Positions 1 through 64,000 of a stretch of DNA of 64,000 bases are shown piece by piece. The DNA is taken from assembly GCF_013364155.1 (NCBI RefSeq), contig NZ_CP054916.1:6445001-6509000 (forward strand). The letters run 5' to 3'. The DNA comes from Streptomyces sp. NA02950. GTDB taxonomy: Bacteria > Actinomycetota > Actinomycetes > Streptomycetales > Streptomycetaceae. The notes below the pieces were generated by a model, which was given only the letters and a program-made list of their open reading frames with translations, made no database searches and was not told the DNA's origin. The position numbers and the translations under genes are program-made. The first letter of the stretch is position 1; every line of letters begins with the position of its first letter.

Positions 1-263
1 GCCGGACCGGAGGGGGCTCCGGCGCCGTCGGAGAACAGGGCGTGGGCGGCGACGAGACCGGCGGCCACCAGCAGCGGCTGGGCCACCGCGGTGTCGCGGA
101 TCTCCTCCTCGTCGGCCTTGGTGCCGTAGTGGATCAAGTCCAGGCCGGAAACGGCCGACCACCAGGTCAGACGTTCGGTGACACCGGGGAGGTCGAGCCA
201 GGGGGTCAGGAAGCCGGGCTTTTGAGCGCCCTGGCCGGGAGCGACGAGTACGAGCACTCTCAC
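1..263 (-). CDS. fabD: Malonyl-CoA:ACP transacylase FabD, N-terminal part only
   Basis: This is the first 85 or so codons of the malonyl-CoA:acyl carrier protein transacylase that loads malonate onto ACP for fatty acid synthesis in the cytosol. The visible start reads VLVLVAPGQGAQKPGFL, which is the family N-terminus with the GQGAQ motif, followed by a TKADEEEIRDTAVAQPLL segment. The gene runs off the left edge. Two in-frame GTG codons are possible, at 263 and 257; the second gives the usual N-terminus. It lies 84-90 bases downstream of fasR on the same strand, as in other Streptomyces, where FasR activates the fabD-fabH-acpP-fabF operon. Identification is firm; the exact start is open. Confidence 0.9.
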   Translation of the reverse strand, partial: MRVLVLVAPGQGAQKPGFLTPWLDLPGVTERLTWWSAVSGLDLIHYGTKADEEEIRDTAVAQPLLVAAGLVAAHALFSDGAGAPSGP

Positions 264-325
264 ACTCTCTCTTGTGGGTGGTCCGGCTCGCCCGTGAGGA
301 CAAGGACGAAGAACCGTCAGGGGAA

Positions 326-342
326 TTGTTGGACTCCAACAA
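326..342. promoter_or_regulatory. Perfect inverted repeat between fasR and fabD, likely FasR operator
   Basis: TTGTTGGACTCCAACAA is a perfect inverted repeat with 8-base arms around one central base. It starts about 60 bases upstream of the fabD start and lies just past the fasR stop codon. FasR is known to bind the fabD promoter region in Streptomyces coelicolor; that this palindrome is the site is inferred from its position and symmetry. Confidence 0.55.
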
Positions 343-346
343 AGGG

Positions 347-1531
347 TCAGGAAAGTATGTCTCCATCGGCGAGCCGACCCAGGATCAGGGCTATGCGCAG
401 CGTAAACGCCGACCTGACGTCGGACGGTGACCACCCGGTGACGTCGGTCACACGTCGCAGCCGGTAGCGGACGGTGTTGGGGTGTACGAAGAGCATCCGG
501 GCCGCGCCCTCCAGGCTGCTGGCCTGTTCCAGGTACACACTCAGCGTCTCCAGCAGCGCGGAGCCCGCTTCCTCCAGTGGTCTGTAGATCTCCTCCACCA
601 ACTGCTCACGGGCGGCCGGATCCCCGGCCATCGCCCGCTCCGGCAGCAGATCGTCCGCCAGCACCGGCCGCGGGGCGTCCGGCCAGGCGGTGCACGCCTT
701 CAGTCCCGCCGCGGCGGCCCCCGCCGAGCGGGTCGCCGCCAGCAGGTCGGAGACCACCGGACCGGCCACCACCGGGCCCGGGGCGTACGGCCCGATCAGT
801 GCCTTCGCCGCCTGGAGCGGATTGTCCGAACCGCCCGCGACCACCACCAGACGGTCGCCGAGCACCCCGGTGAGCACCTGGAGCTTGGCGTGCCGGGCGG
901 CCCGCCGGATCGCCTCCACGGTCAGCTCGCTGTCCCCGTCCGGGGCGGTGCCCAGCACCACGCACACATGCTCGGGCGCGTTCCAGCCGAGGGCGGCGGC
1001 GCGGGACAGCGCCCCCTCGTCCGCCTCGCCCGACAGCACCGCGTTGACCACCAGCGACTCCAGCCGGGCGTCCCAGGCGCCGCGCGCCTCGGCCGCCTGC
1101 GCGTACACCTGGGCGGTGGCGAACGCGATCTCCCGCGCGTACACCAGCAGCGCCTCGCGCAGCGCCGACTCGTCGCCCGGAGCCGCCACGTCGTCGATCG
1201 CGGACTCCATGACCTCGATGGTGGTCCGCACCATCTCCACGGTCTGCCGCAGGGTGATCGCCCGGGTCAGCTCGCGCGGGGCGGTGCCGAAGACATCGGT
1301 GCTGATCGCCTGTGGGGCCTCCGGATGCCGGAACCACTCGGTGAAGGCCGCGATACCCGCCTGTGCCACCAGACCGATCCAGGAGCGGTTCTCGGGCGGC
1401 ATCGCCCGGTACCACGGCAGCTGTTCGTCCATGCGCGCGATGGCGCCGGCGGCCAGCTTCCCGGACGACTTCTCCAGGCGGCGCAGGGTGGCACTGTGGG
1501 GATGCGGGAGGTTCGCGGCTGGTTCAGGCAC
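347..1531 (-). CDS. fasR: Transcriptional regulator of fatty acid synthesis, FasR (PucR/CdaR-type)
   Basis: A 394-residue regulator that activates the adjacent fatty acid synthase operon in Streptomyces. The C-terminal segment SLEGAARMLFVHPNTVRYRLRRV (residues about 335-360) is the PucR-type helix-turn-helix; the middle is a GGDEF-like effector region. The whole protein closely matches what I remember of the S. coelicolor FasR sequence. The start chosen is GTG at 1531 (MPEPAANLPHPHSATL). It is followed on the same strand by fabD after a spacer with a perfect palindrome. In Mycobacterium tuberculosis the homologue sits directly between aceE and fabD; here aceE lies about 20 kb away, so a large accessory block separates them. 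Confidence 0.93.
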   Translation of the reverse strand: MPEPAANLPHPHSATLRRLEKSSGKLAAGAIARMDEQLPWYRAMPPENRSWIGLVAQAGIAAFTEWFRHPEAPQAISTDVFGTAPRELTRAITLRQTVEMVRTTIEVMESAIDDVAAPGDESALREALLVYAREIAFATAQVYAQAAEARGAWDARLESLVVNAVLSGEADEGALSRAAALGWNAPEHVCVVLGTAPDGDSELTVEAIRRAARHAKLQVLTGVLGDRLVVVAGGSDNPLQAAKALIGPYAPGPVVAGPVVSDLLAATRSAGAAAAGLKACTAWPDAPRPVLADDLLPERAMAGDPAAREQLVEEIYRPLEEAGSALLETLSVYLEQASSLEGAARMLFVHPNTVRYRLRRVTDVTGWSPSDVRSAFTLRIALILGRLADGDILS

Positions 1532-1589
1532 GAGGACAAGACTGCCTTATCGGATGGCGTACGCGGGGGGCGGGGAGGTCGGAGGAGGC

Positions 1590-1656
1590 AGAAAGGGGAG
1601 AGGAGGGGAGAGGAGGGAGAGGAGGGAGAGGAGGGAGAGGAGGGAGAGGAGGGGAG
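1590..1656. repeat. Uninterrupted 67-base purine tract with 9-base tandem units
   Basis: Every base from 1590 to 1656 on the plus strand is A or G. Most of it is built from the 9-mer GGAGGGAGA repeated about five times, with GGGGAGAGGA variants at the ends. It lies between the divergent fasR and pirin starts, and its right end supplies the purine-rich ribosome binding region of the pirin gene. Such tracts can form triplex structures and vary in copy number by slippage. Confidence 0.85.
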
Positions 1657-1665
1657 CGCACTACC

Positions 1666-2346
1666 GTGGACCGCGTGATGTGGATACAGCGGTCCGGTGC
1701 ACGGTATCCGGGCGGGGACGGCGCCGGCATCGAGACGCGCCACGCCTTTTCCTTCTCCGGCCACTACGACCCGGACAATGTGCGGTTCGGGCTGCTCGTG
1801 GCGTGCAACGAGGAGCGTCTCGCGCCCGGCGCGGGCTTCGCCGAGCACCCCCACCGCGATCTGGAGATCGTGACCTGGGTGGTCGCGGGCGAGCTCACCC
1901 ACGAGGACTCCACCGGTGCCCGGACCGTGGTGCGCCCCGGCGATGTCCAGCGGCTCAGCGCGGGCAGTGGGGTGCGTCACACCGAGCGGAACGCGGGCGC
2001 GGAATCCCTGGTCTTCGTACAGATGTGGCTGGTGCCCGGCCCCGTCGCCCCGGCCGAGCCCGGGTACGAGGTGGTGCGCGGTATCGCCGACGGCACCCCG
2101 TACGCGCTGGAGCGCACCGAGGCGGTGCTGCATGTGCGGCGGCTCGGGGACGGTGAGCGCACCGCGCTGCCGGAGGCGCCCTGGAGTTACGTCCACGGGG
2201 TGCGCGGCGCGGTGCGGATCGGGGACGAGACGCTGGGCGCGGGCGACGCGGCCCGGCTGCGGGATGCCCACGGGTTGGTGGCGCGGGCCGAGGGCCCGGC
2301 GGAGCTGCTGGTGTGGGAGATGCACGCGGAGCCGGTGTACGGCTGA
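1666..2346 (+). CDS. Pirin family protein (cupin)
   Basis: A 226-residue bicupin of the pirin/YhhW group, proteins that hold a metal ion and in some cases act as quercetin dioxygenases or redox-sensing cofactors. The metal-binding region is visible as EHPHRDLEIVTWVVAGELTHEDS (first cupin), followed by the second barrel ending in LLVWEMHAEPVYG. Three in-frame starts are close together: GTG 1666, GTG 1675 and ATG 1678. The AGGAGGGGAG run about 10 bases before GTG 1666 favours that one, although MWIQRSGARYPG from ATG 1678 is the conserved beginning. It is divergent from fasR and convergent with the next gene. No specific substrate can be inferred. Confidence 0.85.
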   Translation: MDRVMWIQRSGARYPGGDGAGIETRHAFSFSGHYDPDNVRFGLLVACNEERLAPGAGFAEHPHRDLEIVTWVVAGELTHEDSTGARTVVRPGDVQRLSAGSGVRHTERNAGAESLVFVQMWLVPGPVAPAEPGYEVVRGIADGTPYALERTEAVLHVRRLGDGERTALPEAPWSYVHGVRGAVRIGDETLGAGDAARLRDAHGLVARAEGPAELLVWEMHAEPVYG

Positions 2347-2375
2347 CGCCCCCGGGGCCCGCGCGGGGCTCAGCC
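2341..2375. terminator. Hairpin spanning both stop codons of convergent genes
   Basis: GGCTGA (2341-2346) pairs with TCAGCC (2370-2375), extended by GCCCC (2348-2352) with GGGGC (2365-2369) around a one-base bulge. The stem contains the stop codons of the pirin gene and of the facing hydrolase. It is a plausible bidirectional terminator without a U tract, as is common in Streptomyces. Confidence 0.4.
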
Positions 2376-3188
2376 GGTGCGCAGCTCGGCGAGGACCGCG
2401 TCGGTCAGCGCCGGCCAGACCTCCACGGCCCACGGTCCGAAGGCCCGGTCGGTCAGGGTCACACAGGCCGCCCGCGCCTCCGGGTCGACCCACAGGAAGG
2501 TGCCGGACTGGCCGAAGTGCCCGTAGGTGCGCGGCGAGGAGGAACCGCCGGTCCAGTGCGGCGACTTGCCGTCGCGTATCTCGAAGCCCAGCCCCCAGTC
2601 GTTGGGCCGCTGGTGGCCGTAGCCGGGCAGTACCCCGGTCAGCCCCGGGTGCACCACCGAGGTGGCCTCGGCCAGCGTCTGGGGCGCCAGCAGCCGCGGC
2701 GCCTGGAGCTCGGCCGCGAACCGCACCAGGTCCGCCACGGTGGAGACGCCGTCCTTGGCGGGGGAGCCGGTCAGCTCGGTCGCGGTCATGCCGAGCGGCT
2801 CCAGCACCGCCTGGCGCAGATACTCGCCGAAGGGGATGTCCGTGGCCTTGGCGAGGTGGTCGCCCAGCACCTCGAAGCCCGCGTTGGAGTACAGCCGGCG
2901 GTTGCCGGGGGCGGCGACCGTGCGGTGTTCGTCGAAGGCGAGCCCGGAGGTGTGCGCGAGCAGATGACGGACGGTGGAGCCCTCGGGCCCGGCCGGTTCG
3001 TCCAGCTCGACCGCGCCCTCCTCGACGGCGACCAGTACGGCGTAGGCGGCGAGCGGCTTGGTGACCGAGGCGAGGGGGAAGCGGTGGTCGGCCGGGCCGT
3101 ACGATCCGGCCGGGGTGCCGTCCGCCGTGACGACGGCCGCCGCCGCCGTGGGGACCGGCCAGTTCTCGATCATCCGCAGGCTTTCCAT
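2370..3188 (-). CDS. Serine hydrolase, beta-lactamase class C family
   Basis: A 272-residue protein of the class C beta-lactamase/DD-peptidase/esterase fold. The nucleophile motif SVTK (S-x-x-K) is at about residues 41-44, YSN (Y-x-N) at about 101-103, and HFGQSG near residue 225 fits the third motif. There is no signal peptide, and the protein is shorter than true AmpC enzymes, so it is more likely a cytosolic esterase or peptidase than a resistance enzyme. ATG 3188 is chosen because the protein begins cleanly there and the reading frame further upstream runs through the MerR promoter region. It is divergent from the MerR gene and shares its 126-base intergenic region with the MerR-type palindrome, so it may be under the same control. 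Confidence 0.8.
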   Translation of the reverse strand: MESLRMIENWPVPTAAAAVVTADGTPAGSYGPADHRFPLASVTKPLAAYAVLVAVEEGAVELDEPAGPEGSTVRHLLAHTSGLAFDEHRTVAAPGNRRLYSNAGFEVLGDHLAKATDIPFGEYLRQAVLEPLGMTATELTGSPAKDGVSTVADLVRFAAELQAPRLLAPQTLAEATSVVHPGLTGVLPGYGHQRPNDWGLGFEIRDGKSPHWTGGSSSPRTYGHFGQSGTFLWVDPEARAACVTLTDRAFGPWAVEVWPALTDAVLAELRTG

Positions 3189-3234
3189 GGCCCTGAGCCT
3201 AGTGCCCGCCGGATTTCGCCCCACAATCCGCTTG

Positions 3235-3252
3235 CTTGGAGTGCACTCCAAG
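3235..3252. promoter_or_regulatory. Perfect 18-bp MerR-type operator
   Basis: CTTGGAGTGCACTCCAAG is a perfect palindrome in the divergent region between the hydrolase and the merR-like gene. CTTGGAGT...ACTCCAAG is the typical dyad bound by MerR-family activators, which sits between promoter elements and remodels the spacer. A TTGCTT (3232-3237) and CATAGC (3255-3260) pair flanks it as a possible -35/-10 with a 17-base spacer toward the merR gene. Confidence 0.75.
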
Positions 3253-3314
3253 TCCATAGCGTTGTCCCGGGCAGGGAACGCGCACAGCATCGAGACCGGC
3301 GAGAGGGTATCGGC

Positions 3315-3773
3315 ATGACCGTGATGGAGAGCGCTCCGGCTCCGGCGAAGCCGCGGATCTGTGCGGAGGAACATCCGTACCCGCGGCCGACCGGACAGGA
3401 CCGCTACACGATCAGCGAGGTGGCCGCGCACACCGGGCTGAGCGCGCACACCCTGCGCTGGTACGAGCGGATCGGGCTGATGCCGCACGTGGACCGCACC
3501 CACACCGGGCAGCGCCGGTTCACCAACCGCGACCTGGACTGGCTGGAGCTGGTGGGCAAGCTGCGGCTGACCGGGATGCCGGTGGCGGACATGGTCCGCT
3601 ACGCAGAGATGGTCCGTACCGGGCAGGACACCTTTCGCGAGCGCGAGGAGCTGCTGACCGAGCACCGGGAGAACGTCCGGATGCGGATCGCGGAGCTCCA
3701 GAGCACGCTCGAGGTCATCGACTACAAGATCAGCATCTACTCCGGGGCACGGCAGCGGGCGGAAGGCGCCTGA
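3315..3773 (+). CDS. MerR family transcriptional regulator
   Basis: A 152-residue regulator. The winged helix-turn-helix begins with YTISEVAAHTGLSAHTLRWY at about residues 33-52 and continues ERIGLMP, the MerR signature. The dimerising coiled coil follows, ending in DYKISIYSG. There are no cysteines in the effector region apart from one near the N-terminus (RICAEE), so a metal sensor of the MerR/ZntR type is unlikely; the architecture fits the YfmP/AdhR-like group that senses reactive organic compounds. It probably binds the palindrome at 3235-3252 and thereby its own promoter and possibly that of the divergent hydrolase. Confidence 0.88.
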   Translation: MTVMESAPAPAKPRICAEEHPYPRPTGQDRYTISEVAAHTGLSAHTLRWYERIGLMPHVDRTHTGQRRFTNRDLDWLELVGKLRLTGMPVADMVRYAEMVRTGQDTFREREELLTEHRENVRMRIAELQSTLEVIDYKISIYSGARQRAEGA

Positions 3774-3792
3774 TCGAGAGCGGGCGGCCGGT

Positions 3793-4017
3793 TCAGCCGC
3801 AGAGGGCCGCCAGCGCGACCGTCACGCACAGGACGGCGAACGCGGCGGCGGCCCGGCCCAGCACGGCCCGGCGGACCCCGGCCGGGCCCGCGCCGTCACC
3901 CGCGCGGCTCCCGTCGCCGGGGCCCTCGGGGTCCTCGGGGCACTCCGGGCGCTCCAGGGCGAACAGAGCGGCACACAGCGCCGCGAGCGCCGAGGGACGG
4001 GGGTCATACGAGGCCAT
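3793..4017 (-). CDS. Small membrane protein downstream of DUF1023 hydrolase
   Basis: A 74-residue protein beginning MASYDPRPSALAALCAALFALERPE. It has a charged, proline/glycine/aspartate-rich middle and one clear C-terminal membrane segment, VLGRAAAAFAVLCVTVALAALCG. Its ATG lies inside the last codons of the upstream hydrolase gene (14-base overlap), so the two are probably translated together. I do not recognise the family. The coding choice rests on the overlap, the hydrophobic segment and the GC-rich third positions. Confidence 0.55.
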   Translation of the reverse strand: MASYDPRPSALAALCAALFALERPECPEDPEGPGDGSRAGDGAGPAGVRRAVLGRAAAAFAVLCVTVALAALCG

Positions 4018-5203
4018 GGCGGCAGTCCTGGGCACCGTCGTCGTGGTCCGCGCACCGGATCCCGTCGAACCGGCCGAGCGCGATCCGGGCGAAGTTGCGC
4101 AGCGAGTCCGTACCGGGGGCGAAGTAGCCGGTGTGGCCGTGGGCGCGGTCGGCGGAGACGACCCGGGCACCGAAGGACCGGTCGGTCGGGTCCTCGCCGT
4201 GGCCGAGACCCAGGAACGCGTAGCCCGTCACCCGCCGTATCCAGTCGGTGCTGTCCCGGGCCGCCCACACCCGCGCGGAGGTGCGCAGGCCCTCGGCGCT
4301 GTCGGCGCGCATCCCGGGGCTGCCCAGGACCACCAGGTCCGAGACCCGGGCGCGGTCCATCGCGGAGGCGGCGAGCCCGCAGAGGACCGAGCCGTAGCTG
4401 TGGCAGAAGACGGTGGGCGGCGCCTCCGCGGTGGCCGCGGTGGTCACCGCCAGACCCGCCAGCAACCGGTCCAGACGCGGTGCCCCCGCCTCGGCCAGCC
4501 GGCTGGTCGCGGCGTCCGGGCCGAGCCCGACCGGCGTGGTGTAGCCGACCCACGCCACCACGGCGGTGGGGGTGCCGGGCGCCTCCCGGGCCATCTGCGC
4601 CCGCAGCGCCCGCGCCATGCCGACGGGGGTGCCGTACCGGTCGTGGTCGCGGTCGAAGGTGTTCAGATCGATGTCGGAGCCGGGCACCACGACGGCCGTG
4701 CGCCGCGCCGTCGCCAGATCGCCGAAGACCTCGGCGACCTGGCCGCGGCCGCGCGGATCGAAAGCGAGGATGTGACGGCCCGGGGAGAGCAGCGTGGTGT
4801 AGCGCTCGACGAGCGGGCTGCCGGGGTCGGCGGCGCGCTCCTTGTCGCGCGCGGCCCGGACGGCGCGGGCGTTGGCCTCGTAGCGCAGTGCGAGGGGCGC
4901 ACCGTCGAGGTTGCCCACCACCTGCGGATGGCGGATGGCCAGGGCCCGCCGCTGGACGTCGGTGAGCCCGGCGAAGAAGCGGGCGATACGGGCCGGGGAG
5001 GTGGTGGCCGGGTCGGGCAGCTCCCGCCCGGGGCCCGGCAGCGAGTGGTCTGCGAGCCAGGAGGCGGTGCCGGGCGGCGGCCCGGTGATCGCCTGCTCCT
5101 CGTGGGCGACGGTCCACCCGGCCGTGCCGGCCATGACGGTGACGGTGAGCGCGGCCGTGATCAGACGGCGGGCGTAGTGCCTGGGTCGGTGCGTCGGGGA
5201 CAT
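4004..5203 (-). CDS. DUF1023 alpha/beta hydrolase, secreted or membrane-anchored
   Basis: A 399-residue protein with an N-terminal hydrophobic segment (ARRLITAALTVTVMAGTAGW, about residues 11-30) suggesting export or anchoring. The DUF1023 alpha/beta hydrolase core follows: VVGNLDGAPLALRYEAN near residue 93, and the nucleophile elbow in FCHSYGSVLCG near residue 270. The substrate is not known for this family. A paralogue of the same length and layout lies at 13612-14817 on the same strand, with near-identical motifs (VVGNLNGAPVGLRYRAN, CHSYGSVVCG, GSPGMRAD). It is followed by an overlapping small membrane protein gene. Confidence 0.85.
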   Translation of the reverse strand: MSPTHRPRHYARRLITAALTVTVMAGTAGWTVAHEEQAITGPPPGTASWLADHSLPGPGRELPDPATTSPARIARFFAGLTDVQRRALAIRHPQVVGNLDGAPLALRYEANARAVRAARDKERAADPGSPLVERYTTLLSPGRHILAFDPRGRGQVAEVFGDLATARRTAVVVPGSDIDLNTFDRDHDRYGTPVGMARALRAQMAREAPGTPTAVVAWVGYTTPVGLGPDAATSRLAEAGAPRLDRLLAGLAVTTAATAEAPPTVFCHSYGSVLCGLAASAMDRARVSDLVVLGSPGMRADSAEGLRTSARVWAARDSTDWIRRVTGYAFLGLGHGEDPTDRSFGARVVSADRAHGHTGYFAPGTDSLRNFARIALGRFDGIRCADHDDGAQDCRHGLV

Positions 5204-5346
5204 GGCCGCGGGTTTCCCTCTTCCGTTCGGTGGCGAGGGAAACGTAGGGAGCCGGTGGGTGGCGGGGCGTCACACCGCGGTGCCAAGTCGGGAGTCATAC
5301 CGGGGTAGGGGGTGACCCGGGGGAACTGTGCGACACCCCGTGAGGC

Positions 5347-6670
5347 ATGCACCACCGCAACGGATCGGCACCCGCCCCTCGGCGGCGCGGCGGACGGCGG
5401 GGCGCCCCTCGCAAGCCGCCGCCCGCGCCGGCCTGGCGGCCGAATGCCGACTGGAGACAGCTGCCGCTGTTCGGACAGGTCCCGCGCGACTACGGCCGCC
5501 TCGACCCCTCCGGCGTCGACTTGACCAGCCCCTGGCTGACCTGGGCGAAGTACCTCGCTCACCGGTTCGCCGAGGCACGGGGCTGGGGACGCAACATCCG
5601 CTTCGGCGTCAACCGTGGCCTGGCCCTTGTCCTCACCGGGTACGTCGAGGGCGACGCCATCCGGCACAGCGAGATCTTCACCCCGCTCCGGTCCCGCGAC
5701 CTCCCGGTCGGCCACGTCGTCACGGTCCTGGAGGAGATGGGGATCTTCGAGGACGACAGCGAACCCTCCTTCGAGGGCTGGCTCGCCGAGCGTCTGCAGG
5801 GTCTCGCACCCGGCATCCGCTCGGAGGCCGAGCGCTGGACCCGCGTCCTGCGTGACGGTGGCCCCGCAGCCTCCCGCGACGGGAAGGCACGGTCTGGCTC
5901 TACCTCAACCGTGTCCGGCCGGCCCTGCTGGAATGGTCGGACCGCTATGACCACCTGCGGGAAGTGACCCGCGACGACGTCCGGACCTACATTAAGACAC
6001 TGCACGGCCACCACCGGCGTGACCAACTCGTGGCCCTGCGCTCGCTGTTCTCCTGGGCCAAGCGGAATGGGCTGCTTTTCCGCAACCCGACCAGCCGGAT
6101 CAAGGTCGGCCAGTACGAGTACGGCGTGCTCCAGCCGCTGGTCCCCGCCCAGGTCGGCCGGTCCGTCGCGGCGGCCACCACCCCGGCAACACGACTCATC
6201 CTCGCCCTCGCCGCGGTGCACGCCGCCCGGGTCGCCCAGATCGGCATGCTCATGCTCGACGACGTCGACCTCGGCAACCGACGGCTGACCACCGCCGGAC
6301 GCTCCGCCCGCTCGACGACCTCACCCTGAAACTGCTGCTGGACTGGCTGGAGCACCGGCGAAACCGGTGGCCGAGCACCGCGAACCTCCATCTGCTGATC
6401 AACAACCAGACCGCCACCAAGACTAGCCGCGCCAGCAACCACTGGATCAGCTCCTCGATGCGCAGCCAGGACGCGACGCTGGAGCGGCTCCGCGTCGACC
6501 GGCAGCTCGAAGAGGCGCTGACCCACGGGCCCGATCCGCTTCACCTCGCCGAGGTGTTCGGGCTCGACGAGAAGACTGCGATGCGCTACGCGGACTCCGC
6601 ACGGGCACTACTGGAACAGGCAGCCGAGCACTCGGCATCGCCCTCAGGAAGAGAACTTGGCCCGGATTGA
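5347..6670 (+). pseudogene. Tyrosine recombinase/phage-type integrase, two frameshifts
   Basis: A site-specific recombinase gene broken into three frames. The first part starts at 5347 (MHHRNGSAPAPRRRGG). The frame changes at about 5880-5900 into TVWLYLNRVRPALLEWSDRY and VTRDDVRTYIKTLHGHHRRD, then again at about 6295-6305 into PLDDLTLKLLLDWLEHRRNR. It ends with LEEALTHGPDPLHLAEVFGL at the C-terminus. HGHHRRDQLVALRSLFSWAKRNGLLFRNP is typical of the SAM-like core-binding domain. The C-terminal catalytic R-H-R-Y pattern is degraded. It is a dead element near other mobile remnants. Confidence 0.75.
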
Positions 6671-6679
6671 CGCGACTTG

Positions 6680-6880
6680 GAGTCGGCGCCAGCAGATCCT
6701 TGGGAGAGGCGCAGGCACTCATCCCAGGCTTCAAGAAAGCTCTCGTAGGTGTTGAGGCGTTCTTGGCGCATCCAGTGACCGTGCTCGACGGCACCTTGGT
6801 CCTGTACTTGCCGCCGGACGGCTTCGGCGTTCTTTTCCGTGCCGAACTTAGCTGCCCGCCCGCGCGGAGCAACCTCACCG
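6680..6880 (-). pseudogene. Remnant of a hypothetical protein, antisense to recombinase tail
   Basis: On the minus strand this stretch reads NAEAVRRQVQDQGAVEHGHW followed by MRQERLNTYESFLEAWDECLR, a pattern I associate with small hypothetical proteins common in Streptomyces accessory regions. No complete gene can be built: there is no start in frame upstream before stops, and the tail runs into the recombinase remnant. Treated as a decayed fragment. Confidence 0.3.
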
Positions 6881-6933
6881 CTGCTTCATCAATGACGACA
6901 GAGGGTGTCGGGTTTACGGCCGACGATGGACGT

Positions 6934-7452
6934 ATGCGCGAAACCCCAGAAGAACTCAACAAGCTCCAGTCCCTCCTCGACTCCTCCCTCTCCGGCTCGA
7001 CCGCACACCTCCGCTCGATCGTCGAGGGCCGCACCATCACGGCGGCGCAGCTCACCGGGGTCCTCACCGGCATGTGCACGCTCGCCCTCTCCACGGTGAC
7101 CGCAAAGGGCGAACCGCGGATCAGCGGCGCCGACGGGCACTTCCTGCACGGCCGGTGGCACTTCGGCACGGCGCGCAACGCCGCCAAGGCCCGTCATCTC
7201 GCGGCCCGTCCGGCCGCCAGCGTCGCGCACATGCGCGGCGAGGACCTCGGCGTGTTCACCCACGGCACGGTGGAGGAGCTGAACCCCGAGGACGCCGAGA
7301 CCACGGCCGACTGGCAGGAACTCCTCGCCTACTTGAAGGACTTCTACGGCGACGACGCCTTCGACTGGAACCGCGAGGTCGTCTACTACCGGCTGAACCC
7401 GCACTGGATGACCGTCTACGCCCCCGACCTCGACAAGCTCACCGGCACGTGA
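6934..7452 (+). CDS. Pyridoxamine 5'-phosphate oxidase (PPOX)-family flavin-binding protein
   Basis: A 172-residue split-barrel protein of the PPOX/FMN- or F420-binding superfamily. LALSTVTAKGEPRISGADGHFLHGRWHFGT is the characteristic first strand pair with the flavin phosphate region, followed by KARHLAARPAASVAHM and a C-terminal NREVVYYRLNPHWMTVYAPD. Members act as flavin- or F420-dependent reductases or oxidases; the substrate cannot be read from sequence. ATG 6934 is chosen. No ribosome binding site is evident, and the gene sits as an intact island between two decayed mobile-element genes. Confidence 0.8.
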   Translation: MRETPEELNKLQSLLDSSLSGSTAHLRSIVEGRTITAAQLTGVLTGMCTLALSTVTAKGEPRISGADGHFLHGRWHFGTARNAAKARHLAARPAASVAHMRGEDLGVFTHGTVEELNPEDAETTADWQELLAYLKDFYGDDAFDWNREVVYYRLNPHWMTVYAPDLDKLTGT

Positions 7453-7894
7453 CGCCGGGCCCGTCGACGAGGGCCTGCACCTGCGCGTACGTGGGTGCGG
7501 GGCCGGTCGACGGCGCGCCGTCGCGTACCGCCAGCGCCGTGGCGACGGCCTCGCCCACCGCCCGCCGGTACAGCAGCGACCCGAGGCTGCCCCGCCCCCA
7601 AGCTCTCAACTCCTTCCCCAAGCTCGCAACTCCGCTTCGCTGCGTTCGAGCAGGGGGCCGCTCGGCGTCTTGCCGGTCCAGGGGGCCAGGAACGGCAAGG
7701 TCGCGAGTTGGCCCCGAACCCACGGAAGCAACTCCGCAGAGCACGACGACGGACCCTTGAGTTCCCACCGAGAACCCTTCAGTTTGCGTGAACTTACGGG
7801 ACTCACCGGGCCTCAGTAGTTGCGGTACAGAAAGTGCCGCTGAAATTGATCTTGCTGACGCTGGACTGCTTCGCGGGTGCTTGGAGCTGGCGGG
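7453..7894. other. Non-coding stretch with Streptomyces-type dispersed repeat
   Basis: No convincing gene. It contains CCCCCAAGCTCTCAACTCC at 7596-7614 and GCTTCGCTGCGTTCGAGCAG at about 7636-7655, followed by GGGG. CCCCCAAGCTCTCAAC...GTTCGAGCAGGGGG is a dispersed intergenic element I recall from many Streptomyces genomes. Here it seems internally duplicated, since CTC(T/G)CAACTCC occurs twice. The rest looks like debris next to the resolvase pseudogene. Confidence 0.4.
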
Positions 7895-8305
7895 GTACGG
7901 CGCCCGACCGCAGTTCCGCAGGTCGGGGATGTGGTTGTAGAGGGTGCCCGGGGAGACACCGAGGAGCTTGGCGATCGAGGTGATCGAGCGGCCGGGGTCG
8001 GGCAGCGGATCGCGGGCGGCGCGGATGATCTCCTCGGTGGCGACGCTGGGGCGTCCGCCGACGCGGCCGCGGGCGCGGGCGGCGGCCAGGCCCTCGTTGG
8101 TGCTGATGACGATGAGCTCGCGGATGAACTCCGCCAGGGCGGCGAGACGTGGAAGACGAGCCGGCCGCCGGGGGTGGCGGTGTCGAGTGTTCTCGTGCAG
8201 CGAGGTGAAGCCGATGCCTCGCTCGCGCAGTTCGGCGACCATGTTGATGAGGTCCTGGAGGCTGCGGCCGTAGCGGGCGTACCCGATCTTGATTTCGGTG
8301 CGGAG
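7895..8305 (-). pseudogene. Serine resolvase/invertase, internally deleted and frameshifted
   Basis: The minus strand starts with EIKIGYARYGRSLQDLINMV: the N-terminal KIGYAR of a TnpR-type serine recombinase is joined directly to the GRSLQDLIN helix, so about 60 residues of the catalytic domain are missing, including the usual YARVST serine. A short out-of-frame stretch (TRHRHPRRPARLPR) follows before the frame recovers at ALAEFIRELIV. The C-terminal helix-turn-helix SITSIAKLLGVSPGTLYNHI is intact. The protein cannot be catalytic. It probably came from a Tn3-family transposon. Confidence 0.75.
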
Positions 8306-8370
8306 GAGCGGTTCGGCGACGAGGAGGTCCGGCTCAGCCGGTTCGAGGGCGGTCATGGCCCCGGGTCATG

Positions 8371-8472
8371 TCAGAAAACGGTGGTCCGGGGTTGTTGAAT
8401 GCCCCTGGTTTTGGAGGGGTTTTGAGCCCCTGCGGGGTCCGGGCGGCCCCGCGCGGCGATCTTCAGAAAACG
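8371..8472. repeat. Two copies of TCAGAAAACG near the resolvase remnant
   Basis: TCAGAAAACG occurs at 8371-8380 and 8463-8472. The same core is found in terminal inverted repeats of Tn3-family transposons (GGGGTCGTCTCAGAAAACGG type), which fits the neighbouring resolvase pseudogene. The flanking bases do not match a full terminal repeat, so these may be degraded ends or resolution-site pieces. Confidence 0.35.
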
Positions 8473-8659
8473 AAGGTTTCTTGCCGAACCGGCAGGTGTT
8501 CAGGCGGACCGGAGGATAGTGCGGATGGCTTCCGCAACCGGCAGAGCGAAGGCACCCAGGAGGTGCAGGTCGAGCGAGACGAGAAGGAAAGCATCAGCTC
8601 GCCGCGGGTCTTCGCCGTCCTCGCACGGGGCGTCTGCCGTCGAGGGTGCGTGGGCGTTG

Positions 8660-9319
8660 CTATGTCATTTCGCCGGCGTCCGTGACGATGCGGACGAGGG
8701 TGTCGACGAGTTCGTCGGTGGTGGTCTGCCACTTGTCTGTGTCGAGGTAGCCGCTGAGCTCCATGCCCGCGATGCCGTGGGCGCTGGTCAGCAGCAGGGC
8801 GCCGTAGTGCCGTGCGTTCCGCTCTCCCACGAGGGCGGCGACGATGTCCAGGAACTCGTCCTGAAAGCGTTCGGCCGCGCGGTCGGCCACGGCCGGGTCG
8901 CCTTCCGGCCCGCATAGCTGACGCCGGATGCGATCCATCCCGTCACCGAGTGGCCCAGGAAGGTTTGCGCGCCGCCTGAACAACACCTGGTACAGGTGCG
9001 GCTGGTTACGGCCGACGTCGATGAGGGCGCGGAGAGCGCCGCGCAGCTTCTCGGAGGCAGACAGGGCCGGGTCGGTCCGAAGGGCGTGCACCTGGTCGCC
9101 GATCCGTTCCCAGCTCTTGGCCGCGATGGCGGTCAGCAGGCTGTCCTTGCCCGTGAAGTGCCGGTACGGCGCTCCCCGGGTCACGCCTGCCCGCGCGCCC
9201 ACCTCGCGCAAGGTGACCGCTTCGGGGCCGCCGAGGTCGAGGAGCTCGGCGGCCGCGTCGAGCAGAGCGCGGCGGGTGGCGGCGGCGGACTCCGCACGGG
9301 TAGTCATGACGTCCATCAT
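8660..9319 (-). CDS. TetR/AcrR family repressor
   Basis: A 219-residue regulator. The DNA-binding domain covers residues about 10-60, with VTLREVGARAGVTRGAPYRHF as the helix-turn-helix; the remaining helices form the ligand pocket (RFQDEFLDIVAALVGERNAR). It is divergent from the SDR gene at 9359, and the 39-base gap plus the SDR start holds a duplicated motif likely to be its operator. It probably represses the dehydrogenase and itself until a small molecule binds. Start codons at 9319, 9316 or 9307 are all possible. Confidence 0.88.
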   Translation of the reverse strand: MMDVMTTRAESAAATRRALLDAAAELLDLGGPEAVTLREVGARAGVTRGAPYRHFTGKDSLLTAIAAKSWERIGDQVHALRTDPALSASEKLRGALRALIDVGRNQPHLYQVLFRRRANLPGPLGDGMDRIRRQLCGPEGDPAVADRAAERFQDEFLDIVAALVGERNARHYGALLLTSAHGIAGMELSGYLDTDKWQTTTDELVDTLVRIVTDAGEMT

Positions 9320-9323
9320 ACAG

Positions 9324-9375
9324 TTGACAGTGTCATCTGAACCGGTACCGTATCCAAGATGACAACGTCATCTGA
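9324..9375. promoter_or_regulatory. Promoter and duplicated TetR operator over the SDR start
   Basis: TTGACA (9324-9329) and TACCGT (9346-9351) form a good promoter with a 16-base spacer, placing transcription start at or next to ATG 9359, with no Shine-Dalgarno in front. The 16-mer TGACAGTGTCATCTGA (9325-9340) recurs as TGACAACGTCATCTGA (9360-9375), differing at two bases. Both carry an internal dyad (TGACA-G-TGTCA and ATGAC-AAC-GTCAT). One copy overlaps the -35, the other the start codon. Confidence 0.65.
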
Positions 9376-10279
9376 AACCCAGAAGCTGATCGTCGTAACC
9401 GGAGCCTCCACGGGCATGGGCGCGTCAGCCGCCCGCGAACTGGCTCGCCAGGAATTTCACGTCCTGGCCGGCGTGCGACGCGACCGTGACGCCGACGCCA
9501 TCCGATCGACCGGCATCGAGCCGGTCATCCTCGACATCACCAAGTCCGAGCAGGTGGAGGCACTCGCCGCGCGGGTCGCCGACGACCCGCGCCCGCTGCA
9601 CGCGCTCGTCAACAACGCCGGCGTCCAGGTGAACGCCCCGGTCGAAGCCCTGCCGATGACGGAGTGGCGGCGGGTGTTCGAAGTCAACCTGTTCGGCCAC
9701 ATCGCCGTCACTCAAGCGCTCCTACCCGCGCTGCTGCGCAGCAAGGGTCGTGTGATCAACATCAGCTCGGTCGGCGGCAAGTTCGCCATGGCCACATACG
9801 GCGCGTACGCCGGCGCGAAGTTCGCCCTGGAGGCGGTCAGCGACTCGCTCCGCCGGGAGGTCGCTCCGCTGGGCGTACAGGTGGTCGTGGTCGAGCCCGG
9901 CGGCGTCCGCACGGAGATGGCTGCCCGCGGGGTCGAGACGGCGAACCACCTGGCTGCCCGGATGACGCCGGAGCAGGACGAGCGCTACGGCAGCCTGGTC
10001 CAGGCGAACAACAAGTTGATGACCTCGGGCACTGCTTCAGGCCTGACCGCCGACGCCGCCGCCCGGGTCATCACGAGGGCCGTGACGACGCGTAGACCGC
10101 GCACCCGCTACACCGCCGGCCGGGATGCCGCCCTGATCATGCGCCTGGGCCCGATGCTGTCCGACCGCACGCTCGACCGCGTCCTCGCCGCCAACCTGCG
10201 CCGCCACTACCCGAAGGGAGCCGTTGGCCGACGAGGACTCCACGAACGACTCCGTCCCCTGTGGTGCGGCCACCGGTGA
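9359..10279 (+). CDS. Short-chain dehydrogenase/reductase (SDR)
   Basis: A 306-residue classical SDR. The cofactor motif TGASTGMG is at about residues 15-22, NNAGV near 85, catalytic Ser in NISSVGGK near 139, and YAGAK (Y-x-x-x-K) near 153. The basic residues after the first strand (RRDRDADAIR) favour NADP(H). The substrate is unknown. The messenger is probably leaderless, and expression is likely controlled by the divergent TetR protein. The C-terminal 20 residues are arginine-rich and may be an extension. Confidence 0.88.
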   Translation: MTTSSETQKLIVVTGASTGMGASAARELARQEFHVLAGVRRDRDADAIRSTGIEPVILDITKSEQVEALAARVADDPRPLHALVNNAGVQVNAPVEALPMTEWRRVFEVNLFGHIAVTQALLPALLRSKGRVINISSVGGKFAMATYGAYAGAKFALEAVSDSLRREVAPLGVQVVVVEPGGVRTEMAARGVETANHLAARMTPEQDERYGSLVQANNKLMTSGTASGLTADAAARVITRAVTTRRPRTRYTAGRDAALIMRLGPMLSDRTLDRVLAANLRRHYPKGAVGRRGLHERLRPLWCGHR

Positions 10280-10431
10280 GCTCACAGTCAACGGACAACT
10301 TGCCCTCCTGCCCGGGACGAGGACTCTCCCGACGTCAAGCCGCGGGCTCAAAACGCGGACAGCAGCCAGGCCGACGCCTCATCGTCCCCGGATGGTGATC
10401 ACCGTACGAGGTGCCACGGGCGTGCCGGCCC

Positions 10432-11115
10432 CTACGGCCCGCCGGGCGACACCAGCCCCGATTCATATGCGAAGATCACCGCCTGCGCCCGGTCGCGCAG
10501 TTCCAGCTTGGCCAGCACCCGGCCGATATGTGTCTTCACCGTCTGCTCGGCCAGCACCAGCGATTCGGCTATCTCCTGGTTGGACAGCCCGCGCGCGATC
10601 AGCTCCAGCACCTCCGTCTCCCGCGGGGTCAGCCCGCCGCGGCGCAGCGCGAGGGTGTTGTTGCGGCGGGACGCCGGGCGCTGGCGGGCGAAGTCGGCGA
10701 TCAGACGGCGGGTGACCGAGGGGGCGAGCAGCGCCTCGCCCGCCGCCACCACCCGCACCGCGGAGATCAGATCGGCGGGCGGGGCGTCCTTGAGCAGGAA
10801 GCCGCTGGCCCCGGCGCGCAGCGCCTCGTAGACGTAGTCGTCCACGTCGAAGGTGGTGAGCATCAGCACCTTGGGCCGGTGGACGACCCCGCGCGGGGGG
10901 TCGAGCAGTTGGCGGGCCGCCTCCAGGCCGTCCATCTCGGGCATCCTGACGTCCATCAGCACCACATCGGGGTGGGTGCGCCTGCTGACCTCCACACCCT
11001 GCCGTCCGTCGGGCGCCTCGCCGACGATGTCGATGTCGCTCTGCGCGGCGAGCAGCGCGGCGAACCCCGCACGCACCATCGCCTGGTCGTCGACGATGAT
11101 CACCTTGATGGTCAT
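10432..11115 (-). CDS. NarL/FixJ-type response regulator
   Basis: A 227-residue two-component response regulator. The receiver domain has DD at residues 9-10, the phosphoryl-acceptor Asp at about 55 (VVLMDVRMPEMDG), Thr in LMLTTFD and Lys in FLLKDAP. The C-terminal LuxR-type helix-turn-helix is LTPRETEVLELIARGLSNQEIA...TVKTHIGRVLAKL. It lies 18 bases downstream of its partner histidine kinase and is surely phosphorylated by it. Target genes are not evident; no ABC transporter operon is attached. Confidence 0.92.
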   Translation of the reverse strand: MTIKVIIVDDQAMVRAGFAALLAAQSDIDIVGEAPDGRQGVEVSRRTHPDVVLMDVRMPEMDGLEAARQLLDPPRGVVHRPKVLMLTTFDVDDYVYEALRAGASGFLLKDAPPADLISAVRVVAAGEALLAPSVTRRLIADFARQRPASRRNNTLALRRGGLTPRETEVLELIARGLSNQEIAESLVLAEQTVKTHIGRVLAKLELRDRAQAVIFAYESGLVSPGGP

Positions 11116-11133
11116 GGATCCGTCTCTTCGGGG

Positions 11134-12501
11134 CTACGAGGGTTCTTCGAGGTCTACGAGGGGGAGCCGGGCCGCGACGCGGAAACCGCCGTCGGGCAGC
11201 GGGCCGGTGTCGAGCATCCCGCCCACCAGCCGGACCCGCTCGACCATGCCGACCAGGCCGTGGCCGGTGCCGGTGGTCTCCAGGGGAGTGGTCGGCACAC
11301 CGGCGGGCGGCCCGTTGACGACCAGGACGGTGAGCGCGGCGGGATCCCCGGCGGCCGAGACGGAGACCCGGGTGGCGGCGCCGGGCGCGTGCCGCACCAC
11401 GTTCGCCAGCGCCTCCTGCACGATCCGGTACGCCGACAGCTCCACCGCCTGCGGCAGCGGGCCGAGTCCGGCGACGGCGTCCGCGACGGTCAGCTCGGTC
11501 GGGATCCCGGCCCGTACGGTGGCCTCGACCAGTTGGGGCACCTGGCGCAGCCCCGGCTGCGGCGCCCGCTCGCCGCGGGTCTCCTCGCTGCGCAGTACGC
11601 CCAGCAGCCGCCGCATTTCGGCGAGGGACTCCCGGGCGGTGTCGGCGATGGAGCCGAACTCCCGCTCCGCGTCGGGCGGGAGGCCGCCGATCCGGTAGGG
11701 CGCGCTGTCCGCCTGCACGGTGATCACGGACATGTGATGGGCGACCACGTCGTGCAGTTCGCGGGCGATTCGGGCGCGTTCCTCCAGCAGGGTGCGGTGG
11801 GCGCGTTCGGCCTCGCTGATGGTCTCCTGCTCGGCCAGCCGCCGCTGGACGTCCCCGCGTTCGCGCAGCGCGCCGCCGATCAGCAGCACCACACCGCTGA
11901 GCACGAACAGCAGCACTCCGCTGCTGTCGGCCCCGGTGTCGAAGCCCGTGCCGAGTGCGAGTCCGGCGCCGCCGGTGACCAGCCACACCGCCACCAGCGT
12001 GGGCCGCGGTTCGCGCAGCGCGAGGGCCAGCATCAGGAAGAGATAGCCCACGATCCCGGCGGGCAGCCAGGGCCAGACGCGGTGCTCCATACCGGGGTCG
12101 AGCACCATCATCGCGCCGAGCACATCGCTGATGATGGTGATCCACCACGCCTGGAGGGGGCGGGTGACGGCGAGCAGCAGTGGGGTGGTCTGGGCGATGG
12201 CCAGCAGGGTGGCGGTCCCGCCGGACTCCTCGTAGTCGTTGGTGAGGACCTGGGCGGAGACCGGGACCAGCACCGCGGTGAGCACCATCGCCACCCCGTA
12301 CGGCAGTCTGCGCAGCCAGCGCCGGGGCGACTGGGCGAACAGCGGGGTGGCCGGATAGCTGGGTGTCGTCAGGGCGCGGAGCAGGGTGCCCACCTGCCGC
12401 CGGGCGGCCGCGAACAGGCCCTCGTGCGCGGTGGAAGTGGGGGCCGTGGCGGGCGCGTTGGCCGGGGCGGCGTCGGCGGGGGCGTAAGAGCGGCTGGACA
12501 T
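11134..12501 (-). CDS. Two-component sensor histidine kinase (HisKA_3 type)
   Basis: A 455-residue membrane kinase starting MSSRSYAPADAAPANAP. An alanine-rich cytosolic N-terminus is followed by about five or six hydrophobic segments (residues about 60-220, such as LPYGVAMVLTAVLVPVSAQVL). The dimerisation/phosphoacceptor motif ARIARELHDVVAHHMSVI has its His near residue 249. The C-terminal ATPase region has IVQEALANVVRHAPGA (N box) and TGTGHGLVGMVERV (G box). It pairs with the downstream NarL-type regulator. Sensing probably occurs in the membrane, since no large extracellular loop is seen. An upstream ATG at 12537 is in frame, but the protein reads better from 12501. Confidence 0.88.
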   Translation of the reverse strand: MSSRSYAPADAAPANAPATAPTSTAHEGLFAAARRQVGTLLRALTTPSYPATPLFAQSPRRWLRRLPYGVAMVLTAVLVPVSAQVLTNDYEESGGTATLLAIAQTTPLLLAVTRPLQAWWITIISDVLGAMMVLDPGMEHRVWPWLPAGIVGYLFLMLALALREPRPTLVAVWLVTGGAGLALGTGFDTGADSSGVLLFVLSGVVLLIGGALRERGDVQRRLAEQETISEAERAHRTLLEERARIARELHDVVAHHMSVITVQADSAPYRIGGLPPDAEREFGSIADTARESLAEMRRLLGVLRSEETRGERAPQPGLRQVPQLVEATVRAGIPTELTVADAVAGLGPLPQAVELSAYRIVQEALANVVRHAPGAATRVSVSAAGDPAALTVLVVNGPPAGVPTTPLETTGTGHGLVGMVERVRLVGGMLDTGPLPDGGFRVAARLPLVDLEEPS

Positions 12502-12613
12502 GGCGGATTCAGCGTAGGCTCCGCGGCGCGCCCGCACGTCATACCTGGGAGTCGGATGCGGGTCATACCTGGGTATCGGTGCGGTGGCGGTGCCGGAGCG
12601 GTCCCTCGCCGTG

Positions 12614-13537
12614 CTACAGCTCCGCCAGCAGCTCGGCCTTCTTCGTGCTGAACTCGTCGTCCGTCAGCAGCCCCTGGGTGTGCAGTTCGCCGAGGTGGCG
12701 GATGCGTTCGGCGATGTCGGCCGGGTCGCGGCGGGGGCCCGGGGGACGGGCCGGCACGGGGGCGCTCTCGGTGCCCTGCCCCGCGTTGCCGGCCCGTACG
12801 GCCTCCAGCACGGCGGCGGCGAACGGCAGCGACTGGTGGACCAGGCCGTAGCCCATCCCGAACACCACGGCGGCGGGATCGTGGTCGGCCCGGCCGGCGG
12901 GGCGGTCCTCGGTGGCGCGCTCGATCAGCCGCAGATGGCCGTTGCCGTTCTTGGCGGCGCCCTCCTTGGGGGCGGGGCCCGCGGAGCCCTTGCTCTCCGG
13001 TGAGCACCACTCCACACCGCTCAGCTCGTCGACCCGGAAGCGCTGGTCCCCGGCCTTCCACTTGGCCGAGGAGGCTCCGGTCCAGAACCAGCGGAAGGAG
13101 ATCTCCTTGCCGTCGAAAGACGCCTTGCCGTCGTACGCCTTGAAGGACATCGGGGGCGCGGGCGCGGTGACCAGATGGGTTTCGGCGGGGGTGTCGGCGT
13201 CGCGGGCGAGCGCGCCGCGTATCTCCTCCGCGTAGTACTCGGCCAGCGTCTCGCGCTCGGCGGGCAGCACCAGCCGGTACGGGTCGTACGCCTCTTTGAG
13301 CTGGCCGTCGGCGGCGTCCATCAGCGGGTCGGCGCCGGGTCTGGGCACGGCGCGCAGCACCACGGTGCCTCGTTTGCCGGGAGCGAGCTCCACCGCGGAC
13401 AGCGCCTCGAAGGGAACGCGGCGTTCGCCGAGCGCCTGGAGCAGCTTCGGCGTGCGGATCCCCCGTTCGAAGCGGATGAGCACGGAGTCGGTGTCGAACT
13501 CCCAGACGGTCTGAAAACCGGCCAGCACATCACCCAT
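12614..13537 (-). CDS. DUF4429 protein with C-terminal SHOCT motif
   Basis: A 307-residue cytosolic protein. Two DUF4429 units are visible, the first with VWEFDTDSVLIRFERGIRTPKLLQALG, the second around YDGKASFDGKEISFRWFWTG. It ends in a SHOCT segment (ERIRHLGELHTQGLLTDDEFSTKKAELLAEL), a short oligomerisation motif often attached to other domains. Function is unknown; the DUF4429 fold resembles PH-like domains. GTG/ATG choice: MGDVLAGF at 13537 matches the family start as I remember it; an in-frame ATG at 13546 adds three residues. Confidence 0.75.
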   Translation of the reverse strand: MGDVLAGFQTVWEFDTDSVLIRFERGIRTPKLLQALGERRVPFEALSAVELAPGKRGTVVLRAVPRPGADPLMDAADGQLKEAYDPYRLVLPAERETLAEYYAEEIRGALARDADTPAETHLVTAPAPPMSFKAYDGKASFDGKEISFRWFWTGASSAKWKAGDQRFRVDELSGVEWCSPESKGSAGPAPKEGAAKNGNGHLRLIERATEDRPAGRADHDPAAVVFGMGYGLVHQSLPFAAAVLEAVRAGNAGQGTESAPVPARPPGPRRDPADIAERIRHLGELHTQGLLTDDEFSTKKAELLAEL

Positions 13538-13611
13538 GCGGCTCATCGTATGCGGCGGTGGCCCGCCCGTCCTCCCTTGAGCGCTACGCGCGTCGCGTGT
13601 GTGGTGTGCGA

Positions 13612-14817
13612 TCAGGTCAGCCCGGCGGTGCATTCGTCACCGTCCGCGCAGCTCACGGACTGGACCGCGCCGACGCCCACCCGCGCCAGGTTGTCCAGGC
13701 TGGTCGTACCGGGCTCGAAGTACCCGGCGTGGCCGTCCGCGCCGTCGGCGGACAGCCTGCGGGCGCCGAAGCCGGAGGAGACCGGGTCGGCGCCGTGGCC
13801 GAGCCCGCCGACCTCCAGGTGCGGGATGTCCTGGATCCAGTCCCCGGAGTCGCGCATCGCCCAGACCCGGGCGCTGGTGCCCAGGTCGGAGGCGTGGTCG
13901 GCGCGCATTCCGGGACTTCCGGCCACCGCGATGTCGGTGACGCTGGGCGGCAGGTCACGGGCGGCGACACCGCACACCACCGAGCCGTAGCTGTGGCACA
14001 TCAGCGAGACCCGGGAGGGCGCGGGCAGCGCGTTGACCAGGGCTCGCAGCCGCAGTGCGCCCTGGGCGGCAAGTTTGCCGGTGGCGGCGTCCATGCCGAT
14101 GCCCGCCGGGGTGGTGTAGTCGGCCCAGGCGATGACGGCGGTACGGGTCTCCGGGGCGTTGGTCCGCTCGTTTCGGTAGAGGGCGCGGGCCATGCCGACC
14201 GTGGCGGCGTACGGCTTGTCACTCTTCTGGAAGGTCAGGATGTTGGTGTCCACCCCCGGCACCACGACCGAGACCCGGCCCGCGTGCGCGAGGTCGCCGA
14301 AGACCTCGGCGGCCCGGCCCTGGCCCGAGGGGTCGAAGGAGAGGATCTGGCGGCCGGGGCCGAGCAGATCCTGGTAGCGGTGCATCCGGCGGGTGGCGTC
14401 GTTGCGGCCGAGCGGGGTGAGCCTGTTGTCGTGCATCCGCTCGCGCTCCACGGCCCGGGCCTGGATCAGGGCGACCCGGTTGGCGCGGTAGCGCAGCCCC
14501 ACCGGCGCGCCGTTGAGATTGCCGACGACGAGCGGATAGCGGCGTACGAGGCGGCTGGTCTCGGCCTTGCTCAGCGTGTCGAACCAGCGGCTCAGCCGCC
14601 GTGGCGAGGAGTACGGGTCGGGCAGCCGGTGACCGTCCAGGGACGCGTGGCGCCAGGCGTCGACCGACGCGGCGAGCGGGTCCCGGTCCCCTCTCTGGGC
14701 CCGTACGGCCGTCCAGCCGGTGGTGGCGAGCAGGACGAACACCACCGCCAGGGCGAGCAGCGCGCGCCAGGCGGTGGAACCGGGAGAGGGGGAGCTGAGC
14801 TCCGAGAAGGAAGTCAC
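13612..14817 (-). CDS. DUF1023 alpha/beta hydrolase, paralogue of the 4.0-5.2 kb gene
   Basis: About 401 residues with one N-terminal membrane segment (WRALLALAVVFVLLATTGW) and a DUF1023 catalytic core. Motifs seen are VVGNLNGAPVGLRYRANRV, LGPGRQILSFDPSGQGRAAE, the nucleophile elbow MCHSYGSVVCG and GSPGMRADHASDL. It aligns along its whole length with the other DUF1023 protein in the window, so the two arose by duplication, though they lie 8.4 kb apart. The start is uncertain: GTG 14817 is preferred here; GTG 14829 and TTG 14856 are in frame, and none has a good ribosome binding site. Confidence 0.82.
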   Translation of the reverse strand: MTSFSELSSPSPGSTAWRALLALAVVFVLLATTGWTAVRAQRGDRDPLAASVDAWRHASLDGHRLPDPYSSPRRLSRWFDTLSKAETSRLVRRYPLVVGNLNGAPVGLRYRANRVALIQARAVERERMHDNRLTPLGRNDATRRMHRYQDLLGPGRQILSFDPSGQGRAAEVFGDLAHAGRVSVVVPGVDTNILTFQKSDKPYAATVGMARALYRNERTNAPETRTAVIAWADYTTPAGIGMDAATGKLAAQGALRLRALVNALPAPSRVSLMCHSYGSVVCGVAARDLPPSVTDIAVAGSPGMRADHASDLGTSARVWAMRDSGDWIQDIPHLEVGGLGHGADPVSSGFGARRLSADGADGHAGYFEPGTTSLDNLARVGVGAVQSVSCADGDECTAGLT

Positions 14818-14911
14818 CGCGGGACACACTAGGAGAAGCGCGGTGGTGGTCGCCAAATGCCGTGAGTCATATCACGTTTGGGGGCCACCCAACGTGGGGG
14901 CTATGTCCGAT

Positions 14912-15622
14912 TTAATCGTTTTTGCTCCAATGTTCGGCGAGTGCCGGTCCCACATGGTCGAGTTGGCGGGCGGCGATGTCCCGCAGCGCCGCCTGGCTGG
15001 TGTCGTCACCCTCGCCCCACAGCTTCCCGGTGACCCGGACCGCCCCGCCGAACATCGCCACCACCAGGCGCGGGCGCGGGTCCTCGTCGATGTCCAGCCC
15101 CTCGCGGCGGGCGATCTCCCGGGCCAGCCGCTCCTCCAGCTCCATGGTCCGGCGCAGATGCACCGCGAGCAGGGCGGGGGTCGACTCGATCACCCGGTAC
15201 ATCCGCAGATGGAGTTCGGTGGGCACCAGCTCCTCGAGGGTCTCGCCCATCCGGTCCCACGCGTCCAGGACGGCGTTGCGCAGGGCGTTCAGCGGTGCCT
15301 CGTCGGCGGGCCGGTCGCACAGCGCGTCGAAGCACAGCGCCTCCGCCGCCCCCTGGGTGGCGAAGGCGACCTCCTCCTTGTTGGCGAAGTACCGGAAGAA
15401 GGTGCGCTGGGAGACGTCCACCGCCTCGACGATCTCGTCGATCGTGGTCTCGTCGTACCCCTGACGGGTGAACAGCTCGAAGGCGGTGCGCACCAGGGCG
15501 CTCCGGGTGCGCCGTTTCTTCCGCTCGCGCAGTCCGGTCGGCGCGGGCGTCACCACCGCCGCTCCCGCCTCGTCCGTTGTCACCTGTCGGCTCTCGCTTC
15601 CTGCTGCGTTCGGGCTGCTCAC
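14912..15622 (-). CDS. TetR family repressor of the adjacent MFS exporter
   Basis: A regulator of up to 236 residues. RERKKRRTRSALVRTAFELF leads into the helix-turn-helix TTIDEIVEAVDVSQRTFFRYF (about residues 60-82). It is divergent from an MFS drug exporter, and the gap contains a perfect 19-bp dyad, the classical arrangement of an efflux pump and its repressor. GTG 15622 gives MSSPNAAGSE; a second GTG at 15580 (VTTDEAGAAV) lies downstream of AGGAAG and is equally possible. Confidence 0.88.
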   Translation of the reverse strand: MSSPNAAGSESRQVTTDEAGAAVVTPAPTGLRERKKRRTRSALVRTAFELFTRQGYDETTIDEIVEAVDVSQRTFFRYFANKEEVAFATQGAAEALCFDALCDRPADEAPLNALRNAVLDAWDRMGETLEELVPTELHLRMYRVIESTPALLAVHLRRTMELEERLAREIARREGLDIDEDPRPRLVVAMFGGAVRVTGKLWGEGDDTSQAALRDIAARQLDHVGPALAEHWSKND

Positions 15623-15665
15623 GATACCTGTGGGGAAGTAGTCAGCAACCCGCGGATGAATCCGT

Positions 15666-15702
15666 TTGTCAAATGTCAGAGGCTGACATTAGCCTCCGGA
15701 CA
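15666..15702. promoter_or_regulatory. MFS promoter with TetR operator filling the spacer
   Basis: TTGTCA (15666-15671) and TAGCCT (15690-15695) give a promoter with an 18-base spacer. The spacer is almost entirely the perfect inverted repeat AATGTCAGAGGCTGACATT (15672-15690, 8-base arms, 3-base centre). Transcription would begin at or beside ATG 15702, so the exporter mRNA is probably leaderless. Repressor binding here would block RNA polymerase directly. Confidence 0.75.
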
Positions 15703-17306
15703 TGACGTCTTCGACCACCGCCGCCGGTACGGCGGCGGAACCTCCGCCCATATCCGACCCCCGCAAGGGGCTGCGGGGTCATCCCTGGCTGACGCTGCTG
15801 ACCGTCGCCTTCGGGGTGGCCATGGTCGCCCTCGACAGCACCATCGTCGCCATCGCCAACCCCGCCATCGCCCAGGACCTCGGCGCCTCGCTCGCCGACG
15901 CCCAGTGGATCACCAACGGCTATCTGCTCGCCCTGGCCGTCGCGCTGATCACGGCGGGCAAGCTGGGTGACCGCTTCGGCCACCGGCAGACCTTCCTCAT
16001 CGGTGTTGTCGGCTTCGCGCTCTCCTCCACGGCCATCGGTTTCTCCTCGACCGTTCCGCTCGTGGTGTCCTTCCGGGTGCTCCAGGGCCTGTTCGGCGCG
16101 CTGCTGATGCCCGCGGCGCTCGGCCTGCTGCGCGCCACCTTCCCCGCCGAGAAGCTCAATATGGCGATCGGCGTCTGGGGCATGGTCATCGGCGCCTCGA
16201 CCGCGGGCGGACCGATCGTCGGCGGGCTGCTGGTCGAGCACGTCAACTGGCAGTCGGTCTTCTTCATCAATCTGCCGGTGGGTCTGCTCGCCCTGGCCCT
16301 CGGCCTGTTCATCCTGGTCGACCACCGCGCCGAGAAGGCCCCGAAGTCCTTCGACATCCCCGGCATCCTGCTGCTGTCCGGCGGGATGTTCTGCCTCATC
16401 TGGGCGGTCATCAAGTCCTCGGAGTGGAGCTGGGGCGACCCCGCGACGCTGCTCTTCCTGGGCCTCGCGGCGGTCTGCTTCGTGGTGTTCGCCTTCTGGG
16501 AGACCCGCACTCCCGAACCGCTGATCCCGCTCGGCATGTTCCGCTCCGTCCCGCTGTCGGCCGGGACCGTGCTGATGGTGCTGATGGCGTTCGGCTTCAT
16601 GGGCGGACTCTTCTTCGTCACCTTCTACCTCCAGAACGTGCACGGGATGAGCCCGGTCAAGAGCGGGCTCCACCTACTGCCGCTGACCGCGATGATGATC
16701 GTGTCCTCGCCGCTGGCGGGCGCCGTCATCACCAAGGTCGGACCGCGGGTTCCGCTGGTGGTCGCCATGTCGCTGACCGCGGTCGCGCTGTTCGGCGCCT
16801 CCACGATGGACGTGGACGCCTCCACCACGGAGATGTCCCTGTGGTTCGGTCTGCTCGGCCTCGGCCTCGCCCCGGTGATGGTCGGTGCCACCGAGGTCAT
16901 CGTCGGCAACGCGCCGATCGAGCTGTCCGGTGTCGCCGGAGGTCTCCAGCAGGCGTCCATGCAGGTCGGCGGCAGCATCGGGACGGCCGTCCTGGGTGCG
17001 GTGATGGCCGCCGAGGTGGACGACGAACTGCCCGGCAAATGGGCCGGCGCCAAGCTGCCGCCGGTCTCGGGCGAGCAGATGTCCAAGGCGTCCGAGGCGG
17101 TCGAGGTCGGCCGGGCGCCGATCGCCAAGGGCACTCCGCCGGAGCTCGCGGGGAAGATCACCGGCGTCGCACATGACACCTTCGTGTCGGGGATGAGCCT
17201 CGCGTTCGTGGTCGCCGGGGTGGTCGCGGTGATCGCCGCCGTGGTCGCGGCCTTCACCAAGCGCGGGGCGAACGCGGAGGCGGGCGCCGGGGCGGGACAT
17301 ATCTGA
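15702..17306 (+). CDS. MFS drug exporter, DHA2 (14-helix) family
   Basis: A 534-residue proton-driven efflux pump of the inner membrane. Motif A is GKLGDRFGHRQTF near residue 87, and motif C-like GMVIGASTAGGPIVGG near residue 163; ALDSTIVAIANPAI in helix 1 is typical of DHA2 (EmrB/QacA) pumps. It has 14 predicted helices with a soluble loop around residues 445-490. Control is by the divergent TetR protein via the dyad at 15672-15690. Substrate unknown; likely toxic organic compounds or a self-made antibiotic. Confidence 0.9.
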   Translation: MTSSTTAAGTAAEPPPISDPRKGLRGHPWLTLLTVAFGVAMVALDSTIVAIANPAIAQDLGASLADAQWITNGYLLALAVALITAGKLGDRFGHRQTFLIGVVGFALSSTAIGFSSTVPLVVSFRVLQGLFGALLMPAALGLLRATFPAEKLNMAIGVWGMVIGASTAGGPIVGGLLVEHVNWQSVFFINLPVGLLALALGLFILVDHRAEKAPKSFDIPGILLLSGGMFCLIWAVIKSSEWSWGDPATLLFLGLAAVCFVVFAFWETRTPEPLIPLGMFRSVPLSAGTVLMVLMAFGFMGGLFFVTFYLQNVHGMSPVKSGLHLLPLTAMMIVSSPLAGAVITKVGPRVPLVVAMSLTAVALFGASTMDVDASTTEMSLWFGLLGLGLAPVMVGATEVIVGNAPIELSGVAGGLQQASMQVGGSIGTAVLGAVMAAEVDDELPGKWAGAKLPPVSGEQMSKASEAVEVGRAPIAKGTPPELAGKITGVAHDTFVSGMSLAFVVAGVVAVIAAVVAAFTKRGANAEAGAGAGHI

Positions 17307-17408
17307 CCCGTACGGGATCCCCCGGATACCTCTGAGGGAAACCGGTTGCGGAATCCGGGTGGGACACCCCCTATCAGGGTGACCCTCGCTCAACTCCGTG
17401 GCGCACAG

Positions 17409-17436
17409 CGGGAGTCGGCCGACAGGCTGACTCCCG
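17409..17436. terminator. Hairpin after the MFS gene
   Basis: CGGGAGTC (17409-17416) pairs with GACTCCCG (17429-17436) around a 12-base loop, followed by TTTCTGCTG. It lies between the exporter stop and the next gene, in the right place to end exporter transcription. Confidence 0.5.
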
Positions 17437-17470
17437 TTTCTGCTGTGTCCACACGGGGAGTTCGTTCACC

Positions 17471-17872
17471 ATGCGCCCAACGCGCCCGACGCGCGCCATC
17501 GTCACCACGACCGTCACCGCGGCCCTCTCCGCGCTCGCCCTGGCCCTCACGGCGGCCACGGCGGCACCGGTCCACGCCGCACCGCCACCACGGCTCGGCG
17601 ACTGTGACGCCGGACAGCTGTGTCTGTGGCACGGAACCGGCTTCACCGGACCGCGCCAGGTCCATGAACTGGCCGGCACCGACATCGAGAGCTGTGTCGC
17701 CCTGCCGTCCGGCGGCTGGGCCGCCTCGCTGGCCAACCGCACCGGGCGGCCGGTCACCGCGTACCAGAGCGCGGAGTGCGCCGAGACCGGTGAGTTCCGT
17801 ACCTATCCCACCGGCACCTGGGCCCCGGAAACCGCTTACCGGGTACGGGCCTTCAAGATCTGGGAGCGCTGA
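17471..17872 (+). CDS. Secreted peptidase inhibitor family I36-like protein
   Basis: A 133-residue exported protein. An Arg-rich start and hydrophobic segment (VTAALSALALALTAATAAPVHA) form a signal peptide with cleavage near residue 36. The mature part has CDAGQLCLWHGTGFTGPRQVHEL, the signature of the Streptomyces metalloprotease inhibitor-like (I36, SMPI-fold) family, plus two more cysteines (ESCVAL, SAECAE) for disulfides. The family covers inhibitors and many proteins of unknown role. It stands alone and ends in a strong hairpin. Confidence 0.8.
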   Translation: MRPTRPTRAIVTTTVTAALSALALALTAATAAPVHAAPPPRLGDCDAGQLCLWHGTGFTGPRQVHELAGTDIESCVALPSGGWAASLANRTGRPVTAYQSAECAETGEFRTYPTGTWAPETAYRVRAFKIWER

Positions 17873-17880
17873 GGACCGGC

Positions 17881-17912
17881 GCCGGGCGGGCTGGAGGTCC
17901 AGCCCGCCCGGC
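17881..17912. terminator. Perfect 15-bp-arm hairpin (shared core with 22006-22037)
   Basis: GCCGGGCGGGCTGGA (17881-17895), a GG centre, then TCCAGCCCGCCCGGC (17898-17912). It follows the I36 gene stop by 8 bases. The core GGGCGGGCTGGA-GG-TCCAGCCCGCCC is the same as in the hairpin after aceE. Confidence 0.7.
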
Positions 17913-17942
17913 GTCCGGGCAGTGCCCGCGACGGGAGCATCC

Positions 17943-17981
17943 TAGACAGCTGTCTATGTATTATGAGCACCTGTCTATGAA
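17943..17981. promoter_or_regulatory. TetR operator pair upstream of DUF1304-tetR
   Basis: TAGACAGCTGTCTA (17943-17956) is a perfect 14-bp palindrome. Its right half continues as GCTGTCTATGTA and recurs as ACCTGTCTATGAA about 20 bases downstream (17969-17981), giving a full site and a half site. Position directly before the DUF1304 gene suggests autoregulation by the TetR protein encoded second in the operon. Confidence 0.6.
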
Positions 17982-17993
17982 GTGGGGGCACCG

Positions 17994-18356
17994 ATGGAGA
18001 CGACCGCGCATGTGCTGGTTGGCCTGGTGGCCGCCCTGCACGCGTACATCCTGGTACTGGAGATGTTCCTGTGGGAGAAGAAGCCGGGCCGTGAGCTCTC
18101 CGGCTTCGATGCGGCCCTGGCCCGCGCCACCGCCCCGCTGGCCGCCAACCAGGGCCTCTACAACGGATTCCTGGCGGCCGGGCTGGTCTGGGGCCTGGCC
18201 GCCGGGGACCCGACCGGGCTCCGGGTCCAGGTCTTCTTCCTCGCCTGCGTGCTCGTCGCCGGGCTGTACGGCGGCCTCACCACGAACCGGCGCATCCTCG
18301 TCGCGCAGGCGCTGCCCGGGGGGCTGGCGCTCGCCGCCGTCCTGCTGGCCCGGTGA
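17994..18356 (+). CDS. DUF1304 small membrane protein
   Basis: A 120-residue integral membrane protein with about four hydrophobic helices (HVLVGLVAALHAYILVLEMF near the start; QVFFLACVLVAGLYGGL near residue 83). The YILVLEMFLW and NQGLYNGFLAAGL segments are DUF1304 hallmarks. Function is unknown. Its stop codon overlaps the start of the TetR gene (GTGA), so both are made from one message under the upstream operator. ATG 17994 is preferred; GTG 17982 would add MGAP. Confidence 0.8.
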   Translation: METTAHVLVGLVAALHAYILVLEMFLWEKKPGRELSGFDAALARATAPLAANQGLYNGFLAAGLVWGLAAGDPTGLRVQVFFLACVLVAGLYGGLTTNRRILVAQALPGGLALAAVLLAR

Positions 18357-18919
18357 CCGCCGTGCAGGCCGACCCCCGCACCGCCCGGACCCGGGCCAAG
18401 CTGCGCCAGGCCCTGCTGGAGGAGTGCGGCCTGCGCCCGCTGGCCGCGGTCAGCGTCGCCGCCCTGGTACGCCGGGCCGGGGTCGGCCGCGCCACCTTCT
18501 ACCTCCACTACACCGACCTGGAGGCGCTCGCCGTCGACGCCTGCGCGGATATCGTCCGCGATGCGGTGGACGCCCTGCACGCCTGGCGCGGCACCCCCGA
18601 CCCCGCCACCCCGCCGCCCGCCCTGCGCACCTTCTTCGACCAGCTCACCCCGCACGCCGGCCTCTACCGGGAACTCCTGCGCCCGGGCGGCGGCGGCCCG
18701 CTCGGCCTGGTACTCCACCAGGATCTGCGCGCCCGCAGCCACACCGAACGCACGCTGGCCGGCGCGCCGGAGCCGGAACTGGTGGCCTCGGCCGTGGCCG
18801 CGACCTTCGCCGGGGTGCTCGCCGACTGGCTGCACGGCCTCATCCGGGCCACTCCCGCCCAGATCGCGCAGCGGGTCTGGTGCCTGCTCGTCACCCTGCA
18901 CCGCGCCCCGCTGCCCTGA
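18353..18919 (+). CDS. TetR/AcrR family regulator, operon with DUF1304
   Basis: A 188-residue repressor with helix-turn-helix VSVAALVRRAGVGRATFYLHY at residues about 31-52 and a C-terminal TetR_C-like domain. It overlaps the DUF1304 gene by four bases (GTGA), so translation is coupled. It probably binds the palindrome at 17943 and controls this two-gene operon; the ligand is unknown. Confidence 0.87.
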   Translation: MTAVQADPRTARTRAKLRQALLEECGLRPLAAVSVAALVRRAGVGRATFYLHYTDLEALAVDACADIVRDAVDALHAWRGTPDPATPPPALRTFFDQLTPHAGLYRELLRPGGGGPLGLVLHQDLRARSHTERTLAGAPEPELVASAVAATFAGVLADWLHGLIRATPAQIAQRVWCLLVTLHRAPLP

Positions 18920-19096
18920 CGGGCCCGCCGCTCCGACGGCCGTCGCCTGCCGTGGTGTTCACCCGTCCTCGGTGCGTCCCGGACGCCTCCGCACGCCCGT
19001 GGAGCTACGTCCGCCTGCCGCGGGAGGGGTGGCGGCAGCGAGGGGATGTCCGGCGGTCCGCCGAGACGGGTGGCACGGTGGCCGTCGCGTGGAGCT

Positions 19097-19417
19097 CTAC
19101 GGGGTGGGCTGGACCGTGATGTCGTAGCTACGTTGCTCCAGCGGAGGCTTGTCCCGCTCCCAAACCCGGCGGTGTGCCAGGTGCAGACGGGCCCGGCCGG
19201 GCCGCACCCCCGCCAGGGTGAACAAGGTGTCGGCGGAGGTGCCGAAGGGGCGGCCTGCCAGTTCCTCGGCCGGCGGGCGCCCCTGGACGACCTCGACGGC
19301 CTCCGCGTCTCCCTGTAGTTGCCAGGTCCAGGTGTAGCCGGCGGCGCTGAGCGTCGGCAGCCGCAGCTCCTGCCGTTCACCGGGCCGGAGAGTGAGGGTC
19401 CTGTGCGGGGCGGTCAT
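19097..19417 (-). CDS. Chagasin-like (I42) cysteine protease inhibitor
   Basis: A 106-residue protein of the chagasin/amoebiasin family, tight inhibitors of papain-type (C1) cysteine proteases. Three loops insert into the protease cleft in the family; here they appear as TLSAAGYTWTW (the NPTTGY-like loop), AGVRPGRARL and RRVWERDKP (the RPWE-like loop). No signal peptide is present, so it acts inside the producing cell unless exported otherwise. It lies 68 bases downstream of, and on the same strand as, a papain-like protease gene. The pairing strongly suggests it restrains that enzyme in the cytosol. Family assignment rests on motifs read by eye. Confidence 0.75.
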   Translation of the reverse strand: MTAPHRTLTLRPGERQELRLPTLSAAGYTWTWQLQGDAEAVEVVQGRPPAEELAGRPFGTSADTLFTLAGVRPGRARLHLAHRRVWERDKPPLEQRSYDITVQPTP

Positions 19418-19485
19418 GCGGGCGGTCCGTTCGACGGGGGCAGGAGCCCCGGGCCGCGGGCGGCTCGGGGCCTCGTGCGCGGCGG

Positions 19486-21360
19486 TCAGGCCTGGCCGAT
19501 GACCGGGCCCTCGTGCCAGCCGGCGCCGTCGCGCCAGTAGTGCTGCAAGCGGCGGTCGGTGCGGAGCACGACGATCTCCAGGTTGAAGCCGAAACTGCCT
19601 TCGACCAGTCCGGTGACCGCGGCTATATCGTGGCCGAAGACGGCGCTGCAGTGCCAGCTCATGTCGGCCGAGTTATTGCGCCACCAGTGTTGTACGCGGC
19701 CGCCGGCGGCCACGCACAGCTCGAAGTTTCCGGTCCCGTTCTCGGTGGCCATGCCGTACTGGCCCTGGATCATCACGGGCGGGCCGGCGATCCCGGAGCC
19801 GAAGAGCGGTCCCGGCCGCCACACCATGCCGTGGTCGTTGTCCCGCCACCAGTGCTGCATCTGGCCGGTGCCCAGGGTGCACACCAGCTCGAAGTTTCCC
19901 TGGGTGCCGTAGGTGCTCTGCACCAGTGAGGCGCCGCTGAAGGCGACATGGGAGCCGAACGTCGGCCCCGCGTGCCAGCCGCCGCCGTCGCGCCACCAGT
20001 GCTGGAGCACGCCGGTGCCCAGCCGCACCACGACCTCGAAGTTGCCGGGCGCGCCGTAGTTGGACTGGATGAATCCGGGCACACCCGCTGCGTTGGCCGG
20101 GCCGAAGATGCCGCCGTCGTTCCACTTGCCGCTGTTCTGGTCCAGCCACCAATGGTGCAGCCGACCCGCGTCCGTGAGGTGCACCGACTCGAAGTTGCGG
20201 TTGAAGGTAGTGCTGGTGAGTGTCGGGCAGCACGCGGCGTCCAGGCCGAACTCGGATGCCTGCGCCCACGGGAAGCCCGTTGCCGTGTTGTCCCGCCACC
20301 AGTGCCGGATGCGCCGGCCTTCGGCGGTGGCCAGCATTTCGAAGTTGCGGTGGGTGGCACCGTTTCCGCTCTCGTAGAGGTTGCCGTTGTGCAGGCGGCG
20401 CTTGGTCCACGGGTCGGGGTTGGTGGACAGCACGCCGTATTTGGCGAACTCGTCGATGCGGATCTCCCCGTAGCCGATGCGGACGTAGCCTCCGTCGCCC
20501 CAGGCACGCCCCCAGGAGTTCTTGGCGATCCAACACCGGTCAGGGTCGCTGTAGCCGACGATCGCGACGCAGTGCAGGCCCGCGATGTGCGACACCGTCT
20601 TGTGGTAGACGCCGGTGCGGTAGGCGAAGAAGTCGTCGGGCACCTCGATGCAGCAGCTGATCGGACCGACCGTGTCCAGCCAGCGCTTCTGGTCGTCGGT
20701 CGACCCCAACTGGGTATATCCGTCCATCTTCACCGTCCGTCCCGAGCGATCCGCTGTCGGCCGGTACGGGGCGTTGTCCGTGTGGTAAGGCCAGCAGGCC
20801 GGGTCGGCGATCCCGTGTCCCTTGATCCAGTCGAAATAGGTGTTCGGCCAGGAACCGTCCGCGCACCGCAGGCCCTGGCCGTCATGGGTGTCGCCCTCGG
20901 AGCGCACGGTCCATACGGCGTGCTCTATCCGCACCCGGCTCTCGACCACCGCGGTGGTTCCGAACGCCACGCAGGACCCGCACGGGTTCTGGTCCCTGAC
21001 CTGGGTGACCCAGTTGGTTCCCCAGCGGTTGCGCCAGTCCACTTGGGCGCTGAACCCCGCCTCGTCGACGCCGTTCTGCGGCGCGGCACGGGCAATGAGG
21101 TTCTGGTCGACGGCGAGTGGCCCGCTGGGCAGCCCGAGTGCCGCCCGACGGGCGGCCAGCATCTGGTTGGTTGTCGGATTCTGCCGCAGCAGTGCGGCCA
21201 GGTCGACCGGCGGCGCTTCGGCGGCCGGCACCAGGTGCTCGTCGCTCGGAACGCCCAGCGCGTACACCGGCACCTGCGCCTCGTCGCCCGCCCCTTCGTT
21301 GACGTTCCAGCGCGCCTCGCCGCGGTGCAGTGCCGTGCGGATTTCTCCGTATGTGACCAT
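19486..21360 (-). CDS. Papain-like cysteine protease with C-terminal PLL-type lectin propeller
   Basis: A 624-residue C1-family protease. The catalytic residues are visible: oxyanion Gln124 and nucleophile Cys130 in RDQNPCGSC, His263 in GLHCVAIVGY and Asn281 in AKNSWGRAWG. Residues 1-100 form a proregion-like segment. From about 320 to the end there are six repeats of about 48 residues with the pattern N-(F/L)-E ... (H/Q)HWWR ... W..G..FG, like PLL-type sugar-binding beta-propellers. No signal peptide is seen, so export, if any, is non-classical. A good GGGGAAGAG site precedes ATG 21360. The next gene encodes a chagasin-like inhibitor, likely its partner. Confidence 0.85.
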   Translation of the reverse strand: MVTYGEIRTALHRGEARWNVNEGAGDEAQVPVYALGVPSDEHLVPAAEAPPVDLAALLRQNPTTNQMLAARRAALGLPSGPLAVDQNLIARAAPQNGVDEAGFSAQVDWRNRWGTNWVTQVRDQNPCGSCVAFGTTAVVESRVRIEHAVWTVRSEGDTHDGQGLRCADGSWPNTYFDWIKGHGIADPACWPYHTDNAPYRPTADRSGRTVKMDGYTQLGSTDDQKRWLDTVGPISCCIEVPDDFFAYRTGVYHKTVSHIAGLHCVAIVGYSDPDRCWIAKNSWGRAWGDGGYVRIGYGEIRIDEFAKYGVLSTNPDPWTKRRLHNGNLYESGNGATHRNFEMLATAEGRRIRHWWRDNTATGFPWAQASEFGLDAACCPTLTSTTFNRNFESVHLTDAGRLHHWWLDQNSGKWNDGGIFGPANAAGVPGFIQSNYGAPGNFEVVVRLGTGVLQHWWRDGGGWHAGPTFGSHVAFSGASLVQSTYGTQGNFELVCTLGTGQMQHWWRDNDHGMVWRPGPLFGSGIAGPPVMIQGQYGMATENGTGNFELCVAAGGRVQHWWRNNSADMSWHCSAVFGHDIAAVTGLVEGSFGFNLEIVVLRTDRRLQHYWRDGAGWHEGPVIGQA

Positions 21361-22005
21361 GGAAATCTCTTCCCCCCAATTCCGGGCCGCACCGTTCTGC
21401 TCCGGAGACCGCCTACGGAAAGCGTTTTCGGCGCGGCTGCCCGCCCCTTCGCGCTGCTGCTCCGCAGTGCGCAGGGGCGCTGGACTCGTGTCCCGATTTT
21501 TCGGGCAACGGTCAGGAACATAGCCACGACCGAAGGAGCGTCACAATGGGCCGGTAGGGGAATTCCGGATCCGTTTGAATGATTTTTTCTCACTGCGAAC
21601 GCTTGTCTGGTGGGCGCATTTGTCTGGAGTTACGGGAGTGAACTGAAGGGCAGGTCGGGACGCACCCGGGCATCCCAGGCGGGTCGTCTCCGACCCGATC
21701 GGGCCCCTCCAGGAGCTGGTCGCGGCCGCACTGCTTCTGGTGCTTGGCTGAGCAATTACCAGACGCTCAGGTCGGCTTTACACCTGGCTCAGGCGCATGG
21801 TCGGCTGACTGCCGTCCTCATGAATGAATTCCAGGCCTCAAAACGCCCCGCATAAGCGCACGGCTGTACCCGGCCGGTGACGCCGTCTACAAGTACGGGG
21901 GGTGCCGACGACGTGTGGTCGGTACCGGGCGACTCCGGCTCGGTCACGATCCGCCAGGGCGACGACTCTGCCGTCGCCCTGAAGTGAGCCGGGAGCACAC
22001 GAAAC
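21361..22005. other. Intergenic region between protease and aceE; possible gene remnant
   Basis: No confident gene in about 645 bases. The part from 21361 to about 21600 would carry the protease promoter (on the minus strand) and is relatively AT-rich at 21575-21600. On the plus strand, 21904-21987 reads DDVWSVPGDSGSVTIRQGDD, ending SAVALK and a stop; this looks like the C-terminal tail of a lost gene. Confidence 0.4.
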
Positions 22006-22037
22006 GCGGGGCGGGCTGGAGGTCCAGCCCGCCCCGC
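22006..22037. terminator. Perfect 15-bp-arm hairpin after aceE
   Basis: GCGGGGCGGGCTGGA (22006-22020), GG, TCCAGCCCGCCCCGC (22023-22037). It lies 35 bases past the aceE stop on the minus strand. It shares its core with the hairpin at 17881-17912. Confidence 0.75.
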
Positions 22038-22072
22038 GTCCGGTCATATCCGGTCAGCGCCGTCGCGGACGG

Positions 22073-24802
22073 CTACGCGTCGCCGCCCGCCGGGCCCGGG
22101 TCGGCCGCGGCCACGTCCAGCAGCTGGTAGCGGTCGATCGCCTGCTTCAGCGCCGAGCGGTCGATCTTGCCCTCCTTGGCCAGCTCCGTCAGCACCCCGA
22201 GCACGATCGACTCCGCGTCGATGTGGAAGAAGCGGCGCGCCGCTCCCCGGGTGTCGGCGAAGCCGAAGCCATCGGCGCCCAGCGACTGGTAGGTGCCCGG
22301 CACCCATCGCGCGATCTGGTCCGGAACGGCACGCATCCAGTCGGAGACGGCCACCTTCGGGCCCTCCGCGTCCGCCAGCTTCCGGGTGACGTACGGAACG
22401 CGCTGCTCCTCCTCCGGGTGGAGCAGATTGTGCTCCTCGGCCTCGACCGCGTCACGGCGCAGCTCGTTCCAGGAGGTCGCCGACCAGACATCGGCCTTCA
22501 CGTTCCAGTCCTCGGCGAGCACGCGCTGGGCCTCGACCGCCCACGGCACCGCGACACCGGAGGCGAGGATCTGCGCCGGGATCGCGCCCTTCTCGCCCTC
22601 CTTGAAGCGGTGGAGTCCCTTGAGGATGCCCTCGCGGTCCACGTTCTCCGGCTCGGCCGGATGCTGGATGGGCTCGTTGTAGACGGTGAGGTAGTAGAAG
22701 ACGTCCTCACTGTTCTCGCCGTACATCCGGCGCAGACCGTCCTGCACGATGTGGGCGATCTCGAAGCCGAACGCCGGGTCGTACGCGACGACCGCGGGGT
22801 TGGTCGAGGCCAGCAGCTGGGAGTGGCCGTCGGCGTGCTGGAGACCCTCACCGGTCAGGGTCGTACGACCGGCGGTCGCGCCCAGGACGAAGCCGCGCGC
22901 GAGCTGGTCGGCCATCTGCCAGAACTGGTCGCCCGTGCGCTGGAAGCCGAACATCGAGTAGAAGACGTAGACCGGGATCAGCGGCTCGCCGTGGGTGGCG
23001 TAGGCCGAGCCCGCCGCGATCAGCGAGGCCGTACACCCCGCCTCGGAGATGCCGTCGTGCAGCATCTGCCCGGTCGGGGACTCCTTGTACGCCAGCAGCA
23101 GTTCACGGTCGACCGACTCGTAGGTCTGGCCCAGCGGGTTGTAGATCTTCGCCGAGGGGAAGAGCGAGTCCATGCCGAAGGTGCGGTACTCGTCCGGCGC
23201 GATCGGTACAAAGCGCTTGCCGATCTCCTTGTCCCGCATCAGGTCCTTCAGCAGCCGGACGAACGCCATGGTGGTGGCGATCGACTGCTGGCCGGAGCCC
23301 TTCTTCACCGCCGCGTAGGTCTTGTCGCCCGGCAGCGCCAGCGGCTTCGCGCGCACGACACGGGTCGGCGCGTAGCCGCCCAGCGCCTTGCGGCGGTCGT
23401 GCATGTACTGGATCTCCTCGGAGTCCCGGCCCGGGTGGTAGTACGGCGGCAGACCGGACTCCAGCTCCTTGTCCGGGATCGGCAGGTGCAGCCGGTCGCG
23501 GAAGCCCTTGAGGTCGTCGACGGTCAGCTTCTTCATCTGGTGGGTCGCGTTGCGGCCCTCGAAGTTCGGGCCGAGCGTCCAGCCCTTGACCGTCTGGGCC
23601 AGGATCACGGTCGGCTGGCCCTTGTGGGCCTTGGCCGCCGCGTAGGCCGCGTAGATCTTCCGGTGGTCGTGACCGCCGCGGCCCAGGTGCAGGATCTGGT
23701 CGTCGGTCATGTGCTCGACCATGGAGCGCAGCCGCTGGTCGTCACCGAAGAAGTGGTCGCGGATGTAGGCGCCGGTCTCGGTCGCGTACGTCTGGAACTG
23801 ACCGTCCGGCGTGGTGTTGAGCTTGTTGACCAGCAGACCGGTGCGGTCCTGGGCGAGCAGCGGGTCCCAGCTGCGGTCCCACACCAGCTTGATCACGTTC
23901 CAGCCGGCCCCGCGGAACTGCGACTCCAGCTCCTGGATGATCTTGCCATTGCCGCGCACCGGGCCGTCGAGCCGCTGGAGGTTGCAGTTGACCACGAAGG
24001 TCAGGTTGTCCAGGCCCTCACGGGCGGCCAGGGAGAGCTGGCCGAGCGACTCCGGCTCGTCCATCTCGCCGTCGCCGAGGAACGCCCACACATGGGAGGC
24101 GGAGGTGTCGGCGATACCGCGCGACTCCATGTAGCGGTTCATCCGGGCCTGGTAGATCGCGCCCAGCGGGCCCAGGCCCATGGAGACGGTCGGGAACTCC
24201 CAGAAGTCCGGCATCGACCGCGGGTGCGGATAGCTGGACAGGGCGTGGCCGGCCTTGGACTTCTCCTGACGGAATCCGTCCAGGTGCGCCTCGGTCAGCC
24301 GGTCCAGCAGAAAGGCCCGGGCGTAGATGCCGGGGGAGGCATGGCCCTGGAAGAAGATCTGGTCGCCGCTGTCGTTGTCCTTGCCGCGGAAGAAGTGGTT
24401 GAAGCCCACGTCGTACAGCGAGGCGGAGGAGGCGAAGGTGGCGATGTGGCCACCCACCCCGATGCCCGGACGCTGGGCCCGGGAGACCATCACCGCCGCG
24501 TTCCAGCGGGTCGCGTTCAGGATCTTGCGCTCGATCTCCTCGTTGCCGGGGAAGAACGGCTCGTCCTTGGTGGCGATCGTGTTGACGTAGTCCGTGCTGC
24601 GCATCTCGGGCACGGCCACCCGCTTCTCGCGGGCGCGCTCGATCAGGCGAAGCATCAGGTAGCGGGCACGTTCCCGGCCACGCTCATCGACGGCTGCGTC
24701 GAGCGAGTCGAGCCACTCCTGGGTTTCCTCGGGATCGAAGTCCGGGACCTGGCTGGGAAGGCCGCCAATGATGATCGGGTTGCGATCGGATCCGGAAGCC
24801 AC
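22073..24802 (-). CDS. aceE: Pyruvate dehydrogenase E1 component, homodimeric type
   Basis: A 909-residue thiamine diphosphate enzyme that decarboxylates pyruvate and acetylates the lipoyl domain of E2, feeding acetyl-CoA to the TCA cycle and lipid synthesis. The thiamine diphosphate motif is [12 protein letters not shown] ... [17 protein letters not shown] (residues about 245-290). Other hallmarks are [24 protein letters not shown] and the C-terminal [20 protein letters not shown]. Length fits E. coli AceE (887). GTG 24802 is the start: [14 protein letters not shown] with AAGGAA seven bases before it. Divergent from the DUF3052 gene, as in other actinobacteria. Confidence 0.95.
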
Positions 24803-25270
24803 GCTATTCCTTCGCTTTTCGGTCGTGCGGTGCACGGAGATGGATTCGTGCTCTATTGGTCGCGCCGGTCTCCATCGTGTACCTCGGGTACGGGATACGT
24901 CATCTCTACTGGGTGGTAACCGCCACCTGGCGAGATGGGCGCTGCGGGCCGGTCGGGTGTGACGGCCAAATCGCAACCTTACGCCCACGACGGAGGGCAC
25001 CTGCGTACGACCGTTCGGCTCCGGGTCGGCGTAGGGTGGCGATACACACACGTAAGCCGGACATAATGGGGCAATCGAGGCGGCTACCCGCTGATTCGCG
25101 CCGTTCCTCCATGATGGGAGTTGCGGCGAGACGTCAACGTTTGGGCGGGATCGCTGGCCGGGTACTTGCGCGATCCGCCCGGCCCGTGTGGACTACGCCC
25201 CATGCCCCTCGCGTACGCGCGCGGGGTCGCCGGATCCGAAGAGTGAACGAAAGATGACAGGAGGCAATCC
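24803..25270. other. Divergent promoter region aceE / DUF3052
   Basis: A 468-base gap with no gene. It must carry the promoters of both divergent genes. Visible elements are a small hairpin GGTAACCGCCACC around 24914-24926 (reads GGTGG...CCACC on the minus strand) and a near-perfect AGGAGG at 25259-25264 just before GTG 25271. I do not see a recognisable regulator site. Confidence 0.5.
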
Positions 25271-25711
25271 GTGAGCGCGACCGCGGACCACGCGGAGGAG
25301 CGGACCAACCTGGCCGCGAGGCTGGGTTTCCAGCCCGAGCAGGTGGTCCAGGAGATCGGCTACGACGACGATGTCGACCAGGAGCTCCGCGAGGTCATCG
25401 AGGAGATCACCGGCCAGGAGCTCGTCGACGAGGAGTACGACGACGTGGCCGACGCCGTGGTGCTGTGGTTCCGAGAGGACGACGGTGATCTGACGGACGC
25501 GCTGGTGGACGCCATCCAGATGATCGACGACGGCGCCCCGGTGTGGCTGCTGACGCCCAAGACCGGCCGTGACGGCTATGTCGAGCCGAGCGACATCAAC
25601 GAGGCCGCGACCACCGCCGGCCTGTCCCAGACCAAGAGCTTCAACGCGGGCAAGGACTGGACCGGCAGCCGCCTGGTCACCCCGAAGGCCGCCCGCACCA
25701 GCAAGCGCTGA
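25271..25711 (+). CDS. DUF3052 domain protein
   Basis: A 146-residue acidic cytosolic protein. Key segments are AARLGFQPEQVVQEIGYDDDVD, TGQELVDEEYDDVADAVVLWFRE and APVWLLTPKTGRDGYVEPSDI. The family is restricted to actinobacteria and is always close to aceE and the AhpE peroxiredoxin (Rv2239c in M. tuberculosis). Function is not established; the WLLTPKTG pattern resembles small-ligand or protein-interaction folds. GTG 25271 follows an almost ideal AGGAGG. A strong hairpin terminator follows. Confidence 0.88.
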   Translation: MSATADHAEERTNLAARLGFQPEQVVQEIGYDDDVDQELREVIEEITGQELVDEEYDDVADAVVLWFREDDGDLTDALVDAIQMIDDGAPVWLLTPKTGRDGYVEPSDINEAATTAGLSQTKSFNAGKDWTGSRLVTPKAARTSKR

Positions 25712-25728
25712 GACCGGGAAACCACACA

Positions 25729-25768
25729 GCCGAGCCCCCCTCCGTTCGCTTTCGGAGGGGGGCTCGGC
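25729..25768. terminator. Strong hairpin after DUF3052 gene
   Basis: GCCGAGCCCCCCTCCG (25729-25744) pairs perfectly with CGGAGGGGGGCTCGGC (25753-25768) around an 8-base loop TTCGCTTT. The 16-bp stem follows the stop codon by 18 bases. Confidence 0.85.
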
Positions 25769-25826
25769 GCGTAGGGTGGACGCCACCGTAACGGATCACA
25801 TGAGCGAGAGAGCGAAGGGACATCCC

Positions 25827-26285
25827 ATGGCGATAGAGGTCGGTACCAAGGCCCCCGACTTCGAGCTGAAGAGCCAGCACGGAGAGACGGTCAGGCTCTC
25901 CGACTTCCGGGGCGAGAAGAACGTCGTGCTCCTCTTCTACCCGTTCGCCTTCACCGGCGTGTGCACCGGCGAGCTGTGCGCCCTCCGCGACGAGCTGCCG
26001 ACCTTCGTCAACGACGAGGTGCAGCTGCTCGCGGTCTCCAACGACTCGCCCTTCAGCCTGCGTGTCTTCGCCGAGCAGGAGGGGCTGGAGTACCCGCTGC
26101 TGTCGGACTTCTGGCCGCACGGCGAGGCCAGCCGCGCCTACGGCGTCTTCGACGAGGAGAAGGGCTGCGCGGTGCGCGGCACGTTCGTGATCGACAAGGA
26201 GGGCGTGGTGCGCTGGACCGTGGTCAACGGTCTGCCCGACGCCCGGGACCTCAACGAGTACGTGAAGGCCCTCGAGACGCTCTGA
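25827..26285 (+). CDS. Peroxiredoxin, AhpE-like
   Basis: A 152-residue thiol peroxidase that reduces hydrogen peroxide, organic peroxides and peroxynitrite. The peroxidatic Cys is in [20 protein letters not shown] (near residue 45). The second Cys five residues later is unusual for AhpE, which is a 1-Cys type, and could form a local disulfide; another Cys lies in [16 protein letters not shown] 25827 has GAAGGGA seven bases upstream. Position after DUF3052 and aceE matches M. tuberculosis ahpE (Rv2238c). Confidence 0.92.
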
Positions 26286-26442
26286 GTCTCGGCCGCAAGC
26301 CGCGAAACCCTGTAGCCGCCGGGAACCGCTCACTAGGATCGACGCGTTGATCCTTATGGGTTCCGCAAGGCTCACCGAAGGTATCCGCATCCACCATGAG
26401 GGGGCACGCAGTGCTCCTGACGAACCTTTTTTGGGAGGACTC

Positions 26443-27018
26443 GTGGGAGTCAGCCTCAGCAAGGGCGGCAACGTCTCGCTGTCAAAGGAAGCCCCGAACC
26501 TGACCGCGGTCATCGTCGGTCTGGGCTGGGACGCCCGCACCACCACGGGCACCGACTTCGACCTCGACGCCAGTGCCCTGCTGACCAACGCCGAGGGCAA
26601 GGTCGGCAACGACCAGAACTTCGTGTTCTTCAACAACCTCAAGAGCCCGGACGGCTCCGTGGAGCACACCGGTGACAACCTCACCGGTGAGGGCGAGGGC
26701 GACGACGAGCAGATCAAGGTGAACCTGGCCGGGGTCCCGGCCGATGTCGCCAAGATCGTGTTCCCGGTGTCGATCTACGACGCCGAGTCCCGCCAGCAGA
26801 GCTTCGGCCAGGTGCGCAACGCGTTCATCCGCGTCGTGAACCAGGCCGACGGCAATGAGCTGGCCCGCTACGACCTGTCCGAGGACGCCTCGACCGAGAC
26901 CGCCATGGTCTTCGGCGAGCTGTACCGGAACGGGGCGGAGTGGAAGTTCCGCGCCATCGGCCAGGGGTACGCCTCGGGGCTGCGTGGCATCGCGCAGGAC
27001 TTCGGCGTCAACGTCTGA
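26443..27018 (+). CDS. TerD family protein (first copy)
   Basis: A 191-residue TerD-domain protein: [45 protein letters not shown] at the start. Acidic clusters such as DFDLDAS and [15 protein letters not shown] bind calcium in the family. TerD proteins are cytosolic or membrane-peripheral parts of the Ter stress system (tellurite, phage and colicin resistance; in Streptomyces also linked to development). GTG 26443 has GGGAGGA at the right distance. It is about 80 percent similar by eye to the next gene, a tandem duplication. Confidence 0.93.
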
Positions 27019-27180
27019 CGAGCGCCGCCACGGCGATCCGTGGACCGCGCGTGCGCACCTCGGGTGGGCGCCCGCGGCCGCGACGGCACCACCGCGCCCG
27101 GCGCCGCATCCCTGCACCCAGGCAGGAGTGCGGCGCCGGATGCGCTTCGCGCACGCAACACCCGGGGAGGAACCAGGATC

Positions 27181-27756
27181 ATGGGCGTTACGCTCGCCAA
27201 GGGAGGCAATGTCTCCCTCTCGAAGGCCGCGCCGAATCTCACACAGGTGCTCGTCGGCCTGGGTTGGGACGCGCGCTCCACCACCGGAGCGCCGTTCGAC
27301 CTCGACGCCAGCGCACTGCTGTGTCAGAACGGGCGGGTGCTCGGAGACGAGTACTTCGTCTTCTACAACAATCTCAAGAGCCCCGAAGGCTCGGTGGAGC
27401 ACACCGGTGACAACCTCACCGGTGAGGGCGAGGGTGACGACGAGTCGCTGCTGATCGACCTCAGCCAGGTCCCGGCCCAGGTCGACAAGATCGTCTTCCC
27501 GGTCTCGATCCATGACGCCGATGCCAGGCGTCAGACGTTCGGGCAGGTCAGCAATGCCTTCATCCGGGTGGTGAACCAGGCCGACGGTCAGGAGCTGGCT
27601 CGCTACGATCTCTCCGAGGACGCCTCCGGCGAGACCGCGATGATCTTCGGCGAGGTCTACCGCTACGGCGGTGAATGGAAGTTCCGGGCCGTGGGGCAGG
27701 GGTACGCGTCGGGGCTGCGCGGCATCGCTCTAGACTTCGGGGTCAACGTTTCGTAA
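27181..27756 (+). CDS. TerD family protein (second copy)
   Basis: 191 residues, the same length as the preceding TerD protein and alignable throughout ([76 protein letters not shown]). Calcium-binding acidic residues are kept. Start ATG 27181 with GGGAGGAACC upstream. The 162-base gap from the first copy is GC-rich with no gene. It probably forms an operon with the DUF475 gene 45 bases downstream. Confidence 0.93.
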
Positions 27757-27801
27757 AGCCGCGTACAGCGCGCGGGGGAGACCTTACGAAGAAGGATTGG
27801 G

Positions 27802-28977
27802 TTGCCTGTGCTCCTCAAAACCTTTGGTTGGTCGTTCGCCGTAACGGCGGGCGGTCTGGCCTTGGCCGGCGTCCTCTGGGGGTGGAAGGGGCTCGCGATC
27901 GTCGGGATCCTCTCGATCCTGGAGGTTTCGCTCTCATTCGACAACGCGGTCATCAATGCGGGCATTCTGCGCAAGATGAACGCCTTCTGGCAGAAGATCT
28001 TCCTGACCATCGGCATTCTGATCGCCGTCTTCGGTATGCGCCTCGTCTTCCCGGTGGTGATCGTCGCCATCACCGCGAAGATGGGGCCGCTGGAGGCCGT
28101 GGATCTCGCGATCAACAACAAGGACAAGTACGAACACCTGGTGACGGCCGCGCATCCGGCGATCGCGGCCTTCGGCGGGATGTTCCTGCTGATGATCTTC
28201 CTCGACTTCATCTTCGAGGATCGGGACATCAAGTGGCTGGCCTGGCTGGAGAAGCCCCTGGCCAAGCTGGGCAAGCTGGATACCTTCTCGATCGTGATCG
28301 CCCTGGTGACCCTGCTGGTCGCCGCGACCACCGTGGCCACCGATGTGGCCCACGGCGGCGGTGACAAGAGCTCCACCGTGTTGCTCTCCGGTGTCGCCGG
28401 TCTGGTCACCTATCTGATCGTCGGCGGTATCTCGGGCTACTTCGAGGACAAGCTCGAAGAGGAGGAGGACGACGAGGACGAGAGCGACGAGAAGAGCGGC
28501 AAGGACGACGCGGAGGAGCCGGCCCCGGCCGCGAAGAACGGCCGGAGCGGTGGCGCCACCGTGGTCGGCCTGGCCGGCAGGGCCGCGTTCTTCATGTTCC
28601 TCTACCTCGAGGTCATCGACGCGTCGTTCTCCTTCGACGGCGTCATCGGCGCCTTCGCGATCACCAACGACATCTTCGAGATGGCGCTGGGTCTGGGCAT
28701 CGGCGCGATGTACATCCGGTCGCTGACCGTCTATCTGGTCCGCAAGGGCACCCTGGACGACTACGTCTACCTGGAGCACGGCGCGCACTACGCCATCGGC
28801 GCGCTCGCCCTGATCCTGCTCGCCACCATCAAGTACGAGATCAACGAGGTCATCACCGGCCTGGTGGGTGTGGTGCTGATCGGCGCCTCGTACTGGTCCT
28901 CGGTGGTGCGCAACCGCCGGGAACACGAAGCGGGCGAGGGTTCCGAGCCAAAGACGGAAGTCACCTCCGGAGTGTGA
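27802..28977 (+). CDS. DUF475/TerC-like integral membrane protein
   Basis: A 391-residue membrane protein of the DUF475 group, related to TerC. SILEVSLSFDNAVINAGILRKM and the symmetric EVIDASFSFDGVIGAFAI carry the acidic membrane residues typical of TerC transporters (metal or ion movement). About nine helices; a very acidic cytosolic loop (EEEEDDEDESDEKSGKDDAEE, with PAPAAKNG following) splits the two halves. TTG 27802 with GAAGGA six bases upstream seems the true start; GTG 27808 is the alternative. TerC-like proteins act with TerD in the Ter system. Confidence 0.88.
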   Translation: MPVLLKTFGWSFAVTAGGLALAGVLWGWKGLAIVGILSILEVSLSFDNAVINAGILRKMNAFWQKIFLTIGILIAVFGMRLVFPVVIVAITAKMGPLEAVDLAINNKDKYEHLVTAAHPAIAAFGGMFLLMIFLDFIFEDRDIKWLAWLEKPLAKLGKLDTFSIVIALVTLLVAATTVATDVAHGGGDKSSTVLLSGVAGLVTYLIVGGISGYFEDKLEEEEDDEDESDEKSGKDDAEEPAPAAKNGRSGGATVVGLAGRAAFFMFLYLEVIDASFSFDGVIGAFAITNDIFEMALGLGIGAMYIRSLTVYLVRKGTLDDYVYLEHGAHYAIGALALILLATIKYEINEVITGLVGVVLIGASYWSSVVRNRREHEAGEGSEPKTEVTSGV

Positions 28978-29004
28978 CCGGGGGGCGTTTGAGGAACGCT
29001 CTGA

Positions 29005-29043
29005 GCGGGGCGGCCGAGAGTTTTCAGCTCCCGGCCGCCCCGC
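29005..29043. terminator. Hairpin after DUF475 gene
   Basis: GCGGGGCGGCCG (29005-29016) pairs with CGGCCGCCCCGC (29032-29043), closing a 15-base interior. It lies 28 bases past the DUF475 stop and before the TerA-like gene. Confidence 0.65.
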
Positions 29044-29088
29044 GGCAGTTCACGCAGGCGGAAGCCATGAAGGGTGGGGGTGCGCACG

Positions 29089-29814
29089 ATGGCGTTCTGG
29101 AGCAACTGGGGGCGGTCCGCGTGGCGCGAGTTCGACAGTGGTGACGCGTCCGGAGTGGTCGAGCTGACCAAGCGGCACTCCGTGATCTCCCTGACCAAGC
29201 AGGGCGCCGCCAGCGGCAACCTCCGGATCAACCTCTCCTGGCAGATGCGGACCTCGGACTTCAACGAGTCCGGGCGCGGCTCGCTGCGCCATCCGCTGCG
29301 GATGTTCAAGCCCGCGGTGGTGCAGGCCCAGGGGCCCGCCATGGTCAACGTCGACCTCGACCTGGCGGTGATGTACGAGCTGAAGAGCGGCTCCAAGGGG
29401 GTGGTCCAGCCGCTCGGCAACTTCTTCGGCAATCTCAACGAGCCGCCGTACGTCAAGCTCAGCGGGGACGACCGGTTCGGATCGGGCTCCGGCGAGACGA
29501 TCTACATCAACATGGACCACAAGGACGACATCAAGCGGCTGCTGGTGTTCGTCTACATCTACGACGGCACCCCCGCCTTCGACCGCACCCATGGCATGGT
29601 CACGCTCTACCCGAGCAATGGCCCCCGGGTGGAGATCGCCCTGCACGAACGGGCCCCGCAGGCCCGCTCCTGCGCCGTGGTCATGATCGAGAACGTCAAG
29701 GGCGAGATGGTGGTGCGCCGCGAGGTGAAGTACGTCTACGGCTTCCAGGCCGAGCTGGACCGGCTGTACGGCTGGGGTCTCCAGTGGGGCCGCGGCTACA
29801 AGGCCAAGGTGTAG
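29089..29814 (+). CDS. TerA-like tellurium resistance family protein
   Basis: A 241-residue protein starting MAFWSNWGRSAWREFDSGD. The central part, VNVDLDLAVMYELKSGSKGVVQPLG and SGSGETIYINMDHKDDIKRLLVFVYIYDG, is a TerD-superfamily beta-sandwich as found in TerA. A segment before it (ELTKRHSVISLTKQG) matches the TerD N-terminal strand pair. Likely a partner of the TerD/TerC-like membrane-associated complex. GTG 29074 in frame upstream would add five residues. Confidence 0.82.
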   Translation: MAFWSNWGRSAWREFDSGDASGVVELTKRHSVISLTKQGAASGNLRINLSWQMRTSDFNESGRGSLRHPLRMFKPAVVQAQGPAMVNVDLDLAVMYELKSGSKGVVQPLGNFFGNLNEPPYVKLSGDDRFGSGSGETIYINMDHKDDIKRLLVFVYIYDGTPAFDRTHGMVTLYPSNGPRVEIALHERAPQARSCAVVMIENVKGEMVVRREVKYVYGFQAELDRLYGWGLQWGRGYKAKV

Positions 29815-29827
29815 CCCCGCGCCGCGC

Positions 29828-29857
29828 CCTCTCCGGCCCCGGCCGGGGCCGGAGAGG
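29828..29857. terminator. Perfect 30-bp palindrome between convergent ter genes
   Basis: CCTCTCCGGCCCCGG followed directly by its reverse complement CCGGGGCCGGAGAGG. It lies between the stop codons of the TerA-like gene (29814) and the facing TerD gene (29863) and should end transcription from both sides. Confidence 0.75.
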
Positions 29858-29862
29858 TCCCG

Positions 29863-30939
29863 CTAGCGGTTCTGGAACTGCGGCCCCTGCGGCGGCAGCG
29901 TGAAGTTGGGGTCCGGCACCGGCGCGGGCAGCGGAGGCGGTGGCGGTACCGGCCCGGTCCGTTGCACCTGCTGCGGATAGCCGTACGCGGGCGGCTGCGG
30001 ATAGCCGTAGGACGGCTGTGGCGGGTAGGGCTGCTGCGCCGGCGGCTGCGGATAGCCCGCGGGCGGCGGCGGGGGTGGCGCGCTGGGCTGCGGCGGCACA
30101 TAGCCGTGACCGTCCCCCTGCGCCGCGGCGGGCGTCATCCGCTGCGGGTCCCACGGGTCCGGGGTCGGCCCCGGGGGGTGCGGCTGGGGGTGCGGCGGCG
30201 GATAGCCGTAGCCGGGCGCGGGTGCCTGCGGCGGCAGCGCCTGGGTCTCGGCCTGCGACGGGGTGGGGGAGGACGAGGGGGCCGGTGCGGGAGGCGGAGT
30301 CGGGGAGGGGGGCGACGGCGGTGCGGCGGAGGCGGACGGGGGCTCGGTCGCGTCCTCCGGCTCACCCGGCGCGGGCGCCGCGCCCTCGTCCTCGCCGTCG
30401 TCCACCGAGATGCCGTACTCGGTGGCCAGACCGACCAGTCCGGTGTCATAGCCCTGGCCCAGCGCGCGGAACTTCCAGCTGTCCTCGCGCCGGTACAGCT
30501 CCCCGCAGATCAGTGCGGCTTCCCTGCCCGTCTCCGGCTGCACCTCGAAGATCGCGATCGGTTCCGCGTCGGTCGCGGCCGACGCGTCGTACAGCACCAG
30601 GCTCAGATCCCGTACCTGTCCGAAGGTGCCGCCGTCCGCGGACGCGGCCAGCACCACCCGGCGCACCCCCGCCTCCAGGCCGGACAGCTCGGCCTCGATG
30701 GTGTCGGTCAGCCCTTCCGGCAACCGCTTCTTGGGCAGATGGCGGACCAGGCCCGAGGGGTGCCGCGGCTGGTTGTAGAAGACGAAGTCCTCGTCCGAAC
30801 GCACGCGGTCGTCCTCGGCCAGCAGCAGCGCCGAGGCGTCGACATCGGGTACGTCGGTGCCGGGGGTCCAGCGCAGCACCGCTCGTATGGCCGTAGTCTC
30901 GAGCGGGATGTTCGATCCCTTCAGCATCGCGTGCGTCAT
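29863..30939 (-). CDS. TerD domain protein with long proline-rich tail
   Basis: A 358-residue protein. Residues 1-175 are a TerD domain ([68 protein letters not shown]). Residues 180-358 are disordered and rich in proline, glutamine, glycine and tyrosine, with repeats of the type GYPQPPA and YGYPQ. Such tails often serve as protein-binding or condensing regions. It is transcribed opposite to the other ter genes. ATG 30939 ([13 protein letters not shown]) is preferred to the internal ATG 30927. Confidence 0.85.
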
Positions 30940-31183
30940 GGCCGCAATCCTGCCCTCCCGGACGGCCCCGGGACAACGCAGGGTGCGGGGGCGGAGGCGG
31001 TGCGCGTCCGGTGTGCGGAAGGACGCGGCGGCCGGGATGGCGCGCTGGACATGGATTCAACCCCTATGAGTTACGCGATTTTCACGATCTTGGGGAACTT
31101 TTGACCCTTCCTCGCACGTACGATTATCGGCCAACCAAGGGCCGTCACGGCCCGCAGCGGGTACTGGCAGCACGGGGAGACGT

Positions 31184-32371
31184 ATGAGGCATTTTGGACA
31201 CCTGCGGGATGAGGTACGGTCGAGCCTCTTCCACCGGGAGCCCGGTGAATTCACCGTGGACTCGCCCTCCCGGACCCTGGCGGTCGCCCTCGGTGCCACG
31301 CTCTACTCGCCCGCCACCCGGCCCCGGCTCGCCGAAGACATCGTCAAACAGGCAGGTCGGGGCGTGGTGTCCATGGTGCTGTGCCTGGAGGACTCCATCC
31401 ATGACGCCGAAGTGGCCGAGGCGGAGGAGAACCTCGTGCGCCAATTCGGCACGCTCGCCGAACGCGGTCCGGACGCCGCGCTGCCCCTGCTGTTCATCCG
31501 GGTCCGCACCCCGGAACAGATCGTCGATCTCGTCCGGAGGCTTGGACCGACCGTCCGGCTGCTGTCCGGATTCGTACTGCCGAAGTTCACCGAGGAACGG
31601 GGCGTCTCCTTCCTCGAAGCGCTGATATCCGCCGAAAACGCCGAGACGCTGGCCGAATTGGGCGGACGGCGGCTGTTCGCGATGCCGGTCCTGGAATCCC
31701 CCGAGCTGATGCACCGGGAGACCCGCACCGACACCCTCAGCGGCATAGGCCGGATCGTCGACAAGTACCGGGAGCGGGTGCTGGCCCTGCGGCTCGGGGT
31801 CACCGATCTGTGCTCCGCGTACGGACTGCGCCGCGCGCCCGATATGACCGCCTACGACGTCCAGCTCGTCGCCTCCGTGATCGCGGACGTGGTGAACATG
31901 CTGGGCCGGGCCGACGGCACCGGCTTCACGGTCACCGGCCCGGTGTGGGAGTACTTCAAACAGCATGAGCGGATGTTCAAACCGCAGCTGCGGCACAGCC
32001 CCTTCAGCGGCAGCGCGGAGGCGCTGCGCACCGCGCTGATCGAGCACGACATGGACGGTCTGCTGCGCGAGATCGAGCTGGACCGGGCGAACGGCCTGCT
32101 GGGCAAGACCTGTATCCACCCCACCCATGTCGCCCCCGTGCACGTGCTCTCCGTCGTCAGCCACGAGGAGTTCAGCGACGCGGCGGACATCCTGGAGCCC
32201 GAGCGGTACGGCGGCGGGGTGCTGCGCTCCTCGTACACCAACAAGATGAACGAGGTGAAGCCGCACCGGGCCTGGGCGGAGCGCACCATGCTGCGCGCCG
32301 AGGTCTTCGGCGTCGCCCGGGAGGACGTGAGCTTCGTGGAACTGCTGTCGGCGAGCGTGGGGGCGGGCTGA
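31184..32371 (+). CDS. HpcH/HpaI aldolase/citrate lyase (CitE-like) of the Ter metabolite module
   Basis: A 395-residue protein of the CitE/HpcH TIM-barrel family, which makes or breaks C-C bonds of CoA or keto-acid substrates with a divalent metal. Segments seen are VSMVLCLEDSIHDAEVAEAEEN, GFVLPKFTEERG, LRLGVTDLCSAYGLRR and GLLGKTCIHPTHVAPVH. A GGGGAGACGT site precedes ATG 31184. CitE-like enzymes next to PRTase-TRSP, StiP and HAD genes form the predicted biosynthetic module of Ter systems (Anantharaman, Iyer and Aravind), thought to make a nucleoside-like metabolite. Confidence 0.87.
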   Translation: MRHFGHLRDEVRSSLFHREPGEFTVDSPSRTLAVALGATLYSPATRPRLAEDIVKQAGRGVVSMVLCLEDSIHDAEVAEAEENLVRQFGTLAERGPDAALPLLFIRVRTPEQIVDLVRRLGPTVRLLSGFVLPKFTEERGVSFLEALISAENAETLAELGGRRLFAMPVLESPELMHRETRTDTLSGIGRIVDKYRERVLALRLGVTDLCSAYGLRRAPDMTAYDVQLVASVIADVVNMLGRADGTGFTVTGPVWEYFKQHERMFKPQLRHSPFSGSAEALRTALIEHDMDGLLREIELDRANGLLGKTCIHPTHVAPVHVLSVVSHEEFSDAADILEPERYGGGVLRSSYTNKMNEVKPHRAWAERTMLRAEVFGVAREDVSFVELLSASVGAG

Positions 32372-32485
32372 ACGACGGGCCGCGGCGGACGCGGCGGAAA
32401 CGGCTGGGGCGGCGGGGACGCTGAAAGCCACGGGGGGCTGACGGGACAACCGAACGAGAACGATGAGAGAGACGAGGCGTACGGC

Positions 32486-35167
32486 GTGGTGTGGTCGGGA
32501 CAGTGGGTCGCGGACCGGCTGGGGGTACGGCTGGACGGCGGCGAGGAGCTGACCGGACTGCTGGGGCTGGCGCTGCGGCGCAACCCCAAGCGCGCCCATC
32601 TGCTGGTGTCGAACGTGCTCGGCAAACATGTCCCGCAGCGGCCCGCGGCGGTCCACGGCGCGGGCGTACGGCTCGGCCACCGGGTCCGGGAGCTGCTGGG
32701 CGACGAGGCCGCGGCGCGCGCGGTGGTGCTCGGATACGCCGAGACGGCCACCGGTCTGGGCCACAGCGTCGCGGACGGCCTCGCCCTCGCGCCGTATCTG
32801 CACTCCACCCGTCGTCCGGTCGACGGCGTCGCGACCGTCGGCGGCTTCGAGGAGGAGCACAGCCACGCCACCTCCCATCTGCTGCTGCCGGAGGACCCGG
32901 AACTGCTGGCCGGTGACGGTCCGCTGGTCCTGGTGGACGACGAGTTCTCGACCGGTCGGACGGTGCTCAACACCATCGCCGCCCTGCACCGGCGCTTCCC
33001 CCGGGACCACTACGTGGTGGTCGCCCTGGTCGACATGCGTTCCGAGGGGGACCGCGCCCGGCTGGACGCGTTCACGGCCGAACTCGGCGCCCGGGTGGAC
33101 CTGATCGCCGCGGCGACGGGCACGGTCCACCTGCCCGAGGGCGTCCTCGAACACGGGCAGCGGCTGGTGGCGGAGCACGAGCCCGCGCCCGAGCCCGGGG
33201 CCGGGACGGATGACCCGGACGCGCCCCCGTCCGCGCCCGCCGCCGTCCGGGTCGACCTGGGCTGGCCCGCGGGGCTGCCCGACGGCGGCCGCCACGGCTT
33301 CACCCCCGCCCACCGGGCCTGTCTGGAGGCGGCGCTCCCGGGCATGGCCGCCCGGATCGCCGAGGTGCTGCCGACACCGGGTGACGGCACCCGCCTCAGG
33401 GACACCCGGGTCCTCGTTCTCGGCTTCGAGGAGCTGATGTACGCACCGCTGCGGCTCGCCGAGGCGCTGGACCACGCCCTCGACGGGGCCGAGGTGCGGT
33501 ACTCGACGACCACGCGGTCGCCCGTGCTCGCCGTCGACGACCCCGGCTACGCCATCCGCACCCGGATCGCGTTCCCCGCCCATGACGGCCCCGCCGACGG
33601 GCCCGGTCCGCGCTTCGCGTACAACGTGGCGCCCGGCGGCGACCCCGCGCGCCGCTTCGACGCGGTCGTCGCCGTCGTCGACTCGGCCGCCGACACCCCC
33701 GCGCTGCACGCCCCCGACGGGCTGTTGGCCCGGCTGGCGCCGCACACCGGCCGGGTGCTGCTGGCCGTGGTCCCGTCGCATGTGCCGACCGCACCGTCCG
33801 TACCGGTCGCGCCCGCTGAGCCTTCCGAGCCTGCTGAGCTTTCCTCCCCGACCCCCGTCACCCGCACCGAACGACAGGCCCCCCGTATGCACCGACCACC
33901 GCCCGAGCCGCTGCGCGGACCCGACTTCTCCTCCTACGCCCCCGACGAAGTCGGCTGGCTGCTCCAGGACTTCTCGCAGGTCACGCTGGAGGCCCCCACC
34001 GAGGAGCGCGAGGAGGCGATCCAGAGCGGCGGTGCGCACTACGCCGAGTCGCTGCCGCAGGAGTACCAGCCCAGCGAGGAGTACCAGGCGCTGTTCCGGG
34101 CCGCGCTGACCGCCTCGGCCGCCCGCATCGCACGCGCGGTCGGCGCCGTCACCGAGACCGTGCTCGCCGAGCTCCCCCTACGCCCCCGGCGTGGGAGGGG
34201 CCCCCGCCCGCGCCCCGTCCTGGTCTCACTCGCCCGTGCCGGAACCCCCGTCGGGGTGCTGATGCGCCGCTGGGCGCGGCATGCGCACGGGCTCGACCTC
34301 CCGCACTACGCGATCTCCATCGTGCGCGGCCGCGGTATCGACACGGCGGCGCTGCGCTGGCTGGCGGACCATCACGACCCGTCCGACATCGTCTTCGTCG
34401 ACGGCTGGACCGGCAAGGGCGCGATCACCCGTGAACTGGCGGACGCCGTCGCCCCGTACCCGGACATCGATCCGCGGATCGCCGTCCTCGCCGACCCGGG
34501 CCGCTGTGTCGAGACCTACGGCACCCGGGACGACTTCCTCGTCCCCTCCGCCTGCCTCAACTCCACCGTCTCCGGGCTGATATCGCGCACCGTGCTCCGC
34601 GCCGACCTGGTCGGACCGGATGACTTCCACGGCGCGAAGTTCTACCGCGAACTGGCCGGATCCGATGTGTCCGGGCACTTCCTGGACACCGTCAGCGCCC
34701 ATTTCGACGCGGTCGCCGAGGATGTCGCGGCCGACGTCAAGCGGCTCGCCGCCGCCGACCGCAGCCCGACCTGGGAGGGCTGGGCCGCCGTCGAGCGGAT
34801 CAGCGAGGAGTACGGCATCCACGACGTCAACCTCGTCAAGCCGGGTGTCGGCGAGACCACCCGGGTGCTGCTGCGCCGTGTCCCGTGGAAGATCCTCGCC
34901 AAGCGCGGTGCCGGCGCGGACCTGGACCATGTGCGGCTGCTGGCCGAACAGCGCGGCGTACCGGTGGAGGAGACCGACGATCTGCCCTACACCTGCGTCG
35001 GGCTGATCCACCCCCGCTACACCCGCGGCGCCACCGGAGTGGACGGAAAAGCGGTCCACGTCACAGCCGATGACGGCGAGGTCGGCCACACTACGCCTGA
35101 CAGCAACGTGGCTGAAAACAACATGTCGGACGAGATGGCCAAGAGAAGAACGGCGGCGGCACGATGA
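32486..35167 (+). CDS. Fused phosphoribosyltransferase-TRSP and StiP/PRTase enzyme (Ter module)
   Basis: An 893-residue fusion. Residues about 20-235 are a type I phosphoribosyltransferase with the PRPP loop LVLVDDEFSTGRTV near 150. Residues about 255-440 hold the TRSP domain; the literal TRSP motif is in RYSTTTRSPVLAVDD near 342. A proline/threonine linker follows, and residues about 480-870 are the StiP (PF11202-type) region with EEAIQSGGAHYAESLPQEYQ and a second PRPP-like loop FVDGWTGKGAITREL near 638. In other genomes these two halves are usually separate genes, so the fusion argues that they act on one another's product. Start GTG 32486 or 32489. It overlaps the next gene by four bases. 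Confidence 0.88.
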   Translation: MVWSGQWVADRLGVRLDGGEELTGLLGLALRRNPKRAHLLVSNVLGKHVPQRPAAVHGAGVRLGHRVRELLGDEAAARAVVLGYAETATGLGHSVADGLALAPYLHSTRRPVDGVATVGGFEEEHSHATSHLLLPEDPELLAGDGPLVLVDDEFSTGRTVLNTIAALHRRFPRDHYVVVALVDMRSEGDRARLDAFTAELGARVDLIAAATGTVHLPEGVLEHGQRLVAEHEPAPEPGAGTDDPDAPPSAPAAVRVDLGWPAGLPDGGRHGFTPAHRACLEAALPGMAARIAEVLPTPGDGTRLRDTRVLVLGFEELMYAPLRLAEALDHALDGAEVRYSTTTRSPVLAVDDPGYAIRTRIAFPAHDGPADGPGPRFAYNVAPGGDPARRFDAVVAVVDSAADTPALHAPDGLLARLAPHTGRVLLAVVPSHVPTAPSVPVAPAEPSEPAELSSPTPVTRTERQAPRMHRPPPEPLRGPDFSSYAPDEVGWLLQDFSQVTLEAPTEEREEAIQSGGAHYAESLPQEYQPSEEYQALFRAALTASAARIARAVGAVTETVLAELPLRPRRGRGPRPRPVLVSLARAGTPVGVLMRRWARHAHGLDLPHYAISIVRGRGIDTAALRWLADHHDPSDIVFVDGWTGKGAITRELADAVAPYPDIDPRIAVLADPGRCVETYGTRDDFLVPSACLNSTVSGLISRTVLRADLVGPDDFHGAKFYRELAGSDVSGHFLDTVSAHFDAVAEDVAADVKRLAAADRSPTWEGWAAVERISEEYGIHDVNLVKPGVGETTRVLLRRVPWKILAKRGAGADLDHVRLLAEQRGVPVEETDDLPYTCVGLIHPRYTRGATGVDGKAVHVTADDGEVGHTTPDSNVAENNMSDEMAKRRTAAAR
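34171..34206. repeat. Streptomyces dispersed inverted repeat inside a coding region
   Basis: CTCCCCCTACGCC ... GGCGTGGGAGGGGCCCCC is a hairpin-forming element I recall between genes in many Streptomyces. Here it lies in frame inside the StiP half of the fused enzyme and encodes the odd basic stretch PLRPRRGRGPRP between ETVLAEL and RPVLVSLARAG. Confidence 0.55.
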
Positions 35168-36024
35168 GCGTTGTGGTGGCGAGTGACCTCGACCGCACCC
35201 TGATCTATTCGGCGGCCGCGCTCGGCCTGGACATGCCGGACGCCGAGGCTCCGCGGCTGCTGTGCGTCGAGGTGTACGAGGGCCGTCCGCTGTCGTACAT
35301 GACGGAGACCGCGGCCGGGCTGCTCGCCGAACTGGCCCGTACCTCCATCTTCGTGCCGACGACCACCCGCACCCCCGAGCAGTACCGCCGGGTCCGCCTC
35401 CCCGGCCCGCCGTCCCGCTTCGCGATCTGCGCCAACGGCGGCCATCTGCTGGTCAACGGCGAGTCCGACCCCGAGTGGCACGCCGGTGTGCGCACCAGGC
35501 TGGACGGCGAATGCGCCCCGCTCGCCGAGATCACCGCCCACCTCAGCGCCACCGCCGACCCCGCCTGGCTGCTCAAGGAGCGGGTGGCGGAGGACCTGTT
35601 CGCCTATCTCGTGGTCGAACGGGACCTGCTGCCCGAGGAGTACGCCAAGGAACTCGCGGAGTGGGCGGAGCCGCGCGGCTGGACCGTCTCCCTCCAGGGC
35701 CGCAAGCTCTACGCCGTGCCGAAACCGCTCACCAAGAGCGCGGCGGTGGCCGAGATCAAGCGCCGTGCCGGGGCGGACGAGGTGCTCGCCGCCGGGGATT
35801 CGCTGCTCGACACCGATCTGCTGCTGGCCGCCGACCGCGGCTGGCGCCCCGGCCACGGCGAACTGGCCGACGACGGCTGGACGGCACCGGAGGTGACCGC
35901 GCTCGAGGAGAAGGGCGTGGCGGCGGGCGAGGAGATCATCCGCGCCCTGTCCGAGCGCTCCTCGGTCACCTGGGCGCGGGCGCGCAGCGAGGTCATCCGC
36001 GCGGTTTCCCGCGGCCGGGGCTGA
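35164..36024 (+). CDS. HAD family phosphatase of the Ter metabolite module
   Basis: A 286-residue haloacid dehalogenase-type hydrolase. Motif I is SDLDRTLIYS (D-x-D-x-T), motif II FVPTTTRTPEQYRRV, Lys in PLTKSAAVAEIKRR, and motif IV AAGDSLLDTDLLLAAD (G-D-x3-D-x3-D). A C2-type cap lies between. It overlaps the PRTase-StiP gene (ATGA), so translation is coupled; it probably dephosphorylates the product of that enzyme in the predicted nucleoside-like pathway. Confidence 0.88.
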   Translation: MSVVVASDLDRTLIYSAAALGLDMPDAEAPRLLCVEVYEGRPLSYMTETAAGLLAELARTSIFVPTTTRTPEQYRRVRLPGPPSRFAICANGGHLLVNGESDPEWHAGVRTRLDGECAPLAEITAHLSATADPAWLLKERVAEDLFAYLVVERDLLPEEYAKELAEWAEPRGWTVSLQGRKLYAVPKPLTKSAAVAEIKRRAGADEVLAAGDSLLDTDLLLAADRGWRPGHGELADDGWTAPEVTALEEKGVAAGEEIIRALSERSSVTWARARSEVIRAVSRGRG

Positions 36025-36206
36025 TCCGCCAGGAACCGGGCGGGGCGTGGTCGCGCGGCCTCGCCGGCGGAACGCCCGCCCGGTTCCGAAGCGCATCGAC
36101 GCGATCTTCGACAAGCTCGATCTCCCCGGCGGCTCGGGTTACAGTCGCCGAGTCCTGGCTGTCCCGCGCCACCTGGGCAGTTGAGCGAAGAAGCGAAGGG
36201 GGATCC

Positions 36207-36869
36207 GTGGCCGAGAGCAAGAGCACTCCGATCACGTCCGAGCTGTACGAGTACATGCTGCGGCACAACCCGCGACTCGACCCCGTGCAGCGTGAGCTCG
36301 TCGAGGTCACGCACGCCCGGCTCCCCGAGTACGCCGGGATGCAGTCGGCCGAGGAGCAGGGCCCGCTACTGGCGTTCCTGGTCCGGCTGACCGGCGCCCG
36401 CCACATCGTCGAGGTCGGCACCTTCACCGGTTTCTCCGCACTGGCCATGGCGCAGGCGCTGCCCGCCGACGGCAAGCTGATCGCGTGCGACGTCTCGGAG
36501 GAGTGGACCGCGTACGGGCGGGAGGCGTGGGCCAAGGCGGGTGTCGCCGACCGCATCGACCTGCGGATCGCGCCCGCGCTGGAGACGCTGAAGGCGATGC
36601 CCGCCGAACCGCATATCGACCTCGCCTACCTCGACGCGGACAAGGCGAGCTACATCGACTACTGGGAGGAGCTGGTGCCGCGGCTGAACCCCGGCGGGGT
36701 GATCGTCGCGGACAACGTCTTCTTCAACGGCGACGTCACCGACCCGGCGACCACGGGCCCGGGCGCCGCGATCCGGAAGTTCAACGATCATGTGGCCGCG
36801 GACGACCGGATGGAAGCGATCATGCTGACGGTCGCGGACGGGCTCACGCTGGCCCGTCGCCGCGGCTGA
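36207..36869 (+). CDS. O-methyltransferase, class I SAM-dependent (CCoAOMT-like)
   Basis: A 220-residue methyltransferase. Motif I is HIVEVGTFTGFSALAMAQAL (residues about 62-81); DLAYLDADKASYIDYWE and GGVIVADNVFFNGDV are the metal- and substrate-binding parts of the caffeoyl-CoA/catechol O-methyltransferase group. GTG 36207 with GAAGGGGG upstream. Substrate unknown; position after the Ter biosynthetic genes (183-base gap) is suggestive but not proof of a shared pathway. Its last 26 bases overlap the convergent DUF4383 gene. Confidence 0.85.
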   Translation: MAESKSTPITSELYEYMLRHNPRLDPVQRELVEVTHARLPEYAGMQSAEEQGPLLAFLVRLTGARHIVEVGTFTGFSALAMAQALPADGKLIACDVSEEWTAYGREAWAKAGVADRIDLRIAPALETLKAMPAEPHIDLAYLDADKASYIDYWEELVPRLNPGGVIVADNVFFNGDVTDPATTGPGAAIRKFNDHVAADDRMEAIMLTVADGLTLARRRG

Positions 36870-37743
36870 ACCGGTCGCGCAGCCGCCGGGACCGTCGGCG
36901 GCGCGGGGGCGGTTCCTGGGTGTCCTGCCCTTCGCCCCTCCCCTCGTGCTGCCCCTCGGGGGAGGTCTTTCCGGGCTGGTCCAGCTTGCCCCACTTACCG
37001 GGCGGCCGGTCGGAGTGCGAACGGCCCTCGCTCTCGCCCTCGGGCTTGTCGGGCCGGTCCAGCTTGCCCCACTTACCGGGCGGCCGACCGGTCCCTCGCC
37101 CCTTCTCCTCCCCTGCCGCCTCCGCCCCCCCGCCACCGGTGCCCTCGACGGCACGGTGGCGGGTGACGGCGGCCGCACGGGCCCGGTCCTCGCGTTCCGC
37201 CAGATCGGGGTGGCGGGCCCGCCAGTACGGATTGTCGTGCGGCAGCTTGCTGCTCACCCGCCCGTACATGCCGAACCACATCAGCATCAGCCCGACCACA
37301 AAGCTGAACAGCACGTTCTGGAGGCGGAACGCCAGGAAGTTGACGTCGGTCTCCAGCAGGGCGAGATTGACGAACCCGCTCAGCAGGAAGAGGACCCCGA
37401 GCACGATATTGAGCGTCGAGGCGAAATTGCCGCCGATGACCATGCCGATGAACAGCAGCAGCCCGATGGCGATGGACAGCACGCTCAGCGCGCCGTTGGT
37501 GTTGAGACCGGCGACCGTGTTGTCACCGGTGGCAAAGAACCCGATCTTGTTGACCAGGCCGAGGATGCCGAAGGCGACCAGGACCAGCCCGGTGAGCCCG
37601 GCCCCGGCGCGGTAGACCCTGCTCAGCCGGTGATCGACGGGCAGATGTTCGTCGAGAGTGGTGTGGCCACCGATCCGCTCGGGGAAATGCCGTGCGATTC
37701 CCGCGGGGTGCGCACCGATGGGGGAGGGGCGGCCCGTAGCCAT
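36844..37743 (-). CDS. DUF4383 membrane protein with repeated C-terminal tail
   Basis: A 299-residue protein with four membrane helices between residues about 45 and 165 (GLTGLVLVAFGILGLVNKIG; LSIAIGLLLFIGMVIGG; LNIVLGVLFLLSGFVNLALL; LFSFVVGLMLMWFGMYG). The C-terminal half is soluble, charged and contains the exact repeat RPPGKWGKLD twice (also visible as a DNA direct repeat of about 30 bases at 36979-37009 and 37056-37085). Function unknown. Its end overlaps the end of the O-methyltransferase gene on the other strand. Confidence 0.78.
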   Translation of the reverse strand: MATGRPSPIGAHPAGIARHFPERIGGHTTLDEHLPVDHRLSRVYRAGAGLTGLVLVAFGILGLVNKIGFFATGDNTVAGLNTNGALSVLSIAIGLLLFIGMVIGGNFASTLNIVLGVLFLLSGFVNLALLETDVNFLAFRLQNVLFSFVVGLMLMWFGMYGRVSSKLPHDNPYWRARHPDLAEREDRARAAAVTRHRAVEGTGGGGAEAAGEEKGRGTGRPPGKWGKLDRPDKPEGESEGRSHSDRPPGKWGKLDQPGKTSPEGQHEGRGEGQDTQEPPPRRRRSRRLRDRFSRGDGPA

Positions 37744-37869
37744 CTCCGGCCTCCTTCGCTTCGCCGGACCTCGGCATCGCCGTCGAGGCCGTACCCGCGG
37801 GGCCGTACCGCACCCACGCGGGTACGCAGGTACCTCCCAGCATCCGCCCCCCGCCGGATCCCCTCAACC

Positions 37870-38094
37870 TCAGCCGCAGCACCCGCCCCCGCAGCATCCG
37901 CCGCCGCCCTGTGGCCGGGGCGGCGCGGCGGCGGAGGCACCGGAGGCGGTGCCGGTGACGGCCACGGTCGACAGCAGCTTCACGGTGTCGTCGTGCCCCT
38001 CGGGGCAGGACGCGGGCGCGGTGGACTCGGCCATCGGCCGGTTCAGCTCGAAGGCGGTGCCGCAGGAGCGGCATCGGTACTCGTAGCGAGGCAT
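37870..38094 (-). CDS. FmdB family zinc ribbon protein
   Basis: A 74-residue protein starting MPRYEYRCRSCGTAFELNRPM. The first CxxC knuckle (CRSC) is normal for FmdB; the second is CPEGH rather than CxxC, so the zinc site may use Cys-His. The tail is glycine/cysteine-rich (GGGGCCGGGCCG), a common feature of the Streptomyces members. Role unknown; it may bind a metal or regulate. ATG 38094. Confidence 0.8.
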   Translation of the reverse strand: MPRYEYRCRSCGTAFELNRPMAESTAPASCPEGHDDTVKLLSTVAVTGTASGASAAAPPRPQGGGGCCGGGCCG

Positions 38095-38167
38095 GACAGG
38101 AGCATAGCCAGCGAAGGCCAGGTCAGGGCGGTGAACCAGATCCGCCGGGGACACGCAGCCCAGTGAT

Positions 38168-39439
38168 TCAGCGCCCGCCGGCCCCGCCCCCGCGCTCGTC
38201 GCGGATCTCCTGCACCACCCGGGCGGCCGTCTGCCGTACGGCCTCGGTCTCGGACAGGAAGTGCCACCAGTCGGGATGCCGCCCCTCCAGCCCCGCGACG
38301 GCCCGCCCCAGCCGTCCCACCGCGTCGTCCAGCGGGCGCGCATGGCGCGGGTCGGGGGTGCTGCGGCCGGCCATGGCCAGCCGCTGGGCGTCGCGGATGG
38401 CGAAGCGGGTGCGGTCGACCTCCTTCTGGTGGTCGAACGACACCTCGTCCAGCCGCCGCAGCCGGTCCCCGGCGGCGGAGACGGCCTCGTCGGTGGTGTT
38501 CAGCAGGGCCCGTACGGTGGCGAGCAGCGCGGTGGCGTCCGGCCAGCGCTGCTCCTCCCGGGCCGTCTGCGCCTCCTTGAGCTTCGCCTCGGCCAGGGCG
38601 ACATCCCGCCCGGCCTGCGCGGGGACGGGCTGGAGGTCCTGCCAGCAGGCGGCGCTGTAGCGGCGGCGCAGCTCGCTGAGGACCGGCTCGACCCCGCCGG
38701 CCCGGGTGGTGATCGCCTGGGCCCGGGTCCGCAGGGACACCAGCCGCCGGTCGATCTCGGCGGCCCGCTCCGGCAGCCGCTCGGCCTCGCCGCGCACGGC
38801 CTCCGCCTTGCGCAGCACATCGTCGGCGCGCCGGATGGTGTCCTGCACACCGTGCTGCCCGGCGCCCTGGTTGAGCTTGGTCAGCTCGGGCGAGAGGGCG
38901 GCCAGCCGCGCCGCGAGATCGTCCGCGCGCAGCCCGGAGGCCCGTACGGTGTCCAGCGCGTTGGTGGCGGCGAGCAGCGCCTGCCGCGCCCGCTCCACGG
39001 CGGGCGCCAGCCGCGCGAGCTGCGTCTCCGCCTGCCGCAACAGCGGCCCGAGCCCCTGCTCGAACCGGTCGAGATCGGCCTTGGTGCGCAGCAGCTCGTC
39101 CTTGGCCCGGGTCAGATCCCTCCGCGCCCGGGTGGCGGTGGCCCCGTCGAGATCGTCCCGGTCGAGATCATGGGCGTCGACGGCGGTGATGTAGTCATGG
39201 CTGACCTGGTCGATCCGCTGTCCGAGCGCGGCGAAGTCGGCGGCGGCCCGGCGCGCGGCGGGGGAGTCGTCCACGGCGGTGATCGTCTCTATCGAGATCC
39301 GCAGATCGCGCTGGGCGGTGTCCAGCTCGTAGAACGCGGCCGCCGCCGCGTCCTTCGCCGCCTGGGCCTCGGCCCGCTGACTCTCCCCACGCCCCCCGAA
39401 CCAACGCCGCCCGCCCCCGCCACCAGGTGTCGCCGCCAC
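38168..39439 (-). CDS. Long coiled-coil protein of unknown function
   Basis: A 423-residue, strongly helical protein rich in Ala, Arg, Glu and Leu with heptad-like pattern from about residue 20 to 400 (AEAQAAKDAAAAAFYELDTAQRDLRI; LRQAETQLARLAPAVERARQAL; DVALAEAKLKEAQTAREEQRW). There is no membrane segment or catalytic motif. It looks like a structural or scaffold protein; similar genes sit in many Streptomyces genomes. GTG 39439 is chosen because GGGAGAGG lies at the right spacing; ATG 39475 in frame lacks a site. Confidence 0.7.
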   Translation of the reverse strand: MAATPGGGGGRRWFGGRGESQRAEAQAAKDAAAAAFYELDTAQRDLRISIETITAVDDSPAARRAAADFAALGQRIDQVSHDYITAVDAHDLDRDDLDGATATRARRDLTRAKDELLRTKADLDRFEQGLGPLLRQAETQLARLAPAVERARQALLAATNALDTVRASGLRADDLAARLAALSPELTKLNQGAGQHGVQDTIRRADDVLRKAEAVRGEAERLPERAAEIDRRLVSLRTRAQAITTRAGGVEPVLSELRRRYSAACWQDLQPVPAQAGRDVALAEAKLKEAQTAREEQRWPDATALLATVRALLNTTDEAVSAAGDRLRRLDEVSFDHQKEVDRTRFAIRDAQRLAMAGRSTPDPRHARPLDDAVGRLGRAVAGLEGRHPDWWHFLSETEAVRQTAARVVQEIRDERGGGAGGR

Positions 39440-39617
39440 TTGCCTCTCCCAATGGATCGCCCGTGGGATCGCCATGGATCGCCCGTAGGCCCGGATGTCA
39501 TTCTCCCACCCGTCACTGACGTGCACAGCGGTCGGGCGGTTCGCCTCCGGCGGGTCGAGTGCGAAACCGGGATTGCTGCCCCGGCCCGCGGACACTGTAG
39601 GCTGACCTCTCGCTCTG

Positions 39618-39689
39618 GGGCGCATAGCTCAGCGGTAGAGCGCTGCCCTTACAAGGCAGATGTCGGCGGTTCGAACCCGTCTGCGCCCA
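39618..39689 (+). tRNA. tRNA-Val (anticodon UAC)
   Basis: The acceptor GGGCGCA (39618-39624) pairs with TGCGCCC (39682-39688). D arm GCTCAGCGGTAGAGC, anticodon arm CTGCC-CTTACAA-GGCAG with TAC, T arm GGCGG-TTCGAAC-CCGTC, discriminator A at 39689. CCA is not encoded. It marks the left border of the accessory region with the lasso peptide genes; tRNA 3' ends are common integration sites. Confidence 0.95.
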
Positions 39690-39722
39690 CAGTGAATGAC
39701 AGCAGCTGAAAGCCTGTATCGA

Positions 39723-39748
39723 CCCCTCAACTCGATTGAATTGAGGGG
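39723..39748. terminator. Hairpin downstream of tRNA-Val
   Basis: CCCCTCAA (39723-39730) pairs with TTGAGGGG (39741-39748) across a 10-base loop. It is placed to end the tRNA transcript. Confidence 0.6.
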
Positions 39749-40133
39749 CCATTAGCGTTCGGATGCCACATAGATGCCACATCCCCAGCGGATCACTCAA
39801 ATGCAACGGGGTGTAACTCTAGGCAACAGGGGTACCCGGTCCATAGGGTCAGACCGCACGACTCTGATGGACGGCGCTGCTCTCCATCCAGCGCCATCGA
39901 CTCCTGCCTCAGTAGGCCCGTGGTTATCGCCTGGGGAGGTGTGCGCCACGGGAGAGCGCCTTGTAATCCTTGAGCCTTGCCGATCCGTGCATTGTCCAAT
40001 TAGGTGACGATGGATGGCGTCAGCGTCTACCAGCACGTACGTGTTCCGTGCGGCAGGAGATCGGTGGTTGGCGAACGTGTACGCGATCAGCGCGATCGGC
40101 ATCGCCGCGCACAGGGCGAAGCGGCGCCCGTGA
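39749..40133. other. Gene-free stretch between tRNA-Val and the lasso cluster
   Basis: About 385 bases with no convincing gene. GATGCCACATA (39762-39772) is followed directly by GATGCCACATC (39773-39783), a tandem 11-mer. The rest is lower in GC than the neighbours. A lost integrase or attachment-site junction would be expected here, but no recombinase motif can be read. Confidence 0.4.
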
Positions 40134-41159
40134 TTACCGGGATAGCCGCAGCGCCCACCCAGTGGGCGCTTGCCCGTCGTCACACCGCTCCAGGCCCGGC
40201 GCATAGCTCTCGGGAGCTGGGCGCCCTGCCGCCTCCCAGTCGCTGAGCCACCCGCGCAGGACTGCAAGAGAAGGAGAGCCGGGCCGGTCACCCAGGATCA
40301 TACCGTCCTGTTGGATGACCGCCGCCGTCGTCCGGGTCGAGTGCCCGAGCGCCCACAGGTCCGGGTTCAGCCCTGCCATCGTCAGATACGGATTGCCTGC
40401 CGCGGCAAGGAAGGTCCGCCACGACGGCCAGTCGACCTTGGCGCCGCCGTACGGCTCGGTATGCGCGTTCTTCAGTAGCCGGTGCAGAGTGGTGCGGGCG
40501 CCTGAGTTTCGCCAGTCATCCTTCCCGCGCCACGCGATGGAGATCCAGGAGGGAACCGGGATGCGGTTTTCCCAGTCGACCCACCTGCCAGGTAGGTCGA
40601 GGTCGCCTTTCGGCGCGGTGGTCGCCTCGATGTAGCCGCCCGTGAACACGGCCTCCACGAGGGGTTGCTTGTCACGGATGCGGATCTTGGCGACCACGGT
40701 CATGTTGGGCACAGGCGCGATCGGCAGCGGAGCGACGATAAGGCCACCGTCGACTACCTGCTCCACCCACGCCTGGGGCAGCAACGGCGGGGTGCACCAC
40801 GCCACCATCCGGTCGTACGGGGCTCGCTCGGGGAACCCGGTGGTGCCGTCCGCGACGTGGCAACGCACGTTGTCGATTCCACGCTCGTGGTGGATGAGGT
40901 TGGCCCAGCGCACGAGGTACTCGTCGATGTCGAGGCTGACGACAGACCCGTGGGAGCCGACGAGCCGTGCGAGCAAGGCGCCGGAGTAGCCGGACCCGGT
41001 GCCGATCTCGGCGACGCTCATGCCCGACTGGACGTCGAGAGTGGTCAGCTCGCGGTGGATCACCTTGGGGTTGGAGCGGTGTGGGGTGGCGCCGCGGCCT
41101 TCGTGGTGGGTGTAGTGGCGTTCGGGGACGAGCTCGGCGAAGTCGGCGACGGCGGTCAC
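40134..41159 (-). CDS. PCMT-like (L-isoaspartyl O-methyltransferase homologue) lasso tailoring enzyme
   Basis: A 341-residue SAM methyltransferase. The first 200 residues follow protein-L-isoaspartate methyltransferase: TPHRSNPKVI, motif I VAEIGTGSGYSGALLARLVG (about residues 49-68) and VVSLDIDEYLV. The C-terminal 140 residues extend past the 208-residue E. coli Pcm and may hold peptide recognition. GTG 41159 has GGAGT six bases before it. It is last in the lasso peptide operon, 86 bases after the leader peptidase gene. Such homologues methylate a ring Asp in cellulonodin-2/lihuanodin-type lasso peptides, leading to an aspartimide; the precursor here has the fitting Asp-Thr. Confidence 0.87.
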   Translation of the reverse strand: MTAVADFAELVPERHYTHHEGRGATPHRSNPKVIHRELTTLDVQSGMSVAEIGTGSGYSGALLARLVGSHGSVVSLDIDEYLVRWANLIHHERGIDNVRCHVADGTTGFPERAPYDRMVAWCTPPLLPQAWVEQVVDGGLIVAPLPIAPVPNMTVVAKIRIRDKQPLVEAVFTGGYIEATTAPKGDLDLPGRWVDWENRIPVPSWISIAWRGKDDWRNSGARTTLHRLLKNAHTEPYGGAKVDWPSWRTFLAAAGNPYLTMAGLNPDLWALGHSTRTTAAVIQQDGMILGDRPGSPSLAVLRGWLSDWEAAGRPAPESYAPGLERCDDGQAPTGWALRLSR

Positions 41160-41245
41160 TGTTCACTCCTTCGAGGTGATGGGGCACTCGTTTGCGATAA
41201 CTGCGCCTGGCGGGGGAAGGACACGCGCCGGCGACTCCGGGTGGG

Positions 41246-41668
41246 TCAGATCGTCAGGGCAGTGTGGTGGTGCCACCCTGCGGCGGTGTACTCGCCGACC
41301 GGCCCGTGGCCGGGCAGATCGGCCCACGCGTGGTATTCGACCGGCGGTGGGGAGAACCGCACGCCCAGGCACCAGTTCAGACGACGGCCGAGCAGGGCGG
41401 CCGCCAGGACCGCGCCGAGCGAGGTTTCCATGCACGCGGCTCGTCCCGGCCACAGGCGGGCGGTGTGCCGTACGGCGCCGATCAGGGCCTCGGCCCGGGC
41501 CGCATCGAGGTCGCGTCGGTCGAGGCGGCGGGCAAGACGGGCGGCGTGGACGGTGTGTCGGAAGGGCAGCTTGAGCAGTACCAGGGCGAGCACGAGCCCG
41601 GCCGCGGCGGCCAGCCGCTCGCCCAAGGTGCCGGAACGGGTGGTGGAGTATGCCTCCATGCTGGTCAC
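41246..41668 (-). CDS. Lasso peptide leader peptidase (B2, transglutaminase-like)
   Basis: A 140-residue cysteine protease that removes the precursor leader. The catalytic Cys is near residue 79 (RAACMETSLGAVLAAALLG); His near 113 and Asp near 117 are in EYHAWADLPG. LNWCLGVRFSPP is the characteristic strand between them. GTG 41668 overlaps the stop of B1 (GTGA) with GGAGG eight bases before, so translation is coupled. An earlier GTG at 41683 is less likely. Confidence 0.9.
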   Translation of the reverse strand: MTSMEAYSTTRSGTLGERLAAAAGLVLALVLLKLPFRHTVHAARLARRLDRRDLDAARAEALIGAVRHTARLWPGRAACMETSLGAVLAAALLGRRLNWCLGVRFSPPPVEYHAWADLPGHGPVGEYTAAGWHHHTALTI

Positions 41669-41961
41669 GAGTGGCACCTCCACCAGCGCCGCCGGGACGG
41701 CGCCTCGCCGGAATTGGCGAGTTTGTTCTTGGCCAGTGTGTCCGCGACCGTGTGGACGTCGGCGGCCGCCTGCTCACCGGGGATCCGGTACCGCTCGGCG
41801 AAGCGGTCGGCAGCTTCCTCCTCGGTGGTGGAGGCGAGCAGGAGCATCACCGCGGCCGACGCGGTCGGCGTCAGGCAGGTCCAGCGGCCGCTGTGCTCGT
41901 CCAGAATGGCGCCGCCTTCGTCGGTGAGCACCGCATGAGCGCCCTCACGCAGCTGCCACAT
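41665..41961 (-). CDS. Lasso peptide B1, PqqD-like RiPP recognition element
   Basis: A 98-residue protein of the PqqD/RRE fold that binds the leader (the YxxP region) and presents the precursor to B2 and the cyclase. Typical segments are AILDEHSGRWTCLTPTASAAVMLLLAS and AADRFAERYRIPGEQAAADV. Its ATG lies 17 bases inside the cyclase gene, and its end overlaps B2, giving a tightly coupled C-B1-B2 block. Confidence 0.88.
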   Translation of the reverse strand: MWQLREGAHAVLTDEGGAILDEHSGRWTCLTPTASAAVMLLLASTTEEEAADRFAERYRIPGEQAAADVHTVADTLAKNKLANSGEAPSRRRWWRCHS

Positions 41962-43783
41962 GGCTGTCCACCTCCCACCATGAGGTGGATGTGGTGGTCT
42001 CCAGCTGGCGCAGCCAGACCTCGGCGCTGACCGCCAGATGCAGGGCGCCCTGAGCGGTCGGCTGGCCCGCGGCGGCGCGTTGCAGCATGCGCTCTACGGG
42101 AGGCTGGGTGATCAGTCCGGCGGCGGAGAGGCGGGAGGAGGGGCCGAGCAGGCGGGCGAGGACCGGCGCGTGCTGGGTGAGTCCTGCGTAGGCGAGCGCG
42201 TTGAAGCCGCCCTTGGTCGAGCGGGAAAGGACGAAGTCGGGCAGGAGGCCGGTGTGCGTGAATGCCTCGCCCAGCAGCGGCTTGTATCGGCCAGGTGCGC
42301 CGCGCTGGTCGGCGGGGACTGCCAGGCAGGCTCGGATGACTTCGTTGTCCAGGAAGGGGGCGGCGATCTCCACGCCGTGTCCGGCGCGGGCGAGTTCGCA
42401 TAAGCCGCTGGTGTCTGCCCCGACCCGCGCGAGGTCCTGCCGGTCCGTCCAGGCAGCCAGATGCCGAGGCTCCTCGACGAGTTCGCCAGTGGCCGTGTCG
42501 AGGGCTTCCGCGAGTTGGTGGCGCATCTCGGGGCTCATCCAGTCAGCGGTGGCCAGCAGGGGTGTCCAGGCGACGGGACGTTCGGCCTGCGGTACCCATT
42601 CGCGGGGAGCGTGGCGCAGTTCGGTGGCGGTGTGCCGCCAGGCATCGGCCAGGCCGGTGCGCGAGGCCGGGCGGGCGCGTCGCAGTACGGTCAGCGGGGA
42701 GATGTGCCGCAGCCGGGCGTGGGCGTGTGCGTGCGCGAGGGCCCGGCGGTGCTGGCGGTCGCGCAGCAGGTCGGACAGGTAGGAGGAAGGCGCGGACAGC
42801 ACGGCGTCCCCGGCCGCTCCGGTGAGGTGGACGCCCGCCGGTTGGTGTTCGGTGACCGTTTCCAGCACGGCCCGCTTGATGCCGGCTGTGACCGTGTATG
42901 CGTTGGGCGCGTCGGTCAGAGGCAGCGCGGATAGGTCGTCCAAGCCGCTGTAGTACACCGTCTCTTCGCGGCCGGGCACCGTGTGATGGGTGAGTTCCGG
43001 TACAGCCGCAGCAGTGCGTACCGCATACTCGAGGTCGTCATCCCTCAGTCGGGCATCGGCGAAAGTGACTGCGGTGACGGGCCCGCGCCGGGCAGCGAGG
43101 CAAGCCAGCGTTGTGGAGTCCAGCCCGGCCAGGTCCGCGCTCACCGCTCGTGTGCCATCCAGACGCGTATCGACCGCCTCGCTCAGCGCTGCCCGTACCC
43201 GCGGGGCGGCGTTTGGAAGGCTCATGGGCTGGTAGTTGACCGGCTCGTAGCGGACGGTGTTCGCCCCATCGGGGCTGATCAGTAGCAGGTGGCCGGTCGG
43301 GACGCGACTCACTGCACGGAAGAGGCTCCGCTGCCCCAAGACGTCCGGCTGGGCCAGGGCCAGGTGAGCGGCGAGAGCCGTCGGATCGAACGGTGCCCCA
43401 TCGAGTGCGGCCAGCGCCCCGGCCGAGGTCGACCACCACGTTCCTGCGCCCTCTGTCCGCCAGTACACCGGGTGCTGGCCGGCCAGATCGCCGATGACCG
43501 CCAGGCATTCGCCGCTACGCGCGATCGTGAGGTAGGAGCCAGGCCAGCAGGTCAGCGCCGCCCAGTCTCTCGCCCGCACGGCCGTCAGCGCCTGGTGCAG
43601 CTGCTGACCGTCGGCCCCGCAGTCACCGATGACTGCCAGTGCCAGCGCGCCGGAGCCTGCTGACCGGACTTGGTTGGTGGGCCAGTCAACGGTCCACGCT
43701 GCGTCCAAGCCCGGTACGGGCTTTCTGTTCCTCGGTAGCCGGTCGTGTCGGCTCGCTCCGCACCATCCTGTGCTCCACCGCAT
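41945..43783 (-). CDS. Lasso cyclase (C protein), asparagine synthetase-like
   Basis: A 612-residue ATP-dependent enzyme that activates the ring Asp/Glu side chain and forms the isopeptide bond with residue 1. The N-terminal part is the glutaminase-like fold without catalytic Cys (typical of C proteins). The C-terminal synthetase domain has a PP-loop reading ADLAGLDSTTLACLAAR, one residue shorter than the AsnB SGGxDS signature, plus HLTGAAGDAVLS and PFLDNEVIRACLAVPADQRG with YKPLLGEAF. Start ATG 43783 (MRWSTGWCG) fits known C proteins; the open frame extends upstream to 43927 without convincing homology. It follows the precursor gene by about 170 bases. Confidence 0.9.
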   Translation of the reverse strand: MRWSTGWCGASRHDRLPRNRKPVPGLDAAWTVDWPTNQVRSAGSGALALAVIGDCGADGQQLHQALTAVRARDWAALTCWPGSYLTIARSGECLAVIGDLAGQHPVYWRTEGAGTWWSTSAGALAALDGAPFDPTALAAHLALAQPDVLGQRSLFRAVSRVPTGHLLLISPDGANTVRYEPVNYQPMSLPNAAPRVRAALSEAVDTRLDGTRAVSADLAGLDSTTLACLAARRGPVTAVTFADARLRDDDLEYAVRTAAAVPELTHHTVPGREETVYYSGLDDLSALPLTDAPNAYTVTAGIKRAVLETVTEHQPAGVHLTGAAGDAVLSAPSSYLSDLLRDRQHRRALAHAHAHARLRHISPLTVLRRARPASRTGLADAWRHTATELRHAPREWVPQAERPVAWTPLLATADWMSPEMRHQLAEALDTATGELVEEPRHLAAWTDRQDLARVGADTSGLCELARAGHGVEIAAPFLDNEVIRACLAVPADQRGAPGRYKPLLGEAFTHTGLLPDFVLSRSTKGGFNALAYAGLTQHAPVLARLLGPSSRLSAAGLITQPPVERMLQRAAAGQPTAQGALHLAVSAEVWLRQLETTTSTSWWEVDSHVAAA

Positions 43784-43952
43784 CAGCAGCCCGCTCTCGT
43801 CGCTATCGCTCTTGGTGGTCGAAACGGAACGGGCGCCGGGCTGCGAACGGCCGTGCCCCAACACGGTCCTCCTCGACGCCCCGGGCCCGTTCAAGTCCGG
43901 AGCCTGGGGCCGGGCCACGGCGCACACCGCCCGGCCCCAGGCAGCCGATGGA

Positions 43953-44081
43953 TCAGGCGTTCTTGTACTGGGTGTCGTCGGCGGTGTCGAAGTTGTTCGT
44001 GCCCAGCGTCACCCGGACGACATCACCGGCGTCCAGGACGACCGGAGCGGTGTACACGGGAGCGGTCATCTGTGTGTTCAT
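43953..44081 (-). CDS. Lasso peptide precursor
   Basis: A 42-residue precursor. Leader residues 1-26 show the RRE-binding motif Y-x-x-P (YTAP, 10-13), Leu16, Gly19 and the conserved Thr at position -2 (VTL). The predicted core is GTNNFDTADDTQYKNA (16 residues). Gly1 with Asp9 as acceptor gives a nine-residue ring GTNNFDTAD and a seven-residue tail. Asp6-Thr7 inside the ring is the expected target of the PCMT-like enzyme. ATG 44081 has an excellent GGAGGTAGGA just before it; ATG 44096 upstream in frame is the alternative. No known lasso peptide with this core comes to mind. Confidence 0.9.
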   Translation of the reverse strand: MNTQMTAPVYTAPVVLDAGDVVRVTLGTNNFDTADDTQYKNA

Positions 44082-44255
44082 GATTCCTACCTCCATGGTG
44101 TTCCGTCCCTCGCGCCCGGGAGTGAGCGCGCTGTGGACGTCGTGCCTGGCCACGCGGCCGGGGCCGGGAGAGTCGCATTTCCCCGACCGCCTGGCCCTGA
44201 CAACCAGTCAACCCAGGTCGGGATGTCGGCGGTACGGTGTCGGGCAGTGCAAGCG

Positions 44256-44270
44256 GTATATCGGGTATAC
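44256..44270. promoter_or_regulatory. Inverted repeat before the lasso regulator
   Basis: GTATATCGGGTATAC has 5-base arms around 5 bases and sits 14 bases before ATG 44284. Either TATATC or TATACG could serve as -10 for the regulator, so a protein bound here would act on that promoter. Confidence 0.4.
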
Positions 44271-44283
44271 GGGGCAGGTACTC

Positions 44284-45651
44284 ATGACCAAGGGCACGCC
44301 GAATCACCAGCTGAGGAACCTGGTCGCCGAGTCTGGGCTGACGTACGAGGCCCTGGCCAAGGAGGTGCGCGCCGTAGCCGCCGAGTGTGGGACGGCGTTA
44401 CGGACCAACAAGTCCACCATCGAGCATTGGATCAGTGGTGTCGTCCCCGCAGGCGATACCGGCCGCTATCTCGCCGTGGCACTCTCCCGCCAGCTCGGCC
44501 GCCTGCTGACCCTTCACGATCTGGGCATTGCGCCACACGAAGAGGAGGACGACAGCCTGGGACTGTCCCTCAACAAGGATCCACTGGACACCCTGCTGCC
44601 AATGTGGAGGCACGAATTGGACCGGCGCCGCTTCCTCACCACGTCCGCCTACTCGGTCGCCGCCGCCAGCCTCCCACTGTCGTACGTACAAGAGATCGCC
44701 GCCCGCACCGCCGCTGCCCGCACCGGTCAGACCATAGGCATGGCGGAAGTGGCTGCGGTCCGCGACATGGTGCGCCTCTTCTCCGAGATGGACGAACGCC
44801 ACGGCGGACAGCACGGACGCAGTGCCCTGGTGCAATACCTGCGCGACGACGTCGCCCCTCTGTGCCGAGGCCGTTTCCGAACCGACGAGATCCGCCGGCA
44901 CATGCTTTCTGCCGCCAGCCGCGGCGTGCACCTGCTCGGCTGGAAGTCCTACGACGCAGGACAGCAGGGCCTGGCTCAGCGCTATTACTTGCAGTCCTAC
45001 GTTCTCGCCGTCGAGTCCGGTGTTCCCGGCCACGACGGGTTCGTGATGCGCACGATGGCCATGCAAGGGCTCAAGCTGCACCGGCCCGAACACTGCCTCG
45101 GCCTGGCCGAGACCGGGCTGAACCGCGCCAAGGGCAAGGTCGACGTGCAGACAGAAGCGCTCTTCCGCGTCGTGCACGCCCACACCCTGGCCAAGTCCAG
45201 GCAGAAGCAGGCGGCCGTTGGTGAGGCCGAGCGGGCGCGTACTCTCCTGGCCGCTGACTGCGGGGACGAGGTGCCGTTCTGGGCTCTTGCCTGGGGTCCG
45301 CCTGCTGCGTCGGTCTACTCGCGCAATGCCAAGGTCTACGAGACGTTGGGCGACCGGAAGGCGGCAGCGGAGCAGTACGCGCGGGCCGCAGCATCTCGTC
45401 CAGTTACCTATGCGCGGATCGTCGCCCTCGACCTGGTGGCGAGCGCCGAGATGCAGCTCAAGGGCGGCAGCATCGAGCAGGCGTGTGCCACCTGGAACCG
45501 GGCGATGGACCATATGAACGGTGTGCGGTCCGTCCGCACCCGCAAGGCGGTGAAGCGGATGCGTAGTGATCTTGCTCGTTTTCGGGCCCGCGGAGTGCGG
45601 TATGCCGCTGAGCTGGATGAGCGGGCTGTCGAGTTCCTAGCCGCTACCTGA
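44284..45651 (+). CDS. XRE-like regulator with TPR-type C-terminal domain, divergent from the lasso operon
   Basis: A 455-residue protein. Residues 8-60 look like a helix-turn-helix (LRNLVAESGLTYEALAKEVRAV ... NKSTIEHWISGVVP); the rest is helical and repeat-like (LAQRYYLQSYVLAVESGVPG; RAKGKVDVQTEALFRVVHAHTLAKS; YARAAASRPVTYARIVALDL), as in TPR regulators of Streptomyces. ATG 44284 with GGGGCAGG upstream. Divergent placement, 202 bases from the precursor, makes it the likely regulator of the lasso operon. Confidence 0.78.
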   Translation: MTKGTPNHQLRNLVAESGLTYEALAKEVRAVAAECGTALRTNKSTIEHWISGVVPAGDTGRYLAVALSRQLGRLLTLHDLGIAPHEEEDDSLGLSLNKDPLDTLLPMWRHELDRRRFLTTSAYSVAAASLPLSYVQEIAARTAAARTGQTIGMAEVAAVRDMVRLFSEMDERHGGQHGRSALVQYLRDDVAPLCRGRFRTDEIRRHMLSAASRGVHLLGWKSYDAGQQGLAQRYYLQSYVLAVESGVPGHDGFVMRTMAMQGLKLHRPEHCLGLAETGLNRAKGKVDVQTEALFRVVHAHTLAKSRQKQAAVGEAERARTLLAADCGDEVPFWALAWGPPAASVYSRNAKVYETLGDRKAAAEQYARAAASRPVTYARIVALDLVASAEMQLKGGSIEQACATWNRAMDHMNGVRSVRTRKAVKRMRSDLARFRARGVRYAAELDERAVEFLAAT

Positions 45652-45842
45652 TCGCCATCCGATTGAGGGTCTGATCAGCGGCCTATGACCCGGCCGTGGA
45701 AATCCCTGACGACTCATCGAACTCCAGACAGCGGCCGACGCCGAGCACGGCAAGCTCACTGGACTCGACGGGCACCCCAAGCCGGCAACGCGATGTCCGA
45801 TATCCGCCGGCCCCGCGTTCCGGTGACCGCGAGGCTTGGGGC

Positions 45843-46469
45843 GTGGCTGACTCCTCACAAACACTCATCGAGCGATTCCTGCTGTCCGGGGCCGAGTTCG
45901 AACAAAGACTGCGAGCGGTGCGGTCCGCTCAGTGGACATGGCCGACGCCGTGTACGGAGTGGAATGTCCGGCAGTTGGTGAATCATGTGGTCCGCGGAAA
46001 TCTCAACTACGTCGGGCTTCTGGACGGCGGAACAGGCGCGGAATTTCTGCGTTCACGGGACGCCGATGCTCTCGGCACGGATGCAGTCGGCGCTTACGTC
46101 CGTTCCCTCCAGTTGTGCGCTGAGGCCTTCGCCGCTCCGGGCGCTCTGAACAGGGTGCTCGACTACCCCTTGGGCAAGCTCACCGGCGAGCGGGCGTTGG
46201 GGGTCAAGCTGACTGATATCACCATGCACACCTGGGATCTCGCCCGCGCGGTCGGTGCCGATGAGCATCTTCATTCGGGGCTGGTTGCCTGGATCAGCGA
46301 CCATCTCGACGAGATCTATGCCGGTCTGCCCGAGACTCCCGCCGACGTCAATACAAGCCACCGGTTCTTCGCCGCACCCGGAGCTGCGCCCGCAGCTCAT
46401 GAGTCCGTACAGGATCGGCTGTTGCGCCGGATGGGGAGGACGCCCGGAGCGATCGCTGAGCGCGGATGA
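45843..46469 (+). CDS. TIGR03086/DinB-like (mycothiol maleylpyruvate isomerase fold) protein
   Basis: A 208-residue four-helix protein: RAVRSAQWTWPTPCTEWNVRQLVNHVVRGNLNY is the typical first half with the metal-ligand histidine (NHVVRG), and TDITMHTWDLARAVGAD carries the second (MHTWD). The family includes mycothiol-dependent enzymes, but most members are uncharacterised. GTG 45843. No operon partner is evident. Confidence 0.82.
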   Translation: MADSSQTLIERFLLSGAEFEQRLRAVRSAQWTWPTPCTEWNVRQLVNHVVRGNLNYVGLLDGGTGAEFLRSRDADALGTDAVGAYVRSLQLCAEAFAAPGALNRVLDYPLGKLTGERALGVKLTDITMHTWDLARAVGADEHLHSGLVAWISDHLDEIYAGLPETPADVNTSHRFFAAPGAAPAAHESVQDRLLRRMGRTPGAIAERG

Positions 46470-46522
46470 GCGCCATGTGAAACCCTTGGACCTGTCGCGG
46501 GGCGGCTCACTACGGTGAGCGG

Positions 46523-46896
46523 ATGTGTTTCTACGCCATGACCATCTACAAGCTGCACTACGCGTGTCTGTCATGTCGTGTCAGCTTCAAGCAGCTCCCG
46601 GGCCCGGTGGGCACGAACCGGCCCTGCCCGAACTGCGCCCGGCCGCTGGTGTGCGCGGGCCATGACTTCGCGCCGCCGCGGAGGCGTGACGTCCGGGATG
46701 GTCGGTGGTCGCCGAGGTCCTGGGCGAGGGGCTGCGCTACGAGGGGTTCTCGGGGTGCGGGTGCGGCAAGGAGCCGAAGCCGCGGCCCCGCACCCGCGCC
46801 GAACTGCGGAGGTTGCGGACCCTCGCGTCCCGGTCCGGAGTGTCCTTGTCCGAGCTGCTGTCCCGCGAGGATCCGTGGACGGCGCCGGGGGCGTGA
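46523..46896 (+). pseudogene. Zinc ribbon protein with a frameshift
   Basis: The first frame reads MTIYKLHYACLSCRVSFKQL and then PCPNCARPLVCAGHDFAPPRR (two CxxC knuckles). At about 46697-46703 the sense continues one frame over as WSVVAEVLGEGLRYEGFSGC and GCGKEPKPRPRTRAELRRL. Intact homologues in other Streptomyces run through this point in one frame, as far as I recall. One indel breaks it; a sequencing error is the alternative. Confidence 0.6.
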
Positions 46897-47169
46897 GCGG
46901 GCCACGCTCGACGGGCTCCGCGCACGCCGGATCCGTCAACTCGGCGCGCTCTAGGCCATGCGGGTGAATTCTGCCCTTCCTGCTATGCCGCGGCCCGGAG
47001 CGGTGGGTCAATCGTGGCTATCCGCGCGAGGGGGTCGCCCAGCTCTCCACGGCCACGGTCGGACATCCATGTCGATCCCGGGTGACCCACCCGCTCACCA
47101 TGCGTATGAGCGGTAGCGATGGGCCCCCGCGCCCATCAGCGGGAGGTCTCCTATGCGCCGTATGCTGTT

Positions 47170-48068
47170 CCGCCCGCCCGACCGACACCACACGGGCGTT
47201 CTGGCGTCGGCGCGTCGCCAAGATCTTCCCCAATCACCTCTTCACCTGGTGCCTGGTCGTGACCGCCCTGATCATCACCAGCACGGCGGCCACCACGAGC
47301 GCTTCCGGGATCGCGGCCAACCTCTCCAACCTGTTCCTGGTCAACACCTGGATTCCCAGCGAGCGCTTCGTACTGGCAGGAAATCCGCCATCCTGGTCAC
47401 TGGCCGCGGAGATGTTCTTCTATCTCCTCTTCCCTTCGCTCCTACCCCTGATCAATCGACTGTCGCGACGCGGCCTTCTCCTGGGCGCCGGCACAGCCAT
47501 CGCCCTCACCTGGGCATGGCCGGTGATCTGCGCATGCGTTGTCGGTCCTGACGGCACGGAGTTCTTCAGCTTCTGGTCCGTGTATCTGCTGCCCCTCGCG
47601 CGCCTGCCGGAATTCGTCCTCGGCATGGTGACGGCTCGTATCGCCATCACCGGAATCCGGCTGCCCCGGATCGGCGCCTTCCCGGCGGGGATGAGCGTCA
47701 TCGGCATCATCGTCTTCGGCAGCGAATACCTGCCGCAAACCTGCACTTATGCCGCTGCGACCGTGGTCCCGATCGTCCTGCTCGTGCACGCGACCGCGGA
47801 GCTGGACCGACGTGGCAAGGCGTCCCTGCTGCGCACATCACCCGCTGTTTTCCTGGGTGAGATCTCGTACGCCATGTATCTCGTCCACGGCATGGCTCTG
47901 GCGATGGTGGTCCTGCCCCTCAGAGACCAGGAATGGAACGGCATCGCGATATTCCCCATCGCTCTTCCGCTGGTCGTGCTGGCCTCATGGTCGCTGTACC
48001 GGGGTGTCGAGAGCCCCTGCATGCGACGCTTCTCCACACCTCGTGCCCGCACGGCGGCAATGCCATGA
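47170..48068 (+). pseudogene. Acyltransferase 3 family protein, N-terminally truncated
   Basis: The frame gives SARPTDTTRAFWRRRVAKIFPNHL followed by membrane helices (PPSWSLAAEMFFYLLFPSLLPLI; FFSFWSVYLLPLARLPEFVLGM; LGEISYAMYLVHGMALAMV), all of the acyltransferase 3 (OafA-type) family. The usual first 80-100 residues with the RLRSLDALRG... H motif are absent, and no good start is near (ATG 47082 gives an unrelated leader). Probably a decayed membrane acyltransferase. Confidence 0.7.
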
Positions 48069-48119
48069 GCCCATGACGCCAGGTCAGTGCTGGTCGGCTG
48101 GCCGGAGCACGACGGGCGC

Positions 48120-48635
48120 TCACAGCCCTTTCCGCATGAGAACGCACATCGTCTCGTGTCGCCGGACCGAACCGTCAGGCCCCTCCTCGTCCCAGGCGTC
48201 GGGCGCGCGACCGTACGCGGTATAGCCCAGCCGCTCGTACAGGGTCCGGGCCCGCGGATTGTCCTCCTCCACACCGAGTTCGGCCCTGCGCAGACCACGG
48301 GCCCTGATCCGCCGCTCGGCGGCCCGGATCAACAGCGTTCCCAGCCCCTGCGACTGGAGCGCCGGGAGCACGGCGAGCTGCCAGAGCGTTCCGGCCCCCT
48401 CGGAGGCCTGATAGTCCACACCACCGATGGCGACCGGCAGATCCGCCGGGGTGCAGACCGCCAGATAGTCCACCTCGCCGACGGCGGCCCGCGCCAACTC
48501 CCTTTCCACACGGCGTAGATGTGTGGGTGAGCCGGACCAGGTGCAGGCGGGCAGATCCCGATGCCGGAGGTCGCGTACGCTGACCGGCATCACGAGGGTG
48601 GCGTTCGCGGATGTGTCCGTAGTGATCACGGTCAT
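48120..48635 (-). CDS. GNAT family N-acetyltransferase
   Basis: A 171-residue acetyl-CoA-dependent transferase. Motif A is QLAVLPALQSQGLGTLLIRAAE (Q-x-x-G-x-G/A), and motif B ELGVEEDNPRARTLYERLGY. Substrate unknown. ATG 48635 is used; ATG 48590 (MPVSVRDLRHRDLP) is close to the beginning of the conserved region and equally plausible. Neither has a clear ribosome binding site. Confidence 0.82.
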   Translation of the reverse strand: MTVITTDTSANATLVMPVSVRDLRHRDLPACTWSGSPTHLRRVERELARAAVGEVDYLAVCTPADLPVAIGGVDYQASEGAGTLWQLAVLPALQSQGLGTLLIRAAERRIRARGLRRAELGVEEDNPRARTLYERLGYTAYGRAPDAWDEEGPDGSVRRHETMCVLMRKGL

Positions 48636-49010
48636 GAAGGATGCCGATCCGCGCCGTGGCGCGGCAACGGATTTCTCCTGTCCGGGGCGGCCAGGAGCTG
48701 TGCGGCCACGGTCTACCTCCTGGGTACGGGCCTTCTGGAGGACTTCGTCGGCTGCCTGGGCCAGGGCCTGGTGCGGCGGCTGGGCGTCGGCCGGATACCG
48801 GTCGGGGGCGAGGGGCATCCGCCGGTAGCTGGGGCGGTCGGCAGTCCACGAGCCGGGTGGCACGCCGAGGCGCGTCGTCTCGTCTGCGAGTGCGGTGAGC
48901 ACGGAGACCCTGCCCGAACGCACCAGCCGCGGGCGGTATCGATCCCGATCAGCCAGTACGGTTCGGTCGAAGGGGGGACGCGCCCCGGCGCTTGGGTGCA
49001 CAATGCCTGC
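48636..49010. other. Gap between GNAT and VWA genes
   Basis: About 375 bases. The minus strand stays open here, but the protein it would give (LADETTRLGVPPGSWTADRP and so on) has no family pattern I recognise, and long open frames are expected by chance at this GC. The right end carries CACAAT (49000-49005), a possible -10 for a leaderless VWA message starting near 49011. Confidence 0.35.
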
Positions 49011-49835
49011 GTGGTCATCGATTACCGCAAGCGCCCCCGAATCGACTACCGCAAGCCACCCAAGCCGACTCCCACGGACGCCGCCCCGACCGGCGCCTCC
49101 GCCGCCGGGGTCAGTCTGGAGAAGGTTGCCGCCCGGGCTCCCGGGCTGGTCAGCCTCTACAAGGCGGCCGCGGTGTCCCTGGCCAAGCACCGGGTCGGCG
49201 GGCAGCGCGCCGCCGTGTATCTGGTGCTGGACCGGTCCGGGAGCATGCGGCCCTCCTACCGCGACGGTTCCGTGCAGCACTTGGCGGAGCAGACGCTCGC
49301 CCTTGCCGCCAACCTCGATGACGACGGGGTGGTGCCGGTGGTGTTCTTCTCCACGGACATCGACGGCACCGCGGAGATCAGCCTCGACGACTACCGGGAC
49401 CGGATCAATCCGCTGCACGACGCGATGGGGCACATGGGGCGCACCAACTATCACATCGCCATGCAGGCCGTGATCGACCACTACCAGGCATCGGGAGCCG
49501 ACGACCCGGCGTTCGTCGTCTTCCAGACCGACGGCTCCCCGACGTCCAAGACCGCCGCGGAGCATGTGCTGTGCACGGCCGCGCGGTTGCCGATCTTCTG
49601 GCAGTTCATCGGCTTCGGTTCCGACGAGTTCCGCTTCCTGCGGAAGCTGGACGAGCTGCCGGTGCCGGACAGGCGCCTGGTCGACAACGCCGGGTTCTTC
49701 GCCGCCGGGCCGTCCCCGAAGTCGCTGTCCGACGAAAGCCTTTACGACCAGTTGCTCCAGGAGTTCCCGCAGTGGCTGACCGCCGCCCGGGCCGCCGGTG
49801 TGGTGAATGATCTTTCCCGCACCCGCCCCCGCTGA
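49011..49835 (+). CDS. von Willebrand factor A (VWA) domain protein, TerF-like
   Basis: A 274-residue cytosolic protein. After a basic/proline N-terminus (DYRKRPRIDYRKPPKP), the VWA fold contains the metal (MIDAS) motif YLVLDRSGSM (D-x-S-x-S near residue 74), Thr in MGRTNYHIAM and Asp in VFQTDGSPTS. VWA proteins of this kind are regular partners of TerD in Ter stress systems, and a Ter block lies 13 kb upstream. GTG 49011 gives MVIDYRKR. No ribosome binding site is visible. Confidence 0.85.
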   Translation: MVIDYRKRPRIDYRKPPKPTPTDAAPTGASAAGVSLEKVAARAPGLVSLYKAAAVSLAKHRVGGQRAAVYLVLDRSGSMRPSYRDGSVQHLAEQTLALAANLDDDGVVPVVFFSTDIDGTAEISLDDYRDRINPLHDAMGHMGRTNYHIAMQAVIDHYQASGADDPAFVVFQTDGSPTSKTAAEHVLCTAARLPIFWQFIGFGSDEFRFLRKLDELPVPDRRLVDNAGFFAAGPSPKSLSDESLYDQLLQEFPQWLTAARAAGVVNDLSRTRPR

Positions 49836-49870
49836 GCAAGGACCGGCGGCTGACCGTGGTCTCATGTGCC

Positions 49871-50429
49871 GGATGGATCCGATGCCTCGGTGCGGTCGGT
49901 GCCCTTGAGCTGCCCGTATTTCGCGCGGATGGTCTCTGGGGCGGTGACAAGGACGTTGCCGATCTGGTTGAGTGCGGCTGTCCGGGCCTTGACGGCCGAG
50001 CGGGCGGCGTTGTGCAAGGCGCGTATCCCCCCGACCGTGTCGTCCTTGGGAGCGCTGCCGGCTCGTCCGGACAGGGCGGCGCGGGCGGCGGCGTAGGCGT
50101 CGATCGGGTCGGACTTGCCGGTGCGGCGGCGTTCGGCCTTGTCGGGACGGTTGACCTCGACGACCTGGTGCCCGTTGGGAGTGGGCGGCCCGGGTGAAGC
50201 CGGCCCCGTAGGAGGAGGTGCCTTCCACACCGATCGCGATCACATGACCATATGCGGTCAGAAAGGCCAGGGCCGCCGCGTATCCGGCGGCGGCGGTGGT
50301 GGCGAATTCGGCGTCCGCGAGGTGGCCGCCGTTGTCGCTGATGACAGCGACGTGGATGGTGTCGGCGTGGGAGTCGACCCCACCGGACACGTCCTGGTCC
50401 GCGGTGTCCTCCGCGACCTCTGATGTCAT
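49871..50429 (-). pseudogene. IS110-family transposase, truncated and frameshifted
   Basis: From ATG 50429 the frame has GVDSHADTIHVAVISDNGGH (first catalytic Asp of the DEDD group) and AIGVEGTSSYGAGF (Glu). It shifts at about 50185-50200 into GHQVVEVNRPDKAERRRTGK, then SDPIDAYAAARAALSG (third acidic pair). Only about 190 of the usual 350-400 residues remain; the C-terminal transposase_20 half is gone. A dead IS fragment. Confidence 0.8.
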
Positions 50430-50807
50430 GCTGACGGCACCTTCCAACCGGAGGTGGGCACCGGCCGGGTGGCGCAGACAGGACATTGAAGGGGCTTCTG
50501 GTCAAGCTCCTATCAGGTCATGTTCCGCCCGGCCGGAGCCATGAGAACAGGTTCCGGCGGCCGGACAGAACAACGCGAAGACAGCCCAGCAGGGCGTCAG
50601 TCAGTGCCCGAGCCACGGCCACCGGAACCTGAGTATCAGCATCAATGTCAGTGCCGGGCTCTACGGTGGGTCCTGTCCTTATTCACGCTTGCTGGGCTGC
50701 ATGCGACTCGGACACAGCGGGGGCCGGACCCAACAGCGCGGGTCCGGCCTTCGGTGTGCCCCCTCGGTGTCGGTCAGGGCGCGACCGCGGTCAGCGCGCG
50801 GCTCCGC
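50430..50807. other. Non-coding stretch right of the IS110 remnant
   Basis: 378 bases without a supported gene. I see no intact IS end or target duplication. Several short plus-strand frames exist but have no family pattern. Confidence 0.4.
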
Positions 50808-51442
50808 TCAGGGCATGGCCCGCAGATCCGGTCCGAGGCCGGTCCAGCGCAGCTCCGACGACAGATGCGCCATGTCGTTCCAGAAGACCACGGAGGGCGG
50901 GCGGCCCGGCGGCGGCCAGCGGATGAACGTCAGCGCCGCGTTGCCGTGGTTCAGTCCCAGCCAGCGCCAGTTGGGGGCGTCGAGCACCTCCCGGACCAGC
51001 CAGCCGATGAGGACGTTGTGGGTCACCAGCAGCTCGTGGCGGTCCTCGGGACCGTCCACCGGGCCGGTGAACCGCTCCACCGCCTGCCGGGCCGGCAGCG
51101 GGCCGCGCTCCCGCTCCCCCGCCGGGAACCGGTGGACGAACTCGAGCAGGAAGTCCGCCGGGTCGGCGGGGGGTTCATGCCGCTCGGGGTGTGCGGGACG
51201 TGGTCCCCGGCCGGTTCGCAGACATGCGCGGGCACGCCGTCGAGCTGGTCGCCGATCAGCCGTGCGGTCTGGGCGGCACGGGGCAGTGGACCGTGGTGGA
51301 TCGCCGACAGGGGCACGCCCCGGAGCCGCTTGCCGAGCAGGACGGCCTGGCGGCGGCCCACGCCCGTCAGCTCGTGCTCGTCCGCGGTGGCCTCGCCGTG
51401 CCGGGTCAGATAGAGGTAGCGGGTGGCTGTCGTGGCGGTCAT
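50808..51442 (-). pseudogene. Histidine phosphatase family protein, one frameshift
   Basis: From ATG 51442: RYLYLTRHGEATADEHELTG (RHG catalytic motif), then GDQLDGVPAHVCEPAGDHVP. At about 51170-51182 the frame shifts and continues as HEPPADPADFLLEFVHRFPA, then ELLVTHNVLIGWLVREVLDA (second catalytic His) to the stop at 50808. One base missing would restore about 212 residues. Either a young pseudogene or a sequence error. Confidence 0.7.
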
Positions 51443-51677
51443 GGTTCCTGTCGTTCTCTTGGCGCGCGGTGTCCCGGTTGCCGCCGGGGGGTGTGGTGAT
51501 GGGGGCGGATGCGGTCGGGTCGGGGCGCGCTCGCTCGGGCCGCGCCGTGGCGTACGCCGCTGCCGGGTGCGTTCGTTCGCGTACACCCCTGCCGCGTACG
51601 CCCCCGTCGCGCGCTGTGTTCGGTACGCCCTGTCAGACGGCGCCGCCCCCGCCCGGGCTCCCCGGGCCCCGCCCGCA

Positions 51678-52691
51678 CTAGCCCCGTCCGTCCGGAGGTT
51701 CCTCGTCGTCCCGCTGCGACGGCCACGGCCGCAGCGTCTCGTCCGGCGTCAGCCGGACCACCACCTCCGCCAGCTCCGCGCACACCCGCTCGATCTGCCG
51801 CCGGGTGTTGTTCCGTTCGGCGATGATCGCCGACAGCAGCAGGGCGGTCAGTGCGGTGGTGCCGTTGAACGCCTGGAGCGTCACCATCTGGGTCAGCAGG
51901 GAGTTGCCCGAGAACGGACCGATGTCCTCCGCCGTCGCGTTGATCGCGAGCACGGAGACGATGAACGAGCACGGCGCGGCGCCCGCCAACTGGAAGCGCA
52001 GCGCCGCCCAGATCAGAAACGGGAAGACGAGGAAGAGCAGGCTCGCGATGCTCCGGGTGGCGACAAGCGTGACGGCCGCCGTGCCCAGCAGCAGGACCGC
52101 AGCCTCCAGCCATCGGTAGAGGTGGATCTCGCGCGGCACCCGCGCCCCGCGCAGGGCGAGCAGCAGCGGAGTGATCACCAGGACCCCCATCGCGTCGCCC
52201 GTCCACCACACCGACCAGGCCGGCCAGAAGCCGCCGGACGGCAGCGCGCCCGCCAGGACGAGTACGGCGGTCCCGACGGTGGCACTGATCAGCATCCCGA
52301 GCAGCGCACCGAGGAACACCAGGGCCAGCGCGTCCCGGAGCCGGTTCAGGGAGATGCGGAATCCCGCGCGCTTCAGGAGGAGGAAGGAGCAGAGCGGGGC
52401 GAGGGTGTTGCCCGCGACGATCGCGACGACGGCGAGCGGCGACGGCCCGATCGGGGCGTTGACCGCGAGCGCACCGAGCGCGACCCCCGGCCAGATGCCG
52501 GGGCCGAGCAGCAGCAGACAGGCGAGCGCGATCCCGGTCGGTGGCCACAGCGGGGTGACCTGGCCCCGCACCAGCTCCTGCAACAGTCCGATCCTGGCGC
52601 CCGCGTAGTAGAGGGCGGCCACGGCCGCGATCCGCAGGACCATGGCACCGTATCGCCGGATCGTCCCGTCATCGCGCGCCACAGCCGTCAT
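51678..52691 (-). CDS. MASE1 domain integral membrane sensor protein
   Basis: A 337-residue protein with about eight membrane helices forming a MASE1 domain (LRIAAVAALYYAGARIGLL; VTPLWPPTGIALACLLLLG; WWTGDAMGVLVITPLLLAL). LWPPTGIALA and WWxGDAxGVL are the family signature. In other bacteria MASE1 is fused to kinases or GGDEF domains; here only a short cytosolic tail (ERNNTRRQIERVCAELAEVVVRL) follows, so it is a stand-alone sensor. ATG 52691. Confidence 0.85.
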   Translation of the reverse strand: MTAVARDDGTIRRYGAMVLRIAAVAALYYAGARIGLLQELVRGQVTPLWPPTGIALACLLLLGPGIWPGVALGALAVNAPIGPSPLAVVAIVAGNTLAPLCSFLLLKRAGFRISLNRLRDALALVFLGALLGMLISATVGTAVLVLAGALPSGGFWPAWSVWWTGDAMGVLVITPLLLALRGARVPREIHLYRWLEAAVLLLGTAAVTLVATRSIASLLFLVFPFLIWAALRFQLAGAAPCSFIVSVLAINATAEDIGPFSGNSLLTQMVTLQAFNGTTALTALLLSAIIAERNNTRRQIERVCAELAEVVVRLTPDETLRPWPSQRDDEEPPDGRG

Positions 52692-53048
52692 CTGACTACG
52701 CCTCTGCCCGCGCGGTACGGCTGACACGCAGGCGGGGCCGGGGAGCCCGCCCGTACGGGGGAACGGCGCGGCGGGCCGTGCCGCAGGGCCGGTGCCCATG
52801 ACCCGTCACCGCGCCCGTCAAGGCCGTATTGACACCCTAATCCGGGAGTTCTAGCGTCCTGTCCACAGCGGTGCGGACCATTCAACCTGCCTATACCGTG
52901 GACCAGTTGGGCCGCAATATGTCTGGTGAACGCGCTCGCCGCCAGATCGCACGTCCCGCCGTGACCGATCGGTTCGTCAAAATCAAGCAAGAATGTGGCG
53001 AACCTCGTGAACCATCCCTAAGCTCCCCCGACACATGCAACACATCAT

Positions 53049-53074
53049 GTCCACGATGTGGACGTCCTCCACAT
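53049..53074. promoter_or_regulatory. Overlapping inverted repeats upstream of hydrolase
   Basis: GTCCAC-GAT-GTGGAC (53049-53063) overlaps ATGTGGA-CGTCC-TCCACAT (53056-53074). Three GTGGA half sites lie 110-140 bases before the hydrolase start at 53185. They could bind a regulator or form alternative RNA hairpins. The remaining region 52692-53184 shows no gene. Confidence 0.4.
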
Positions 53075-53184
53075 CAACGGGCACGCATATGCGCATCGGG
53101 CTTGCCCCCTTCCGCGGGAGACGTCACCGTTGTCCCCCACGGGTATGCGCCGCGCGCCCGTACCCGACTGGGACCGGAGGTGCC

Positions 53185-53955
53185 ATGGGGCCCATCGTTC
53201 CACCGTATGAGACCGTCGGGGACGGTCCGCACCATGTCATGGCGGTGCACGGCTGGTTCTCGGACCGGGCCGCGTACACGGCCATGCTGCCGCACGTCGA
53301 CCGGAGGGCCTTCACCTACGTCCTGCCGGATCTGCGCGGTTACGGGGAGGCGCGAGACATCTCCGGCGCGTTCACCACCGGTGAGGCGGGGCGGGATCTG
53401 CTCGCGCTCGCCGACCATCTCGGCTGGGACCGGTTCTCGCTCATCGGACACTCGATGGGCGGCGCCGTCGTCCAGCGAGTGGTGGCCGCGGCCCCGCACC
53501 GTGTCCGACGGCTGATCGGGGTGGCGCCGGTGCCCGCGAGCGGGGTGCCCATGGAGGGCGAGCAGTGGGAACTGTTCGCGTCCGCCGCCGAGCGTCCGGA
53601 GAACCGGCGGGTGATCATCGACCTGACCACCGGCAATCGCCATCCGGCCGCGTGGCTGGACCTGATGGTGCGGCATTCGGTGAAGTACAGCGATGCCAAG
53701 GCGTTCCGGGCGTGGCTGGACTCCTGGGCCCTGGAGGACTTCCACGAGGAGGTCAGCGGGGCCGAGGTACCGGTCCGGGTGGTGGTCGGGGCGCACGACC
53801 CGGCGCTGACGGCCGACGTCATGCGGCAGACCTGGCTGCGCTGGTACACCAACGCCGAGTTGGTCGAGCTGCCGTGCGCCGGGCACTACCCGGCCGATGA
53901 GACCCCGCTGGAACTGGTCCGGGCCGTGGAGGACTTCATCGCCGCCGACGGGTAG
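53185..53955 (+). CDS. Alpha/beta fold hydrolase
   Basis: A 256-residue cytosolic hydrolase. HGWFSD is the oxyanion strand, GHSMGGAVV the nucleophile elbow with Ser near 95, VVVGAHDPALT carries the acid and CAGHYPADETP the catalytic His. ATG 53185 has a perfect GGAGG upstream. Substrate unknown (esterase, lactonase or perhydrolase are all possible). Its last 20 bases overlap the facing lytic transglycosylase gene. Confidence 0.88.
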   Translation: MGPIVPPYETVGDGPHHVMAVHGWFSDRAAYTAMLPHVDRRAFTYVLPDLRGYGEARDISGAFTTGEAGRDLLALADHLGWDRFSLIGHSMGGAVVQRVVAAAPHRVRRLIGVAPVPASGVPMEGEQWELFASAAERPENRRVIIDLTTGNRHPAAWLDLMVRHSVKYSDAKAFRAWLDSWALEDFHEEVSGAEVPVRVVVGAHDPALTADVMRQTWLRWYTNAELVELPCAGHYPADETPLELVRAVEDFIAADG

Positions 53956-54715
53956 GGGGCGCGGTGGCGCCGGGCGTGGTCGACGGCGGGGCCGCGGCGG
54001 CGTCCGGGGCGGGTGACAGCGAGGTGGACGACGCGGTGGCCCCGGAGGACGAGGCGGACGACGAAGACGACGGCGAGGCGGGGAAGGAAGGCGAGGGGCT
54101 GGGGGTGCCGCGCTTCTTGGAGCGGTGCTTCGCCTCGCTCTCCTGGTACTTCGCCTCGCTCTTCCGGTACTTGGGCAGCAGATCGTTCATGATCTTGTCC
54201 ACGTAGCCGCGCGTCTCGTGGATCTTCGGCACGCCCCCTGCCCTGATCACCGCGCTCGGCCCCGCGTTGTACGCGGCCAGCGCCAGCCGGGTCGACCCCA
54301 GCCGGGTCGAGCCGCCGGGGACCTCCTCGACCACGGTGTACAGATGGCACAGGTAGCGCGCCTGCGAGGGGATGGCGTCCCGGGGCTCCCAGACATCGGC
54401 CTTGCCGTCGCCGTTGCCGTCCCGCCCCCACTCCTTCCAGGTGTCCGGGGCGAACTGCGAAATGCCCTGGGCCTGCCCGGAGTCGGCGTCCGCCCGCCAG
54501 CCGCTCTCCGCGTCGATCTGCGCGGCCAGCAGCGGAACGCTCAGCGGGGAGCAGAGGCGCGCCGCGACCTCCACCACCGGGCGCCGGGCCTCCGGAATCA
54601 CCGGCAACCCGGGCTTCGAGGGCGCGGTGAGCTGCCGCACGACGAGGACGGCGGCGACGACCAGGGCGAGGCCGGCCAGGAACGCCGCGACCAGCCCGGC
54701 GGTGCGGCTCAGCAT
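53936..54715 (-). CDS. Lytic transglycosylase (SLT family), membrane-anchored
   Basis: A 259-residue cell-wall enzyme. One N-terminal anchor (LVAAFLAGLALVVAAVLVV), then the SLT domain: AAQIDAESGWRADADSGQAQGISQFAPDTW has the catalytic Glu (ESGW) and the GxxQFxPxTW motif; LALAAYNAGPSAVIRAGGVP is the second motif. The Ser/Pro/Ala-rich tail (residues 205-259) is disordered and probably wall-spanning. It cuts peptidoglycan glycan strands outside the membrane. Preceded by an overlapping small ORF and dedA. Confidence 0.88.
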   Translation of the reverse strand: MLSRTAGLVAAFLAGLALVVAAVLVVRQLTAPSKPGLPVIPEARRPVVEVAARLCSPLSVPLLAAQIDAESGWRADADSGQAQGISQFAPDTWKEWGRDGNGDGKADVWEPRDAIPSQARYLCHLYTVVEEVPGGSTRLGSTRLALAAYNAGPSAVIRAGGVPKIHETRGYVDKIMNDLLPKYRKSEAKYQESEAKHRSKKRGTPSPSPSFPASPSSSSSASSSGATASSTSLSPAPDAAAAPPSTTPGATAPPTRRRR

Positions 54716-54906
54716 GCCGGGCCCGGCAGGAAGGGGGTACGCATGGGGGGACGGTAGCCGGAATCCGGGGCCGAGTCGTAATCGCCCACCGACACGGGCC
54801 CGGTGCGGCCGCGGACCGGTGCGGCACGCCCGGTCACGGCCTCGGCTCCGGTGCGTCCGGCCTCGGCTCCGGTCCGCACGGCCGCGACTCCCGTGTGCCC
54901 GGACAC
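54709..54906 (-). CDS. Possible small protein between DedA and lytic transglycosylase
   Basis: A 65-codon frame starting GTG 54906, four bases after the dedA stop, and ending across the ATG of the transglycosylase gene (7-base overlap). It has an 11-residue repeat (RTGAEAG / RTGAEAV) and ends DYDSAPDSGYRPPMRTPFLP. Third positions are mostly G or C. No ribosome binding site or family is seen, so it may be only a spacer. Confidence 0.3.
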   Translation of the reverse strand: MSGHTGVAAVRTGAEAGRTGAEAVTGRAAPVRGRTGPVSVGDYDSAPDSGYRPPMRTPFLPGPAC

Positions 54907-54910
54907 CGCG

Positions 54911-55594
54911 CTACGGGTACTGGACCGGCTGGCCCGCCGCGGCGGCAGCCACCGGCATCGGGCCCGCCTCGTCCTCGTCGGGGCGCTTCATCACATACGC
55001 CGCACCCGCGCCCGCCGCGAAGAGCGCGAGCACCGAGACCGCGGTTCCCAGCCAGGTGGCGCCGAGCCACTGGCCACCGACATAGCCGAGGGCCACGCTG
55101 TACGCGGCCCATGCCAGCCCGGCCACCGCCGACCACGGGAGGAACTCCTTGACCCTGCGGTGGGCGGCACCGGCGCCCAGGCTGACGACCGAGCGCCCGG
55201 CGGGCGCGAAACGGGCTATGACCACCAGCGGACCGCCGCCCCGGACCAGAGCGGTGTCCAACTTCTCCTGGGCGTTGGTGAGCCGGCGGGAGCGAGCAAT
55301 GGCTCGATCCAGACGGTCGCTGCCACGGAAGGCCAGCCGATAGGCAACCATGTCACCCAGGACGGAGGCGGTCGCGGCGCACAGCACCAGGGCCAGCATC
55401 GCGGGGAAGTCGGCGGCGTCCGCCTGGCGCACCGCGCCGACGGCGTCCACCGTGGTCCCGGCTGCGGCGGTGGCCGCGGTGATGACCAGGACCCCACTGG
55501 GCAGGACGGGCAGGAAGACGTCAAGCAGGACGGACACCGCGATAACCGCGTAAATCCATGGGGTGTTGGTCAGCGACCCCAATTCTTCCAGCAC
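54911..55594 (-). CDS. DedA family membrane protein
   Basis: A 227-residue inner-membrane protein of the DedA/SNARE-associated (VTT) family, linked to lipid flipping and membrane homeostasis. The signature ARFAPAGRSVVSLGAGAAH (re-entrant F/R-x-x-P-x-x-R region) and YRLAFRGSDRLDRAIARS are visible; about four to five helices. GTG 55594 (VLEELGSL). Together with the downstream transglycosylase it may form an envelope operon. Confidence 0.87.
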   Translation of the reverse strand: MLEELGSLTNTPWIYAVIAVSVLLDVFLPVLPSGVLVITAATAAAGTTVDAVGAVRQADAADFPAMLALVLCAATASVLGDMVAYRLAFRGSDRLDRAIARSRRLTNAQEKLDTALVRGGGPLVVIARFAPAGRSVVSLGAGAAHRRVKEFLPWSAVAGLAWAAYSVALGYVGGQWLGATWLGTAVSVLALFAAGAGAAYVMKRPDEDEAGPMPVAAAAAGQPVQYP

Positions 55595-55720
55595 CGTTCT
55601 ACTCCCGATCCCGTTCCCCCGCTGCGTTTGTCGCCGGGAAGCGGCAGACGCGGCCTGTACAGCCGTACAGCGTACGCCTGTGACGGAAGAGGATAGCGGT
55701 AAGGGGTGACCATGTTGTGC

Positions 55721-55764
55721 GCATCACGCCATGCGGGGCACATGTGCCCCGCATGGCGTGATGC
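55721..55764. terminator. Perfect 44-bp palindrome after doxX
   Basis: Bases 55721-55742 (GCATCACGCCATGCGGGGCA then CA) are the exact reverse complement of 55743-55764, with no spacer. It lies 32 bases past the DoxX stop on the minus strand, between DoxX and DedA, and would form a very stable hairpin ending the DoxX transcript or shielding its 3' end. Confidence 0.85.
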
Positions 55765-55795
55765 AGGACGAGACAGGTCCTGAACGGCCGGTTTG

Positions 55796-56269
55796 TTACA
55801 CCGCGGTCGGCTGACGCCGCGCTGGGGCGTCCGCGGCCGACGCGCGCGAGAAGAGCCGCTCCAGCGCCAGCGGGCCGGGGCCGGTGAAGACGAGGAGCAC
55901 CAGCGCCCAGCAGAACATCGCGGACGCCTCGCCGCCGTTCTCGATGGGCCACAGCTTCTCGGGCTGGTGCTCAACGAAGTAGGCGTAGGCCATCGAACCG
56001 GAGGAGATGAACGCGGCGCTGCGGGTGCCCAGTCCGAGCATCACCAGGCCGCCGCCGACGAGTTGGATCACCGCGGCGTACCAGCCGGGCCAGGTGCCCG
56101 CGTCGACGGTCTTGCCGGTGCCCATCATCCCGCCGAACCAGCCCAGCAGGGAGGAGGCGCCGTGGCAGAAGAAGAGCAGACCCACAACGATGCGGAAAAG
56201 GGACAGAACGTACGGCCTGCCGGTGTCGAGCAGTTCGCCGAGCGAGCGTGGCGCGGTCGAGGGGGACAT
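55796..56269 (-). CDS. DoxX family membrane protein, iron-box controlled
   Basis: A 157-residue protein with four helices: SLFRIVVGLLFFCHGASSLLGWFGG is the DoxX start; VIQLVGGGLVMLGLGTRSAAFI and MFCWALVLLVFTGPGPLALE follow. DoxX relatives act with thiol/redox partners or in quinone metabolism. ATG 56269 with AAGGAG upstream. An iron-box sits 45-63 bases upstream, so expression should rise under iron limitation. Confidence 0.87.
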   Translation of the reverse strand: MSPSTAPRSLGELLDTGRPYVLSLFRIVVGLLFFCHGASSLLGWFGGMMGTGKTVDAGTWPGWYAAVIQLVGGGLVMLGLGTRSAAFISSGSMAYAYFVEHQPEKLWPIENGGEASAMFCWALVLLVFTGPGPLALERLFSRASAADAPARRQPTAV

Positions 56270-56313
56270 GAGGGCGTGCTCCTTGTTCCGGGGACGGGAA
56301 ACAACGCGCCAGG

Positions 56314-56332
56314 TTAGGTTACCCTCACCTAT
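56314..56332. promoter_or_regulatory. Iron box (DmdR/IdeR operator) over the doxX promoter
   Basis: TTAGGTTACCCTCACCTAT matches the actinobacterial iron-box consensus TTAGGTTAGGCTCACCTAA in 16 of 19 bases. On the minus strand, TTGCAA and TAACCT with an 18-base spacer frame it as -35 and -10 of doxX. Iron-loaded DmdR1 would shut the promoter off. Confidence 0.8.
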
Positions 56333-56402
56333 TGTTGCAAGTTCAAGTTCCTGCCAAACTTGAGCCCCCGTCCACTGTTTCGAGAACGTCTGGCCTCGCC
56401 CT

Positions 56403-56712
56403 TCAGGGGCGGATACGCGGGACGGGGACACTTTCCTGCCAGGCTCCGTCCGATACGGCCACCCGCAGCACCGCACGCGCAATGGCGTCGGTGTCGCACA
56501 ACGTGACCGAATTCACCCCCGGCCGGGCCCCGGCGGCCATCACCCAGTGAACGCCCTCGGTCGGCACGCCGACGGCGAACCGACACGGATGCGGCCTGTT
56601 CTGAGCGTCCACCAGCCGGTACGGCGCCGGGGTGACATCGACACCGCCCGTCTCGTAGGCCGTCCACCTGGTGCGGGCGGCCCTGCCCGGTACGCGGCAG
56701 TCCCCTCAGCAA
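56403..56712 (-). pseudogene. C-terminal remnant of a FAD/NAD(P)-binding protein
   Basis: The minus strand reads RWTAYETGGVDVTPAPYRLV, then HPCRFAVGVPTEGVHWVMAA and GARPGVNSVTLCDTDAIARA, the C-terminus of a Streptomyces FAD/NAD(P)-binding oxidoreductase. Upstream, ADALLRGLPRTGQGRPHQV continues in another frame and then homology ends. About 500 N-terminal residues are missing. It lies just upstream of the iron-controlled doxX gene. Confidence 0.6.
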
Positions 56713-56879
56713 CGCGTCCGCCGTACCGCGCAGATGCTGGACGCAGGACGCGCGCCCCTCATGCCGGTCGCTCCCGGGGAATCGAGCCGCTGGCCGGAAC
56801 TGATCCCTCCGGTGTGGGGCGGATCACTCGCACCACGGTGTGCGAGGTCGGCGGGGGGCGGGAGGAGGGCGCCCCGCGG

Positions 56880-58646
56880 TCAGGGCCCGGTCCACTCCGT
56901 CTCCAACTCCGCCGTCAGCCGGGCCGGGCCGCCTGACGAGCCACTCCGCGCCTGGTCCAGCCGCAGCCGCGCGGTACGTCCGCGCAGCGTCAGCGTCATC
57001 AGCTGGTTGCCGAACCACGGGCCGCCGGTTTTGCGCCAGCTCAGCTTCGAACGCGGAACCCGGCCGTGGCGGGTGAAGAGCCGGCCGATCGCCCTTCCCG
57101 CCCCGCTCCAGCCGAAGCGGAAACCCGCCCGGATCGAGGCGTGGATGCTGTTGTGCACCGGAGAACAGGTCAGCTGGCGCACCTGGCTGCGCGGCCGCCC
57201 CGGCCAGCGCGACCAGTCCGGTTCGGCGATGTACGCGTGGTGCACATCGCCCGACAGCACACTGATCGTGGCCGGTGCCGAGGCCGTGCCGCCCACCTGC
57301 ACGATCAGATCGGTCAGGGCGTCGAAGGACTCGGGGAACGCGGCCCAGTGCTCCAAGTCGCCCCGCTGCCGCAGATCCTCGCCGATGCGCGCCCAGCGCG
57401 CTCCGCGTCTGCCGGTGCACACCGAGGCGTTCCAGGTCTCGACGTCATGCACGAAGTGGGGGAGCAGCCAGGGCAGGGAGCTGCCGATCAGCAGGTGGTC
57501 GTAGGGCGAGCCTGTGCCCTGGGACGCGTGGGGCGCGTGGGGTGAGTCCGTGCCGTGGGGCGGGTGGGGTGCGTCCGTGCCCTCCAGCGCCTGTTCGCGG
57601 GCCCATGCCAGCTCCTTGTCATGGAGCATCGCCCGCTCGTGCTCGCTCAGCACCCGGGCGCCCCGGGTGTCGACCATCAGCAGCCGCACCCGCCCGAAGT
57701 CGCGGCGGTAGCTCCAGCGGGTGTACGCGGGGTCCGCGTCGGCGTGGGAGGCGAACTCCCGCAGCGCCTCCGTGCCGTCGGCCGCCTCGCGCACCGCCGC
57801 GTACAGCGGATCGGCGGCCAGTTCGGCGGGGGAGAGGTTGCCCAGGTGCTGATACACCCAGTACGACATCAGACCGCTGACGATCCGCTCCTCCCACCAC
57901 GGGGTGGCCCGCATCCGGCTGAGCCACGCCTCGCTGGTGTTCCAGTCGTCTATGACGTCGTGGTCGTCGAAGATCATGCAGCTGGGGACGGTGGAGAGCA
58001 GCCACCGCACCTCGGGGTCCAGCCACGATTCGTAGTAGAGCCAGGTGTACTCCTCGTAGTCCGCGACCTGCTCACCCGGTGGCTCGTTCGGATCGCGGCG
58101 GGCGGCGATGCGGCGGCGGGTCTCCTCGGAGGTCTCGTCCGCGTACACCTGGTCGCCCAGCAGCACCAGCACATCGGGGCGCGGGGCGCCGGGGGTGCGG
58201 GCCAGGGTGGCGGCGAGGGTGTCCAGGGCGTCGGGCCCGACCGGGTCGTGCGAGGCGTCGGAGGGCGCAGCCGCCCAGCGGCAGGAGCCGAACGCGATGC
58301 GTACGGGCACGTCCTCGCTTCCGGCGGTGGCGGGGCTTCCGGCGCCGGCGGCGGCCGCGGGGGTGCGGATCGTGCTGTCTGGAAAGTCCGAATCGGGCAG
58401 CGGCCAGACCTGCTCGCCGTCCAGCAGCACCCGGTAGGCCGTCTCGCTTCCCGGGCGCAGCCCGGTGACCGGGACCAGGGCGTAGTGGTGCCCGGCGATA
58501 TGCCAGGTGGCGGCGGTGCCGCCGGCGCCGTCGGCGCACCTCACCTCGGCTTCGCAGGGCCGGTCGGCTTCGACCCAGACGGTCGCGTTCGTCCCGGTCT
58601 CCCAGTCGACCTGCCGCAGCAGTGGTCCCAGGCGCAGCCCGGCCAT
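56880..58646 (-). CDS. Alkaline phosphatase D (PhoD)-like metallophosphatase
   Basis: A 588-residue phosphodi/monoesterase. Metal-binding motifs are RIAFGSCRW, LVLLGDQVYADE (GDQxY), MIFDDHDVIDDWN (D-H-D) and ISVLSGDVHHAYIAE (GD-x-HH). No signal peptide or Tat motif is found, unlike secreted PhoD, so it is probably cytosolic. Residues about 380-405 contain proline/histidine-rich short repeats (GTDAPHPPHGTDSPHAPHAS). ATG 58646 with GGAGGAGG upstream; that ribosome site is buried in a strong hairpin. Confidence 0.87.
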   Translation of the reverse strand: MAGLRLGPLLRQVDWETGTNATVWVEADRPCEAEVRCADGAGGTAATWHIAGHHYALVPVTGLRPGSETAYRVLLDGEQVWPLPDSDFPDSTIRTPAAAAGAGSPATAGSEDVPVRIAFGSCRWAAAPSDASHDPVGPDALDTLAATLARTPGAPRPDVLVLLGDQVYADETSEETRRRIAARRDPNEPPGEQVADYEEYTWLYYESWLDPEVRWLLSTVPSCMIFDDHDVIDDWNTSEAWLSRMRATPWWEERIVSGLMSYWVYQHLGNLSPAELAADPLYAAVREAADGTEALREFASHADADPAYTRWSYRRDFGRVRLLMVDTRGARVLSEHERAMLHDKELAWAREQALEGTDAPHPPHGTDSPHAPHASQGTGSPYDHLLIGSSLPWLLPHFVHDVETWNASVCTGRRGARWARIGEDLRQRGDLEHWAAFPESFDALTDLIVQVGGTASAPATISVLSGDVHHAYIAEPDWSRWPGRPRSQVRQLTCSPVHNSIHASIRAGFRFGWSGAGRAIGRLFTRHGRVPRSKLSWRKTGGPWFGNQLMTLTLRGRTARLRLDQARSGSSGGPARLTAELETEWTGP

Positions 58647-58652
58647 CCGGCC

Positions 58653-58698
58653 CTCCTCCGTCGTTTCCGTATGCGTACGGTACGGAACGACGGAGGAG
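58653..58698 (-). promoter_or_regulatory. Hairpin that sequesters the phoD ribosome binding site
   Basis: On the minus-strand RNA, CTCCTCCGTCGTTCCGTA (from 58698 to 58681) pairs with the region 58671-58653, TACGGAAACGACGGAGGAG, leaving one bulged base and a 9-base loop. The GGAGGAG of the second arm is the Shine-Dalgarno of phoD, seven to thirteen bases before its ATG. It could stop upstream transcription or hold back translation. Confidence 0.65.
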
Positions 58699-58762
58699 AG
58701 CAGGGAGGTCCCGGCACGTGTTTCGCGCCGTCCGTGCGGCGCGGGGGTGCGGTGGAGCGGTC

Positions 58763-59431
58763 TCAGCAGCCGTTGAGGATCTGGCTGAGCTTGGACTTCT
58801 CGGCGTCGTCGACCGACAGCTTGTACTCGTGCTTCACCGAGACCCACATCCGGGCGTACATGCAGTGGTAGGACGTGCTCGGCGGAAGCCACTCCGCCGG
58901 GTCCTGGTCGCTCTTGGACTGGTTCACATTGTCCGTGACGGCGATGAGCTGTGCGTGGGTCAGGTCATTGGCGAAGCCCTGGCGCCGGTCGGTGGTCCAG
59001 GAGTTCGCGCCGGACGTCCACGCCTCGGCCAGCGGCACGACGTGGTCGATGTCCACGTCGGCGGGGTCGGTCCAGGTGGCGCCGTCGTAGGGGGACTTCC
59101 AGCTGCCGCTGGTGGCCGCACAGCTGGAGTCGGTCTGGACGTTGGTGCCGTCGCGCTTGAGGACTTCCTCGCGGGTGTTGCAGGCGCCGTTCTGGGTGAT
59201 CCAGTGCGGGAACTTCTCGCGGCTGTAACCGTCCATCGATCCCTCCGCCTTCACCGTCAGCTCGCCCAGGTAGCCGCGGACGGTCTCGGCGCTCGGCGGG
59301 GCGGGCGGCTCGGCCTGGGCATTCGGCCCGTTCAGGACGAGAGTGCCCAACAGAGCCGCGAATCCGCCGAAGACGCATATTCGACGCGCGTAGACGCTGC
59401 GCCGGGCGGAGTGGACGCGCATTGTGGACAT
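58763..59431 (-). CDS. Secreted HNH endonuclease-like protein (DUF1524 type)
   Basis: A 222-residue exported protein. Signal peptide: RRSVYARRICVFGGFAALLG and TLVLNGPNAQA with cleavage near residue 40. The nuclease core is DVDIDHVVPLAEAWTSGANSWTTDRRQGFANDL, with the DHVVPL histidine and the N of FANDL as metal/catalytic residues. It probably degrades DNA outside the cell, for nutrition or competition. ATG 59431 with GGGAG five bases upstream. Confidence 0.87.
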   Translation of the reverse strand: MSTMRVHSARRSVYARRICVFGGFAALLGTLVLNGPNAQAEPPAPPSAETVRGYLGELTVKAEGSMDGYSREKFPHWITQNGACNTREEVLKRDGTNVQTDSSCAATSGSWKSPYDGATWTDPADVDIDHVVPLAEAWTSGANSWTTDRRQGFANDLTHAQLIAVTDNVNQSKSDQDPAEWLPPSTSYHCMYARMWVSVKHEYKLSVDDAEKSKLSQILNGC

Positions 59432-59711
59432 GCGAACTCCCTTGATGTGGGGGGTCGTTGGCCGGTGCCCGGCCATCGTGTCGGCGCCGCGTTGCTGTGG
59501 GGTGGGCGCCAGGTAACAGGGTGGCGACGCGGCCATGTCAACGCAAGGGGCTACTGGAAGCGGATGCCTCACATCCGCGTACCACCGCGTGGTGCGCGGC
59601 CGCCGTTCACCGGTGGCTCCGGCCGCGGGGGGTCCCGGCCGCCGGGGCTTGCGGGGCCGCCGGGCCTGCGGGGCAGCCGCCGGGGCTTCCGGGGGCGTCC
59701 CGTATCCTGGT

Positions 59712-59890
59712 GGGCAGCAGAAGGGGAGTAGCTCCTCGCCGGACCGTCGACATACTGCCCGCCCCTCGAGGTGCGGGCCGGCGCCCGGAGCGTACGAGAG
59801 TGAGACCGCCGTCACATCGCGCGGACCGGTCGCCCGTACGCCAGCGAGACCTTCGGCCGCAGTGTCCGACGCTGCCGTGCCGAAGCGATC
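59712..59890 (+). ncRNA. yybP-ykoY manganese riboswitch
   Basis: Conserved elements are AAGGGGAGTAGCTCCTCGCC at 59721-59740, CCGTCGACATACTGCCC around 59744-59760, and CAGCGAGACCTTCGGC near 59841-59856 with GCCGAAGC near 59877-59884 closing the final helix. This pattern is the yybP-ykoY (Mn2+) aptamer. It lies 50 bases before a GDT1/TMEM165-type transporter gene, a family regularly controlled by this riboswitch. Borders are approximate. The stretch 59432-59711 has GC repeats but no gene. Confidence 0.85.
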
Positions 59891-59939
59891 CCTCCCCGGG
59901 GCCCCTCGGTGCGGCCCGACCCGATGAGGTAACCAGCCT

Positions 59940-60521
59940 GTGTTCAGCTTCACCGTCGCCGCCGTCGTCTTCGGCGTCGTCTTCCTCGCCGAGCTGCCCG
60001 ACAAGACCGCCCTGGCCGGGCTGATGCTCGGTGCCCGCTACCGCGCGGCCTACGTCTTCGCGGGTGTCGCGGCCGCCTTCGCCCTCCATGTCGGCCTCGC
60101 CATCGCGGCGGGCAGTGCGCTCAGCCTGCTGCCGCAACGGCTCCTCTCGGCGTTCGTGGGGGCGCTCTTCCTCGGTGGCGCGGCGATGCTGCTCTTCAAG
60201 AAGGACGAGGACGAGGAGGAGATCCGCAAGCCCGCCGACCAGAGCTTCTGGAAGGTCTCCGGGGCGGGCTTCACGCTGATCCTGGTCGCGGAGTTCGGCG
60301 ATCTGACCCAGATCATGACCGCCAACCTCGCCGCCCGCTACCACGACCCGCTGTCGGTCGGCGTCGGCGCGGTGCTGGCGCTGTGGACGGTCGCGGGCCT
60401 GGGCATCCTGGGCGGCCGCACGCTGATGAGGTACGTACCGCTGCGGCTGATCACGAAGGTCGCGGCGCTGGTGATGCTGACACTGGGCGGGTTCAGCGTC
60501 TACGAGGCCGTGACCGGCTGA
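59940..60521 (+). CDS. TMEM165/GDT1 family cation transporter (probable Mn2+ exporter)
   Basis: A 193-residue membrane protein with six to seven helices and two copies of the ion-binding motif, VVFLAELPDKTALAG and LILVAEFGDLTQIMTANLA (E-x-(G/P)-D-K/L-T). The loop KKDEDEEEIRKPADQ separates the two halves. Members export manganese or exchange Ca/Mn for protons. The upstream yybP-ykoY riboswitch should switch it on when manganese is high. GTG 59940. Confidence 0.9.
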   Translation: MFSFTVAAVVFGVVFLAELPDKTALAGLMLGARYRAAYVFAGVAAAFALHVGLAIAAGSALSLLPQRLLSAFVGALFLGGAAMLLFKKDEDEEEIRKPADQSFWKVSGAGFTLILVAEFGDLTQIMTANLAARYHDPLSVGVGAVLALWTVAGLGILGGRTLMRYVPLRLITKVAALVMLTLGGFSVYEAVTG

Positions 60522-60598
60522 CGGCGCGGAGGCGGACCGGGCCGGCCGAAGGGGGCTCAGGGGGCCCAGGGGTCCAGGGGCTCCGGAGCTCAGGGAGC

Positions 60599-61261
60599 TC
60601 AGGCCGTGATGCGCAGCCGGAGGGTGCCGTCGGGCGCGGCCTCGACCCGGATCCCCTCCAGGTCCCGTACATGGACGTCCGGGGCGTGGGCCGCGGCGCG
60701 CGGGCCGACGCCGACCACCCGCATCCCGGCGGCCCGCCCGGCCGCGATGCCCGCCTCCGAGTCCTCGAAGACGATGCAGTCCGCGGGGGCGAAGCCCAGT
60801 TCGGCGGCGCCCTTGAGGAAGCCCTCCGGGTCGGGCTTGCTCACGCCGACGCTCTCCGCGGTCACCCGCACCTCGGGTATCGGCAGTCCGGCCGCGTCCA
60901 TCCGGGCGCGGGCGAGCCGCTCGTCGGCCGAGGTGACCAAGGCGTGCGGAAGACCGGCCAGCGCGGCCATGAAGGCGGGCGCTCCGGGCACCGGGACAAC
61001 GCCGTCGAGGTCGGTGCTCTCCCGCTCCAGCATCCACTGGTTGTCGGCCAGGTTCTGTTCGGCGGGCCGGTCCGGGAGGAGCACCGCCATGGTGGCGTGG
61101 GCCTGCCGCCCGTGGACGACCTTGAGCACGCTCTCCTCGTCCAGCCCCTGGTCGGCGGCCCACAGCCGCCAGTAGCGCTCGACGACGGCGTCGGAGTTCA
61201 CCAGCGTGCCGTCCATGTCGAGGAGCAGGGCGCGGGCGGTGAGTGCGGTGGTGGCCGGCAT
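60599..61261 (-). CDS. HAD-IA family sugar phosphatase-like hydrolase
   Basis: A 220-residue phosphatase of the beta-phosphoglucomutase/DOG phosphatase group. Motif I LLLDMDGTLVNSDAVVERYW, motif II LVTSADERLARARM, Lys in GVSKPDPEGFLKGAAEL and motif IV IVFEDSEAGIAAGRAAGM. The short helical cap fits small sugar phosphates. Start ATG 61261 (MPATTALTARALLLDMDG). Upstream is a T-rich terminator of the preceding gene on the same strand. Confidence 0.9.
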   Translation of the reverse strand: MPATTALTARALLLDMDGTLVNSDAVVERYWRLWAADQGLDEESVLKVVHGRQAHATMAVLLPDRPAEQNLADNQWMLERESTDLDGVVPVPGAPAFMAALAGLPHALVTSADERLARARMDAAGLPIPEVRVTAESVGVSKPDPEGFLKGAAELGFAPADCIVFEDSEAGIAAGRAAGMRVVGVGPRAAAHAPDVHVRDLEGIRVEAAPDGTLRLRITA

Positions 61262-61349
61262 CGGCGGACTCCTCAGTGCTCGGGAAGCGGAACGCGATGT
61301 ACGCGACTAAGCGCGCTAAAAGGGGTGAGCAAGAGAAAAAAGAAGACAA

Positions 61350-61389
61350 GTGGCTCCGCCCGCCGGTCAGGGAGTGCGGGCGGAACCAC
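61350..61389 (-). terminator. Intrinsic terminator of the peptidoglycan-binding gene
   Basis: On the minus strand GTGGTTCCGCCCGC (61389-61376) pairs with GCGGGCGGAGCCAC (61363-61350), with one G-U pair, followed by TTGTCTTCTTTTTTCTCTTG. It is the only hairpin in the window with a real U-rich tail. Confidence 0.85.
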
Positions 61390-61490
61390 TTTGTTCCTCC
61401 ACCATACAAATAGGTCCGCCCCAACGCCAGTGCTTCCCGTGGCCGATCTGCCGGGCCCGCTGCCGCCCGCCGTCTCGGCGGGCGGCACGA

Positions 61491-62660
61491 TCACGGCTCA
61501 TCGGTCCTGGACTCCAGGTCACGGCGGGTGTTCTCGCCGTAGACCCCGTCCGGGTCGCCCTTGACGTCATAGCGGTCCTGATAGCTGGAGACCGCGTCCT
61601 TGACCCCCTCGTCGTACTCGCCGTCCGCCGCGCCGAGGTACATCAGCAACTGCGTCAGCCGCTTCTGAAGCTCGCTGACCTCGGGTCCGCTGTCGCCCTC
61701 GCCCAGCACGGCCGGACCGGTGGGGTCCGGGCTCGTGGGCGGGGTGGAGGCCGGGCCGGTCGACTCTGTCGGCTTCGGCCCGGCCTTGGTGTGGGTCGCG
61801 GGGGCCGAGGCGGAGGCGCTCGGGAGCGCGGGGTCGACGTCGCGGCCCGGGCCGGAGCCGGAGTCTGTACGCGGGGCGCCGGATCCGTGCGCTCCGGCGG
61901 GCCCGGAGAGGCCGGGCCCCGAGGACGACGTGGGCCCGCCGGACCCGCCGCCGTCCTCGGACGCCCCGCCGCCGTTGTCGGCCGGGGAGCTGGGCCGGGT
62001 GGTCGCGAGCGTGCGTTCGCGCTTTCCGCCGCCGTCGTCCTCGTTGTCGCCGCCCAGCAGTCCGGTGCCGAAGGCGAGCGTCCCGGCCACGGCCACGGCG
62101 GCGGCGCCCGCGAGCATGATCGCGACGGGCTTGCGGCGGCTCTTGCGGTGGCGGCCGGAGGTGGCGTCGCCGGTGTCTCCGGCCGCGGCGTCCGCGTCCG
62201 GGTCACCGCTCCCGCCGGGGTCGCCGACGGGCTGGATCGCCTGGGTCGCGGCGGCGTCGGTCTCGGCGTCGGCGTCGGCGTCGGCCTTCGTGCCGCTGTC
62301 GGCGTCGGCGCTCGTGCCGGGGCCGGTGTCTGCGCCGGTGTCCGCCGTGCCGGTGCTCGGCTCCGTCTTTGCCTCCGCCTCCGTCTTTGCCTCCGCCTCC
62401 GTCTTTGCCTCCGCCTGCGCCTTTGCCTGCGCCTCCGCCTTTGACGGGCCGCGTTCGAACAGCCGCACATCGCGCGGACCGGGTCTGGTCACACTCTCCT
62501 CGGAGCGCGCGACAACGGGCCGCACATGCGTCGCCTCATCGGTGTCGCCCGCCGTCGAGACGGCGGTGGCAGCGGCGGCGGCGCGCGCTGCGCAGGCGCA
62601 CCCGGGGCGGCCGTTGGCGCGCGCCGGGGCCAAGCAGTGCGGGCAGGATTCTGCCGTCAC
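61491..62660 (-). CDS. Peptidoglycan-binding domain protein, single membrane anchor
   Basis: A 389-residue protein. The N-terminal cytosolic part has a zinc-ribbon-like start (SCPHCLAPARANGRPGCACA) and low-complexity Ala/Glu/Lys/Asp repeats. A membrane segment KPVAIMLAGAAAVAVAGTLAF is near residue 180, followed by a Ser/Pro/Gly linker and a C-terminal PG_binding_1 domain (VLGEGDSGPEVSELQKRLTQLLMYLG ... DGVYGENTRRDLE). It anchors to the wall from the membrane; similar proteins are frequent in Streptomyces. GTG 62660 with GGGAGGGAAAG upstream. Confidence 0.83.
   Translation of the reverse strand: MTAESCPHCLAPARANGRPGCACAARAAAAATAVSTAGDTDEATHVRPVVARSEESVTRPGPRDVRLFERGPSKAEAQAKAQAEAKTEAEAKTEAEAKTEPSTGTADTGADTGPGTSADADSGTKADADADAETDAAATQAIQPVGDPGGSGDPDADAAAGDTGDATSGRHRKSRRKPVAIMLAGAAAVAVAGTLAFGTGLLGGDNEDDGGGKRERTLATTRPSSPADNGGGASEDGGGSGGPTSSSGPGLSGPAGAHGSGAPRTDSGSGPGRDVDPALPSASASAPATHTKAGPKPTESTGPASTPPTSPDPTGPAVLGEGDSGPEVSELQKRLTQLLMYLGAADGEYDEGVKDAVSSYQDRYDVKGDPDGVYGENTRRDLESRTDEP
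62365..62440. repeat. Tandem 18-base coding repeats
   Basis: GCCTCCGCCTCCGTCTTT occurs in tandem, then degrades, encoding EAKTEA / EAKAQA repeats in the peptidoglycan-binding protein. A nearby GTCGGCGTC run adds Asp-Ala repeats. These vary easily by slippage. Confidence 0.75.
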
Positions 62661-62828
62661 GGGTCTTTCCCTCCCTGGATTCGCAGCGATTATGCGGCAT
62701 CCGATCGGCTTGCGCGCAGGTGTTCGTCCGCGGTGTGGGCCGCTGCGTGGACCCGCTCGGCGGGCCGTAACGGGGCATAAAGGTGAGGATGGGGTGAAGA
62801 TGGGAACCCGAGCAGCCGAGGAGTCGCC

Positions 62829-64000
62829 ATGGCGCAGGACGCCGGCCACCCGACTCCGGCGCCGGGCGCGCCGGGTCCGGTGGCAGCTGCCCCCTGGGAG
62901 GGCCGGCCGCAGCGTACCGTCCTGGTGGCCATCGGCGCGCTCCTGCTCGGACTGCTGCTCGCGGCCCTCGACAGCACGATCGTCTCCACCGCGCTGCCGA
63001 CGATCGTCGCCGACCTCGGCGGTCTGGAGCATCTGTCCTGGGTCGTCACGGCGTATCTGCTCGCCTCCACCGCCGCCACCCCGCTGTGGGGCAAGCTGGG
63101 TGACCAGTACGGGCGGAAGAAGCTCTTCCAGGCCGCGATCGTCCTCTTCCTGATCGGCTCGGCGCTGTGCGGCATCTCCCAGAACATGGGCGAGCTGATC
63201 GCCTTCCGCGCCCTCCAGGGGCTGGGCGGCGGGGGTCTGATCGTGCTGTCGATGGCCATCGTGGGCGATATCGTCCCGCCTCGTGAACGCGGCCGCTACC
63301 AGGGTCTCTTCGGCGGGGTCTTCGGCGCCACCAGTGTGCTCGGACCGCTGCTCGGCGGGCTCTTCGTCGACCAGCTCAGCTGGCGCTGGGTGTTCTACAT
63401 CAACCTGCCCCTCGGCATCGTCGCCCTCCTCGTCATCGCCACCGTGCTGCACATCCCGGCACGCCGCACCCCGCACACCATCGACTACCTCGGCACCGCC
63501 CTGATCGCCGCGGTCGCCGTCGCCCTGGTGCTGGTGGCCTCGCTCGGCGGTGTCACCTACGGCTGGGGCTCCTGGCAGATCGTCGGGCTCGCGGCGCTCG
63601 GCGCGGGGCTGCTGTTCGCCTTCGTACGGGTGGAGTCGCAGGCCGCGGAGCCGGTGCTGCCGCTGAAACTGTTCCGCAGCCGAACCTTCACCCTCTGCGC
63701 GGTGATCGGCTTCGTCGTCGGCTTCGCGATGTTCGGCAGCATGACGTATCTGCCGACCTTCCTCCAGGTCGTCCAGGGCGTCTCACCGACCGTCTCCGGC
63801 GTCCACATGCTCCCGATGGTCATCGGCATGCTGCTCGCCTCGACCGTCTCCGGGCATCTGGTCAGCGTCACCGGCCGCTACAAGGTCTTCCCGATCCTGG
63901 GCACCGCGGTCACCGCCGTCGGGCTGCTGCTCCTGCACCAGCTGGAGGCGACCAGCGGGGTGGTGGAGACCAGCGCGTACTTCTTCGTCTTCGGCAGCGG
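62829..64000 (+). CDS. MFS drug exporter, DHA2 family, 3' end outside the window
   Basis: At least 390 residues of an EmrB/QacA-type pump: ALDSTIVSTALPTIVADLGG in helix 1, motif A GKLGDQYGRKKLF, motif C-like GVFGATSVLGPLLGGLFVD and LPLGIVALLVI. ATG 62829 (MAQDAGHPTPAPG) with GAGGAG upstream. The open frame continues past the right edge. It is different from, and only moderately similar to, the pump at 15702. No regulator gene is next to it in the window. Confidence 0.9.
   Translation, partial: MAQDAGHPTPAPGAPGPVAAAPWEGRPQRTVLVAIGALLLGLLLAALDSTIVSTALPTIVADLGGLEHLSWVVTAYLLASTAATPLWGKLGDQYGRKKLFQAAIVLFLIGSALCGISQNMGELIAFRALQGLGGGGLIVLSMAIVGDIVPPRERGRYQGLFGGVFGATSVLGPLLGGLFVDQLSWRWVFYINLPLGIVALLVIATVLHIPARRTPHTIDYLGTALIAAVAVALVLVASLGGVTYGWGSWQIVGLAALGAGLLFAFVRVESQAAEPVLPLKLFRSRTFTLCAVIGFVVGFAMFGSMTYLPTFLQVVQGVSPTVSGVHMLPMVIGMLLASTVSGHLVSVTGRYKVFPILGTAVTAVGLLLLHQLEATSGVVETSAYFFVFGS

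Follow-up and report, generated by a model that had tools for sequence, protein, structure and literature searches.

The closest described systems are the lassimiditides of the DTAD group, which carry D(T/S)AD at core positions 6-9 and a PIMT homologue with an extra C-terminal domain and a WXXXGXP motif (PMC13001092). According to the same review of 2026, the members include cellulonodin-2 and lihuanodin, and 58 further mined members were counted; PMC10787088 gives 67 mined clusters of this class. When expressed heterologously, the two characterised DTAD lasso peptides both yielded the aspartimide, whose hydrolysis, guided by Thr7, returned Asp (PMC13001092). The review names the biological function of ring aspartimides as an open question (PMC13001092).

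The DNA analysed here (the window) is a 64,000-nt stretch of Streptomyces sp. NA02950 (GCF_013364155.1, NZ_CP054916.1, positions 6,445,001-6,509,000, forward strand). Reading frames and profile searches (Pfam and NCBIfam, run on the longest reading frames) identified five intact minus-strand genes at 40134-44081 in the order A-C-B1-B2-M, as listed in Table 1. The window shares with cellulonodin-2 (Thermobifida cellulosilytica) and lihuanodin (Lihuaxuella thermophila) a lasso cluster with a PIMT homologue, DTAD at core positions 6-9, an Asp9 ring partner and the WXXXGXP motif. It differs from them in host genus; the cores were compared at positions 6-9, and the aspartimide is a prediction here.

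Table 1. Positions of the features of the lasso cluster and of its divergent neighbour in the window.
Feature	Position	Strand	Remarks
Precursor gene A	43953..44081	-	42 aa; stop 43953-43955
Leader of A, MNTQMTAPVYTAPVVLDAGDVVRVTL	44004-44081	-	
Core of A, GTNNFDTADDTQYKNA, 16 residues	43956-44003	-	
Shine-Dalgarno-like GGAGGT before A	44089-44094		likely ribosome-binding site
Codon of core Asp6	43986..43988	-	predicted methylation and aspartimide site
Codon of core Thr7	43983..43985	-	backbone N would close the aspartimide
Codon of core Asp9	43977..43979	-	predicted ring partner of Gly1
C, lasso macrolactam synthetase (cyclase)	41945..43783	-	612 aa; NF033561, PF00733
B1, RRE / PqqD-like leader-binding protein	41665..41961	-	98 aa; PF05402, NF033530
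B2, leader peptidase	41246..41659	-	137 aa; NF033537, PF13471
M, PCMT-type (PIMT homologue) aspartate methyltransferase	40134..41159	-	341 aa, C-terminal domain; PF01135
WEAAGRP (WXXXGXP motif of M), residues 308-314	40218..40238	-	
Divergent NsdA-family (HTH-TPR) regulator	44284..45651	+	455 aa; NF053720, 382.8 bits
Palindrome GTATATCGGGTATAC (GTATA-N5-TATAC)	44256..44270	+	likely operator; the regulator's ATG follows after 13 bases

The precursor scored 19.6 bits with lasso_leader_L3 (NF033521, cut-off 19) and the cyclase 368 bits with the albusnodin/ikarugamycin macrolactam cyclase profile NF033561 (cut-off 300). The RRE matched Pfam PqqD (PF05402) at 35.5 bits against a cut-off of 23.4, and lasso_PqqD_Strm (NF033530) at 53.3 bits, under the cut-off of 70. 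B2 reached 54.9 bits with lasso_biosyn_B2 (cut-off 33). A complete lasso cluster with a PCMT homologue, as claimed by the sequence-only reading, was thus borne out gene by gene, with precursor, ATP-dependent cyclase, RRE and B2 peptidase all together; the five genes include no transporter gene, which we counted against the best explanation. The cluster is far from a chance assembly, since for the precursor alone 55 relatives were found in the database at E ≤ 0.001. For the cyclase, ATG 43783 is a more likely start than GTG 43927, its 612 residues being the length annotated in one relative. The most likely start of B2 is ATG 41659, giving the 137 aa that two relatives have; GTG 41683 would give 145 aa. 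With the ATG start of B2 there is a gap of 5 bases to the RRE gene and no overlap. Of the overlapping genes of the earlier claim, a clear overlap was confirmed for cyclase and RRE alone (17 bases); M follows B2 after 86 bases, and the precursor precedes the cyclase by 169 bases.

Lasso leaders follow the rule of YxxP and a penultimate Thr, and both are present in the leader of A. The core starts with Gly1 and has an Asp or Glu within positions 7-9, as in the lasso pattern; it reads with Gly1 and Asp9 as ring partners and Asp6-Thr7 within the ring, as had been proposed, and DTAD stands at positions 6-9. A PDB search with the precursor, covering chains of at least 20 residues and so leaving lihuanodin (7LCW) uncompared, gave no match at E ≤ 10.

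To describe core conservation we used 125 precursor relatives (55 at E ≤ 0.001, joined by 70 others taken from the 120 that were listed out of 218 matches). Asp6, which was free to vary in this count, was kept in 124 of the 125 listed relatives, a sample tilted towards Asp6 because it was gathered by similarity to Asp6 precursors; the single exception, P0125 from S. melanosporofaciens, has Gly. Asp9 occurred in all 125, where the parser admitted D or E alone, and Asp10 in 112/125. Precursors were also recognised at 28 of 43 loci (L025-L067); these are no evidence for Asp6, since the search pattern itself demanded Asp6 and Asp9.

The newness implied for the core by the sequence-only reading did not hold. 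An identical core was found in 24 of the 125 listed relatives, more often than any other, and 15 of the 24 proteins carry the NCBI name 'lasso RiPP family leader peptide-containing protein'; the class itself had already been mined. Two NCBI-named precursors of S. cucumeris (P0123, P0124) have the same 16-residue core, and the leaders of NCBI-named Streptomyces precursors are a few residues apart from that of the window. Literature searches gave no characterised product of the identical-core Streptomyces precursors, and the core fragment DTADDTQYKNA had no full-text match in a search that lay outside the member lists of the two primary lasso-aspartimide papers, among whose mined members the core may well be. 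The passages of PMC9096227 that were consulted say nothing on this peptide. The cluster is a member of an already described family and mostly ordinary; new, as side observations, are the NsdA-family regulator at related loci, the GTATA-N5-TATAC palindrome and the members in which His, Lys or Arg takes position 7. As it carries the commonest core found here, the cluster lends itself as a practical model in which to study production and run bioassays.

We found that Asp6 follows the presence of M. Asp6 was kept in 5/5 distant lasso clusters of the genus that carry M (L098-L102, for example with the core GKYAEDSADKGRYFE), which have the gene set of the window and D-[S/T]-x-D at positions 6-9 but differ in an M only 31-39% identical, in Glu5 and in the tail. 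Position 6 was Asn in 4/4 testable relatives that lack M (L103-L106, for example with the core GSAGNNNADDTQYWQ). These have a related cyclase and an ADDT[Q/E]Y-type scaffold as in the window, but positions 6-7 are Asn-Asn, and a homologue of M was absent from the surrounding 7 kb or so. Outside this comparison were L107, whose contig stops at the cyclase; L110, which has the core SKKTFDTDDDTEYEKN and no visible M, is the same locus as L077 and has a contig that stops about 140 bases past B2; and eight loci without M or a recognised precursor (L108, L109, L111-L116). This comparison offers cheap tests, through Asp6 in clusters with M and Asn in the testable ones without it.

The 341-residue PCMT homologue was identified as claimed, with 95.9 bits for PCMT (PF01135) against a cut-off of 20.3. 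The match covers residues 28-147, leaving an extra C-terminal domain in which the WXXXGXP motif is present as WEAAGRP. In the predicted model this part is ordered (residues about 220-341), residues 178-219 being of low confidence; 1DL5 could be superposed loosely (1-327, rmsd 7.9). By motifs, context and core, M is predicted to be akin to the cellulonodin-2/lihuanodin-type enzymes TceM and LihM. A close M was found in 15 of 392 same-genus genomes, its own included. A role as defence-system gene was rejected: the sole library match, mad2 (53.7 bits), is confined to the PCMT domain and was taken to reflect the shared methyltransferase fold.

Taken at the level of sequence, this is a complete cluster, predicted with high confidence to give a 16-residue lasso peptide whose ring Asp6 would then likely become an aspartimide, the step known from cellulonodin-2 and lihuanodin. 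B1 and B2 would cut off the leader after Leu26, and the cyclase would close a 9-residue ring between the amine of Gly1 and the side chain of Asp9, with the tail threaded through it and probably kept there by Tyr13 and adjacent residues. Only the finished lasso would be methylated by M, at Asp6, the backbone nitrogen of Thr7 would expel methanol to form the aspartimide at Asp6-Thr7, and Thr7 would direct later hydrolysis to Asp, not isoAsp. The computed monoisotopic masses are 1773.74 (linear), 1755.73 (lasso) and 1737.72 Da (aspartimide lasso), which correspond to predicted [M+H]+ values of 1756.74 for the lasso and 1738.73 for the aspartimide lasso; a transient methyl ester would give 1770.76. 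The earlier proposal of a Gly1-Asp9 ring and an Asp6 aspartimide, with a total loss of 36 Da, fits the sequence tests and the DTAD and WXXXGXP features, and stands as a prediction.

The aspartimide might be a passing intermediate, with the hydrolysed Asp or isoAsp form as final product. Known lasso aspartimides hydrolyse in buffer at pH 6-9, and the isolated end products of lanthipeptides and some pamtides hold isoAsp or hydrolysed Asp (PMC13001092). We consider this unlikely here, since both characterised DTAD lasso peptides gave the aspartimide on heterologous expression, with hydrolysis to Asp, and the core has Thr7. Methylation by M of Asp10, in the loop just past the ring, is less likely still. 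Asp10 adjoins the ring and is mostly conserved, and a group of lasso precursors with a conserved loop Asp as the predicted site ('group 2') has been described (PMC13001092, PMC10787088); however, Asp6 is the steadier residue and tracks M across related clusters, Asp10 is present in 4/4 testable clusters without M too, and the core agrees in full with the DTAD motif of group 1.

That M is an ordinary protein-repair PIMT standing by chance beside a lasso cluster is the least credible alternative. Its N-terminal domain does match repair PIMTs, but M is about 125 residues longer than PIMT models of 215-217 residues and stayed well short of the cut-off in each of the four NCBIfam PIMT equivalog models with a match (72-92 bits, cut-offs 159-359). 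Moreover, M was present in 11/12 loci fetched via a cyclase of at least 46% identity, the remaining one being cut by a contig end, and the order C-B1-B2-M was found in 27/28 precursor-bearing loci fetched mostly via M (L040 is without B1 and B2). A silent or decayed cluster without product is improbable: genes are missing or truncated in the relatives L037, L039, L040, L043, L058 and L060-L064, yet in the cluster analysed here every reading frame is intact, a likely ribosome-binding site is present, and regulator and palindrome are conserved. The aspartimide lasso is the preferred reading. Integration at the neighbouring tRNA-Val was considered and rejected, as the window holds no second copy of the tRNA 3′ end and nine scanned neighbouring reading frames no integrase, one of them having a transposase match under cut-off.

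The divergent NsdA-family regulator was found at 25/28 related loci. GTATA-N5-TATAC occurs once in the 9.77-Mb genome and was present at 12/12 related loci whose regulator is of the close type and at 0/16 others; loci with the distant type have a different DNA motif in common. The regulator and the palindromic site by its start codon likely control the cluster, and the single candidate operator is a handle for switching it on. Across the genus the palindrome as such is not enriched, occurring in 40/392 genomes against about 70 (hand count) for a backwards-read control pattern. Thirty palindrome loci were inspected: a regulator relative lay within 1.5 kb at 14 and was absent at 16, and 4 of the 14, the window included, have a lasso cyclase within 1.5 kb. 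Eleven further sites have a close regulator (64-81% identical) but, over 6.6-18 kb, neither a relative of the lasso cyclase nor one of B2, and their neighbours were mostly unlike. Close regulator and palindrome at sites without lasso genes indicate that the pair is reused elsewhere, which weakens the idea that they are dedicated to lasso clusters. That the lasso peptide is the regulator's ligand is only a guess.

Core position 7 was T in 113, S in 8, H in 2, K in 1 and R in 1 of the 125 listed relatives, so that natural relatives with His, Lys or Arg in place of Thr7 exist. Should Thr7 act as published, Thr7 and Ser7 members would stay threaded, and His7, Lys7 and Arg7 members would open to isoAsp and unthread. 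A Thr7-guarded peptide in a family that also uses His, Lys or Arg7, with the M-driven aspartimide as a natural release switch and the NsdA-family regulator acting at GTATA-N5-TATAC, is a speculative reading that we hold to be unlikely. The natural position-7 variants could show whether Thr7 really protects the knot; one example, GTNNFDHADDTEYKNA, lies on a Streptomyces plasmid with its cluster intact.

The window occupies C1:6445001-6509000 of the 9.77-Mb genome (C1 is the contig that holds the window). The sequence gives good support for the prediction that its cluster of precursor (A), cyclase (C), RRE (B1), leader peptidase (B2) and PCMT-type methyltransferase (M) belongs to the aspartimide lasso peptides; the aspartimide chemistry, at Asp6-Thr7 within a Gly1-Asp9 ring, is a prediction. 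New here are the comparative evidence that Asp6 tracks M, the exceptions at position 7, and the regulator with its palindrome. The cyclase and B2 starts adopted here are not those of the longest reading frames but were chosen to agree with relatives annotated on Streptomyces plasmids; the sole gene overlap is then one of 17 bases between C and B1. B2 and M are separated by 86 bases. Among the matches listed, the named relatives of M were from Streptomyces, except one from Kitasatospora, and those of the precursor were from Streptomyces.

Features of the lasso peptide cluster and its surroundings (positions in the window)
Feature	Position	Size and start	Strand or placement	Support or motif
Lasso cluster A-C-B1-B2-M	44081 down to 40134		minus	
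Precursor A		42 aa	minus	NCBIfam
Cyclase C		612 aa; start ATG 43783	minus	Pfam + NCBIfam
RRE B1, PqqD-like		98 aa	minus	Pfam; NCBIfam below cut-off
B2 peptidase		137 aa; start ATG 41659	minus	Pfam + NCBIfam
M, PCMT homologue		341 aa	minus	Pfam; NCBIfam below cut-off
NsdA-family regulator	44284-45651	455 aa	divergent from A	NF053720, 382.8 bits
Palindrome GTATATCGGGTATAC	44256-44270		13 bases before regulator start	GTATA-N5-TATAC
tRNA-Val	39618-39690		downstream of cluster	

The leader MNTQMTAPVYTAPVVLDAGDVVRVTL contains Y-x-x-P and Thr at -2, and the core GTNNFDTADDTQYKNA contains Gly1, Asp6, Thr7 and Asp9. A database search with the single precursor gave 55 relatives (E <= 0.001), and a 14-member profile gave 218 (E <= 0.01). 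Residues were counted in 125 distinct precursor proteins, including ones from the best 120 of the 218 profile matches. Among these matches listed, position 6 was Asp in 124 and Gly in one, position 7 was T in 113, S in 8, H in 2, K in 1 and R in 1, and Asp9, Asp10 and Tyr13 were found in 125, 112 and 121 proteins, counts that overstate constancy because the search favours query-like sequences. The proteins listed comprised 69 distinct cores, the commonest being that of the window (24/125); of these 24, NCBI names 15 'lasso RiPP family leader peptide-containing protein'. The window core is already in databases many times over.

Cyclase relatives were searched in 392 genomes, and 30 loci from the search and 20 regions of ~9-16 kb were used, with a precursor pattern that did not demand Asp at position 6. 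In the five distant clusters that carry M (L098-L102), this enzyme is 31-39% identical to that of the window; their cores are GKYAEDSSDQGRYFE, GKYAEDSADKGRYFE (twice), GTIAEDSQDEDRYFF... and GKYAEDTQDKDRYFE, and all five have Asp6 followed by Ser or Thr. Four clusters without M, on contigs long enough to tell (L103-L106), encode GSASANNADDTEYWQ, GSNGGNNADDTQYWQKG and GSAGNNNADDTQYWQ (twice), none with Asp6. The comparison of 5/5 with 0/4 gives a Fisher p of 0.008, with kinship ignored and identical cores repeated in both groups. L107 (GSSSSGTADANSHYYW) and L110 (SKKTFDTDDDTEYEKN), whose contigs end, were left out, as were eight further loci without M in which no precursor was recognised. Twelve loci, the window counted, have a cyclase of 46% identity or higher; M was present in 11 of them, and the twelfth, L077 (the same place as L110), is cut by the end of its contig.

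For position 7 of lasso members, T or S alone is mentioned in a review (PMC13001092). A T-to-L change in lihuanodin biased hydrolysis to isoAsp and the lasso unthreaded, and the linear imiditide NmaA has a natural His directly after the target Asp (PMC13001092). His7 was found in two precursors. One (L118:4466-4588) belongs to an intact A-C-B1-B2-M cluster that Streptomyces sp. WZ-12 carries on a plasmid of 378 kb, and the other is P0238. Lys7 occurs in Actinosynnema (L065), with M in the cluster, and Arg7 in P0202. These natural variants are candidate leads. At position 6, Gly replaces Asp in P0125 from S. melanosporofaciens (GTNNFGTADDTQYKNA). Four precursors (P0138, P0168, P0172 and P0174) have the common ring and, after Asp10, another shared tail, [F/S]SVKS..., which in three continues CVLKLD...; the 3' end looks as though it had been exchanged.

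The regulator was surveyed in 43 loci (L025-L067), most obtained through M, with a precursor recognised in 28. A divergent regulator relative lay within 3 kb upstream of the precursor in 25 of these (absent from L054, L055 and L065); 12 were close (63-91% identical) and 13 distant (about 30%). The window genome has 30 stretches above the NF053720 family cut-off, or 28 genes by hand count, which makes a chance neighbour unlikely. No paper naming NsdA and lasso peptide together was found in a literature search.

GTATA-N5-TATAC precedes the regulator start codon in 12/12 close-type loci and 0/16 others. It occurs once each in 17 of 118 loci, three of which are repeats of a place (the window as L068, L034 as L070, L046 as L073), and all 17 carry lasso genes and a close regulator. 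In the window genome the motif is found just once, at the lasso cluster. Genus-wide enrichment was not found (sites in 40/392 genomes vs ~70 for the reversed control, hand count). Among 30 palindrome loci from the genus search, a relative of the regulator lay no more than 1.5 kb away in 14, and in 4 of those a lasso cyclase did too; thus the pair also occurs apart from lasso genes. We infer that the regulator may bind this candidate palindrome and control A-M.

Elsewhere in the window genome, 4 of 13 other PCMT matches have an NsdA-family gene no more than 5 kb away (27 such genes on C1; ~3% expected each, p 0.0006, kinship ignored, two of the 13 resembling copies in a terminal repeat). This hints that NsdA-family regulators accompany PCMT-type RiPP clusters generally.

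One frame that is also downstream of the cluster gave weak coiled-coil matches; on the upstream side, MDMPI-type, acyltransferase, GNAT and hydrolase genes lie past the regulator. No transporter was seen in nine neighbouring frames scanned. L036, L041, L053 and L056 each encode a full-length relative of M (54-75% identical); in the up to 8 kb covered on each side (less for L041), neither a lasso precursor nor a cyclase of their own was recognised. A B2 fragment adjoins M in L053, and a different lasso cluster lies some 2 kb away in L036. L117 has a single lasso cyclase (~47% identical to that of the window) and, around it, a pair of M genes on opposite strands ~5 kb apart, which share 72% and 55% identity with the window's M.
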